NCBI GenBank assembly: GCA_003023365.1
Contig: PXTG01000056.1
Span: forward strand, 1-42,889
DNA: 42,889 nucleotides
Source: Bacteroidetes bacterium QH_7_62_13
Lineage (GTDB): Bacteria; Bacteroidota; Rhodothermia; Rhodothermales; Salinibacteraceae
Direction of reading: 5' to 3'
Both the position numbers and the translations under genes were made by a program. The number at the start of each line of letters is the position of its first letter. Position 1 is the stretch's first letter. Below the pieces are notes generated by a model. It was not told the origin of the DNA, ran no database searches, and saw only the letters and a program-made list of their open reading frames with translations. Below are positions 1 to 42,889 of the stretch, one piece after another.

Positions 1-327
1 GATGCCGGCGCTGCGGTCGTAGAAGACGATCACGTCCCGGGCCGCGAAAAGGTCGTCGGTCAGGAAGGTGCGGAGCGGAGGATAGATGCGATTGCCCTCC
101 CGGTCCTGGGTGGGCACCACGTCGCGGATGTCGCCGTGAATGATGAACGCGGCGATGGTTTTGGTGAAGTACTTCCGCGCCAGCTCTTGCGCCCACGGCG
201 GATAGTGGGCCGTGTACGGTTCGAGTGAGGGGGGCGTGGGCACGTCCGTGTCGGTGGCGTCAGGGGATGCTGTGCCGTCCGTGGAAGTGGTGTCAGACGT
301 GGGCTCGGGAGACTCAGAATCGGGCAT
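1..327 (-). CDS. AAA-family ATPase, N-terminal part (runs off window)
   Basis: An open frame reads leftward from an ATG at 327-325 to the window edge, giving 109 residues. The first ~40 are a Ser/Thr/Pro/Asp-rich, probably disordered leader. A folded segment follows, including WAQELARKYFTKTIAAFIIHGD and a stretch ending IVFYDRSAGI. From memory, this 'HGxIRD ... LF..RDVIVFYDRS' pattern occurs at the N-terminus of large bacterial AAA ATPases (Ycf46-like or CDC48-like); the Walker motifs would lie outside the window. The residue pattern is seen directly and the family call is inference. The 97-codon frame at 60-353 in another register is a shadow of this gene. Confidence 0.55.
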   Translation of the reverse strand, partial: MPDSESPEPTSDTTSTDGTASPDATDTDVPTPPSLEPYTAHYPPWAQELARKYFTKTIAAFIIHGDIRDVVPTQDREGNRIYPPLRTFLTDDLFAARDVIVFYDRSAGI

Positions 328-590
328 GGGCGGAGCAGGGGATCGCAGTTCAAGATGGGGCCGCTTGAACGGGAGGACGGAAGAGGGGTTCGAGGAAGTG
401 TCTGTGTTGAGGTATTCGGGTGTTCAGAGACTTCATCAACCTAAGTTGTGAGGTGCGGTCGCGTTATCAGAGACGGCCGACCGCGGACAATGGACCGCCT
501 CAACCGTCATATTCGGCGGTCTGCGATCGGTTGTCCGTCGTCGGATCGAAGAACGGCACGTAGGTCACAACTGAAGTTAATCAGGGAAGG
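328..590. other. intergenic stretch with no recognised gene
   Basis: Together with the terminator and a short 3' flank, this is about 340 bases between the start of the AAA ATPase (leftward) and the end of the aldolase (leftward). Short plus-strand frames here (for example 448-684) have Arg/Cys-rich composition unlike the acidic proteome and no initiation signal, so I do not call them. The ATPase promoter should lie here, but I found no convincing -33/-7 pair. Confidence 0.5.
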
Positions 591-631
591 AATAAAAAAA
601 GCGTGCACCCCGCCGGAAGCAGGATGCACGC
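591..631 (-). terminator. Rho-independent terminator of the aldolase gene
   Basis: On the minus strand a ten-base stem, GCGTGCATCC against GGGTGCACGC with one mismatch, runs directly into a seven-T run (the A run at 594-600 of the plus strand). It lies 40-80 bases past the aldolase stop codon in the direction of transcription. Stem followed by uninterrupted T is the classic intrinsic terminator layout. Confidence 0.88.
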
Positions 632-670
632 TCAGGTGTCGAACAGCCGTGTGTGCGACGACCGTTCGAG

Positions 671-1753
671 CTAGGCCACGGTAATGTCGTCATTGAGATA
701 CACGTCCTGGATGGCGTTCAGGATCTCGACGCCGTCCTCCATCGGCTTCTGGAAGGACTTGCGGCCCGTGATGAGCCCCGTGCCGCCGGCGCGTTTGTTG
801 ATCACCGCCGTGCGCACCACTTGCTCCAGGTCGTTGTCGCCGCTGGCACCGCCGGAGTTGATGAGTCCGCAGCGGCCCATGTAGTTGTTGGCCACCTGGT
901 AGCGGGTGAGGTCGATCGGGTGATCCGTCGTGAGGGTTTCGTAGATGCCCGACGGATCTTTCGCGTAGCCGCCATCCTTCTGCTCGCGCATGGATTTGTA
1001 TCCGCCGTTTACCGTGGGCTGTTTGGCCTTGATGATGTCGGCCTCGATCGTAGCGCCGAGATGGTTGGCCTGCCCAGTGAGGTCGGCCGACGCCTCGTAG
1101 TTGGTGCCGTTCAGGACGAACTCCTTGTTGCGGACGTAGCACCACAGCACCGTTGCCATGCCCAGGTCGTGCGCCTTCGAGAAGATCTTGGAGATCTCCT
1201 GGAGCTGGCGGTTCGACTCCTCGGAGCCCCAATACACGGTGGCGCCGACGGCGAGGCAGCCCATCTCGTGGGCGTCCTCCACGCGAGCGTACGGCACCTG
1301 ATCGTACCGGTTCGGGTAGCTGAGAAGCTCGCTGTGGTTGATCTTCAGGATGAAGGGAATCTTGTGGGCGTACTTTCGGGCCACCGAGCCGAGCACGCCG
1401 TACGTGGACGCGACGGCGTTGCAGCCTCCTTCGACGGCCAGCTTTACGATGTTCTCCGGGTCGAAGTAGATTGGGTTCGGGGCGAAGCTGGTCCCGGCGC
1501 TGTGTTCAATCCCCTGGTCGACGGGCAGGATCGACAGGTAGCCCGTGCCCCCGAGGCGGCCGTTGTTATAGATCTCCTGCATCGAGCGGAGGACGCGCGG
1601 GTTGCGGTCCGAGTCCCGCCAGACCCGATCCACGAAGTCGGGACCGGGAAGGTGCAGGTTCTCCTTCGGAATCGTCTCGCACTCGTGGGTAAGGAGGTCG
1701 TCGGCTTCGTCGCCGAGAAGCTCGGCGGTACGGGAGAGCGTTGCTTGTGCCAT
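671..1753 (-). CDS. fbaB: class I fructose-bisphosphate aldolase (DhnA/FbaB type)
   Basis: A 360-residue protein that cleaves fructose 1,6-bisphosphate to dihydroxyacetone phosphate and glyceraldehyde 3-phosphate in the cytoplasm. The DhnA-type TIM barrel is recognisable from [10 protein letters not shown] near residue 75, [10 protein letters not shown] near 135 and the Schiff-base lysine segment ADIIKAKQP, with the likely catalytic lysine at 242. [15 protein letters not shown] near residue 325 is the C-terminal phosphate-binding loop region. Length matches the FbaB branch (about 350). It stands alone with its own terminator; gap and pgk, which act two steps downstream, are at 32-34 kb. The 478-codon frame on the opposite strand is its antisense shadow. 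Confidence 0.93.
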
Positions 1754-1956
1754 GGGACGAGGGTAGGATTACATGCGACAGAAACGCGCAGACGAGCGAC
1801 TCGTGAGTCCGGAATCAACCGAAAAGAGGGAACGATTCTAGTAGCGTCTACAAGGTACGAAACCGTCGGGGTTCCGTCCAACGGTTCCACTGAGTGGGCG
1901 ACTGCCTCATCACAAAATTATAAGAAAGGGATGGAAGCGCTTCCAAATTCCGCAAG

Positions 1957-2015
1957 CAAAAAACGATGCCCCGAACCGCGGGGCGGGGAGGGAGGGGGCA
2001 CGGCTCGGGGCATCG
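1957..2015 (-). terminator. terminator downstream of tRNA-Ala
   Basis: A long hairpin pairs CGATGCCCCGAACCG (from 1964) with CGGCTCGGGGCATCG (to 2015), with one mismatch and a G-rich loop. On the minus strand it is followed by six Ts, just past the 3' end of the tRNA. An A run on the other flank means it could also slow plus-strand transcription. Confidence 0.85.
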
Positions 2016-2027
2016 AAAAAGTCAGCG

Positions 2028-2100
<73 letters not shown>

Positions 2101-2350
2101 GATCGGGGCTCGCTCCGGAAAAAGCTCAAGCTTCGGGATAGAGAGATTACTCAAAATCCACCGGTCTGTACTTTCTGGGACGACGCGCGTTCCAGGATCG
2201 CCTCGTCGAACGGCCGTTTCACAGAAATTGCGAGACGACGAGACTCCGCGTACGGACGCTACCGGCGCCGTGTCTTTACAAAGGGGGACTCGGAGACGTA
2301 GATTGACATTCCTACCCTTCACCTACCTCCCGCAACTGTTGCTGTCGACA

Positions 2351-3103
2351 ATGAAGCTCGCGCTGGTCGGAACGGGACAAATGGGGGAAGCTGTGGCCCA
2401 GGTCGCTCCGGATCGGGGGCACGAGGTCGTGGCCCGGTTTAACTCTGATCGTCCTTTTCTAGAGACGGAGCCCGCGGCGCTGACGGAGGTGGACGTGGCC
2501 GTCGATTTTTCGCTGCCCTCCCTCGCCCTCGATCACATTCACCGGTACTGTGAGTGGCAGCAACCGGCCGTGGTGGGGACCACCGGTTGGGCCGACGAGC
2601 GGGACAGCGTGAACCGATGGGTCGAAGAGCACAACGCGAGCCTGCTCTACGCCCCCAACTTTTCCATCGGCGTAGCGGTGGTGCGACGGGCCCTGTCGGC
2701 GGTCCTGCCCCTCCTCGATGAACTCGACGACTACGACCCGTTCGTTCAGGAGGTGCACCACACCAACAAGGTGGACAGCCCCAGCGGCACGGCCCACATG
2801 CTGGGCGACCTGCTCGTGGACGGGCTCGACCGAAAGGACCACGTTGATCCCGAGACACAGCACCAGCGCATCGATCCGGCGGGCGTGCACGTCACGTCCA
2901 CCCGGGCGGGGACGGTTTTTGGGGAGCACACCGTCACGCTCGACGGCCCCTACGACCAGATTTCGCTCCGGCACCGGGCCAAAAACCGACGGGGCTTTGC
3001 GGCCGGGGCGGTGCGGGCCGCCGAGTGGTTGGACGGACGAGAAGGACTCTTTACGCTGGACGACGTGCTTCGCGATTGGCTGGCGGGGGACCCGACGAAC
3101 TAA
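2351..3103 (+). CDS. dapB: 4-hydroxy-tetrahydrodipicolinate reductase
   Basis: A 250-residue enzyme that reduces 4-hydroxy-tetrahydrodipicolinate with NAD(P)H in the lysine/diaminopimelate pathway. It opens with the Rossmann loop LVGTGQMGEAV. The substrate-binding signature EVHHTNKVDSPSGTA at about residues 134-148 carries the catalytic histidines and lysine. VVGTTGW near residue 76 and the C-terminal HRAKNRRGFAAGA match the family. The ATG at 2351 is chosen because homology begins at once; the longer open frame from 2093 only reads through the tRNA and upstream DNA. It is followed after 47 bases by dapA, the preceding pathway step, so the two probably form an operon. Confidence 0.95.
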   Translation: MKLALVGTGQMGEAVAQVAPDRGHEVVARFNSDRPFLETEPAALTEVDVAVDFSLPSLALDHIHRYCEWQQPAVVGTTGWADERDSVNRWVEEHNASLLYAPNFSIGVAVVRRALSAVLPLLDELDDYDPFVQEVHHTNKVDSPSGTAHMLGDLLVDGLDRKDHVDPETQHQRIDPAGVHVTSTRAGTVFGEHTVTLDGPYDQISLRHRAKNRRGFAAGAVRAAEWLDGREGLFTLDDVLRDWLAGDPTN

Positions 3104-3150
3104 CCCGCTTCATCCCTTCGATTTCGAATACATCCGACCCTTTGCATTCC

Positions 3151-4056
3151 ATGGCAGACGACATGCTTTTTCGCGGCGCTGCGCCCGCGCTGGTCACTCC
3201 GTTCACCGCCGGGGACGAGATCGACGAGGACGCCTTCTGCGATCTCATTGAGGCTCAGATTGATGGCGGTGTGTCGGGCCTCGTGGTGCTGGGCACGACC
3301 GGTGAGAATCCCACCGTTACCGTCGAGGAGCGCCGCCGACTCGTCGATTTGGCAGTCGAAACCACCGACGGGCGCGTCCCGGTCATCGTGGGGACCGGGA
3401 CCAACAATACCGGGGAGAGTGTCGACTTCTCGACTGCGGCCGTCGAGGCCGGGGCCGACGGGTTGCTCGTGGTGGGGCCGTACTACAACAAACCGTCCCA
3501 GCCCGGCTTCGTGGCCCACGTCGAGACGATTGCGGAGGCGGCCGATGCCCCCATTATTCTCTACAACGTGCCGGGCCGGACCAGCTTCAACCTGGAGGCG
3601 GAAACGACTCTTCAACTGGCGGAGCAGGTCCCGCAGGTGGTAGGGGTAAAAGAGGCGTCCGGGGACCTTGAGCAAATCGGCGACATTCTCCTCCATCGCC
3701 CCGAGGACTTTGCCGTCTACTCGGGGGACGATGAGATCACGCTGCCCTTGCTGTCGATGGGCGGGGACGGGGCTGTGTCTGTCATCAGCAACGCCCTGCC
3801 CGAGCAGTTCAGCCGGTTGGTCGAGGCCGGGCTCGATGGGGACCTCGCTACTGCTCGCCGGCTGCACTTTGATCTGCTGCCGGCCATGCGGGCGTGCTTC
3901 CTCGAAACCAATCCGATTCCGGTCAAGGACGTGTGCGCGGCGATGGGGTGGATGGAGCCGCACGTGCGGCTGCCGTTGCTTCCGATGGACGAGCGAGCCC
4001 CCGTCCGGCAGCGCGTCTTGTCGGCCTTCGAGGAATTTCTCGACGTGGCGGCGTAA
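3151..4056 (+). CDS. dapA: 4-hydroxy-tetrahydrodipicolinate synthase
   Basis: A 301-residue TIM-barrel enzyme that condenses pyruvate with aspartate semialdehyde, the first committed step toward diaminopimelate and lysine. GTTGENPTV near residue 45 is the pyruvate-binding loop. YNVPGRTS near residue 135 holds the catalytic tyrosine, and VVGVKEASGD near 160 the Schiff-base lysine. Length is typical. The start at 3151 follows the dapB stop closely; a second Met four residues in is an alternative start. It converges on mreD with only 46 bases between, in which I see no clear terminator. Confidence 0.96.
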   Translation: MADDMLFRGAAPALVTPFTAGDEIDEDAFCDLIEAQIDGGVSGLVVLGTTGENPTVTVEERRRLVDLAVETTDGRVPVIVGTGTNNTGESVDFSTAAVEAGADGLLVVGPYYNKPSQPGFVAHVETIAEAADAPIILYNVPGRTSFNLEAETTLQLAEQVPQVVGVKEASGDLEQIGDILLHRPEDFAVYSGDDEITLPLLSMGGDGAVSVISNALPEQFSRLVEAGLDGDLATARRLHFDLLPAMRACFLETNPIPVKDVCAAMGWMEPHVRLPLLPMDERAPVRQRVLSAFEEFLDVAA

Positions 4057-4102
4057 CCGGTTGGCAAGCGGGGGCGTTGCCCTCCTCCCGGCGCGTGAAC
4101 TC

Positions 4103-4570
4103 CTACCTCATGAACAGAGAGGCTACGTATGCCACCCCGGCGGTGTAGGCGGCCGAGCCGAGCCAGAGCCCGTAGATTAGGAAGTTGTTGGTGGCCTCCG
4201 TCTGTAGGGCGAGGAAGATGACGACGAGGCCGTTATGCAGGAGGGCAATGGTGAAAGCACCCAGAAGGGCCTGCTGAGGTTGAATGAGGGGCGGTTTTCG
4301 GTCCTCGACCGCGAAGGTCCCTACCGTGAAGCCGACGATCGTTTTCACGAACATCTGTATGCCCCAGGTTCCGTAGACCGCGTCCATGGCTGTGCCCAAG
4401 CCGAAGCCCATCAGACTGCCTCGCTGTCGCCCCCCCCGCAGTGCGTACCAGACGAGGAAGAGCATCACCGCGTCCGGATACGTGCCGTAAATGCGGAGCC
4501 GACCGAGGACGAGCCACTGGAGCAGAAAAACCCCGGTGGCCGTCAGGATCAGACGTGGAAAGCGGGACAT
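4103..4570 (-). CDS. mreD: rod shape-determining protein MreD-like membrane protein
   Basis: A 155-residue, very hydrophobic protein with about five predicted membrane segments. The pattern PDAVMLFLVWYALRGGRQRG, then GFGLGTAMDAVYGTWGIQM and KTIVGFTVGTF, fits MreD, the membrane partner of the MreB/MreC elongation machinery that organises lateral peptidoglycan synthesis. It lies 42 bases behind dacB on the same strand, so the two cell-wall genes may be co-transcribed. mreB and mreC are not in this window, which is less usual. The family call rests on pattern and hydrophobicity; another small membrane family is possible. Confidence 0.7.
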   Translation of the reverse strand: MSRFPRLILTATGVFLLQWLVLGRLRIYGTYPDAVMLFLVWYALRGGRQRGSLMGFGLGTAMDAVYGTWGIQMFVKTIVGFTVGTFAVEDRKPPLIQPQQALLGAFTIALLHNGLVVIFLALQTEATNNFLIYGLWLGSAAYTAGVAYVASLFMR

Positions 4571-4612
4571 GCCAAAGTCGGGCGATGAAACGGGGATATG
4601 GAGGGGAACCGG

Positions 4613-6058
4613 CTATCTCTCGGAAGAGGCCACGGCGCGGACAATGTCGTCGATGGTGTTGGAGATTTGGGAGGACGGGCCCGTGTAGTTGTTGGCGGAC
4701 ACAGCAAAGGCCACCCGATTGCCGTTCGGTCGGGTCGTGTAGCCGCTCAGCGCCCGCACAAACTCCAGGGAGCCGGTTTTGGCCTGCACCTCGGTTCCGG
4801 ACAGTCGGTAGTCGAGGGTGGTGCGTCGCTCGCCCCCTCGTGCCAGGGAGGCCAGGAACGCATCGCGCTCATCGTGCCCGGTCATGTGGGTGAGGAGTTT
4901 GACCATCGCCTTCGGGCTGATGAGGTTTTTTCGCGAAAGGCCCGATCCGTCGTAGATGAGTAGGGGGCGGGTGTCGATTCCAATCCGCTGGAGAAACGAT
5001 TCCGTCCGGTTTGCCGCGCTCCGTGCGGATCCGTCCCAGCCGTAGCTGCGAAAGACCTGTTCCGCGTAGAAGTTATTGCTCTCCTTGTTCATGACGGTCA
5101 CAATTTCGGAGAGGGGGCGGGAGAACTCCGCGAAGAGTGGCGATCCCCGCTCTGGATTCTCATCCAGGTTGTCGAGGTCCACGAGCTCAAGCTCCGTGTC
5201 GATGCCGGCCTTCCGGAGATGATACTCGAAGCTGCGGAGGACAAACTGCGTGGGGTTGCTCACAGGCACGGCAATGCTGCCGTTATAGGAGCGGGCCACG
5301 GATCCTGTTAAGACCAATTCATTCGTCGAGAATGTCCGCTTCACCTGTAGGGTGTTCCCGCGCCAACGCGAGCTGGTTGTGGCCTGGTTGTCGATTTTGA
5401 CGACGTTCGTGGGTCGAACCCCGACGTTGGGCGGCGATCCCGGCCGGGTCGCCTGCACGGACACAGGTACGACGTTGTCCCGGTACGCGAGGCCACCGGC
5501 GCTGTTGCCCATGTGGCGTCCCTTCTGCGTGGTGATGTAACTCACCGACCACCCCTCCGGATACGGACGGTCGTCGAAGGCACTGTCATCGCCAATAAGG
5601 CGGCCCTCGATGCGCGTCACCCCCATCTCGGCGAGCCGCCGTGCCCACTTTCGAAGGGGATCCTCTCCCCGCACCTGCGTGCTCCCAAACGTTGGATCCC
5701 CCGATCCTTCAAGAATCAGGTCTCCCCGCATCACGGAATCCTGTACCGAGCCGGCGTGGTAGAGCGTTGTTTCGTAGCGGTGGGTGCTGCCGAGAGCGTC
5801 GAGAGCCGTCGCGCTGGTGATTAACTTTTGGGTAGAGGCCGGAAGGAACGACCGCTCGGCGTTGCGACTGTAGAGCATTTCCTCGGCGTCTACGTCGTAC
5901 ACGGCAACGCCCCAGAAGGCGTCTTTGACTTGCTGGCGTCCGAGTAGGTTGTCGATCTGACGTTCGAGGGGAGGGAGGGGTGGGGTGCTCGCAATGAAGA
6001 ATAGGATCCCGACGAGAAGATAGGTCCCCGGCAACAGGGACCACCAAAGGCGGCGCAT
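4613..6058 (-). CDS. dacB: D-alanyl-D-alanine carboxypeptidase/endopeptidase (PBP4, peptidase S13)
   Basis: A 481-residue periplasmic penicillin-binding protein that trims or cleaves D-Ala cross-links in peptidoglycan. An N-terminal hydrophobic segment (residues 8-24) acts as signal or anchor. All three active-site motifs are visible: SxxK as STQK at residues 75-78, SxN as SNN within KESNNFYAEQVF, and KTG in VQAKTGSLEF near the C-terminus. The long insertion between the first and second motifs is characteristic of class C PBP4 proteins. It is upstream of mreD on the same strand and divergent from the DUF3098 gene. Confidence 0.93.
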   Translation of the reverse strand: MRRLWWSLLPGTYLLVGILFFIASTPPLPPLERQIDNLLGRQQVKDAFWGVAVYDVDAEEMLYSRNAERSFLPASTQKLITSATALDALGSTHRYETTLYHAGSVQDSVMRGDLILEGSGDPTFGSTQVRGEDPLRKWARRLAEMGVTRIEGRLIGDDSAFDDRPYPEGWSVSYITTQKGRHMGNSAGGLAYRDNVVPVSVQATRPGSPPNVGVRPTNVVKIDNQATTSSRWRGNTLQVKRTFSTNELVLTGSVARSYNGSIAVPVSNPTQFVLRSFEYHLRKAGIDTELELVDLDNLDENPERGSPLFAEFSRPLSEIVTVMNKESNNFYAEQVFRSYGWDGSARSAANRTESFLQRIGIDTRPLLIYDGSGLSRKNLISPKAMVKLLTHMTGHDERDAFLASLARGGERRTTLDYRLSGTEVQAKTGSLEFVRALSGYTTRPNGNRVAFAVSANNYTGPSSQISNTIDDIVRAVASSER

Positions 6059-6195
6059 GTGAGTCGGACAAGTGGAAATGGCACAACGGGCGCGATGGAA
6101 CCTTCAGGCGCGGGCCATGGTTTCTCGGGGCGGCATGAAAGGGGGCGACCCGGCCCTCCCCTTTGCGTATTTTTCTATATCGATCTTCTCCTGCC

Positions 6196-6444
6196 ATGCC
6201 CTCCAAGTCGCCCGAGCAGAAGAGCCCGTCTCCGCTCGTCTTTGAGAAGCAGAATTACGTGATACTTCTCGTGAGCGTACTCCTCATCGTCGTGGGATTC
6301 GGGGCGATGTGGATGGAGGGCAAGTTCCTGGGCTTCATCTCCCTGAACGTGTCCCCGATTGCGATCGTGGCCGGCTACGCGGGGGTCATCTACGCGATCC
6401 TGTGGCGGCCCGACGACGAAGAAGCAGAAAAAGAGGCTGCGTAG
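6196..6444 (+). CDS. DUF3098 family small membrane protein
   Basis: An 82-residue protein with two hydrophobic segments (about residues 18-40 and 48-70) separated by a short loop, beginning FEKQNYVILLVSVLLIVVGF and ending with an acidic tail. The spacing and the 'SLNVSPIAIVAGYAGVIYAI' second helix match DUF3098, a Bacteroidota membrane family usually found near ftsX. No ftsX is present here. The ATG at 6196 is preferred over the upstream one at 6163, which lies before the hydrophilic Lys/Ser/Pro leader. The gene converges on namZ with an 11-base gap. Its biochemical function is unknown. Confidence 0.75.
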   Translation: MPSKSPEQKSPSPLVFEKQNYVILLVSVLLIVVGFGAMWMEGKFLGFISLNVSPIAIVAGYAGVIYAILWRPDDEEAEKEAA

Positions 6445-6454
6445 TTTCCGCTGG

Positions 6455-7750
6455 TCAGTAGAGAAGGTACGAGGTTCGGCGATCGCGGAAGGATTGAACC
6501 TCGTCCCGCCACGACCCGATGAGTGCCTCGGGAGATGCCCCCTGCTCCAAGAGGGTCGTGAGGCGCTCGGTGCCGGCGAGACGAGTGAGATGGCTGGGCC
6601 GGCTCACGAACCCCGTGTCGTTTTCCACCTCCGCCTGTCGGTAGGCGGCGTGAAGGGCGTGAACGCCGAGCTCCACGGGTCGCACCGCTCGGCGATTCGT
6701 CACCCGCAGCCGAAAGCCGGAGAGGGTTTGTCCCTCGAAGCGCGGAGACGGCGCCGCCTCCGGTCGAGAAGTTGGCGTGACCGTGGTCGTATCGATCGAT
6801 ACGCCGGGGAGGGACCGGGCCTGGAGCGTATCGACGACGGCCTGTGCGGCCGCCTCCCCCCACGGCAGGCCAACTTGGAGAAAGGGATGGTCGGTGCCGC
6901 GCCCCTCGTTGACGCGGACGCCCTCAAAGAAGCACATGCCGGCGTACACCAGAGCTGTCTCCCACGTGGGCAGATTTGGGCTTGGGGCCGTCCATTCACC
7001 CCCGGTGTCCGGCCACTGCATCTCACGGGACCAGCCGTCCATGGATACGACTGTGAGGTCGAGCTCCTGAAGCCCGGGGAGCAGTTGTTCTCCCTTGATG
7101 AACTGGGCCAGCTCGCCGACGGTGAGCCCGTGGGCAACGGGGATGGGGTAGCGCCCGACGAACGACTGCTGTTCCGGCTCCAGCGCGAACCCGGAGACGT
7201 AGGTGCCCCCCAGCGGATTGGGCCGGTCGAGCACGACGAACCGCAGGTCGGCCTCGGCGGCGGCCTGCATGGCGAGCCCCATCGTAGTGATGTAGGTGTA
7301 GAAGCGTGCGCCCACGTCCTGAACGTCAAACACGAGCGCGTCAATCCCCTCTAGTTCGCTCGGGGTGGGCCGGCGCGTGTCGTCGTAGAGACTGTAAACG
7401 GGGGCTCCCGTTCGCCCGTCACGGCCATCCGTGACGGCTTCTCCGGCGCCCGCCGTGCCCCGCAGTCCGTGCTCCGGGCCGAAGAGGGCGCCGAGCTCCA
7501 CGTTCGAGGCCCGGTCAACGCGATCAATGAGGTGTGCCGTGTCTACCCGAGCGGTGTGGTTCACGATCAGACCGACCCGCGCCCCCTCTAGCTCGGCGAA
7601 GTCGTTCGCGGCCAGCACCTCTGCCCCCGTCCGAACGGAAGCCGGATCTTTTCCGTCGGCCTGGCAGCCCACAGCCAGAAGGACGATCAGAACGTAGATT
7701 GCCGTCGCGGGACCTGTTGTCGGCGGAACCGGGAGCAGAGGGCGCATCAT
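6455..7750 (-). CDS. namZ: exo-beta-N-acetylmuramidase NamZ-like lipoprotein (DUF1343)
   Basis: A 431-residue protein with a lipoprotein signal whose lipobox LAVGC precedes Cys29. The mature part carries the DUF1343 pattern: VGLIVNHTA, LFGPEHGLRG near residue 92, YSLYDDTRRPTP, FDVQDVGARFYTYITTM and VVLDRPNPLGG near 175. DUF1343 proteins such as Bacillus NamZ remove terminal N-acetylmuramic acid from peptidoglycan fragments, so this is probably a wall-recycling enzyme on the periplasmic side of a membrane. Neighbouring dacB and mreD fit an envelope theme. ndk lies upstream on the same strand, 14 bases away. Confidence 0.88.
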   Translation of the reverse strand: MMRPLLPVPPTTGPATAIYVLIVLLAVGCQADGKDPASVRTGAEVLAANDFAELEGARVGLIVNHTARVDTAHLIDRVDRASNVELGALFGPEHGLRGTAGAGEAVTDGRDGRTGAPVYSLYDDTRRPTPSELEGIDALVFDVQDVGARFYTYITTMGLAMQAAAEADLRFVVLDRPNPLGGTYVSGFALEPEQQSFVGRYPIPVAHGLTVGELAQFIKGEQLLPGLQELDLTVVSMDGWSREMQWPDTGGEWTAPSPNLPTWETALVYAGMCFFEGVRVNEGRGTDHPFLQVGLPWGEAAAQAVVDTLQARSLPGVSIDTTTVTPTSRPEAAPSPRFEGQTLSGFRLRVTNRRAVRPVELGVHALHAAYRQAEVENDTGFVSRPSHLTRLAGTERLTTLLEQGASPEALIGSWRDEVQSFRDRRTSYLLY

Positions 7751-7764
7751 GCCGGAAGGGGGGT

Positions 7765-8193
7765 TTACGTATTCGCCACGATCTCGTGTTCGGGGAAGAA
7801 GTACGAAGCTTCCTGTCGTCCGTTTTCCGGGGAATCGGACCCGTGCACGATGTTCTGCTCAATGGAGTCGGCGAAGTCGCTCCGGATGGTGCCGTCTGCG
7901 GCCTCATCCGGGTCCGTCGCGCCGATGAGGGATCGGAAGTCGTCGATTGCGTTTTCTTTCTCCAGGACGACGGGTACGCACGGGCCGCTCGACATGAAAT
8001 CGGTCAGGTCGTCGAAGAAGGGCTTGTCCTCGTGGACGGCGTAGAAGCCTTCCGCCTCCGTCTTCGACATCGTGAGCATTTTCATCGCGCGGACCTGAAA
8101 GCCGGCATCCTGGATGCGGCGGAGCACTTCCCCGACCAGCTCTTTCCGGACGCAATCGGGCTTGAGGATGGCAAGCGTACGTTCGGTGGCCAT
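7765..8193 (-). CDS. ndk: nucleoside diphosphate kinase
   Basis: A 142-residue enzyme that transfers the gamma-phosphate from ATP to other nucleoside diphosphates through a phosphohistidine. It starts [13 protein letters not shown], and the active-site motif NIVHGSDS has the catalytic histidine at 117. [15 protein letters not shown] is the conserved head region. The open frame extends 27 codons further upstream to 8274, but homology and usual length (about 140) support the ATG at 8193. Followed by namZ at 14 bases, suggesting co-transcription. Confidence 0.96.
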
Positions 8194-8480
8194 TTTTGCT
8201 TGACGAGTTGCGTTATTGAGAGCGGCTTGGTGGAGGGAAGAGACCTCCGTCATAAAAGCTAGGGGACCGCGCACTCTTTGCTGACTGTGCGGGATGAGTC
8301 GTTCATGAATCTGAACGCGGAGAGAAGAATGCCTTCGGGGTGGTCGTGAGCGACTGTCTCACGGATCGTCTCGAACAGTCGGGGAGGATACCCGTCCACG
8401 TGCATCGTTCGTAACGAGATTGCGAGGAGCGCCGACCAGACGAGGACAGTGGGCAACAGGTTTGGGGGAGGAGCGTTTGG

Positions 8481-9050
8481 TTGAATTCCGTTCTCACAAA
8501 TCAACGTGTACACACTGTGTCCAAAATAGCGAAAGCAACGCTCGGAGGCGGATGTTTCTGGTGCCTGGAAGCCGTCTATCAGGAAGCTGAGGGAATCGAG
8601 GCCGTCGTGTCCGGCTACGCGGGCGGTGACACCCCGAATCCGTCCTATCGACAGGTCTGTTCCGGCACCACCGGTCACGCGGAGGTCGTACAGGTGACGC
8701 ACGACCCCGACGTACTTTCGTACCACGACCTCCTGGAGATTTTCTTCACCATCCACAACCCGACGACGAAAGACCGGGAGGGGGCCGACGTGGGCCCGCA
8801 GTACCGTTCGATCATCCTGTATCACGATGAGACGCAGCGCGAGACCGCCGAGGCCGTGATCGAAGAACTCGACGCCAACGTGTTCGAGGATCCGATCGTG
8901 ACGGAGGTGGAGCCGTTGACGGCCTTCTACGAGGCGGAGGAGAAACACCAGGACTACTACAAGAACAACCCTTCGCTTCCGTACTGCCAGAGCGTCATCA
9001 CGCCGAAGGTACGCAAGCTCCGCCAGAAGCACGCCGACAAGCTCGGATAG
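8481..9050 (+). CDS. msrA: peptide-methionine (S)-S-oxide reductase
   Basis: A 189-residue repair enzyme that reduces methionine-S-sulfoxide in proteins and free methionine. The signature GGCFWCLEAVYQ has the catalytic cysteine at 25 and a second cysteine at 28. GYAGG, GHAEVVQV and the downstream QYRSIILYHDE segments match the family. The start is a TTG at 8481, supported by the purine-rich GGGGGAGGAG about eight bases upstream; a GTG at 8517 is an alternative. The 206 bases separating it from the ndk start are the shared divergent promoter region. Confidence 0.93.
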   Translation: MNSVLTNQRVHTVSKIAKATLGGGCFWCLEAVYQEAEGIEAVVSGYAGGDTPNPSYRQVCSGTTGHAEVVQVTHDPDVLSYHDLLEIFFTIHNPTTKDREGADVGPQYRSIILYHDETQRETAEAVIEELDANVFEDPIVTEVEPLTAFYEAEEKHQDYYKNNPSLPYCQSVITPKVRKLRQKHADKLG

Positions 9051-9112
9051 AACCGTCGAGGGACCTCGCATTCGGGCAGAAAAGGACGATCTGGTTTCCC
9101 TCTTTCGCCGCG

Positions 9113-9838
9113 CTACTGCCGGGCGAGAGCGAGTGTGGCAAGAGAGACGGCATCCGCGCCTGCGCCGATGAGGGTGAGGCCGGCGGCGACGGCGGTGGAG
9201 CCGGTGGTGAGCACGTCGTCGACCAGTAGCCAGTGGCCCCCGGCACACTGTTCGTCGGTGGCCGCGAACGCATCGCGCACGTTTCGCCAGCGCTCCTCGC
9301 GGGAGAGGTCGGTCTGGGAGCGGGTGGGAGTGGGCCGCGAGAGAAGGTCGTCGCGGAGGGGACGGTCGAGCGTATCGGCCACTCCCTGTGCCAGCATCTG
9401 GGCCTGGTTGTAGCCCCGCTCGAGCTTGCGCGTTCGGTGCAGCGGAATGGGAACCACCCCCTCCGGCAATTCGGCCTCCTCCGCGTACGCCGACCCCATG
9501 AGCCGGCCCAACGCCGCGCCGTACCGGGGCCGATTTCCGTATTTGAAGGCGTGTTGGACGGATTGTAGCGTCCCTCCCTTATCGAAGACCCAGAGCGCTA
9601 GGGCATGATCGAAGAGCCCCTGCCCGGTCGGCAACCGGTCGAGCCGGGCCGCGACGCCCATCGTGGGGGCCCGCTCCATCGACTGCAAGCAGCGGGGACA
9701 GAGGGGCAAGTCCGGTGATTCGGGGCGTGCGCTACACCCGAGGCACCGGGGCGGGTACACGAGGTCGAGCAGGCCCCGCGTCACAGTTGAAAGAATCTGG
9801 CCCGTAGCGGAGGCGGCGGTGTCGAGGAACGAGGCCAT
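9113..9838 (-). CDS. comF: ComF family protein (phosphoribosyltransferase-like)
   Basis: A 241-residue protein with an N-terminal zinc-ribbon-like pair of CxxC motifs (CLGC near residue 34 and CPRC near 48) and a C-terminal phosphoribosyltransferase fold with the PRPP loop LLVDDVLTTGST near residue 208. KLERGYNQAQ and the following segment are typical of ComF, a cytoplasmic protein needed for uptake of transforming DNA in competent bacteria and of uncertain role elsewhere. It is divergent from the small gene at 10023 and convergent with msrA. Confidence 0.9.
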   Translation of the reverse strand: MASFLDTAASATGQILSTVTRGLLDLVYPPRCLGCSARPESPDLPLCPRCLQSMERAPTMGVAARLDRLPTGQGLFDHALALWVFDKGGTLQSVQHAFKYGNRPRYGAALGRLMGSAYAEEAELPEGVVPIPLHRTRKLERGYNQAQMLAQGVADTLDRPLRDDLLSRPTPTRSQTDLSREERWRNVRDAFAATDEQCAGGHWLLVDDVLTTGSTAVAAGLTLIGAGADAVSLATLALARQ

Positions 9839-10022
9839 GAGGGAAGAACGGCGGCTCTCGGCGGCGAGATTTTACGATAATTCGAAGGCGGTTCCTGTCG
9901 AGCCGTCGTCACTATTGTATACTGTACTTCACACAGAGTCAACGAAAAGGGGGATCCCGGTCGGGTTCCGGCCAAACCGGCCCGTCTCGTGCTCGCTTCT
10001 TCGAATAAGTTCGACCTCAGAT

Positions 10023-10262
10023 ATGGCGGATCGCGATCGACGCGGCATGCTGATCAAAAACAACGGAGACGAAGGGGTCCAGGTCTCGATGTCGTCGCGG
10101 ACGTTGGAGATTGGACCGGGGGAGGAAAAATTCCTGACCCCAGAGGAGGTTCGGGATCCGACGCTTCGCGAGGCGCTCCAGGAGCGAAGCATCTCAATCG
10201 TGCGCCCGGCGACGGAGGCGGAGGATGAGGTCATTCAGGAACGTCTTGAGTCCGACGATTAG
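10023..10262 (+). CDS. small acidic hypothetical protein
   Basis: A 79-residue protein (start ATG 10023) that I cannot assign to a family. It opens with MADRDRRGMLIKNN, suggests a short beta-rich domain (VQVSMSSRTLEIGPGEEKFL), and ends in a strongly acidic helix with an E/D-rich tail. The acidic character matches a halophilic cytoplasmic protein, and codon use resembles the neighbours, so I take it as a real gene. It ends 53 bases before the glycosyltransferase gene on the same strand and could be co-transcribed with it. The open frame extends back to 9663, but that part overlaps comF antisense. Confidence 0.65.
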   Translation: MADRDRRGMLIKNNGDEGVQVSMSSRTLEIGPGEEKFLTPEEVRDPTLREALQERSISIVRPATEAEDEVIQERLESDD

Positions 10263-10315
10263 TTCGTCGTGCCGTTCTCGCCTACCCGACGCTGTGAATC
10301 GACACTTCGACGACC

Positions 10316-11467
10316 ATGAATGTACTCGCTTTGGAGCCGTGGTACGGCGGCTCCCACCAGCGTTTTCTCGACGGGCTCGTCGAGCACAGTGCGCATGATA
10401 TTCGCCCCATCACGATGCCGGGCCGCTTTTGGCGCTGGCGGATGGAGGGGGGCGGGGTCACCCTCGCGAAGAAGGTGCGGTCGGCCATTCGCGAGGGGGT
10501 TCGCCCGGATCTGGTCTTCGCCACCGACAAGGTAAACCTGCCCGCCGTCCTGTCCCTGGCGCGTTCGGCGCTGGCAGACGTGCCGGTCGTCCTCCACTTC
10601 CACGAAAATCAGCTCACCTATCCGCTTTCTCCGGACCAGGAGCGGGAGCGGGCCTACGCCATCACGAACTATCTGTCGGCTCTCGCGGCGGATCAGGTCG
10701 TCTTCAACTCCCGGTTCCACTTCGAGGAGTTCGTCGATGCGCTGCCACAACTCCTGCGCGACTTCCCCGACTTCACGAACATGCATACGGTTCGGGACCT
10801 CCGGGCGAAGAGCACGGTGCTCCACCAGGGGATGGATCTCGCAGCGCACGACGAGTATGGGGGCGGTCGGACTGAACGCTCCCTGCATTCCACCCAGGCG
10901 CCCGTGGTGCTGTGGAATCAGCGCTGGGAGTACGATAAGAATCCCTCGGCCTTCTTCCGGGTCATGAACCGGCTCGACGACGTGAACGTCCCCTTTCGGT
11001 TAATTCTGGCCGGGAAGCAGTTCCACGAGCAGCCCGAGGAGTTCGAGCAGGCCTTTGAGCGCTACGCGGAGCGCATCCTGCACTACGGCTACGCCGAGGA
11101 CTTTGCCGAGTATAGCCGCCTCCTCCACCGGGCGGACGTGGTGGTGTCCACTGCGCGGCACGAGTTCTTTGGGGGGGCGGTGCAGGAGGCCATCTACTGC
11201 GGCTGCCACCCCGTCCTCCCCAACCGGCTCAGCTACCCGGAGCTCATCCCCGAGACGCACCACAAGCCGCTGCTGCACGCCCCCATCCTATACGAGGACG
11301 ACGATGACCTCTTCGACGTGCTGCGCGGCATTCTGGAGGGGGAGGAGCGCCCGCTCCCGTCAGACACGCTCCGGAAGATGCCGGCGCCGCTCGACTGGGA
11401 CGAGCACGTGCAGGACTACGACGCGCTGTTTGAGGAGGTGGCGGAGGAAGCCGCCGTCCCGGCCTGA
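10316..11467 (+). CDS. GTDC1/QTMAN-like glycosyltransferase (tRNA-queuosine mannosyltransferase family)
   Basis: A 383-residue GT-B-like glycosyltransferase. The N-terminus MNVLALEPWYGGSHQRF and PGRFWRWRMEGG near residue 38 are hallmarks of the DUF3524/GTDC1 family. VVLHFHENQLTYP near 93 and NSRFHFEEF near 130 complete that domain. The C-terminal half has ILAGKQF and VVSTARHEFFGGAVQEA near 278, a group 1 glycosyltransferase donor site. The vertebrate member was shown to mannosylate queuosine in tRNA-Asp; whether this bacterial protein does so is inference. No queuosine-synthesis gene is visible here. It converges on an unknown gene with an eight-base gap. Confidence 0.85.
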   Translation: MNVLALEPWYGGSHQRFLDGLVEHSAHDIRPITMPGRFWRWRMEGGGVTLAKKVRSAIREGVRPDLVFATDKVNLPAVLSLARSALADVPVVLHFHENQLTYPLSPDQERERAYAITNYLSALAADQVVFNSRFHFEEFVDALPQLLRDFPDFTNMHTVRDLRAKSTVLHQGMDLAAHDEYGGGRTERSLHSTQAPVVLWNQRWEYDKNPSAFFRVMNRLDDVNVPFRLILAGKQFHEQPEEFEQAFERYAERILHYGYAEDFAEYSRLLHRADVVVSTARHEFFGGAVQEAIYCGCHPVLPNRLSYPELIPETHHKPLLHAPILYEDDDDLFDVLRGILEGEERPLPSDTLRKMPAPLDWDEHVQDYDALFEEVAEEAAVPA

Positions 11468-11475
11468 GTACGGAG

Positions 11476-12027
11476 CTACAGGGAAATGGTGACGGAAAGG
11501 AAGCTTTGATGATGCGGGGGAGGGGATGTTGCTGATGCGGGGATCCGTATCACCGGTGCGGCTTTCCCCTGGAGAATGCGAACGCCCCGAATCGTCGTGT
11601 AGATCCCCAGGGCAGCGAACCCAATCGCCGGGATGATAAACATGGAGCCGAGGACGTTCGGAAAAAAGGAGTTGCTCCTACTGCCGACGCGGAAGAATTT
11701 GTAGACAACAATTCCGCAGACGGTCCCACCGGTGAGCCCGATGGCGCCGAAGGTCAGATACAGGCCGCCGATTTGATGGCGACGGGACAAACCACTTTCT
11801 GTGGAGTCGGCGGTTCGGATTGCCAGAGCAGCCCACTCGGGCGCGGTGGAGAGGAGCCGGTCGGCGGAGGGAGAAGCGAGGGCGACGGAGCGGGGCGTCG
11901 CGGTTCCCGTCTGTGACGAAGACGAACGGGCCGTTGAGACCGCCGGAACCGAGTGCTGAGCGTGGCCGAGAGGGGCCACAAACAGCATCGCCAGTGCGAT
12001 GGCCGTCAAAAAACGCATGGCGAGCAT
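11476..12027 (-). CDS. hypothetical secreted or membrane protein
   Basis: A 183-residue protein I do not recognise. It has a signal peptide (MRFLTAIALAMLFVAPLGHA, probable cleavage after AHA-like residues), a Ser/Thr/Ala-rich stretch, then two hydrophobic segments (about residues 87-110 and 122-146) separated by a short polar loop, and a Pro/His tail. A Met three codons inside the frame (12018) is the likelier start because the signal peptide begins there. It is the last gene of the long minus-strand run behind the TPR/AAA+ regulator, 30 bases after the preceding unknown gene. Confidence 0.6.
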   Translation of the reverse strand: MLAMRFLTAIALAMLFVAPLGHAQHSVPAVSTARSSSSQTGTATPRSVALASPSADRLLSTAPEWAALAIRTADSTESGLSRRHQIGGLYLTFGAIGLTGGTVCGIVVYKFFRVGSRSNSFFPNVLGSMFIIPAIGFAALGIYTTIRGVRILQGKAAPVIRIPASATSPPPHHQSFLSVTISL

Positions 12028-12057
12028 AGACCGGTGAGGTCGCGCCGGGAAGACGCG

Positions 12058-12507
12058 TCAGTTGCTGCGAGCCTGCACCAGCTCGAAAGAGCGGGGCGGG
12101 GTCGGGGTTCCGTTTGCCACGTAGACGCGGAGCGATCCATCCCCGTCGGCCATGACGACTACCGCGGCCTCGTTGGGGTCGTAGGACTGAAAGCGGGTGT
12201 CGAGCCACTGCATAGGCAGCCGCTCCTCCTGCTGTTTTAGCCAGCCGCCCTCCGCCGGGCTGTACATCAGATTGTGCGTCTCGATCGTGTCGTCGACGCG
12301 GCCCTTGGCCTGATCTCGCTCGGTGACCACGACGGTCCCGATGCCATGGCGCTTGAAGCCCAGATAGGAGGCCGCCGCCACATCCATCCAATGATCGGTA
12401 AGAAAATCGTGGTGCGTGTCCTCCTTCGGGTCATTCGCCAACTGATCCTCGGGGGCGTTGACGGTGACGAAGTGACCGTTTTCGTCGATGAGCGTGGTTC
12501 TGCGCAT
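12058..12507 (-). CDS. hypothetical acidic protein
   Basis: A 149-residue soluble, acidic protein with no signal peptide or membrane segment. It starts MRRTTLIDENGHFVTVN. GFKRHGIGTVVVTERD and AAVVVMADGDGSLRVYVAN suggest alternating beta strands, and the middle section (EGGWLKQQEERLP) is polar. I cannot name a family. Composition matches the surrounding genes, and it sits 74 bases behind the VOC gene on the same strand. Confidence 0.6.
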   Translation of the reverse strand: MRRTTLIDENGHFVTVNAPEDQLANDPKEDTHHDFLTDHWMDVAAASYLGFKRHGIGTVVVTERDQAKGRVDDTIETHNLMYSPAEGGWLKQQEERLPMQWLDTRFQSYDPNEAAVVVMADGDGSLRVYVANGTPTPPRSFELVQARSN

Positions 12508-12581
12508 GGTCGTTGACGATTGGCAATGGATGGCAGAGGGGGACGCCCCGTCGGTCGTGGTCTGCTCCCAGGCGGACGCTT

Positions 12582-12995
12582 CTACTCCTTTTCGATCTCA
12601 AGGACAAGGCCGTCGGTATCCCGCACGAAGAGGCGGCCTTCAACCTCCCGGTAGGAATGATCGGCGGCGTCGAGACGAGAACGAAGCGAGTGCCAATCCC
12701 GGTCGGAGAGGCGAAACCCGACGTGGTGAATGGCGCCGCGACCGGGGACCGACGGATGCTCCATTTCCGGCATTTCGATAAGCTCAATCACCGGCCGGCC
12801 GCGCCCGTCCCCGAGCATGGCCCGCTGGCGGCCCTCCCGCACCGGATCGTCTTCCACGGTGCGGAGGGGGAGCCCGAGCAGGTCCACGTAGAACTCCGTG
12901 GCGGCGTCTAGGTCCGTGGTCATCACGGACGCGTGGTCGAGGCGCACGTCGAGGGCGGATGCGTTGGTGGGCGTGTCGTTGACGGAAGGAGACAT
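12582..12995 (-). CDS. VOC (glyoxalase/bleomycin-resistance) superfamily protein
   Basis: A 137-residue single-domain protein with the paired beta-alpha-beta-beta-beta layout of vicinal-oxygen-chelate proteins: LDHASVMTTDLDAATEFYVDLLGLPL near residues 18-43, then IHHVGFRLSD near 88 and the closing VRDTDGLVLEIEKE. Candidate metal ligands are the His of LDHA, the Glu of VIELIEM, the His of HHVGF and the terminal Glu of LEIE. The substrate cannot be told from sequence. It lies 169 bases behind the TPR/AAA+ regulator and may be in the same transcript. Confidence 0.85.
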   Translation of the reverse strand: MSPSVNDTPTNASALDVRLDHASVMTTDLDAATEFYVDLLGLPLRTVEDDPVREGRQRAMLGDGRGRPVIELIEMPEMEHPSVPGRGAIHHVGFRLSDRDWHSLRSRLDAADHSYREVEGRLFVRDTDGLVLEIEKE

Positions 12996-13164
12996 AGGGA
13001 AATCGCTTCGCGAAAAAGGTCGACGCGAAACTAAAGGTCAGGAGGAAGAAGGAGTGTTGAACAAGGAAAGCGTACGCGAAACGAGACCATAAGGGACGAT
13101 CTCGTCTCGTGGTGTCTCAACAGCGATCAACAGTGGAGCGTCTACGTTGTGCGTGGCAGTATCG

Positions 13165-16107
13165 TTAGGTGGCCGGGGTGGGGTCGGGATCGTCACTCGG
13201 CTGGAAGGCCGAGGCATCGATGTCTAGGCGTTTCATTTTCTTATAGAGACCCTGTCGGGAGAGGCCAAGCACTTCTGCGGAGGCGGTCACCTGACCGTCG
13301 CAGGCCCGGAGGACACGCTCGATGACGGCGGTTTCGGTTTCGGCGAGTACGTCGCTGAGGGTCTGATTCGGGTGAAGGATGGCGTCCGGATCGTCCGCCG
13401 AAGGCGTCGCGTTCGCCTTGGCCTCGTCCACAATCCTATCGAGCAATACGTCATGGTCGATTGTCGGGGCCGGCTCACTGCTGACGTGGACGAGGGCTCG
13501 CTCCAATTCATTACGCAGCTGACGCACGTTGCCCGGCCAGTCGTACCGGATCAGGGCCTCCACGGCCGGCTGGGTCACCGGGACCATCGTGGCGTCGTCC
13601 GGACGGAGCACGTCCAAGAAGTGACGCACGAGCAGCGGGATGTCGGCCCGTCGCTCACGGAGCGGAGGCATGCGGAGCGAGATGACGTTCAAGTGCTCGC
13701 ACAGCTCGGGCCGGAAGTGGTCCTTGCGGACCTGTTCCTCAAGACAATCGGTCGTAGTCGCCACGACGCGCACGTCTACGGGCACAGCCTCGGTTCCCCC
13801 TTCGGGAACGACCTCGCCGGTTTCAAGCAACTGGAGAAGCGAAGACTGCACGGAAAGCGGGAGGGCGTCCACGTCCTCGATGACCAGCGTACCCGTGTCG
13901 GTCGCGTGGACCGCACCAGGGACAAGATTGCCGTCCGCATCGACGCGACCGAAGATGCGCTCCGCAATGGGTTCGTGTTGCATGTTCGCACACGCGACGT
14001 GGCGGAAGGGGCCCTCCACCCGTTCACTGGTGGTGTGCACGGCCCGGGCAAGCAGGCGCTTCCCCACGCCGTCCTCGCCAGTGATAAGAACGGGACTATG
14101 ACTGGTACGGATGCGCCGTACCTGCTCGGCGACTGTGCGCATCGCGGCACTCTCCGGCGCTTCGGTATTCGAGTCGTCACGGGGAGGATGGTGGTGGAGC
14201 GCGCGTTCCAGGGCCAGGCGAACGAGTGGCAGCCAGTCGCGAATCTTGGCCGTAGCGGCTTGCCAATCCGAATCCCGCTCGTCGGACACTTCGACCCCAA
14301 GAAGAAAGGTGGGGGACGCGTCCCGCAGTCGTAGCCATTGCACGGGTCCTTCATCGCTCTCGGCGGCCGGGCTTGGCGCTCCTTGCAGGTCGCCGGGCCG
14401 CGAGCCGCTCTCGTGCAAGATGGAGGCGATACCCTCATCCGGAAGGCGACTAATGCCAATCCAGCGATCCGGTAGGAGGGAGGCAACGGCGTCGACCCAC
14501 GTCTTCACGACGAGGGGCAGGGAGAGAGAGGCCTGTGCGAGGGTCGCGCCAAGGGTCGTCGTTGAGTTGGACAAGGATGGGTACGGCTCGGTCGAGGCGG
14601 CCTCCGTGGCCTCCGTTGGAGTGGTGCCGTCGGCCAGGGCAGTGGCGACGGCCTCCTCCGTTCCGGCGCCGAGCGCGTCGAACGTCGACTGTGCCGCATC
14701 AGCCAGCGCGTGGGCCCGGTCGTCGTCCTCCAGCTGGGCGAGGGCCAGCTGGAGGGACGCGCAACGGTAGCGATCCTGCATCATGGAAGCGCCGGAGAGG
14801 GCATGCCGATATGCCTTGACCGCGTCTCGGTCACCGTCGGGGCGGTTGGACGCCTGGGCGACGGCGCCCTCGGCGGCGAAGCGCTTCGTTGCGTAGGGGA
14901 GGACGCTGAAGTAGTCGTCGTATGCGTCGGCGGCGTCCAGGTACTGCCGGGCGGTTTCGGTATCGGAACGGGCGGCGGCCGTTCGGGCAAGCCGGAGCAA
15001 CGTGCGTAGCTGATTGCCCCGGTGGCCTGTCTCGCGGGCGTTGCGATGGGCCCGCTTCATCCAGGTGTAGGCCTCGTCGAGTTGCTCCCGGCGGGCAAGA
15101 ATTTCACCCTGTAGCAGCGCGACGTGCGAGCGGTGGAGGCCATGGGGCAGGTGGTGGACCTGTTCGATGAGGTCGTTGAGAAGGGGTTCTGCGCGGGACA
15201 GTTCGTCGCGACGGAGGGCAATCCGGGCACGGAGGGTCTGGAGGTGAGCCTGGTCGACCGGGTCGTTCCGCACCGCGGCCTCGGCCTCGTCGACTGTGTG
15301 CAAGGCGTCGTCCCACTGGCCACGACGCAGGTAGGCCCCGACGTGGGCATGGTAGGCGGCCAGGAGGGGATAATGAACCTGGTTCTCGACCTGGCGCAAC
15401 AGTGCCTCGGCGGTCTCGGCAGTTTCTATGATCGTGTCGGGGGGCTGCCCCAGGTCGTAGCGCAGGGCGGCCGCGTGGGCCGCCGCGTATCCCCGCACAC
15501 GACGGTCATTCCAGTCCTTGCCGAGGGAACGAAGGGCGTCGACGTGACGCTCAGCGGCGTGGTACCGGCCCTCGAAGCGGAGCGCGGGAATGTTGAGTTC
15601 GTGACGCCAGCGATCGATCTGCCGGTCGTTGAGTTTTTCGGCTAGGCCGTCGGCGTCACGCAGCACCTCGCGCATCAGCGCGTACTCGTCGATGGCGAAA
15701 TACGCCTGGGCGCGTCCCAACAGCGCCCAGCAGCGCCCACCTGGATCGTGGATGGAGTCAAAAAGTCCCTCAGCGTCATCGAGCAGGCGGAGGGCTCGCA
15801 CCGCTTCGCGAGAGTCGGTGTGGCGACGAGCGTACGCCCAGCCCCGCCAAAGGGTCACTTCGGCTCGTGCGCAGGTGCAGAGGTCGTCGATGGCGGTGAG
15901 GGACGGAAGCAGGGAGAGGGCCCGTTCGGTATCGTCCCGGTGCGCAACCTCCACCCGTGCTCGGAGCGCATGGAGCATGACCTGTCCCGTGCTGGCGGCC
16001 GGGGCGTCTACCGGCTCCAGCAACGGATCCACCATCTGGACCACGTCCTCCGCCCGCCCTTCGGCGAGGAGGTCCGTGGCCATCGCTATGGTTTGTGCAT
16101 GCTCCAT
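13165..16107 (-). CDS. TPR-AAA+-Fis regulator, sigma-54-activator-like but lacking GAFTGA
   Basis: A 980-residue protein. Residues ~1-480 are helical repeats (TPR-like, Ala/Leu/Arg/Asp-rich) resembling MalT-style sensor arrays. Residues ~510-625 have no named fold. An AAA+ domain follows with Walker A GEDGVGKR near 676, LVIEDVDAL as a degenerate Walker B, the arginine-rich LRERRADIPLL, and DWPGNVRQL near 857. A Fis-type helix-turn-helix is near 928-964 (GLSRQGLYKKMKRL). The GAFTGA loop that contacts sigma-54 is absent: where it should follow the ERIF segment the sequence is GRVDADGNLVPGAVHA. It probably binds DNA and ATP but may not activate sigma-54. It starts 83 bases behind sufT in the same direction. 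Confidence 0.88.
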   Translation of the reverse strand: MEHAQTIAMATDLLAEGRAEDVVQMVDPLLEPVDAPAASTGQVMLHALRARVEVAHRDDTERALSLLPSLTAIDDLCTCARAEVTLWRGWAYARRHTDSREAVRALRLLDDAEGLFDSIHDPGGRCWALLGRAQAYFAIDEYALMREVLRDADGLAEKLNDRQIDRWRHELNIPALRFEGRYHAAERHVDALRSLGKDWNDRRVRGYAAAHAAALRYDLGQPPDTIIETAETAEALLRQVENQVHYPLLAAYHAHVGAYLRRGQWDDALHTVDEAEAAVRNDPVDQAHLQTLRARIALRRDELSRAEPLLNDLIEQVHHLPHGLHRSHVALLQGEILARREQLDEAYTWMKRAHRNARETGHRGNQLRTLLRLARTAAARSDTETARQYLDAADAYDDYFSVLPYATKRFAAEGAVAQASNRPDGDRDAVKAYRHALSGASMMQDRYRCASLQLALAQLEDDDRAHALADAAQSTFDALGAGTEEAVATALADGTTPTEATEAASTEPYPSLSNSTTTLGATLAQASLSLPLVVKTWVDAVASLLPDRWIGISRLPDEGIASILHESGSRPGDLQGAPSPAAESDEGPVQWLRLRDASPTFLLGVEVSDERDSDWQAATAKIRDWLPLVRLALERALHHHPPRDDSNTEAPESAAMRTVAEQVRRIRTSHSPVLITGEDGVGKRLLARAVHTTSERVEGPFRHVACANMQHEPIAERIFGRVDADGNLVPGAVHATDTGTLVIEDVDALPLSVQSSLLQLLETGEVVPEGGTEAVPVDVRVVATTTDCLEEQVRKDHFRPELCEHLNVISLRMPPLRERRADIPLLVRHFLDVLRPDDATMVPVTQPAVEALIRYDWPGNVRQLRNELERALVHVSSEPAPTIDHDVLLDRIVDEAKANATPSADDPDAILHPNQTLSDVLAETETAVIERVLRACDGQVTASAEVLGLSRQGLYKKMKRLDIDASAFQPSDDPDPTPAT

Positions 16108-16190
16108 GATGGAGGTAATACTTGTGGGGAAATACCGACTGCAGGCGGCGGATCCGCTGAGGGCCCGTCGTCCACAGTCTGGAATCGTCG

Positions 16191-16646
16191 CTACATAAAG
16201 CCGAGTTCGAGCCGGGCCGCTTCGGACATCATCTGCGGGGAGAAGGGCGGCTCGAACGTCATCTCCAGGTTCACGCTCTTCACCCCCTCCGTTTCCCGCA
16301 CGGCATCCTCCATTTGTCCCGGAAGAACGCCCGCCGCGGGACAGTTCGGGGCCGTGAGGGTAATGAGCACGTCCACGTGGTTGTCGTCGTGGACGTCGAT
16401 GTGGTAGACAAGCCCGAGGTCGTATACGTTAACCGGAATCTCCGGATCATAGATTTCCCGAAGACTCTCGACGATTCGCTCGTAGAGATCATCGTCCGGC
16501 GTATCCTGGACGTGATCCGGGATCGTCTCCGGAAGTTCAATTTTGGTGTTCTCTTTGTCGTCGGGCACGTCGGCCGTACCCCCGGCTCCGCCGCCCATGC
16601 CGCCCATTCCCCCCATTCCGCCGGGCATGGCGCCTGAAGGATTCAT
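16191..16646 (-). CDS. sufT: SufT-like MIP18/DUF59 iron-sulfur assembly factor
   Basis: A 151-residue protein. A Gly/Met-rich leader (MGGMGGMGG) and an acidic linker precede a MIP18 (DUF59) domain from about residue 55. Recognisable are YDPEIPVNVYDLGLVYHIDV, the cysteine motif LTAPNCPAAG and MTFEPPFSPQMMSEAARLELGF. SufT proteins help deliver or mature Fe-S clusters, and its place as the sixth suf gene agrees. The Gly/Met leader is unusual and may be flexible or metal-binding, though that is conjecture. It is separated from sufE by 195 bases containing a strong inverted repeat. Confidence 0.9.
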   Translation of the reverse strand: MNPSGAMPGGMGGMGGMGGGAGGTADVPDDKENTKIELPETIPDHVQDTPDDDLYERIVESLREIYDPEIPVNVYDLGLVYHIDVHDDNHVDVLITLTAPNCPAAGVLPGQMEDAVRETEGVKSVNLEMTFEPPFSPQMMSEAARLELGFM

Positions 16647-16721
16647 GGTGCTAGCCTCGTTCGGTTAAAAGTGTAGCTGGCGATCGTGCTGTAGGGTGAT
16701 CGTATCTGCGTTTGTTTGGCT

Positions 16722-16784
16722 CGTGAATCGTGATACGTGCTCGTGATACGTGATGGAGGTGCGCCTCACGTATCACGATTCACG
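16722..16784. repeat. perfect inverted repeat with two competing left arms, between sufE and sufT
   Basis: The left arm CGTGAATCGTGATACGTG (16722-16739) is exactly complementary to the right arm at 16767-16784 (18 bp). Inside the loop, TCGTGATACGTGA (16741-16753) is also perfectly complementary to 16766-16778. So the same right arm can pair with either of two tandem left copies, giving two mutually exclusive hairpins. It lies inside the suf run, so the RNA would carry it. It could be an mRNA stability or processing element, a partial terminator, or a dispersed palindromic repeat. The pairing is certain; the role is not. Confidence 0.85.
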
Positions 16785-16841
16785 CATCCGTTGCCTTTCG
16801 AAATCAGTGTCCTCGGTCTCGTCGGGCAGTTCGCAATGGAA

Positions 16842-17273
16842 CTAATTCCGAAACCGTCGAGCGCGCTCCCGCATCTCCTCGATCATGGCCTGAAGCCCGT
16901 TGTTGCGCTGTGAGCTCAAGTGCTCGTGCAAGCCAATGTCATCGAGGAAGTCGAAGTCGGCGTCCGCGATAACCTCCGGCGGTTGCTCATCCACCACCCG
17001 GATGATGAGGGCGGCAAGTCCCTTCGTAATCTTGGCGTTGCTGTCCCCTCGGAAGTGAAGCGCACGATCTTCGTCGTCGTACTCCGCCTCAATCCACACG
17101 TCGGACTGGCAGCCGTGGACGTAGTTTTCGTCCGTCTTCTGGTCTTCGTCGAGGAGGGGAATGTCGTCGCCAAGTTCGATGAGGTATTCGTACCGTCCCA
17201 TCCAGTCGTCGAACAAGGAAAACTCGTCGACGATCTCCTGAGCTCGATCCGAAACCGTATCGGTTGCAGGCAT
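16842..17273 (-). CDS. sufE: SufE sulfur acceptor
   Basis: A 143-residue protein that accepts persulfide sulfur from SufS and passes it to the SufBCD scaffold. The acceptor cysteine is Cys55 in VHGCQSDVW. The early segment FDDWMGRYEYLIELG and the C-terminal RNNGLQAMIEEMRERA match the family. Length is normal and the protein is acidic like its neighbours. It sits 121 bases behind its partner sufS in the same direction. Confidence 0.95.
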   Translation of the reverse strand: MPATDTVSDRAQEIVDEFSLFDDWMGRYEYLIELGDDIPLLDEDQKTDENYVHGCQSDVWIEAEYDDEDRALHFRGDSNAKITKGLAALIIRVVDEQPPEVIADADFDFLDDIGLHEHLSSQRNNGLQAMIEEMRERARRFRN

Positions 17274-17327
17274 GTCCGTGAACTTTGCAGGTTCGTCTAG
17301 GATCTGTATCGTGTACGCATTACTCGG

Positions 17328-17353
17328 CTCCGCGTCCAGCGTTCTACGCGGAG
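17328..17353. repeat. intercistronic hairpin between sufS and sufE
   Basis: CTCCGCGT (17328-17335) pairs perfectly with ACGCGGAG (17346-17353) around a ten-base loop, with further weaker pairing outside (CTCGG / CCGAG). No T run follows on the minus strand, so this is not an obvious terminator. It may affect mRNA processing between the two cistrons. Confidence 0.55.
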
Positions 17354-17394
17354 CGTTTCCGAGGGGGCCTCACATCCGTGCACGAGAAGCACAG

Positions 17395-18657
17395 CTAGCT
17401 GTCTCCGAGCATCTGCTTCACGCATCGAAGGCCCTCCACGAGCCGGTCGGCGTCCTCGCGGGTGTTGTACGCGGCGAACGACGCACGGATGGTGCCGGGT
17501 AGCCCGTAGCGCTCGACGAGGGGCTGCGTGCAGTGGTGGCCTGTCCGGACCGCGATGCCCAGGCGGTCGAGGAAGGTGCCGGCGTCGTACGGATGGATGT
17601 CTTCGAAGACGAAGGAGAGCACACTCGTCTTCTCCGGCGCCGTGCCCACGATGCGGAGTCCGTCGATCGCCTGCACCTGTTCGGTCGCGTAGGCGAGCAC
17701 ATCGTCCTCGTGGGCCTGGACCGCGTCCCAGTTCAGGTCCATCATGTATTCGGCCGCCGTGCCTAAGCCAACAACGCCCGCAATATGGGGGGTGCCGGCC
17801 TCAAACTTGTGGGGCAGGCCGTCGTAGGTACTCTTTTCGAACGACACCTCATCGATCATGTCGCCCCCCCCGTGGTAAGGCGGCATGGCCTCCAGGTGCT
17901 CGCGCTTGCCGTACAGGATGCCGATGCCGGTGGGGCCGAACATCTTGTGCCCGGAGAAGACAAAAAAGTCTGCGTCGAGCGCCTGCACGTCCACGGGCAT
18001 GTGCGGGGCCGACTGGGCCCCGTCGAGCACCACCGGCACGTCCTGGGCATGAGCACTGTCGATGAGGTCCCCGACCGGGTTAATCGTGCCCAGCGTGTTC
18101 GAGACGTGAGTCACAGCTACTAGCGCCGTGTCGTCCGTCAGGAATTCGCCTAGGCGGTCCATCTCCAGCTCACCGCGGTCGCTGACCGGCAGTACCCGAA
18201 TCTCGGCCCCCACCTGCTCGGCCAGCATCTGCCAGGGCACAATGTTGGAGTGGTGCTCCATCTCCGTGAGGAGGATTTCGTCGCCCTCGTCCACGACCAG
18301 TTCCCCAAACGTGGAGGAGATCAGGTTCAGCCCCTCGGTCGTGCCCCGCGTGAAAATCACTTGCTCAGGATTCGGGGCATCGATGAACGTGGCGATCGAC
18401 TCGCGGGCCGATTCGTACTCGTCCGTCGCGTCCTGGCTGAGCCGGTGCACGCCCCGGTGGACGTTGCTGTTTTCGCGGCTGTGAAAGTGCTCCAGCCGAT
18501 CGATGACGGCGGTCGGCGTCTGCGAGGTCGCCGCGTTATCGAGGTACACGAGCGGCGTGTCGTCGTAGATGTCCTGCTGGAGGGCGGGAAAGTCCGCACG
18601 AAGAGCCTCGGCGTCGAACGAGGTTGCCTTCGTCTGGGGCTTCGTGGTTGCAGACAT
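17395..18657 (-). CDS. sufS: SufS group II cysteine desulfurase
   Basis: A 420-residue PLP enzyme that removes sulfur from cysteine for Fe-S assembly. The PLP lysine is K238 in FSGHKMFGPTG, and the persulfide cysteine is C376 in RTGHHCTQPL. The N-terminal LVYLDNAATSQTP and VIFTRGTTEGLNLI segments are typical of SufS-type desulfurases. Length is about 15 residues more than E. coli SufS because of an extra N-terminal tail. It is the fourth gene of sufBCDSE, 112 bases behind sufD. Confidence 0.97.
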   Translation of the reverse strand: MSATTKPQTKATSFDAEALRADFPALQQDIYDDTPLVYLDNAATSQTPTAVIDRLEHFHSRENSNVHRGVHRLSQDATDEYESARESIATFIDAPNPEQVIFTRGTTEGLNLISSTFGELVVDEGDEILLTEMEHHSNIVPWQMLAEQVGAEIRVLPVSDRGELEMDRLGEFLTDDTALVAVTHVSNTLGTINPVGDLIDSAHAQDVPVVLDGAQSAPHMPVDVQALDADFFVFSGHKMFGPTGIGILYGKREHLEAMPPYHGGGDMIDEVSFEKSTYDGLPHKFEAGTPHIAGVVGLGTAAEYMMDLNWDAVQAHEDDVLAYATEQVQAIDGLRIVGTAPEKTSVLSFVFEDIHPYDAGTFLDRLGIAVRTGHHCTQPLVERYGLPGTIRASFAAYNTREDADRLVEGLRCVKQMLGDS

Positions 18658-18769
18658 GGGCTACAGGGATGGGGATGAAGGAAAGAATGGAGGGATGGAT
18701 GCAACGGGCAGGCGTCCATCTCCCGAGTCGCATTCGGGCTGATCCTCCACACGTCCTGGCGCTGAATCA

Positions 18770-20119
18770 TCAGTCGAAGTAGCCGCCGAAGCGGGTGCGA
18801 ATCTGGTCGGTGACCTCGTCACGCAGGGGATCGACCGCAAGCTCCTCAAGCACCTCTTCGCAGAAGGCCTGCAGCATGAGAATCCGGGCCCGGCGCTCCG
18901 AGAGGCCGCGAGACCGGAGGTAGAAGATCGCGTCCTCGTCCATCTGTCCAGTCGTGGCGCCGTGGCTGCAGACCACGTCGTCGGCGTAAATTTCAAGCTC
19001 CGGCTTCGTGTAAATCTGCGCGTCCTTCGTGAGAACGATGGTGTCGTTCTGCTGGTAGGCGTCGATGCGCTGCGAGCCGCGGGATACGAAGACCTTGCCG
19101 TTGAAGACCGCCGTGGACGCGTCGTTCAGAACGTGCTTGTAGAGCTCGTTGCTGTTGCAGTCCGGCTGCACGTGATCCATGCGGGTGTGGTTGTCCACGT
19201 GCATCTCGTTCTGGCCGATGCAGAGGCCGAAGAGATTGGACTCGCAAAACGACCCGTCCGCCTCAATCGTCGCGTTGTTGCGCACGACCTCGCCGCTGAA
19301 CGTGACGGTCTTGGTCGAGTAGACGCTGTCCTCTTTCTGCTGCGCGGCGCGGGTGTGAACCTGGGAGGCGGACGGCCCCTCGTCCTGAATGAGGTAGTGG
19401 TCCAGGTTGCCCTTTTCTCCGACGAAGACCTCGCCCACCGTGTTGGTGAACGTGTTGGCGTCGGTCAGGGAGTACTGCTTCTCCACAATCCTGGCGATCG
19501 CACCGTCCTCCACCACGAACAGGTGGCGCGGCTGGAGGAAGAGGTCCTCGTCGCTGGCGGTCACGTGGAGGAAGAAGATCGGCTTTTCCACGATGGTGCC
19601 GGACGGGACGTATACAAACGCGCCGTCCTGAACGAACGCCGTGTTGAGGGCCGTGAGGGCTTCGTCCTCAAAATCGGCATACTTGCCGTAGTGCTCTTCG
19701 ACGAGGTTGGGATGATCTTTCCCGGCCTGGGCGAGGCTGCTCACGACGACGCCCGACGGCAGCTCGCCGATGTCCGAAAGCGATTCGTCCACCCGGCCGT
19801 TGACGAGAACAACGCGATGCGCATCCATGTCGTCGACCAGAAGGGGAGCAATGTCACTCTCCTCGACCGACGCCTCCCGCGGGCCGAGGGGGAGGGTATA
19901 CGGCCGGTCGATCACCTTCGAAATGTTGGTGTACTTCCACAGCTCCAGGTCATTCGTCGGGATGCCGAGCTGCGAGAAGCGCTCAATGGCGTCCTCGCGC
20001 TGCTGAGCAATTGAAGCATTCGTGCCGTTGAGGGCTTGGCCGTGGTTAACCTCGAAGGCCGAAATGAACCGGTCTTCGGGACGAACGTCGGTGTCGAGTG
20101 CGGTGGTCATGATGGGCAA
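18770..20119 (-). CDS. sufD: SufD subunit of the SufBCD Fe-S scaffold
   Basis: A 449-residue protein with the beta-helix core shared by SufB and SufD. Recognisable segments are FVYVPSGTIVEKPI near residue 170, LFGLCIGQNEMHVDNHTRMDH near 300, VFNGKVFVSRGSQRIDAYQQN and the C-terminal SHGATTGQMDEDAIFYLRSRGL. The conserved SHGAT histidine is present. It forms the cytoplasmic SufB-SufC2-SufD assembly platform. A Met two codons in is an alternative start. It is separated by 91 bases from sufC. The long plus-strand frame opposite (18962-20014) is an antisense shadow. Confidence 0.95.
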   Translation of the reverse strand: MPIMTTALDTDVRPEDRFISAFEVNHGQALNGTNASIAQQREDAIERFSQLGIPTNDLELWKYTNISKVIDRPYTLPLGPREASVEESDIAPLLVDDMDAHRVVLVNGRVDESLSDIGELPSGVVVSSLAQAGKDHPNLVEEHYGKYADFEDEALTALNTAFVQDGAFVYVPSGTIVEKPIFFLHVTASDEDLFLQPRHLFVVEDGAIARIVEKQYSLTDANTFTNTVGEVFVGEKGNLDHYLIQDEGPSASQVHTRAAQQKEDSVYSTKTVTFSGEVVRNNATIEADGSFCESNLFGLCIGQNEMHVDNHTRMDHVQPDCNSNELYKHVLNDASTAVFNGKVFVSRGSQRIDAYQQNDTIVLTKDAQIYTKPELEIYADDVVCSHGATTGQMDEDAIFYLRSRGLSERRARILMLQAFCEEVLEELAVDPLRDEVTDQIRTRFGGYFD

Positions 20120-20210
20120 GAAACTGAGTACGAGAACGTCGAGGAGAAGGGGAAATCACAGAGGTCCCAAGACCTCCAGGTTGGGCGTCACGGGAGACCA
20201 AATCGTGCAG

Positions 20211-20987
20211 TCACGCCGCTGCGGCGGCCGCCGCTTCTTCGCGAACCCATTCGTAGCCCTCGTCCTCAAGCTTGTCGGCAAGCTCCATGTCCCCGGATTG
20301 GGCAATCTTGCCGTCGAGCATCACGTGCACGCGCTCCGGCTCGATGTACCGTAGAATGCGCTCGTAGTGCGTAATGACCAGGAAGCCGCGGTCGTCGTCA
20401 CGGAGCTTGTTGACCCCGTCCGCGACGTTTTTGAGCGCGTCGATGTCCAGGCCCGAGTCGGTCTCATCAAGGATGGCGAGGCGCGGCTCCAGCATGGCAA
20501 GCTGAAAGATTTCGTTCCGCTTCTTTTCCCCACCGGAGAAGCCCTCATTTACCGAACGCTTCGTAAGGTCGGCGTCAAGGCCCATCATGTCGGCCCGCTC
20601 GCGCATCATTTTCAGAAACTCGGCCGAAGAGAGCTCCTCCTGGCCGCGGGCTTCCCGAACAGAGTTGACAGACTCCTTCAGGAAGTTCGTCATGCTTACG
20701 CCGGGAAGCTCTACCGGATACTGAAAGGCGAGAAAGATGCCTTCCTCGGCACGCTCCTCCGGTTCAAGCTCCAGCAGGTCTTCGCCGTCGTAGAGAATTT
20801 CGCCATCGAGAACCTCGTACTCTTCACGTCCGGCCAGGACGGAGGCGAGCGTACTCTTCCCGGAGCCGTTTGGGCCCATGAGGGCGTGGAGTTGGCCCGT
20901 ATCAAGCGTCAGATCCACGCCGTTGAGGATGCGAATGTCCTCATCTTCAACGCCAACGTGCAGGTTTTTGACTTCTAAAAGTGGCAT
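20211..20987 (-). CDS. sufC: SufC ATPase of the SufBCD scaffold
   Basis: A 258-residue ABC-type ATPase. Walker A is GPNGSGKST at residues 38-46, the Q-loop region is FLAFQYPVELPGV near 85, the signature is FSGGEKKRNE at 150-159, and Walker B with the following D-loop is LAILDETDSGLD near 170. The KKR after the signature and ETDSGLD instead of EPTSGLD are diagnostic of SufC over transport ATPases. A run of alanines precedes the stop. It lies between sufB and sufD, as expected. Confidence 0.97.
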   Translation of the reverse strand: MPLLEVKNLHVGVEDEDIRILNGVDLTLDTGQLHALMGPNGSGKSTLASVLAGREEYEVLDGEILYDGEDLLELEPEERAEEGIFLAFQYPVELPGVSMTNFLKESVNSVREARGQEELSSAEFLKMMRERADMMGLDADLTKRSVNEGFSGGEKKRNEIFQLAMLEPRLAILDETDSGLDIDALKNVADGVNKLRDDDRGFLVITHYERILRYIEPERVHVMLDGKIAQSGDMELADKLEDEGYEWVREEAAAAAAA

Positions 20988-21062
20988 GTCGTGTTCGATT
21001 GTGAGTGGTGCGATCTAAAAAGTTCGTCGTAGTTCGGAAGGGAATGCCCTCGACGCATAGAG

Positions 21063-21116
21063 GAGAGCGTGGGGAGCGGGAGCGCGGGAGAGAGCGCATC
21101 GTGTTCCCACGCTCTC
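21063..21116. repeat. intercistronic hairpin between sufB and sufC
   Basis: GAGAGCGTGGG (21063-21073) pairs perfectly with CCCACGCTCTC (21106-21116), an 11-bp stem with a purine-rich 32-base loop. It lies in the 144-base gap after the sufB stop codon and before sufC. No T run follows on the minus strand. A role in setting the SufB:SufC ratio through mRNA processing is possible but unproven. Confidence 0.65.
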
Positions 21117-21131
21117 AAGCGCCCATGCTTT

Positions 21132-22595
21132 CTACCCAACGGATCCTTCCAGTTCAATGTCGAGTAGCTCCTTGGCCTCTACCGCAAACTCCATCGGGAG
21201 CTCTTGCAGAACCTCCTGGCAGAAGCCGTTCACGATAAGCTTCAGGGCTTCCTCCTCCCCGAGGCCCCGCTGGTGGCAGTAGAACATTTGGTCTTCGCCG
21301 ACCTTCGAGGTCGTCGCTTCGTGCTCGATCTGAGCGGACGGGTTGTTGCTCTCGATGTACGGATAGGTGTGAGCCCCACAGTCCGGCCCCAGCAGCATCG
21401 AGTCACACTGGGAGAAATTACGGGCGTTGTCCGCGTTTTTGCTCACCTTCACCTGGCCCCGATAGCTGTTGTCCGCGACATCGGCGGAGATGCCCTTCGA
21501 GATAATTGTGCTCTTCGTATTCTTCCCAATGTGCTGCATCTTGGTGCCGGTGTCGGCCTGCTGATGTCCCTTCGTGAAGGCCACCGAGTAGAACTCACCG
21601 ACCGAATTGTCCCCGGCCAGGATGACAGAGGGATACTTCTGCGTGACGGCCGAACCCGTTTCGAGCTGGGTCCAACTGATCTTCGAGTTGTCGCCCTTAC
21701 AAATTCCACGCTTCGTGACGAGATTGTACACGCCGCCTTCGCCGGTATCCGGATCGCCCGGGTACCAATTCTGAATCGTCGAGTACTTGATCTCCGCGTC
21801 TTCGTGGGCGATCAGCTCCACAACGGCGGCGTGTAGCTGATTCTCTTTGCGCATCGGGGCCGTGCATCCTTCCAGGTAGCTTACGTACGATCCCGGCTCG
21901 GCAACAATGAGCGTGCGTTCAAACTGGCCGGTGCCGGCTTCGTTAATTCGAAAATACGTGGACAGCTCCATCGGACAGGTCACGCCCTCCGGCACATAGA
22001 CAAACGAGCCGTCGCTGAAGACGGCGGAGTTGAGGGCAGCGTACAGATTGTCAGTGTACGGAACGACCGTCCCCATGTACTCCCGCACGATCTCGGGGTG
22101 GTCACGGGCTGCTTCCCCGAAGGATTTGAAGATGACGCCTTTCTCCTTCAGCTTTTCCTTGAAAGTTGTGGCGACCGAAACGCTGTCCATCACCGCGTCG
22201 ACGGCCACCCCAGTGAGGGCTTTCTGCTCCTCGAGCGGGATGCCGAGACGCTCGAAGGTCTCCAAGATCTCGTCCGGTACCTCATCGAGGCTTTCATATT
22301 GGGCCTTGTCCTTCGGGGCGGAGAAATAGCTGATCTCGTCGAATTTCGGGGCCTCGTAATCGAGGTGAGCCCAATCGATGGTTTCTCCGCCGTCAATCCG
22401 TTCTCGAACGTGACGGAAGGCCTTGAGGCGCCAGTCCAGGAGCCATTGCGGCTCATCCTTCCGGTGCGAAATGTACCGGACAACATCTTCGGTCAATCCC
22501 TCCGGCGCGGTCTCTGCCTCGATGTCCGTGTAGAAGCCATGCTCGTAGTCTTCGTTGGCCTTCCCCTTGAGATACTCAGTTTCAGAGGTGCTCAT
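21132..22595 (-). CDS. sufB: SufB subunit of the SufBCD Fe-S scaffold
   Basis: A 487-residue scaffold protein on which Fe-S clusters are built with SufC and SufD. Strongly conserved segments include [44 protein letters not shown] near residue 255, [23 protein letters not shown], the core [16 protein letters not shown] and the C-terminal [21 protein letters not shown]. The frame is open to 22679, but the ATG at 22595 follows a GAGGG motif about nine bases upstream and gives the usual length. It is the first gene of the run, preceded by a palindromic putative operator. Confidence 0.96.
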
Positions 22596-22990
22596 AAGCA
22601 GGTCCCTCGTGCGTCTCGTGTGTGGTCCGATGCGAGTGCGGATGCCAGATCGGAGCGTGCCGGGAGATGACTCCGACACTGCTCTCTATGTAAACTTTCG
22701 TTTACAGTCGCCTGTCTGTCAACGTGCAGTTACAACCAGTCCCCATTCACGTCGTTCCGCTTCGGGCTTGCAAGATCACGTCTTCATTGCAAGTTGGCTG
22801 CATCGCCGACCGAGGTCATGCGGGTCGGTATTTGGAGAGGTTGGATAGAAACCTGACCATCACATCCTGTGGGCAGATGGTTCTGGGAACCCGAGAGATA
22901 AATCGACGACGGGCGTAGAGAAACCTTTTTCTGCGGGCCAAAGTACGGCCTACTCCGCTGTTCTTGATCTCGCCAAAGCTGCTTCGTCCC
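22596..22990. other. divergent control region between sufB and the A-type carrier
   Basis: About 395 bases with no credible gene; short frames here lack start signals and family resemblance. It must hold promoters for the leftward suf run and the rightward A-type carrier. Its one clear feature is the 18-bp palindrome at 22689-22706, about 94 bases before the sufB start. I found no unambiguous Bacteroidota-type -33/-7 promoter. Confidence 0.6.
22689..22706. promoter_or_regulatory. putative operator, palindrome TGTAAAC-N4-GTTTACA
   Basis: TGTAAACTTTCGTTTACA has perfect seven-base half-sites with a four-base spacer, in the divergent region upstream of sufB. The same half-sites and spacing recur at 23336-23353 with a different spacer (GAAC), which is strong evidence for a protein-binding site rather than chance. 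Suf genes in other bacteria are controlled by Rrf2-type (IscR, SufR) or Fur-type proteins, but this half-site is not one I can assign, and no such regulator lies nearby. Confidence 0.7.
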
Positions 22991-23323
22991 ATGACAATCA
23001 CGATGACCGACCGTGCCGCCGACCAGATACGGACGGTTGCCGTCAACGAGGACGTTGACCTGGGGGAGACCATGCTTCGGGTTGCCGTGGTGCCCGGGGG
23101 ATGTTCCGGGTTGACCTATGATCTAGGATGGGACACCACCGTTCAGGAGGAAGACGCCGTCGAACAACACGAAGATATTACGGTGGTTCTTGACAAGAAG
23201 AGCCGGCTTTATCTCGACGGGTCGGAGCTAGATTTCACCGATGGGTTGAATGGGGATGGATTTCACTTCAGCAATCCCCAGGCCACACGCGAGTGTGCCT
23301 GTGGGGAGTCGTTCGCCCTTTAG
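22991..23323 (+). CDS. A-type iron-sulfur carrier (IscA/SufA/ErpA family)
   Basis: A 110-residue HesB-like protein that carries Fe-S clusters to target proteins. The three conserved cysteines are in GGCSGLTYDLG and the C-terminal ECACGESF. The middle has the typical LYLDGSELDFTDGLNGDGFHFSNPQA pattern. The ATG at 22991 is chosen over an upstream TTG (22964); a Met at 23003 is also possible. It is transcribed away from sufBCDSET, and a second copy of the suf palindrome begins 13 bases past its stop. It most likely serves the same assembly pathway. Confidence 0.93.
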   Translation: MTITMTDRAADQIRTVAVNEDVDLGETMLRVAVVPGGCSGLTYDLGWDTTVQEEDAVEQHEDITVVLDKKSRLYLDGSELDFTDGLNGDGFHFSNPQATRECACGESFAL

Positions 23324-23335
23324 TTCCTCCGTCAC

Positions 23336-23353
23336 TGTAAACGAACGTTTACA
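23336..23353. promoter_or_regulatory. second copy of the suf palindrome (TGTAAAC-N4-GTTTACA)
   Basis: TGTAAACGAACGTTTACA is symmetric in both half-sites, and the spacer extends the dyad to eight bases per arm. It lies between the convergent ends of the A-type carrier and the DUF192 gene and overlaps the stop codon of the latter. This is an odd place for an operator, which suggests roadblock, looping with the 22689 copy, antisense-promoter control, or a weak hairpin at the end of both transcripts. Confidence 0.6.
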
Positions 23354-23870
23354 GATCCTCGTTGGGCTGACCGGTGCGCCGCCATCGTACTCGATCCCCT
23401 TCGACGATGCCGTAGCTGTCGGCGAAGCCCGCCGTCGTTTCGAGCACGTACTGTGCTGGGGATCGAGACGGAATCGTTTTGGCTGTGTTCGGTGGGGCGT
23501 ATTTCTTAATCCGTACCACCTGTGAGTCGGCATTGATGAAGAAGAGATCGAGGGACAGGGGAGTGTTGGCCATCCAGAACCCACGTTCCCGCTCCTCCCT
23601 GAACGGAAAGAGCATCCCACTTCGTTCGCTCGGGAAGCCCTTCCGCTGCATCATCCCCCGGTTGCGGGCGGAGTCTGTATCCGCCACCTCGAGGTCGAGG
23701 GTGACGAGCGTGTCTTGATCCTGCAGGAACGCGAGGCGACCTTCTTTCTCGAACGAAATCGTCGTCGTGTCTTCCGAAGGGGAGGCTGCGCTCTGGCTGG
23801 TGTCGTCGCCGGTACAAGAAGGAAGGGGAACGGTCAAAGCTGTGAGAATGAGGGGGAGAAGTGCGCGCAT
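23349..23870 (-). CDS. DUF192 family lipoprotein (copy 1)
   Basis: A 173-residue protein with a short lipoprotein signal ending in LPSC (Cys19), a Ser/Thr/Asp linker, then a DUF192 domain: TLDLEVADTDSARNRGMMQRKGFP near residue 57, GMLFPFREERERGFWMANTPLSLDLFFIN and the closing TTAGFADSYGIVEGDRVRW. DUF192 proteins form a small beta-barrel of unknown function and are often exported. It is followed on the other side by a paralogue at 23944, so this is a tandem pair. Its stop codon lies within the second suf palindrome. Confidence 0.88.
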   Translation of the reverse strand: MRALLPLILTALTVPLPSCTGDDTSQSAASPSEDTTTISFEKEGRLAFLQDQDTLVTLDLEVADTDSARNRGMMQRKGFPSERSGMLFPFREERERGFWMANTPLSLDLFFINADSQVVRIKKYAPPNTAKTIPSRSPAQYVLETTAGFADSYGIVEGDRVRWRRTGQPNEDL

Positions 23871-23943
23871 GAGAGCTAATGAGTCTAGGGGGGAGGAAAG
23901 AAATCTGAGGCGTACCGATCACTACGTGGGCATTCGAGCCATC

Positions 23944-24465
23944 CTACTTCGCACGGGTCCACCGGATCCGCGTACTGTCGGTGAGGCCGAATCGGTCGGC
24001 GAAGCCGGCTCGTACCTCGACGACGAATTTCCGGGGTGCGGCCGGCTCAATGGTTTCTTCGGAGAAAGGGGTGGTGCGGCGGGCGATGTTGATCACCTGT
24101 GAGTCCGGTGCTACGAAGACGATGTCGAGGGGGAGGGGCGTGCTTTTCATCCACATCCCGCCCTCGCTCACCTCGTCGAAGATAAAGAGCATCCCTTGGT
24201 CGTAGCCGAGGGAACGCTGGCGCATCAGTCCACGCTTGCGCTCGGCGTCGGACTCGGCTACCGCGAGGTTGATGGTTTGGAGGGTATCACCACCGGCACG
24301 ATAAAAGGCGAGTGTCCCTTCCTGAAATGTCGGTTCTTTCACCGAGGTCGTTCTGTTCTCCTCCGTTGTGCAGCCAGCCCATGCAAGAATGAGGGGAATT
24401 AGAAGAAAAAGCAGACGCGTGTTCGGCACCGGGGAAAAAAGCGGCACGAAAGAAAAGGAGGTCAT
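23944..24465 (-). CDS. DUF192 family lipoprotein (copy 2)
   Basis: A 173-residue paralogue of the neighbouring gene. The signal peptide ends in LAWAGC, a good lipobox with the Cys near residue 32. The domain shows INLAVAESDAERKRGLMRQRSLG, GMLFIFDEVSEGGMWMKSTPLPLDIVFV and VRAGFADRFGLTDSTRIRW, aligning segment by segment with copy 1 although much of the sequence differs. The pair therefore looks like an old duplication. The gap to copy 1 is 73 bases, with the same direction. Confidence 0.88.
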   Translation of the reverse strand: MTSFSFVPLFSPVPNTRLLFLLIPLILAWAGCTTEENRTTSVKEPTFQEGTLAFYRAGGDTLQTINLAVAESDAERKRGLMRQRSLGYDQGMLFIFDEVSEGGMWMKSTPLPLDIVFVAPDSQVINIARRTTPFSEETIEPAAPRKFVVEVRAGFADRFGLTDSTRIRWTRAK

Positions 24466-24551
24466 AGCACAGGGGGGACTGAGCGGGTGTCCGTCACCGT
24501 TTGCGTGGAACTGGGAAAAGCGTGAGTGCCAGAAAGACAGTGGGAGAGGTC

Positions 24552-25019
24552 TCAGAGTGGGCGTTCCATGTAAACGACGTCGTCCAGGGGATTGTGGTAG
24601 TACGGAGAACGCTCTTCGAAGCCCAGCGAACGGTACAGCGTGCGTGCGGCGGTCATCGAAGCCACGGTATCGAGCCTCATCACGTCATACCCTAAATTCT
24701 CGGCAACGTCGATGAGGGCCGAGGCGAGCCGATGGCCAAGACCGTTCCCGCGGTGCGCAGGCCGCACGTACAGCCGTTTCATCTCACATACGCCCTCCTG
24801 ATCGAGGGGCTGTACCGCCACGATCCCCACGGGGGTGGCGTCAACTTCGGCCAGAAGAATGGCGCCGTCTGGGGGCGCGTACGGACCCGGCAGGGCATCC
24901 ATCTCGCGCTCAACGCCCTGAAAGTCAAGGTCGACGTTCAGTTCCTGCAGGTACTCCCGAAAGAGCCGGCGGGCATCGTCGAGGTCGTTGTCGTCCTGGG
25001 CGCGACGGATGCGGGGCAT
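24552..25019 (-). CDS. GNAT family N-acetyltransferase
   Basis: A 155-residue acyl-CoA-dependent acetyltransferase of unknown substrate. The acetyl-CoA binding motif is CEMKRLYVRPAHRGNGLGHRL near residues 80-100, followed by LGYDVMRLDTVASMTAARTLYRSLGF, the usual last part of the fold. The ATG at 25019 is chosen because GGAG lies eight bases upstream; the frame stays open to 25091. It belongs to the branch that acts on small molecules or amino acids in many genomes, but substrate cannot be inferred. Confidence 0.88.
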   Translation of the reverse strand: MPRIRRAQDDNDLDDARRLFREYLQELNVDLDFQGVEREMDALPGPYAPPDGAILLAEVDATPVGIVAVQPLDQEGVCEMKRLYVRPAHRGNGLGHRLASALIDVAENLGYDVMRLDTVASMTAARTLYRSLGFEERSPYYHNPLDDVVYMERPL

Positions 25020-25116
25020 CAGAGACACTCCGGGTTGAGACGAGTCAGGATCAACAGGAAGCAAATCAGTGCACAGGGCGCGCTTTGTCAAGTAGATGCC
25101 GCACTGATCCGGAAAA

Positions 25117-25350
25117 CTATCGATCCGAAGAAACTGGGTGTGCGAAAAGATCCAGTGTTAGTGCGACTCGTCGGAGCCCGGTCGTTCGCGTTGAGTCACC
25201 AATGCTGAGGCCAACCTCGACGACCGTAAAGTTTACGGCAGTCCCGTTCCCGGACGGTGAGGACGGAGTGAGCGCACGGGCCCCGGGACTCGTGGTTGCG
25301 ATCGGCACCGAAGACACGAGGAGACATAGAAGCTGAGAGAACCTACGCAT
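25117..25350 (-). CDS. possible small secreted protein
   Basis: A 77-residue frame from an ATG at 25350. The first 25 residues (MRRFSQLLCLLVSSVPIATT, then SPGARA) look like a signal peptide with an Ala-x-Ala cleavage site. The short mature part shows a few beta-like segments (TAVNFTVVEVGLSI). No ribosome-binding site is apparent and no family is recognised. It contains the 15-bp palindrome CCGTAAAGTTTACGG at 25224-25238. The signal-peptide likeness is the only support, so this may be fortuitous. Confidence 0.3.
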   Translation of the reverse strand: MRRFSQLLCLLVSSVPIATTSPGARALTPSSPSGNGTAVNFTVVEVGLSIGDSTRTTGLRRVALTLDLFAHPVSSDR

Positions 25351-25727
25351 TCGATGCGAGCAGTAGTAGGACAGGCAGCGACCCTGACACCCGAAATACG
25401 ATGGGCCTGGGCGAGACGGTACCGTTCCAGCATCGACTCTGGAAACGTGATATGCTTCTGTTAGGAGGCGTTTGTATGGAAACAAAGAATAAAGCCTGCT
25501 ATATGAAATACGATATTTTTAGCTACCCTTTCGGAGCGTAGTGGATCTTTTGCCATAATCCGGACCCGAGATCGCGTCCTACGAGCAAATGCTGGTACCC
25601 CCGGCGGAGGAACCTTCTTCAGTACCGCAATAGCCCCTTTTTCTCCTGTCTTGTACCCTCGAATTGAGCGCACCTGCGACGCCCCACATAGACGTGAGGC
25701 CTGTTTCGCACAGGGGAGGCGAGCGCC
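25351..25727. other. AT-richer intergenic region before the HNH gene
   Basis: About 375 bases with no credible gene. The part around 25485-25530 is distinctly AT-rich relative to its surroundings (for example ATATGAAATACGATATTTTT), which may mark the promoter of the HNH gene or a patch of foreign DNA. No tRNA, repeat or clear terminator was found. Confidence 0.45.
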
Positions 25728-26228
25728 GTGAACGGACACGTCCTCGTTCTCAATCAGGACTACAGTGCGCTCACGGTCTGTAACGTTCAGCGGGCGGTCC
25801 TGCTGATGCACCTGCAGAAAGTGCACCTGGTGGAGTCGGTGGATGGCCAATACGTCCGCTCCCCGAGCACCCGGCTGCCCTGGCCCAGCATTGTTCGCCT
25901 CAAGTCGTACGCGCAAGTTCCCTACAAGCGGGTGATGCTGTCCCGAAAGAACGTCTTGAAGCGCGACCAGCAGACGTGCCAGTACTGCGGTCAGGAAGGG
26001 AACCTGACGATCGATCACGTCGTGCCGAAGTCGCGGGGCGGTCGTGACACGTGGGAGAATCTCGTGGCCGCCTGCGTGTCCTGCAACAACCGAAAGGGGG
26101 ATCGGACGCCGGACGAGGCGGGAATGGAGCTGGCTCGGGAGCCCTTCCGCCCCAGCTACGTGATGTTTCTGCGCGATTTTGCCGGGACCATCGATGAGGA
26201 TTGGAAGCCGTATCTCTTCTTATCGTAG
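25728..26228 (+). CDS. HNH endonuclease domain protein
   Basis: A 166-residue protein. The N-terminal half (VLVLNQDYSALTVCNVQRAVLL) is the conserved leader of a widespread bacterial HNH family. The C-terminal half has a zinc-binding HNH: CQYCGQ near residue 84, LTIDHVVPKSRGG near 93 with the catalytic His, then WENLVAACVSCNNRKGDRTP. The second CxxC completes the zinc site. The start is GTG at 25728, supported by AGGGGAGG about nine bases before it. Such proteins are common housekeeping or phage-derived nucleases whose target is unknown; no methylase or toxin-antitoxin partner is next to it. Confidence 0.9.
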   Translation: MNGHVLVLNQDYSALTVCNVQRAVLLMHLQKVHLVESVDGQYVRSPSTRLPWPSIVRLKSYAQVPYKRVMLSRKNVLKRDQQTCQYCGQEGNLTIDHVVPKSRGGRDTWENLVAACVSCNNRKGDRTPDEAGMELAREPFRPSYVMFLRDFAGTIDEDWKPYLFLS

Positions 26229-26485
26229 GGGGGCTGAGGTCGTACGGCCGCATCGATAACGGTTGCTACGCCTGCAAAGTGAACGCGTGCGAGGCAGCGA
26301 AGAGGGGCTGAAGGAGGAAACTGAGCAGGTATCACCGCCTCTATTGGTGGGCAGGCGGTCCCTTCGGCCGCGCCCTGTCGCGAGTGGGATCGCCACTTCA
26401 CCTGCAATCCCTGCGGTCTACCGATCAATGGTCCCTGTTCTTCGTTGTATGGATCGGTCTCCCCTCAAAATCCTCTAAACTACCC

Positions 26486-27025
26486 GTGAATGGCTCCCTC
26501 CTCCAGTGGGTCGCGCGAATTGCGTGGCTCGTTCCACTTCTGTTCTTTGGCCTGTCGGTGCATCAGGGGAAGGTCGCCTATGACTTGCACGCGACCAAAG
26601 TGACGGGGACACCCGCTTCGGCCGAGGTACTGGAGATGAAAAAGGGAAATCGGCAGGACGTAACCTACGATTACGTGAGTCTTCGCGTTGACCTCCCCGA
26701 CGGGGGAACGCTCACGCGAGAAAAGCTGTCGCTGCCGCACGGGCTGGTGCCTCCGCTCCTCGATCGGGAAACCCTTCAGGTAACCGTGAAAGAGGGGGCG
26801 AGCATTCCGGTCGTAATCACAGAGAAAATCGGCCCAACCCCGGCCGTAGACACGCAGATGCGCATCGCCGGTATCAATGGTCTCATGAGCCTCGGTGCGG
26901 CTCTTCTGTTCGGGTTCGGAATTTGGTTCTGGAACCGCAGCCTTCGTCGCAACGGGGATCCCGCGGATCGAGGCGTTAGCGAGTCTGATCCCGATCATCC
27001 TGCTCGACAAATGGTCCGGTCCTAG
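26486..27025 (+). CDS. two-helix membrane protein, DUF3592-like
   Basis: A 179-residue protein from a GTG at 26486 (frame open to another GTG at 26384). It has a membrane segment near residues 9-28 (IAWLVPLLFFGLSVHQ), an outside-facing domain with beta pattern (ASAEVLEMKKGNRQDVTYDYVSLRVDLPDGG), and a second segment near 136-152 (LMSLGAALLFGFGIWFW), then a polar tail. This layout fits DUF3592-type proteins, whose function is unknown. Its 3' end overlaps the convergent BlaI-TonB gene by 50 bases, an unusual tail-to-tail overlap. Confidence 0.6.
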   Translation: MNGSLLQWVARIAWLVPLLFFGLSVHQGKVAYDLHATKVTGTPASAEVLEMKKGNRQDVTYDYVSLRVDLPDGGTLTREKLSLPHGLVPPLLDRETLQVTVKEGASIPVVITEKIGPTPAVDTQMRIAGINGLMSLGAALLFGFGIWFWNRSLRRNGDPADRGVSESDPDHPARQMVRS

Positions 27026-27884
27026 CCCGAATTGGGTTCCACCCCCCAGTCACCTGTTGCGTGCTTTGGTTTGAGGAAACCGACGCATTCCGGTACTCAA
27101 ACCGTATCCGGACTTCTTGCCCCTTCAGGGAGCAGTCGATCCCGTTCCGCGGAGCACACGCCCGAAAAGGCAATATCAAGGTCGACCTGTCGGTGTTTTC
27201 GGTGGTTTTATCGGAGGAGTCGGACGGAATTCGAACCGTGATGGGAAGGGTCATCTCGGTTGGACCCGGTGCTTCGTCCATACGGCCGGGCTCAAACGTG
27301 ACCGAACGAAGGGCACGGACCGCGGCAGGGTCTAACAATCGGTGAACACCGCGCTTCACCTGAATGTCGTGGGCCGTTCCTTTCGCGTCCACGACGAACT
27401 GGAGGTGCACCTCTCCTTCAGGGCCGGACTCCTTTGCCAATTCCGGATACTGAACCTGTTCCTGGAGTGCCTGCATGCTTCCGTTCAGAGAAGGAGGCGT
27501 CTCGACGCCCTGCAAGCCGGCAGGTGTATGGGAAGAGGCGTCCTCGTTCGACGTGGACGGTGATTCGGAAAGGGCGAGGGCATCAAGTTCGGTATGGTTG
27601 AAACCGTCGGCAAAGGAAAGAAGCAAGCGAGCGTAATCACCCGGGGACGTGTGCCGCCGGATAGGGCGGCGGCGTCGCAGAAGGCTGTGCTGTACCTCGT
27701 CCGGCTGCTGGGCCGGTTCGTACACGTAGGACCGCCCCTCCTTCCGGTAGGATAGGTATCCCTCTTCGGCGAGCTTTTTCGGCACCGTCATGACCGTTGT
27801 GTCGGCCACGTCCCGGTCCTCGGTGATACGCTCGCGGACATCGGCCTCGGTGGCCTCGCCGAGATCCCACACGTGGTGGAGCAC
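26976..27884 (-). CDS. BlaI/MecI-type winged helix fused to an M56 remnant and TonB C-terminal domain
   Basis: From a GTG at 27884 the frame encodes 302 residues. Residues 1-57 are most of a BlaI winged helix (VLHHVWDLGEATEADV, then VMTVPKKLAEEGYLSYRKEGRSYVYEP). Residues 79-93 (TSPGDYARLLLSFAD) resemble a segment from M56/BlaR1 peptidase-sensor proteins. Residues 140-219 are a TonB C-terminal domain (VQYPELAKESGPEGEVHLQFVV, DPAAVRALRSVTFEPG). An 80-residue tail follows with no match. The frame continues upstream without an ATG as far as the BlaI N-terminus (SLTHLGETKLEVL), so the true start is unclear. No M56 membrane helices or zinc motif are present. Confidence 0.75.
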   Translation of the reverse strand: MLHHVWDLGEATEADVRERITEDRDVADTTVMTVPKKLAEEGYLSYRKEGRSYVYEPAQQPDEVQHSLLRRRRPIRRHTSPGDYARLLLSFADGFNHTELDALALSESPSTSNEDASSHTPAGLQGVETPPSLNGSMQALQEQVQYPELAKESGPEGEVHLQFVVDAKGTAHDIQVKRGVHRLLDPAAVRALRSVTFEPGRMDEAPGPTEMTLPITVRIPSDSSDKTTENTDRSTLILPFRACAPRNGIDCSLKGQEVRIRFEYRNASVSSNQSTQQVTGGWNPIRARTGPFVEQDDRDQTR

Positions 27885-27981
27885 CTCCAGCTTCGTTTCG
27901 CCGAGGTGAGTGAGTGATTTTCGCTGAGGTCCAGTTCTTAGTGGCGTGTTGTTCTCTGCCTCATAGAGAACCGGTCGATCT

Positions 27982-28767
27982 TTAGGAGATAGACGGGTCG
28001 GACCTCCGGTAGGGGTAGAGGGGCGCGACCCGTTCCGGATCGGCCCCGCATACGTAGTGAAGCCAAAGGAAGAGGTTGCGGAGTTGCTGGGTCAGAATGC
28101 CCTCCCGACGAAAGCGTCGCGCAGAGGTGATGACGGCGGTGTCGAGGAAGCGAAACCCGCCCCGGCTATGCAACCGATCGGCCAGCTCCAGATCTTCGAA
28201 GATGGGCCAGTCCGGATAGCCCCCGACTGCTTCAAATGCCGTCCGGGTCACGAACAGGCCCCGGTCGCCGAAACAGAGGCGAATCCATGGCCAGGCCGTG
28301 CACCACGCATAGAACCGGAGTAGGGGGGTGGGGGCGTCAAACCGGAGCCGGAACGTCCCGGCGGAGGCGCCGGGGGGCGCGAGTGTATCCCGGATGAGCG
28401 TAAGGCCGTTCGAGGGGAGGCGGGTATCGGCGTGGAGAAAGAGATAGACCTCCCCGTTTGCCGCCTCGGCCCCCCGATTCAGCTGAGAGGCACGTCCCCG
28501 GGGTGCTCGGAGGACGGTTGCCCCGGTTGCTCGTGCACATTCACGGGTGCTATCTTCTGAATGGCCATCCACGACGAGAACCTCAAACGGAGCAGTCTGC
28601 TCGTCGAGTGCCGTCAAGGTTTCTCCGATAACGGTCTCTTCGTTGAGGGTTGGAATGATGACAGAAATGAAAGATCGGTCGGTCACACTGCTGGTTGGCG
28701 CCGTAATCGGATTGAGCGGAAATGAGACCCGCTGGCTGTGGTCTCCATCGATTTGTGGGCCTACCAC
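27982..28767 (-). CDS. family 2 glycosyltransferase (TIGR04283-like)
   Basis: A protein of up to 261 residues with a GT-A fold. ISVIIPTLNEETVIGETL begins the nucleotide-binding half, VLVVDGHSEDST near residue 64 and YLFLHADTRLP near 108 (DxD) complete the donor site, and CFGDRGLFVTRTAFEAVGGYPDWPIFEDLEL near 165 is characteristic of the selenodomain-associated transferase 2 group. The GTG at 28767 overlaps the end of the upstream gene by seven bases; a GTG at 28686 just before ISVIIP is perhaps likelier. Substrate is unknown. Confidence 0.88.
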   Translation of the reverse strand: MVGPQIDGDHSQRVSFPLNPITAPTSSVTDRSFISVIIPTLNEETVIGETLTALDEQTAPFEVLVVDGHSEDSTRECARATGATVLRAPRGRASQLNRGAEAANGEVYLFLHADTRLPSNGLTLIRDTLAPPGASAGTFRLRFDAPTPLLRFYAWCTAWPWIRLCFGDRGLFVTRTAFEAVGGYPDWPIFEDLELADRLHSRGGFRFLDTAVITSARRFRREGILTQQLRNLFLWLHYVCGADPERVAPLYPYRRSDPSIS

Positions 28768-29696
28768 ATCATCTGTTTCATGCAGAACACCGATCCGCCG
28801 GCCTTAAGAAATTCGCTGGTGTCAAGCTCAACGGGGACGAAGCCTTCGGCGCGGAGGCGTTCGGTGGTGCCCTCGCAGCCTTCCTGAATCAGGACGTGCT
28901 TGCCGTCGGGGCAGTGCGCATTGCAGGCAAACTGGTGGCGTGCCTCGTTGTCCGGGGCCTCGATCACCGTGTCGAAGCACGTCTCAATCAGGGCCCGGCC
29001 CTCGTCGTTGAGCGCGTCATCGGCGATAAGGACGTGGTCCTCGTCGAGCGGGCAGAAACAGGTGTCCAGGTGATAGTAATCGGCGTCCGTCAGCTCCAGA
29101 AGCACCACACGCACGTTCAGGAGGTCGCTGATGGCCTGATAGGCATCCGGGCTCGTCCGAAATCCGTAGCCCCCCCAAAGGAGGTAGCGGCTGGGGTGCC
29201 AAATGGCGTCGCCCATGCCCTCGAAAGAGGCGTCGATGTCGTCGGGAAGGCGTTCTACCTCGTACCCCTGGTCCTCGAAGAAGTCGGCGTAGTAGGGGAC
29301 CTCGTCGCTCCGTTCGTCGGCGTGCATGCGGCTGAGGACAACGCCCCGGCGGTCGGCGTCGGGCTGGTAGAACGGCAGGGTCTGATTGGCACAGAACACC
29401 ATGTCGGGAAGGCCGCTCTTCCCATTGAGCACCGACGGGGACACGTCGAGGGCCGTGTAGGTGGCACGAAGGGCCTTCCACTGCTGAAAGGCGACATCCT
29501 TCATGACCGTCCCCACGTTCTCGGACATGTGGGGATTGATCACGTACTCGACGTCGAAGTGGGTCGGGGTCGTCAGGAGGACCCGGTGCGGTCGGGGAAG
29601 CGGGGAGAGGTCCGAGACCTGGAAATCAAGGTCGCGTGCCGAGGTATAAACCATAGGGTGGACGAAGGTTCGTGGGGAGGGGGAAGATGTCCTCAT
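28761..29696 (-). CDS. guanidino-group hydrolase of the DDAH/arginine dihydrolase superfamily
   Basis: A 311-residue enzyme of the amidinotransferase fold. The N-terminal LTTPTHFDVEYVINPHMSEN resembles the N-terminal domain of cyanobacterial arginine dihydrolase (ArgZ/AgrE), and FCANQ near 101-105 sits where family members vary between Asn and Asp. His209 in YYHLDTCFCP and Cys305 in GGSVFCMKQMMW are the expected catalytic pair. It could hydrolyse arginine to ornithine, arginine to citrulline, or methylarginines; sequence alone does not decide. A Met at 29654 is an alternative start. It overlaps the next gene by seven bases if the upstream GTG is used. Confidence 0.85.
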   Translation of the reverse strand: MRTSSPSPRTFVHPMVYTSARDLDFQVSDLSPLPRPHRVLLTTPTHFDVEYVINPHMSENVGTVMKDVAFQQWKALRATYTALDVSPSVLNGKSGLPDMVFCANQTLPFYQPDADRRGVVLSRMHADERSDEVPYYADFFEDQGYEVERLPDDIDASFEGMGDAIWHPSRYLLWGGYGFRTSPDAYQAISDLLNVRVVLLELTDADYYHLDTCFCPLDEDHVLIADDALNDEGRALIETCFDTVIEAPDNEARHQFACNAHCPDGKHVLIQEGCEGTTERLRAEGFVPVELDTSEFLKAGGSVFCMKQMMW

Positions 29697-29785
29697 AATA
29701 ACGGTTCATGAACCGCAAAATCTACGCGGGCCCCGTTCTCTCCGAGAAAATTGAACCGATGTCCTCTACCGAACCGACTTGGTTT

Positions 29786-30598
29786 TTAAAAGTCGCGGCG
29801 CGCAAAGAGGACCGAGGAGATCAGCGGATACCACGAGCTTACGGCCTGGTCCTTCGAGAGACTCGTGACGATCGTTGTGACCTCGGTGAAGTTGGGGAGG
29901 GCATGATACAGTCCCCAGAACACGGGTCTTCCCACCGGGCCGAGGACCGACGCAATCTCACCCGCGCCGGCCAGCACCATCGAGATGAAGATCAGACCGT
30001 AGGCAACGATGAGGGCGAGGGCAGTGCTCTCGGTCCATACTCCCATCAGCATGACGGCGGCGTACATGACCCCAAACATGCCGATGACGATGCCGATGGA
30101 GAGCAGGAACCGAGGATTCCAGACGCCCGATTTGATGGACATAACGAGCCACGTTCCGCCCATCAGGTAAATGGTGAGCAGGGCAATGGCGGCCCATACC
30201 CCGATCACGTGTCCGACGATTACCTGAGTTCGGCTCACGGGCTTGGAGAGCAGGAGCTCCACCCGGCCGGGGGCCTGCACGTCGGAGAAAAGACCCGCCG
30301 AGGCAAAGAGGGAGAGCAGGATTCCAATCCAGTACGCCGCCCCGGCCACTACCGACTCGACCGTCACGACGATTCGGTTGAGGGTCATCTGCGTCTGTGC
30401 CTCGGCTCCTTCTCCTGAGGGGGCGGCATTCTGCCCAAAAAGCCGTATTCCCTCAAGGGAGCCCTCCACCACGTCCAGATTGAGTGCAAACGTGACGACG
30501 AGAAGCACCAGCGAACTAATCAGAAAGAGCCCGAGCACTATCTTCTTGGCCCAGAGCTCGCGAAAGGTGAGAAGCAGCAGGCCGTAGAGCGGGCGCAT
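29786..30598 (-). CDS. ABC-2 type transporter permease
   Basis: A 270-residue protein with about six hydrophobic segments: one near the N-terminus (IVLGLFLISSLVLLVVTFAL), a 60-residue external loop, then SVVAGAAYWIGILLSLFASAG and FSDVQAPGRVELLLSKPVSRTQVIVG, the latter being the recognisable ABC-2 permease segment ('R.GTIELLLSRPVSR'). Four more helices follow. It lies 59 bases after the ATPase gene on the same strand and forms its membrane partner. The exported substrate is unknown. Confidence 0.88.
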   Translation of the reverse strand: MRPLYGLLLLTFRELWAKKIVLGLFLISSLVLLVVTFALNLDVVEGSLEGIRLFGQNAAPSGEGAEAQTQMTLNRIVVTVESVVAGAAYWIGILLSLFASAGLFSDVQAPGRVELLLSKPVSRTQVIVGHVIGVWAAIALLTIYLMGGTWLVMSIKSGVWNPRFLLSIGIVIGMFGVMYAAVMLMGVWTESTALALIVAYGLIFISMVLAGAGEIASVLGPVGRPVFWGLYHALPNFTEVTTIVTSLSKDQAVSSWYPLISSVLFARRDF

Positions 30599-30657
30599 CG
30601 ATTACGGGTTGGGAAGATGCAGGAGGGAGAACGAAATACGTAGAAGAAAAGACGTGA

Positions 30658-31608
30658 TCAGGAGGGAGGCATCTCCTCGTCCACCACGTCGATGAAGTAA
30701 TCCTCCAGGGACCGCCGCAGGGGCGTGATCGACTCAATCGCTACCTCTGCCGAGCGCAGACGGTCGAGGAGGTCGTTGAGGGACGATCGATTGTCGGCCC
30801 GAACCCGGTATCGACGGAGTTCCCCGTCGGAGGGTGCCTCGTCCGGGGAGGCCTCCAGGGCTGCGTCCGCTACGATCTCGTCCGGAATTGCGGTGGAGGT
30901 CAGATCATACACGCGCTCCACGGCCGTGAGCTCCTCAATCGTCCCCTCCCGTACCAGCCGGCCGTCCCGGAGAATGGCAACCTGCGTACACACTTTCTCA
31001 ACCTCGGAGAGCAGGTGTGAGTTCAGGAAGATCGAGGTCCCGTCGTCGCGCAGCTCTAAGACGAGATCGCGGATGACTTGTCGTCCCACGGGGTCGACCC
31101 CCGACGTTGGCTCATCGAGAAAGAGGAGGTCCGGATCGTTCAAGAGGGCCTGGGCCAGACCGAGCCGCTGGAGCATCCCCTTCGAAAACGTCTTCACCTT
31201 CGTGTCGCGCCGGTCGCCGAGACCAACTTTATCGAGAAGGGCCGCGATGCGATCCGCACGCGCGCTGCCGTCGACGTCGGCCAGGCGGCCGTACACGTGA
31301 AGGGTTTGCTCGGCGGTCAGAAAGCCCGGGAACCGGTGATTTTCGGGCAGGAACCCGATCCGCTCGCGGGCGGACGGTTGGCGGGCCGGCGTTCCGAAGA
31401 GGGACGCGGTACCGGCGGTCGGGTGGACGAGGCCGAGAAGGATCTTCACGAGGGTTGTTTTGCCGGCCCCATTCGGGCCGAGGAGGCCGAAGATGGCGCC
31501 GTCCGGCACGGTCAGGGACACCCCATCGAGGGCACGCACTGAGGACCGACCGAAAAGCCCTGTGCGGTAGGTTTTCGATAGATCGGAGACGGAAATGGCG
31601 GGGGCCAT
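30658..31608 (-). CDS. ABC transporter ATP-binding protein (ABC-2 exporter)
   Basis: A 316-residue ATPase. Walker A is GPNGAGKTT near residue 43, the Q-loop LPENHRFPGFLT near 90, the signature FSKGMLQRLGLAQA near 140, Walker B LLFLDEPTSGVDP near 162 and the switch His in LNSHLLSEVE near 196. A C-terminal extension of about 90 residues is typical of ABC-2 exporters. The ATG at 31608 is used because homology starts there (ISVSDLSKTYRTG); the longer frame to 31662 comes from MscS pseudogene sequence in the same register. It pairs with the permease downstream. Confidence 0.93.
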   Translation of the reverse strand: MAPAISVSDLSKTYRTGLFGRSSVRALDGVSLTVPDGAIFGLLGPNGAGKTTLVKILLGLVHPTAGTASLFGTPARQPSARERIGFLPENHRFPGFLTAEQTLHVYGRLADVDGSARADRIAALLDKVGLGDRRDTKVKTFSKGMLQRLGLAQALLNDPDLLFLDEPTSGVDPVGRQVIRDLVLELRDDGTSIFLNSHLLSEVEKVCTQVAILRDGRLVREGTIEELTAVERVYDLTSTAIPDEIVADAALEASPDEAPSDGELRRYRVRADNRSSLNDLLDRLRSAEVAIESITPLRRSLEDYFIDVVDEEMPPS

Positions 31609-31689
31609 GGGGAAAAAAGAGGTTGAATGAATCCGTACTCTCAGAAAGATCGGATGGACCACCGGACGAGTCCGGAAAGGGTCGGGGAA

Positions 31690-32025
31690 GCGGGCAGGGC
31701 CGGAGGCGTCGTTGATGGCGTGGACCGTCCGCTGGGGGAAAGGAATCTTCGCCCCTTATTCGTCGATGGTCCGCTTCAGGCGTTGACGGGGCTCTCGCTC
31801 GGCAGCATACTGCTCGCCAGGCTTCCCCTGCACGGGGACGCGGGCGGCCACCGAAGAGCAGGAAAAGACCGCCGATCACGTCTTTGACTAGGGGCTGGGC
31901 CCACCAAATCCGATGGCGAGACCCGCTATTCCGGCGGTGGAAAAGAGCGCCCCTACATCGAGGTTCATCTCACTGAGGATCATGATGATCGCGATGGGCC
32001 ACACCACGTGGTGCGACGCGGACTG
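31690..32025 (-). pseudogene. decayed MscS-family mechanosensitive channel gene
   Basis: Three minus-strand pieces in two or more registers match MscS order. First, SEMNLDVGALFSTAGIAGLA then IGFGGP ends at a TAG (31888-31890). Second, in another register directly behind it, LVKDVIGGLFLLF continues the channel pore helix. Third, after a further shift, GKPGEQYAAEREPRQRLKRTIDE is interrupted by a TAA (31756-31758) and continues GAKIPFPQRTVH, the normal C-terminal end of MscS proteins. The part between pore helix and C-terminus is missing. The gene is therefore truncated by a deletion and has frameshifts and stops. Confidence 0.8.
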
Positions 32026-32034
32026 AAAAAGATT

Positions 32035-32081
32035 CCCCGGCGATATGGGAGGGACCCCGAATGATCGATTCTGCTCCGGGG
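32035..32081 (-). terminator. possible terminator behind pgk
   Basis: CCCCGG at 32035-32040 pairs with CCGGGG at 32076-32081. On the minus strand it is followed by AATCTTTTTC just past the pgk stop codon. The stem is only six bases with a loop of about 35, so support is modest. Confidence 0.35.
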
Positions 32082-32082
32082 A

Positions 32083-33279
32083 TCATGCGTCCGACAGTGC
32101 CTCGATGCCGGGCAGCGAAGCGCCCTCGAGGAACGTGAGCATGGCCCCGCCACCCGTAGAGACGTGACTGATGCGGTCGGTATACCCCGAGCGTGCAAGC
32201 GCCGAAACGGAGTCCCCCCCTCCAACGACCGAGAAGGCGCCGTCATCGGTCGCCTCGGCCACAGCCTCGGCGACGTTCCTGGTGCCCTCCGCGAACTGTT
32301 CAATTTCGAACACACCCATCGGCCCGTTCCACACGATCATTTCCGCCTCCGAAATGATGTCACGGTACGTCTGGATGGTTTCGGGACCGATGTCGAGGCC
32401 CATCCTGTCTTCGGGGATCCCATCCTCGGCCACTGTCGCCGGGGCGTCTTCGTCGAGGTCGGGGGCCACCACGTGGTCGCTCGGGAGCACAATGCGTCCA
32501 TCCGCTTCCTCGTAGAGGGACTCGGCCGCGTCGATCCGATCTTCTTCGATTCGGGAGGTGCCGACGTCGCGGCCGAGCGCTTCGAGGAACGTATAGCTCA
32601 TGGCCCCACCGATGAGGAGGTGATCGGCCGAGTTCTTGAGGGCACGAATGGTCCCGAGCTTGTCGGACACCTTCGCTCCCCCCAGAATGGCAACCATCGG
32701 ATGTGCGGGCTGATCTCGGACCTGAGAGAGGGCGTCGATTTCCGACTCCATGAGACGCCCCATCACGGCCGTATCAACGAATCGGGCCACGCCGGCCGTC
32801 GAGGCGTGGGCCCGGTGGGCAGCCCCGAAGGCGTCGTTCACGTACACGTCCGCCAGAGCGGCGAGGGCCTTCGAAAATGCCTCATCGTTGGCCTTCTCTC
32901 CCGAATCAAACCGCGTATTCTCCAGCAGGATGATACTTCCCTCATTCATCCCGTCCACGACTGCCTCGACGGTGTCGCCAACCGTGTTACTGGAAAAGCG
33001 GACGCGCTCGTCGAGAAGCGTGCCGAGGTGATCGGCCACGCAGGCGAGACTCAGGTCCGGGTTCGGCTGGCCACCCGGACGTCCGAGGTGACTGATAAGA
33101 ATCACTTTTCCGTCACTGTCCAATACGTGCCGGATTGTCGGCAGGGCGGCCCGAATGCGCGTGTCGTCGGCAACCCGGGGGCTGCCGTCCTCCGAGGTGT
33201 CGAGTGGTACGTTGAAGTCCACACGGACGAGTACACGTTTGCCGCGAACAGAAATGTCGTCGAGGGTGAGCTTCGGCAT
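32083..33279 (-). CDS. pgk: phosphoglycerate kinase
   Basis: A 398-residue glycolytic enzyme that makes ATP from 1,3-bisphosphoglycerate. It opens LTLDDISVRGKRVLVRVDFNVPL, the family start. HLGRPGG near residue 65, the transit segment VYVNDAFGAAHRAHAS near 150, AILGGAKVSDK near 197, and the C-terminal hinge ending VVGGGDSVSALARSG, then HVSTGGGAMLTFLEG are all present. Length is normal. It sits 128 bases behind gap in the same direction, so gap-pgk is probably one transcript. Confidence 0.97.
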   Translation of the reverse strand: MPKLTLDDISVRGKRVLVRVDFNVPLDTSEDGSPRVADDTRIRAALPTIRHVLDSDGKVILISHLGRPGGQPNPDLSLACVADHLGTLLDERVRFSSNTVGDTVEAVVDGMNEGSIILLENTRFDSGEKANDEAFSKALAALADVYVNDAFGAAHRAHASTAGVARFVDTAVMGRLMESEIDALSQVRDQPAHPMVAILGGAKVSDKLGTIRALKNSADHLLIGGAMSYTFLEALGRDVGTSRIEEDRIDAAESLYEEADGRIVLPSDHVVAPDLDEDAPATVAEDGIPEDRMGLDIGPETIQTYRDIISEAEMIVWNGPMGVFEIEQFAEGTRNVAEAVAEATDDGAFSVVGGGDSVSALARSGYTDRISHVSTGGGAMLTFLEGASLPGIEALSDA

Positions 33280-33407
33280 GGGCGGAGGGAACGATGATAA
33301 AGGTGGTGAAACGGGCCGGGGCGGTTGGAACGGAGGGGAGGGCGGGTTTCAAAGACCCTCTCCTAGCTACCAACCGCTGCATGAGGCCCGACGTAGGGGC
33401 GGCCGTC

Positions 33408-34415
33408 CTAGCCGCGAGTCCAAAGCTCCTCAACCAGGTCAATCGTTCTATTGGCGTACCCCCATTCGTTGTCGTACCAACCTACCACTTTCACCATGGA
33501 GCCGGAGGTCATCGACCAAGGGGCGTCGTAGATGCAGGAGTGGGGATTGTGGATGATGTCGCGGGAGACGATGGGTTCGTCGCTGTACTGGAGAATGCCG
33601 TCGAAGGCCCCGTTGGCAGCTTCACGGAAGGCATCGTGTATGTCTTCCGTAGTCACGTCCTGCTCCACAGTCGCGGTGAGATCGGTTACCGAACCGTCCG
33701 GAGTCGGTACGCGCATCGCCATGCCGTCGAGCTTCCCGTCGAGGTGAGGGAGTACGTCCCCCAAGGCCTTTGCGGCGCCGGTGGTGGTCGGAATGATCGA
33801 CTCGGCGGCGGTCCGGGCCCGGCGCAGGTCGCTGTGCGGGCCGTCCACGATGTTCTGCGAGGACGTGTAGGCATGGACGGTTGTCATGAGCCCCCCCTCA
33901 ACCCCAAATTCGTCGTCGAGCACCTTGACGAGGGGAGCGAGGCAGTTTGTGGTGCAACTGGCGTTGGACACGACCTCTTCGTCGCCGGTAAGGACATCAT
34001 CGTTCACCCCCAAAACGACGGTCGCGTCCACCTCACTCTTCGCGGGGGCGCTGATCACGACCTTGTCGGCACCGGCTTCCAGGTGCTGAGCCGCTTTGTC
34101 GCGGGTCCGGAAAATACCGGTTGATTCGATGACCACATCGGTACCGAGGTCTCCCCAGGGCAGTTTTGTGGGATCCTTCTCGCTAAAGACTGGGAACCGG
34201 GTGTCGTCCACCTTGAGGGCGTCGCCGTCGAGCCGGACCTCTCCCGGGAATTGGCCGTGGACAGTATCGTACTTTAGAAGGGTGGCCAGCGTCTCGGCGT
34301 CGGTGAGATCGTTGATACCGACGATGTCGAAGTTATGATCTTCTCGCTCGAGAACCGAGCGGAAGCAGAGACGGCCGATCCGCCCGAATCCGTTAATGCC
34401 GAGTTTAATAGACAT
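33408..34415 (-). CDS. gap: glyceraldehyde-3-phosphate dehydrogenase
   Basis: A 335-residue NAD(P)-dependent enzyme converting glyceraldehyde 3-phosphate to 1,3-bisphosphoglycerate. INGFGRIGRL is the cofactor loop, ASCTTNCLAPL holds catalytic Cys154, and TTVHAYTSSQ, RARTAAESIIPTTTGAAKA and the closing GWYDNEWGYANR match the family. The frame is open 64 codons further upstream, but the ATG at 34415 begins at the homology start. It is the first gene of gap-pgk. At the dinucleotide-binding site I see no feature that settles NAD versus NADP preference. Confidence 0.97.
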   Translation of the reverse strand: MSIKLGINGFGRIGRLCFRSVLEREDHNFDIVGINDLTDAETLATLLKYDTVHGQFPGEVRLDGDALKVDDTRFPVFSEKDPTKLPWGDLGTDVVIESTGIFRTRDKAAQHLEAGADKVVISAPAKSEVDATVVLGVNDDVLTGDEEVVSNASCTTNCLAPLVKVLDDEFGVEGGLMTTVHAYTSSQNIVDGPHSDLRRARTAAESIIPTTTGAAKALGDVLPHLDGKLDGMAMRVPTPDGSVTDLTATVEQDVTTEDIHDAFREAANGAFDGILQYSDEPIVSRDIIHNPHSCIYDAPWSMTSGSMVKVVGWYDNEWGYANRTIDLVEELWTRG

Positions 34416-34544
34416 AGGGAATTTCCGGTCAAGTTCGTAAGTTCGACGAGACGATGCGCATGCAGCGGTTGCTAACCGGTCTTCTTGTGCATCGTTAAGG
34501 TACTCAAGAAAGAGGCAACGTGTACGTGAAGCAACCCCCAACTT

Positions 34545-34573
34545 ATAAAATATCGGCAAGTTGGCTTGGCAAA
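34545..34573 (-). promoter_or_regulatory. weak candidate promoter for gap, in a 332-base gene-free region
   Basis: In the gene-free stretch 34416-34747, on the minus strand, TTTG (34570-34573) and TATTTTAT (34545-34552) are separated by 17 bases, resembling the Bacteroidota -33 TTTG and -7 TAnnTTTG elements with two mismatches. The gap leader would be about 130 bases. A 6-bp hairpin with the arms CAACTT and AAGTTG overlaps it, and another hairpin (34602-34623) lies nearby. The rest of the region shows nothing recognisable. Confidence 0.3.
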
Positions 34574-34747
34574 GATCACATGGAAAACTGACGACGACAA
34601 GTTCCAATCTTTTCCGGTTGGAAACGAAAGAGCCCCGGTACGTTAAACCGAAGGTGGCCAGCCGCCCCTTCCTCGGGATGCGGCCTCGGCCGTGAATGTT
34701 CGTTCGAGCCCTGTATCATAACCGTCCCTCTAACGGTCTCCTCGGAT

Positions 34748-35370
34748 ATGACCGCCTTGAAAACGCCCGATAAAACCTCGCGCCGCCAGGAGCTTCGTAG
34801 GAATTGGCTCGTCCAGCTGTATGCCCGGGCGCTTCTCCTCTACGAAGAGAACCGACAGCTCGTTTACGGGCTGGGCATCGGGGTGCTCGCTCTCATTCTG
34901 GCCATCCCAGGTTACGTGTATTATCAGCAGCGCCAGGCGGAACAGGCCAATGAGCTGCTGGGACGGATTCTCCCGGTGTACGAACAGGGGAACTACGAAC
35001 AGGCGCTCAACGGCACCGGTCAACAGGCCGGTCTCCTTACCCTCGCCGATGACTACGGGGGGACCGACGCCACAACGACTTCATTGGGGCGAGTGCCTAT
35101 GCCGCCGAGGCGTCGATCTACGAGAACCGAGGTGATATGCAGACGGCCGCGGAACGATACGAGCAGGCCGCGGAGCAGTACCAGAATAAGTTGACGACCC
35201 CACGCTACCTACTTGAAGCCGGAAAGGCCTACGAGGAGGCACGGGGCTTTGCTGCCGCTGAAAAGGTGTATCGGCGAATCAAACAGGAGTATCCTGACTC
35301 CGATCAGGCAGAGGAGGTCGACCGATTTCTTGCCCGTGTTAAAGCACGCCGGACACGGTCGGGGTCGTAA
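34748..35370 (+). CDS. TPR-type membrane-anchored protein with a frameshift
   Basis: Two overlapping frames together encode one protein of about 207 residues. Frame 1 (from ATG 34748) has a basic/polar start, a membrane helix LVYGLGIGVLALILAIPGYVYY, then TPR-like helices up to DDYGGTDA. Frame 2, one base back, continues HNDFIGASAYAAEASIYENRGDMQ, AAERYEQAAEQYQNK and KVYRRIKQEYPDSDQAEEVD to the stop at 35370. The register change is near 35055-35070, beside a run of six Gs (TACGGGGGGACC). A -1 slip at that run restores the second frame. It could be a sequencing error, a pseudogene, or a programmed frameshift. The layout matches tetratricopeptide envelope proteins of this phylum. Confidence 0.7.
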
Positions 35371-35436
35371 GTCCTCCCGCTGAAGCCACCGCCCGTATCG
35401 CTGTCGACTCCTTTCTGACCGCCGCTCATACCTGTC

Positions 35437-36816
35437 ATGCCCACCGTCCTCGTGGTCGACGATGAGGCGAGTATTCGCCGTACGCTGCGAGAGATTCTGG
35501 AGTATGAGGACTTTGATGTCGAGGAGGCAGTTGATGGGGAGGAGGCCCTCGCAGCCATCCGCGAGCATCAGTACGACCTGGTGCTGTTGGACGTGAAGAT
35601 GCCGAAGATGGACGGGATGGATGTCCTGGAGGATATCGCTGAGAATGAGACCGATCTCCCGGTCGTCATGATCAGCGGCCATGGGACCATCGAGACGGCC
35701 GTCGAAGCCACCAAGCTCGGGGCGTACGACTTCATTGAGAAGCCGCCGGACCTGAACCGGCTTTTGGTGACGGTCCGCAACGCGATGGATCGCGGCCAAC
35801 TGGAGGTGAAGAACCGCCGCATGCGCCAAACCCTGAGCGAGCAGAGCACAGGGGACCTCCCCCCCATCATCGGGGAGAGTGATGCGATTCAGGAGGTCAA
35901 AGAGACCATCGACCGGGTGGCCCCAACGGAGGCCCGTGTCCTCATATCCGGGGAAAACGGTACCGGCAAAGAGCTGGTCGCCAAGTGGCTCCATCACGGG
36001 TCGGCCCGGGCGGACGAGCCGATGGTCGAAGTCAACTGTGCGGCCATTCCCAGTGACCTGATCGAAAGTGAGCTGTTCGGTCACGAGCAAGGGGCCTTCA
36101 CCGGTGCGACCCAGCAGCGCATCGGAAAATTTGAGCAAGCTCACGAGGGGACCTTGTTCCTCGACGAGATCGGTGACATGAGTCTCTCGGCTCAGGCGAA
36201 GGTCCTGCGCGTTCTGGAAGAGGACAAAATCGAACGGGTGGGGGGAGAGCGGGGCATCGACGTGGACGTGCGGGTCGTCGCCGCTACAAACAAAGACCTG
36301 ATGGAAGAGATTGAGGAGGGGCGGTTCCGGGAGGATCTTTACCACCGAATCGGGGTCATCCTCATCGACGTACCGCCCCTGCGTCGGCGACGGGAAGACA
36401 TTCCCCTGCTCACCGAGCACGGGGCCGAGCGACTGGCGCGCCGAAATGGCCTAACGCCGAAGTCGTTTACCGACGAAGCGCTCGATCGACTTCAGAACTA
36501 TGAATGGCGAGGCAATGTGCGAGAGCTGTACAACGTGATTGAACGGCTCCTCATCCTGGTAGACGGGGACGACGTGGACGCGGAAGACGTAGAGCAGTTC
36601 ATCCAGCCGGATGGCGGAAGGAATGGGGCGACACAGGAACTCATCGCGGGCTACGACGACTTTACGGAGGCCCGCGACCAGTTCGAAAAACGATTTATCC
36701 AGCGAAAGTTGAATGAACACGACTGGAACGTGAGTCAGACCGCCGAGACGATTGGAATCCAACGTTCCCACCTCTACAACAAGCTCAATAAGTACGGCAT
36801 TGAACGCGACGGGTAA
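35437..36816 (+). CDS. NtrC-family sigma-54-dependent response regulator
   Basis: A 459-residue protein. A receiver domain (residues 1-118) has the phosphorylatable Asp52 in [13 protein letters not shown] and acidic pair DDE at 8-10. The AAA+ domain has Walker A GENGTGKE at 172-179, an intact GAFTGA at 219-224 for contact with sigma-54, Walker [10 protein letters not shown] and [17 protein letters not shown] near 355. A Fis-type helix-turn-helix closes the protein ([23 protein letters not shown]). No partner kinase is adjacent, although a stand-alone phosphoacceptor domain lies 2.5 kb downstream at 39386. The long frame on the other strand is its shadow. Confidence 0.96.
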
Positions 36817-36862
36817 GTGCTGTTTCGTTCTTGGCGATCCGAAGTCCCCTCCCCATTTCCCG

Positions 36863-37603
36863 ATGTCCGTGGCTCCCCCCCTTCTCGACGTAGACGCCCT
36901 CACGAAACAGTTCGATACGGGAGGTGCCGATCCTCTCACCGTACTGGACAACCTGGACATGACCGTCGAGGCGGGTGAGATTGTGGCCGTGGTGGGAGAG
37001 AGTGGAACCGGAAAATCGACGCTGCTCCACCTGCTCGGTGCCCTCGATCGTCCGACGGGGGGAACAGTTCGGTTTCGGGGAGACGATCTGTTTGCGAAGA
37101 GCGACGAAGAACTCGCGACGTTTCGCAACCGGTCCGTGGGCTTCGTCTTTCAATTCCACCATTTGTTGCCGGAGTTCACGGCACTGGAGAACGTGGCCAT
37201 GCCGGCTCTTATCCAGCACCGGTCGCTGGCAGACGCGAAGCCCCGGGCCCACGACTTGCTCGACCTTCTCGGGCTGGCCGACCGGGCCGAGCACCGTCCC
37301 AGTACGCTTTCGGGGGGGGAGAAGCAACGGGTCGCCATCGCGCGGTCGCTCATGAACGAGCCGTCCCTTGTCCTCATGGACGAACCCACCGGGAACCTCG
37401 ACGCGCGCACCGCCGAACCGCTGCATCAGGAGATCGAACGCCTCAGCCGGGAGACGAAGCAGACGTTCGTTGTTGCTACGCACAACCCGTCTCTGGCCGT
37501 TGTCGCGGGGCGTGTTCTTCGAATGGAGCACGGGCGTCTCCACGACGCGGGTCCGCCCGACAAGCTTACCCTGACGGAGGGAGGGACGGACGAAGACTAC
37601 TGA
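36863..37603 (+). CDS. lolD: LolD-like lipoprotein-releasing ABC ATPase
   Basis: A 246-residue ABC ATPase. Walker A is GESGTGKST near residue 50, the Q-loop [21 protein letters not shown] near 95 carries the LolD/MacB-type pattern, the signature is [15 protein letters not shown] near 152, Walker [13 protein letters not shown] near 172 and the switch His ATHNPSLA near 210. With LolC/E it would extract lipoproteins from the inner membrane toward LolA; those partners are not in this window. The ATG at 36863 lies 46 bases past the response regulator stop. MacB-type ATPases are an alternative. Confidence 0.85.
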
Positions 37604-37791
37604 TTTGCAACGGATCGAGAAAAGACGATGTGCCCTGTAGACCCAGAATCCGGGTTGTAGCCCGCTCAGGGCCGTTTCGGGACGATCGACCAAGAAAGTT
37701 AGGTGTGAGGCGTCCCCCCCGAAAGCGAAACACCGGGCTCGCGAGGTTGGTTCGACCGTCACTCTTATTGAAAGCCAACCGGCCACAGCTT

Positions 37792-38430
37792 ATGGCCTCG
37801 ATCGACTCCCTCCCGCTTTTCCCGCTCGACTTAGTCCTGTATCCGAACGAGCGCCTTCCTCTTCACATCTTTGAGAAGCGGTACAAGGATCTCACGCGGT
37901 ACTGCCTCGACCACGACGTTCCCTTCGGCATCGTCCAAAGCACGGATGATTCACTGTCCGATGTAGGGACGACGGCGCGCATCGACAAGGTTGTTGAGCG
38001 GTATGAGGATGGACGCATGGACATTGCCGTGGAGGGGAAGGAACGATTCCGAATCCTCGGGGTCCATGATGAAAAAAGCTATTATACGGCTGATGTCTCG
38101 CTTTTTGAAGAAGAGAACGAAACGGTTGATCTCGACCTCAAGGAGCGCGTTATTACGCAACACATGAAGCTTCTTGAGTTGGCTGGTCGCACCGTGCGCC
38201 CCGATCTTTACCAGGATGTCGAGTATCTTTCCTACGTCCTGGCACAGAACGCGGCCCTCGACGGCGAACAAAAACAGGAGTTGCTTGAGACACCGGGCGA
38301 AAACGAGCGTATTCGTTACCTCATCCGCCATTTTGAGTCCTTAATTCCGAAGGTCGAGAAGAAGGAGGATGTGAACCGTCGGATTCGCTCAAACGGCCAC
38401 TTCCGTGACTTCCCGCCGGAGGAAGTATAG
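37792..38430 (+). CDS. Lon substrate-binding (LonN/LAN) domain protein
   Basis: A 212-residue stand-alone protein consisting of the N-terminal domain of Lon protease: LPLFPLDLVLYPNERLPLHIFEKRYKDL near residues 7-34, VPFGIVQ, GTTARIDKVVERYEDGRMDIAVEGKERFRI and a helical second half. There is no ATPase or protease part, so it is not a truncated Lon; such single-domain proteins are widespread and function is not settled. The ATG at 37792 fits the homology start. It overlaps the following open frame, but the next gene starts 53 bases on. Confidence 0.9.
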   Translation: MASIDSLPLFPLDLVLYPNERLPLHIFEKRYKDLTRYCLDHDVPFGIVQSTDDSLSDVGTTARIDKVVERYEDGRMDIAVEGKERFRILGVHDEKSYYTADVSLFEEENETVDLDLKERVITQHMKLLELAGRTVRPDLYQDVEYLSYVLAQNAALDGEQKQELLETPGENERIRYLIRHFESLIPKVEKKEDVNRRIRSNGHFRDFPPEEV

Positions 38431-38482
38431 CCTTTGGGTGGATCTCCGGGATTCGACTTCCACAGATTTCTTCACGTATGGC

Positions 38483-39343
38483 ATGTCGAAAGAAATCGGA
38501 CCGTACACTGCTTACAGTATCGAAACGGGACGATTTGGGCTAGACGGGGGGGCGATGTTTGGTATCGTTCCCAAGCCCCTGTGGTCGGAGCGAATCGAGG
38601 CGGACGAGGAGAATCGCATTCCGCTCCACATGCGCTGCCTTTTGCTGGAGGGAGCCGATCGGCTCATTCTCGTAGACGTGGGAATGGGGGACACGTTTTC
38701 GGGAACGAAGTACGAAGAGATCTACGCCGTCGACCACGAGTACGCAACACTCGATGCGTCGTTGGGGGAGCACGGGTTCGATCGTACCGACGTTACCGAT
38801 GTCATCCTCACTCACCTCCATTTTGATCACTGTGGGGGGGCGACTCGTGAAGTGGAAAGTGGACGGCGACCTGCGTTCCCGAATGCGACCTACCACGTGC
38901 AGGAGGACCACTGGGACTGGGCGACTACTCCCAATCCGAAAGAAACCGGATCGTTTTTGCAGGAAACATTTGTGCCGATACGGCGGGAAGAGCAGCTTCA
39001 CCTCGTCGATGGGGCGGGGACCCTCTTTCCCCACATTTCCGTCGAACTCGTACACGGACACACCAACGCCCAGCAGATTGTGTTCGTTGGCGGCGAGGAA
39101 ACGACCCTAGTGTACGTAGCGGATCTTCTGCCGACCCCCCATCACCTTGCCCCGACCTGGACGATGGCCTACGATGTCCGTCCGCTTCAGACGATTGAGG
39201 AGAAAGGAGCCTTCCTGGAGCGAGCAGTAGACGAGGGATGGACGTTGTTCTTTGAGCATGATCCGGAGGTGGAAGTTGGGGATGTTGTGGAGACGGACCG
39301 GAAAATCAAAATCACGGACCCACGCCCCCTCAGCGATTTGTAG
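38483..39343 (+). CDS. MBL-fold metallo-hydrolase
   Basis: A 286-residue protein of the metallo-beta-lactamase fold. The metal motif is THLHFDHCGG with His111, His113, Asp115 and His116. Later His and Asp ligands are in ELVHGHTNAQQ near 192-201 and VYVADLLPTPHHLAP near 212-226. The N-terminal GPYTAYSIETGRFGLDGGAMFGIVPK resembles enzymes acting on small esters or lactones. Substrate is unknown. The ATG at 38483 is chosen because the upstream frame overlaps the previous gene. Confidence 0.9.
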   Translation: MSKEIGPYTAYSIETGRFGLDGGAMFGIVPKPLWSERIEADEENRIPLHMRCLLLEGADRLILVDVGMGDTFSGTKYEEIYAVDHEYATLDASLGEHGFDRTDVTDVILTHLHFDHCGGATREVESGRRPAFPNATYHVQEDHWDWATTPNPKETGSFLQETFVPIRREEQLHLVDGAGTLFPHISVELVHGHTNAQQIVFVGGEETTLVYVADLLPTPHHLAPTWTMAYDVRPLQTIEEKGAFLERAVDEGWTLFFEHDPEVEVGDVVETDRKIKITDPRPLSDL

Positions 39344-39385
39344 CTCGCCATTCAAATACGTCTTGAGTGCCTAACTTGCCAGTCT

Positions 39386-39637
39386 ATGAGTGATTCTGAT
39401 CCTCCCGACTCGTTGCATGAGATGCACGAGGAGATATCGTCCGTCTACCACGACATGAACAATCCTTTATCGATAATATCCGGAAACGCGCAGTTTTTGC
39501 TTGAATTAAGTCGAGAAAAGAATGTCGGGGAGGAGTTCATTTCGTCGGTTCGAGACATCAAGGAAGCAACTGAGCGAATGTCGGATTCCCTGAGCCGATT
39601 GACGCGTCTGAAGGAAGAGCTTGAAGATTTGGCCTGA
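39386..39637 (+). CDS. stand-alone histidine-kinase phosphoacceptor (DHp-like) domain
   Basis: An 83-residue protein. Residues ~18-40 (SSVYHDMNNPLSIISGNAQF) match the H-box of a histidine kinase of the HDxNNxL type, with the phosphoacceptor-like His22. A second helix with heptad character (SSVRDIKEATERMSDSLSRLTRLKEELEDL) completes a two-helix dimerisation hairpin. There is no HATPase domain, membrane segment or receiver, and the gene stops cleanly. It could be a phosphotransfer or kinase-inhibiting protein. The start ATG at 39386 is 42 bases after the MBL gene. Confidence 0.8.
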   Translation: MSDSDPPDSLHEMHEEISSVYHDMNNPLSIISGNAQFLLELSREKNVGEEFISSVRDIKEATERMSDSLSRLTRLKEELEDLA

Positions 39638-39925
39638 ACGGATCTTCGGTTCGGAGCGGATGGGATTCTGGCTCGGTTTCATCGGAAATGTCCGCCGGAA
39701 GCGAACGATACACCTGGAGAATTTTCAATCCGATCCTGCCTCCATTAGGTTTTATTGAGTTCGTCTCACAAATTTCGACTAACGCATTGGTCCAACTGTT
39801 ACGGTAGATCCTACGTACCGAAGGCCGGGCAAAATGGCACCGGGGCATGCGTGCAAGCGAACCTAGGACGATTGTCGTCTTCCCGCCTTTGTTCTCGCAG
39901 TACTTCCGATACGAGCCATTCTGTC

Positions 39926-41083
39926 ATGTTGGACGCTCATCCCTCTCGTTTCAACCAGTACGTTGTCTTCTTCCTGGGCCTTTTTCTCGTTGGCCTGGGG
40001 ACCACCCTTCCCGCCCACGCGCAGCTAGGAGAGTCGACGGCCCTCTTCTTGCGCATTGAGCCGGACAGTCGTGCTGCTGGCATGGGAAATACAGGGGTGG
40101 CCGTGGCGGACAACGCCAACGCGATATTCTGGAACCCAGCCGGATTGGCGTTCCAAAACGAAACGCAGGTTGGTCTGACCCACGCCAACTGGCTCCCCCA
40201 ATTTGACGCCGGACTCTTCTATGAGTACCTCGTAGGAACCTATCACGTTGATGGTGTTGGAACCTTCGGTGGTAATGTGACCTACTTCAACCTTGGGGAA
40301 ATCGAAATCACGGATGGGGATGGAAATACCCAAGGTACTTACCGTTCGTACGAGCTTGCTGTTGGGGTTTCGTACGGGTACCAGGTGTCCGAGCGTCTCG
40401 GACTGGGGACTAGCCTCCGGGGAATTTATTCGAAGTTGTCTCCAGCCAGGCCGGAGCAAAACATTGAGAGCGGGACGGCGTCTACGCTCGCCGGGGACGT
40501 ATCCATGCTCTATCGAACGGCCCCTTTCGACTTGGCGGGATCAAAGACAACCTTCTCTACCGGGTTCAACCTCGCCAATATGGGAGGGCGTTTGAAATAC
40601 AACCAGAAGAGGGATCCCCTTCCGATGAATCTGCGATTCGGGTATGCACTGACGGTCGACTTTGATGAATACAACTCGTTGACCTTTGCCAACGACTTCA
40701 ACAAGGAACTCGTCAACGTCGAGCGGCAAGTTGACCAGGGGGATACCACCTACGTCGCAGACCGCTTCTACGAAGCGCTCTTCTCCTCGTGGGGATCGGC
40801 ACGCGGAGAGCAACGGAGAGGGCAGGGAGCTGAGTCGTTAGGGTTGGTCGAGCAGTTCACTGTAGGAACAGGTCTAGAGTACTGGTACAGTGACCTCTTC
40901 GCCCTACGGACTGGATATTACTACGAGGATCCAGACAATGGCGGGCGTGAGTTCTTGAATTTCGGGGCGGGTCTTCGTTATAACATAGTAGGGGTTGACA
41001 TCTCATATATTTACACGTTGGAACGTGACAGTCCTCTTGCCAACACGCTTCGGTTTTCTCTCTTGTTTGACTTTCCGAAGTAG
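39926..41083 (+). CDS. porV: PorV-like outer membrane beta-barrel protein (type IX secretion)
   Basis: A 385-residue protein. A signal peptide (residues 1-33, cleaved after PAHA) is followed by LRIEPDSRAAGMGNTGVAVADNANAIFWNPAGLAF, the clear signature of PorV/UPF0164 (FadL-like) proteins. A repeating pattern of amphipathic strands runs to the end, closing with LANTLRFSLLFDF, a C-terminal aromatic as in outer-membrane barrels. PorV shuttles type IX substrates from the translocon to the attachment complex. No other type IX gene lies here, but the following secreted protein may be related to the pathway. The 288-base gap before it shows no gene. Confidence 0.9.
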   Translation: MLDAHPSRFNQYVVFFLGLFLVGLGTTLPAHAQLGESTALFLRIEPDSRAAGMGNTGVAVADNANAIFWNPAGLAFQNETQVGLTHANWLPQFDAGLFYEYLVGTYHVDGVGTFGGNVTYFNLGEIEITDGDGNTQGTYRSYELAVGVSYGYQVSERLGLGTSLRGIYSKLSPARPEQNIESGTASTLAGDVSMLYRTAPFDLAGSKTTFSTGFNLANMGGRLKYNQKRDPLPMNLRFGYALTVDFDEYNSLTFANDFNKELVNVERQVDQGDTTYVADRFYEALFSSWGSARGEQRRGQGAESLGLVEQFTVGTGLEYWYSDLFALRTGYYYEDPDNGGREFLNFGAGLRYNIVGVDISYIYTLERDSPLANTLRFSLLFDFPK

Positions 41084-41160
41084 TTCATCGTGGATGCGAT
41101 AGGACCCGAGCGCCCTCCACGGTCTTCCAAGGTTTACTCATACATCCATTCTCCCTCACA

Positions 41161-41598
41161 ATGAACGTTTTCCTGTTTCAGGGGAATCCCAACTCTGCGC
41201 GCCGACTGCAGTCTTTTTATGGATTCAGTGAGGCTTGGAGGCTTCTCCCCGTGGTTGCGCTTGCTCTACTGATTTCTCTGGTGGCGCAGCCAGCCATCGC
41301 CCAGTCGTATCAGGACGAGGGTCCACAGTATAGAGAGTCTCCCCAGCGAGAACAGTCGGAATATCAGTCGTCCTCCCCCTCTAATTCCCCATCGAATTTG
41401 CCCGATTGGGCGGAGCCCACACAGTCTCAAAATGATCCCTCACCGGCGGGTGAGGTCGGTGCGAAGACGGCTCCTCCCCCTCCCGGTGATCCTCCGCAGG
41501 TCCCCGTTGATGGAGGGCTCGCCCTCCTGGCCGCTGCTGGAGCGGGATACGCTGTCCGCAAGCTTGATGGAGATGGGGAGGGCCAAGATGTCCTCTAG
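41161..41598 (+). CDS. secreted protein with PxDGG-helix-basic C-terminal sorting-like tail
   Basis: A 145-residue protein. After a polar start it has a hydrophobic signal segment (LLPVVALALLISLVAQPAIAQ). The middle is a low-complexity Gln/Ser/Pro/Glu linker. The C-terminus carries PPQVPVDGGLALLAAAGAG, a short hydrophobic stretch, then the charged VRKLDGDGE. A proline-rich lead, PxDGG, a helix and basic residues is the layout of a Bacteroidota C-terminal sorting signal. It lies 77 bases behind porV and has its own terminator. Function otherwise unknown. Confidence 0.7.
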   Translation: MNVFLFQGNPNSARRLQSFYGFSEAWRLLPVVALALLISLVAQPAIAQSYQDEGPQYRESPQREQSEYQSSSPSNSPSNLPDWAEPTQSQNDPSPAGEVGAKTAPPPPGDPPQVPVDGGLALLAAAGAGYAVRKLDGDGEGQDVL

Positions 41599-41628
41599 AC
41601 TTTCCTTTTCAGCCTTACCTGCAGGATT

Positions 41629-41655
41629 GGGACGCTCCGGCGTCCCTTTTCTTTT
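41629..41655 (+). terminator. Rho-independent terminator
   Basis: GGGACGC (41629-41635), loop TCCG, GCGTCCC (41640-41646), then TTTTCTTTT. A perfect 7-bp stem with a T-rich tail, 31 bases past the stop codon of the small secreted protein, ends the plus-strand run before the TetR gene. Confidence 0.88.
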
Positions 41656-41726
41656 GGTGGGAGAAGCCAAGTATGCAGGTACGGGAAGAGCCTGGCCTCC
41701 AACCGACAGACTGGATACTTCGACGA

Positions 41727-41742
41727 ATAAGTTGTAACTTAT
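41727..41742. promoter_or_regulatory. palindrome ATAAGTT-GT-AACTTAT, likely operator of the TetR regulator
   Basis: Perfect seven-base half-sites with a two-base spacer lie about 70 bases before the TetR start at 41813. A 16-bp dyad of this kind close to a tetR-type gene is the usual autoregulatory operator. No second copy was noticed in the window. Confidence 0.65.
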
Positions 41743-41812
41743 CGTACCGTCGACACGGTCTTCCCAGATGACGTGAGGGTCTTCCTGCTTTTCCTTGCTA
41801 CCACGCCCCGTA

Positions 41813-42430
41813 ATGAGCGAACAATCTGAATCCGGCGAGAACGGGGATTTACGGCGGAAAATCCTCGATACCACCCGGCATCTTCTCGTTCGGGAGGGAT
41901 ATCAGAACCTCTCGATGCGGAAAATTGCCGACGCCATTGGATATAGTGCAACGAGCATCTATTTACACTTTGACGGCAAAGATGCCCTGCTCCATGCGCT
42001 TATCCACGAAGGCATGATGCAATTGCACGAGGAGCTGGAGGAGGCGGCCGAATACGCTGAGGATCCCGTACAGTGCCTCCGGGCCCTCTGTCGACAATTC
42101 ATCGACTTCGGTCTCGCCAATCCGGAATATTACGAAATCATGTTTCAACTCCGTCCGGAACGGATGGAACGGTACCCCCCCGAAAAGTACCGTCAAGCGC
42201 GAAGCAACTTGGATTTTTTCGGACGTGTCCTAGAGGAAGGGGAGGAACAGGGCATGTTCGGCATTGAAGACGCGAAGGTCTCGGCCAGTACCATCTGGGC
42301 TTCTCTCCATGGTACAGTGTCTCTCCTCCTGGCCGATCGCGTGGACGTGAGCATTGAACGAGAGAGGTTCATTGAGACAGCGATTCGACAGTCCATCCAG
42401 GGATGTCGGCGTCCCACTGTTTCGTCCTGA
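41813..42430 (+). CDS. TetR/AcrR family transcriptional regulator
   Basis: A 205-residue repressor. The N-terminal helix-turn-helix is DLRRKILDTTRHLLVREGYQNLSMRKIADAIGYSATSIYLHF. The helical C-terminal ligand domain includes LRALCRQFIDFGLANPEYYEIMFQLRPE and TIWASLHGTVSLLLADR. It is followed at once by the start of a fatty-acid CoA ligase, so by context (Thermus and Bacillus FadR) it may sense acyl-CoA and control fatty-acid degradation. The start ATG at 41813 is preferred to a TTG at 41795. Confidence 0.92.
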   Translation: MSEQSESGENGDLRRKILDTTRHLLVREGYQNLSMRKIADAIGYSATSIYLHFDGKDALLHALIHEGMMQLHEELEEAAEYAEDPVQCLRALCRQFIDFGLANPEYYEIMFQLRPERMERYPPEKYRQARSNLDFFGRVLEEGEEQGMFGIEDAKVSASTIWASLHGTVSLLLADRVDVSIERERFIETAIRQSIQGCRRPTVSS

Positions 42431-42481
42431 TGCTCCTCATCGTGTCCGCTCCATCAGCATTGACCCAAACTACGACGGCGT

Positions 42482-42705
42482 ATGCCCGGTCCCATTCATA
42501 CAGCTCCCCCCGACGCCGGACCTGCCGTTTTGGGCAAGACGCTTCCGGACCTTCTGTACGAAGCCTGTGAGCAATACGAGAATCCGCGGGCGTTGAATCA
42601 GCCGACTGGGGACGGATGGGAACCACTATCCCTGGAGCAATTCCGGATTCAGGCGGAAGAAACAGCCCTCGGCCTTCTTGAGCTTGGACCACAGCGGGGC
42701 GTTGT
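42482..42705 (+). pseudogene. N-terminus of a long-chain acyl-CoA ligase, cut off by recombinase sequence
   Basis: From ATG 42482 about 70 residues read as the start of an AMP-forming acyl-CoA synthetase: KTLPDLLYEACEQYENPRAL, then WEPLSLEQFRIQAEETALGLLELG. At about 42690-42705 resemblance ends. The frame stays open to the window edge only because it runs antisense to a recombinase gene. The ligase's ATP-binding and C-terminal domains are not present in this window. It is adjacent to the TetR gene that may regulate it. A true deletion, an insertion or an assembly join are all possible. Confidence 0.65.
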
Positions 42706-42889
42706 CGTCGTCGGGAGCCGGGTGATTGTTGAGCCATTGCCGGAGGTAGGGGACGGCGTTCGTGATTGTGACGTCGCGTTGGCCGGTTTTCCCATCCACC
42801 CGGATAATCTTCCCCAAGTCGTGGTCGGAGACGTCACCCACGGTCAAGGCCTCAAGCTCACCGCTCCGAGGGCCGGCCAGCGCGTCGGG
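42626..42889 (-). CDS. tyrosine recombinase (integrase) fragment, 5' end outside window
   Basis: The minus strand is open from the window edge to a TAG at 42626. It reads GPRSGELEALTVGDVSDHDLG, with the box-I arginine of tyrosine recombinases, then KTGQRDVTITNAVPYLRQWLNNHP and DNAPLWSKL. The KTGxRxVxL...PYLxxWLxxHP pattern resembles integrases common in haloarchaea and halophilic bacteria. After about 42705, moving left, residues such as KKAEGCFFRLNPELLQG are the antisense of the acyl-CoA ligase, so the catalytic His and Tyr are missing. It is a broken gene. Confidence 0.75.
   Translation of the reverse strand, partial: PDALAGPRSGELEALTVGDVSDHDLGKIIRVDGKTGQRDVTITNAVPYLRQWLNNHPAPDDDNAPLWSKLKKAEGCFFRLNPELLQG

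Follow-up and report, generated by a model that had tools for sequence, protein, structure and literature searches.

A probable collapsed blaI/M56-TonB operon that reads as a single open frame in a salt-lake bacterium

An open frame with parts of three proteins

The window analysed here comprises 42,889 nucleotides of contig PXTG01000056.1 from Bacteroidetes bacterium QH_7_62_13, a salt-lake bacterium whose genome is a metagenome bin that is 62% complete and divided among 118 contigs. A stop-free frame on the minus strand contains, in succession, the winged helix of BlaI, a fragment of an M56 peptidase and a C-terminal TonB domain (Table 1). This is the composition reported in an earlier sequence-only reading, and both Pfam matches (Penicillinase_R, PF03965, E 6e-16, and TonB_C, as listed in Table 1) and profile scores bear it out. 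Neither a membrane helix nor an HExxH zinc motif was found in the fused frame, again as had been stated. The upstream part of the frame overlaps the end of a glycosyltransferase (GT) gene and is non-coding there in this frame, and at its other end the frame covers roughly the last 50 nt of ORF213. Long frames are common in the window, with 63 stop-to-stop frames of at least 200 aa, and the open length is therefore in itself no evidence here. About 3-4% of random substitutions in the locus sequence create a stop, and the probability of encountering none is approximately 0.3-0.6 with 10-20 missense changes, such that the open frame is unsurprising and its openness is no argument for function.

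Table 1. Features of the fused frame and its upstream region (window coordinates).
Feature	Position	Strand	Basis or extent
Whole stop-to-stop open frame	26976..28091	-	371 codons
Remnant (52 nt) of the pre-blaI intergenic region, operator-like element absent	27930..27981	-	Motif scoring against relatives
CCT codon where relatives have the blaI ATG	27927..27929	-	Alignment to relatives
BlaI winged-helix (DNA-binding) relic, BlaI residues 2-86	27672..27926	-	Pfam, relatives' alignment
TGCGACGCC, 9 bases, first deletion junction: BlaI end (..LRR) in one frame, M56 start 'CDA' in another	27671..27679	-	Alignments
M56 peptidase relic (HTSPGDYARLLLSFADG...LALSESPSTS)	27549..27653	-	Relatives' M56 profile, 28.2 bits
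Second deletion region	27509..27555	-	Spacing compared with relatives
TonB C-terminal domain relic, the first TonB domain of relatives' M56-TonB protein	27237..27458	-	PF03544, E 1.2e-13
Probable remnant, frame-shifted, of the sequence that follows TonB domain 1 (VDLDIAFSGVCSAERDRL when read in a different frame, followed by TGA)	27090..27190	-	Shuffle tests, suggestive only

Profiles were built from the M56-TonB proteins of ten relatives and the BlaI proteins of twelve. Frame residues 56-140 correspond to the BlaI winged helix and score 160 bits against the relatives' BlaI profile, and the TonB part scores 125.6 bits against the relatives' profile over residues 193-306. Between them, residues 147-181 score 28.2 bits against the M56-TonB profile and -3.0 bits against the BlaI profile, and derive from the part of M56 that lies downstream of HExxH. 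The M56 identity of this piece had been correctly recognised, although it is about 35 residues long and not 15. In the proteins of relatives Pfam confirmed a full M56 domain together with TonB_C, whereas no match to PF05569 (M56) was found anywhere in the window's assembly and no intact second copy of PF03965 or PF05569 elsewhere in it, the bin being 62% complete. The TonB_C fold is retained in the frame, but the membrane anchor that would place it in the periplasm is not, the transmembrane and lipobox segment having been deleted. Analysis of dN/dS for the TonB part yielded no usable value, as the window branch ran to the upper bound of 20.

In the reported frame the final ~70 residues have no convincing homology, and the stretch given as a frame-shifted remnant in Table 1 is not homologous coding sequence in that frame. 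Read in the shifted frame, which was not fixed beforehand, and compared with the two closest relatives, its protein-level score is reached by 0/200 shuffles against G007 and 1/200 against G009, and at the DNA level by 5-10/1000 shuffles; both results are suggestive only.

The locus in relatives

In 12 relatives blaI is adjacent to a separate M56-TonB gene, and 11 of these 12 fetched relatives share the gene neighbourhood of the window, in the order DDAH, GT, blaI, M56-TonB, and then ORF213 and HNH on the opposite strand (G007 is counted among the 11 though its contig stops before ORF213 and HNH). The twelfth, G014, has both blaI and M56-TonB with neighbours that differ. In the window the fused frame is flanked by DDAH and GT on one side and by ORF213 and HNH on the other, as arranged in the 11 relatives, and the proposal that relatives would carry two separate, adjacent genes thus holds at this very locus, where deletion joined them. 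The fused layout was found in none of 60 relatives, all 27 family genomes and 245 class genomes, nor in a 395-genome phylum sample, the last at E <= 1e-27 only. A settled fused family, which the sequence-only reading had named as a refuting outcome, was rejected for lack of a second genome with this layout in the searched sets. A BlaI-TonB fusion was not described in any paper found by literature search, where the few term-sharing matches were incidental.

The pair is missing from three congeners. In G008 it has been lost and GT and ORF213 are now adjacent, and in G001 and G012 no trace of it was found at the locus, where other genes are present. The G001 gap (L096:7641-11083) contains two long minus-strand frames that, by reading, resemble GAF/PAS sensor histidine kinases; the corresponding gap in G012 (L097) is also without the pair. 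In a four-gene tree the window falls near G007, G009 and G008 (supports 92-99). Because G007 and G009 have kept the pair intact, its loss in G008 appears to have been independent of that in the window.

Where the pair is present, the part of the M56-TonB proteins (L064-L074) after the first TonB domain is highly variable between congeners; some carry a second TonB domain, and the tail in G004 is unrelated, matching ExbD weakly. G011 apparently has two M56-type genes after blaI (L069:7604-9154 and ~10227-10922), one of which ends not in TonB but in a carboxypeptidase-regulatory-like domain, assigned by reading only.

Lesions in the control region, the junctions and BlaI

The beginning of blaI, ATG-CAG-CGA in relatives, is CCT-CAG-CGA in the window. 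No ATG, GTG or TTG occurs in frame before a GTG at 27884, which sits within the BlaI domain, and initiation there would cost the first 15 BlaI residues. The unclear start had been attributed to either decay or a non-ATG start; decay fits these observations and a non-ATG start does not. The gap preceding blaI is also reduced, to 52 nt compared with 96 nt in G007. Upstream of blaI, ten relatives match a dyad-containing element, TACGACnT...TAnTACTA...TAGTA, at 19-21 of its 21 positions (the G007 version is TACGACCTAAGTAATACTAGTTCAATAGTA), whereas the corresponding window region matches at best 10/21. The element is absent too from the three congeners without blaI. Its position and symmetry make it a candidate BlaI operator, which could be used to search for a regulon and so for what the intact pair regulates. 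The conserved element, TACGACnTnnnTAnTACTAnnTAnnTAGTA, lies some 20-55 nt ahead of blaI in G016 and nine congeners (L064-L072, L074).

In eight relatives 895-904 nt, always 1 mod 3, separate the BlaI 'LL' codon from the M56 'CDAA' codons, and blaI and M56 are therefore in different frames in these genomes. In the window the two sequences meet at the microhomology TGCGACGCC, which is likely the deletion point, with ~900 nt lost. The M56 DNA homology reaches back to the CDAA codons, and over its first 38 nt the real score was reached by 0/300 shuffles for seven of the eight relatives and by 4/300 for the other. From the junction to GDYARLL there are 41 nt in the window and 42 in most relatives, by direct count and by alignment, showing that a separate 1-nt loss put the M56 stub into the frame of blaI. 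Further on, LSES and the TonB start are separated by 240-264 nt in relatives but by 90 nt in the window, corresponding to a second deletion of ~150-174 nt with which a transmembrane segment and a lipobox (GVVACSDS) are gone. Of the earlier proposal that a deletion fused two genes in frame, the deletion stands, but a single in-frame event does not, as a ~900-nt deletion and a 1-nt loss are both needed and a second deletion follows. Nor would any single sequencing correction, another outcome that had been envisaged, restore two separate genes.

BlaI homology stops near frame residue 140 (BlaI residue 86), although the Pfam Penicillinase_R match extends to residue 172. MecI and BlaI are cleaved at 101-102 (PMC5341023, PMC9834060), and the window homology ends short of this, the C-terminal dimerisation half and the cleavage-site region being missing. 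Within the retained part there are seven substitutions unseen among 34 relatives (E/K, M/L, V/E, L/T, Y/D, L or M/P, K/E), and neither the proline at BlaI position 50 nor the Asp replacing an invariant Tyr at 43 occurs in any of these. Position 50 aligns with MecI 49, and as the MecI recognition helix (alpha-3) spans 41-56 (PMC5341023), this alignment puts position 50 inside that helix, with 43 marking its beginning; the recognition helix of the window BlaI is not intact.

Private changes at BlaI columns that are invariant among the others number 6/57 in the window compared with 2/461 in nine congeners (p 3e-5), and by the same measure the GT, HNH, ORF213 and DDAH genes of the window have 9/386 (p 0.007 against the window BlaI), so that the neighbouring genes do not have a substitution excess like that of BlaI. 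These invariant-column counts indicate relaxed constraint on the window lineage. In a branch model, omega for BlaI is 0.085 on the window branch and 0.024 in the background (p 0.065), and omega = 1 is rejected (p 0.038), showing that most of the window branch was under constraint. Weak as they are alone, these values are compatible with recent decay after long constraint.

Interpretation and relation to known systems

Compared with the intact orthologues at this position in relatives, the locus thus has several independent disabling lesions, as in a pseudogene, and the fused frame is a relic damaged at multiple points rather than a clean fusion. From these comparisons the locus is very probably a recently dead, collapsed two-gene operon, consisting of blaI and the gene for an M56-TonB membrane protease, that is intact at the same place in relatives; ordinary gene decay is the most likely origin, rather than a new type of regulator. 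A plausible course is that the pair first lost its use, that a deletion between short repeats then took the end of blaI and most of M56, that a 1-nt loss by chance aligned the M56 stub with the frame of blaI, and that a second deletion stripped the membrane anchor. The joined homologous segments are still stop-free, which counts against decay, but the sequence remains open because it is G+C-rich and the decay is recent. The locus probably makes no functional product and is probably heading to complete loss as seen in three congeners. Absence of the pair from these congeners together with its decay in the window suggests that it is dispensable in the genus.

The sequence-only reading had raised the prospect of a working cytoplasmic DNA-binding protein with a TonB domain. 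Such a chimera would be translated from GTG 27884 or another non-ATG start and have an altered winged helix, with TonB as a new partner-binding part. The frame is indeed free of stops through BlaI, the M56 stub and TonB, and the TonB fold region is still recognisable, but we consider this explanation highly improbable: the GTG omits the beginning of BlaI and has no start upstream of it, the operator is lost, BlaI is truncated before its dimerisation half and cleavage site, a proline and an aspartate lie in or at the recognition helix, and the layout has no second instance among 245 genomes of the class. The proposed activity is not supported, its start, operator, dimerisation half and recognition helix being lost or damaged.

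An artefact of metagenome assembly, in which two places were joined or sequence was dropped and the true locus is intact, is also very unlikely. The incompleteness and fragmentation of the bin and the location of the first junction within a short repeat would favour such an artefact, but one misjoin cannot give a lost start, a lost operator, a 1-nt frameshift, a second deletion and seven substitutions, and the flanking genes are intact and without an error-like excess. Assembly collapse typically needs repeats longer than 9 bases. A simple BlaI-TonB fusion that never included M56, the extra stretch being the C-terminal dimerisation domain of BlaI, would account for the extent of the Penicillinase_R match, yet it has almost no probability; that identity of the stub is ruled out by its scores against M56 and same-genus BlaI given above, and homology to M56 DNA continues back to the CDAA codons.

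A collapsed operon has little significance beyond this locus, although it is a clear case of two adjacent genes that, collapsed by deletion at a short repeat, can be mistaken for a new domain fusion when a sequence is read raw or automatically. Among known systems, the nearest is the BlaI/MecI repressor with a BlaR1-like M56 partner (PF03965 with PF05569), which the window resembles in its BlaI winged helix and the relatives resemble, as in bla/mec systems, in their intact blaI followed by an M56 gene. The window differs in that BlaI has neither its start nor its dimerisation half nor the region of the cleavage site, only ~35 residues of M56 are left and the operator has been lost; and the M56 proteins of the genus differ from the BlaR1-like partner in having TonB_C domains, with no penicillin-sensor domain in the three that were scanned with Pfam. 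The stub and TonB domain of the window are the remains of an M56-TonB gene such as those of Salinibacter relatives (e.g. G007, a 629-codon frame); HExxH, the membrane helices, the lipobox and most of what follows TonB 1 are missing in the window. The closest likeness in kind is to bacterial pseudogenes arising from short-repeat deletion, with which the locus shares a lost start, a frameshift, microhomology deletions, relaxed constraint and complete loss in congeners, and from which it differs in that its remains form, by chance, one open frame.
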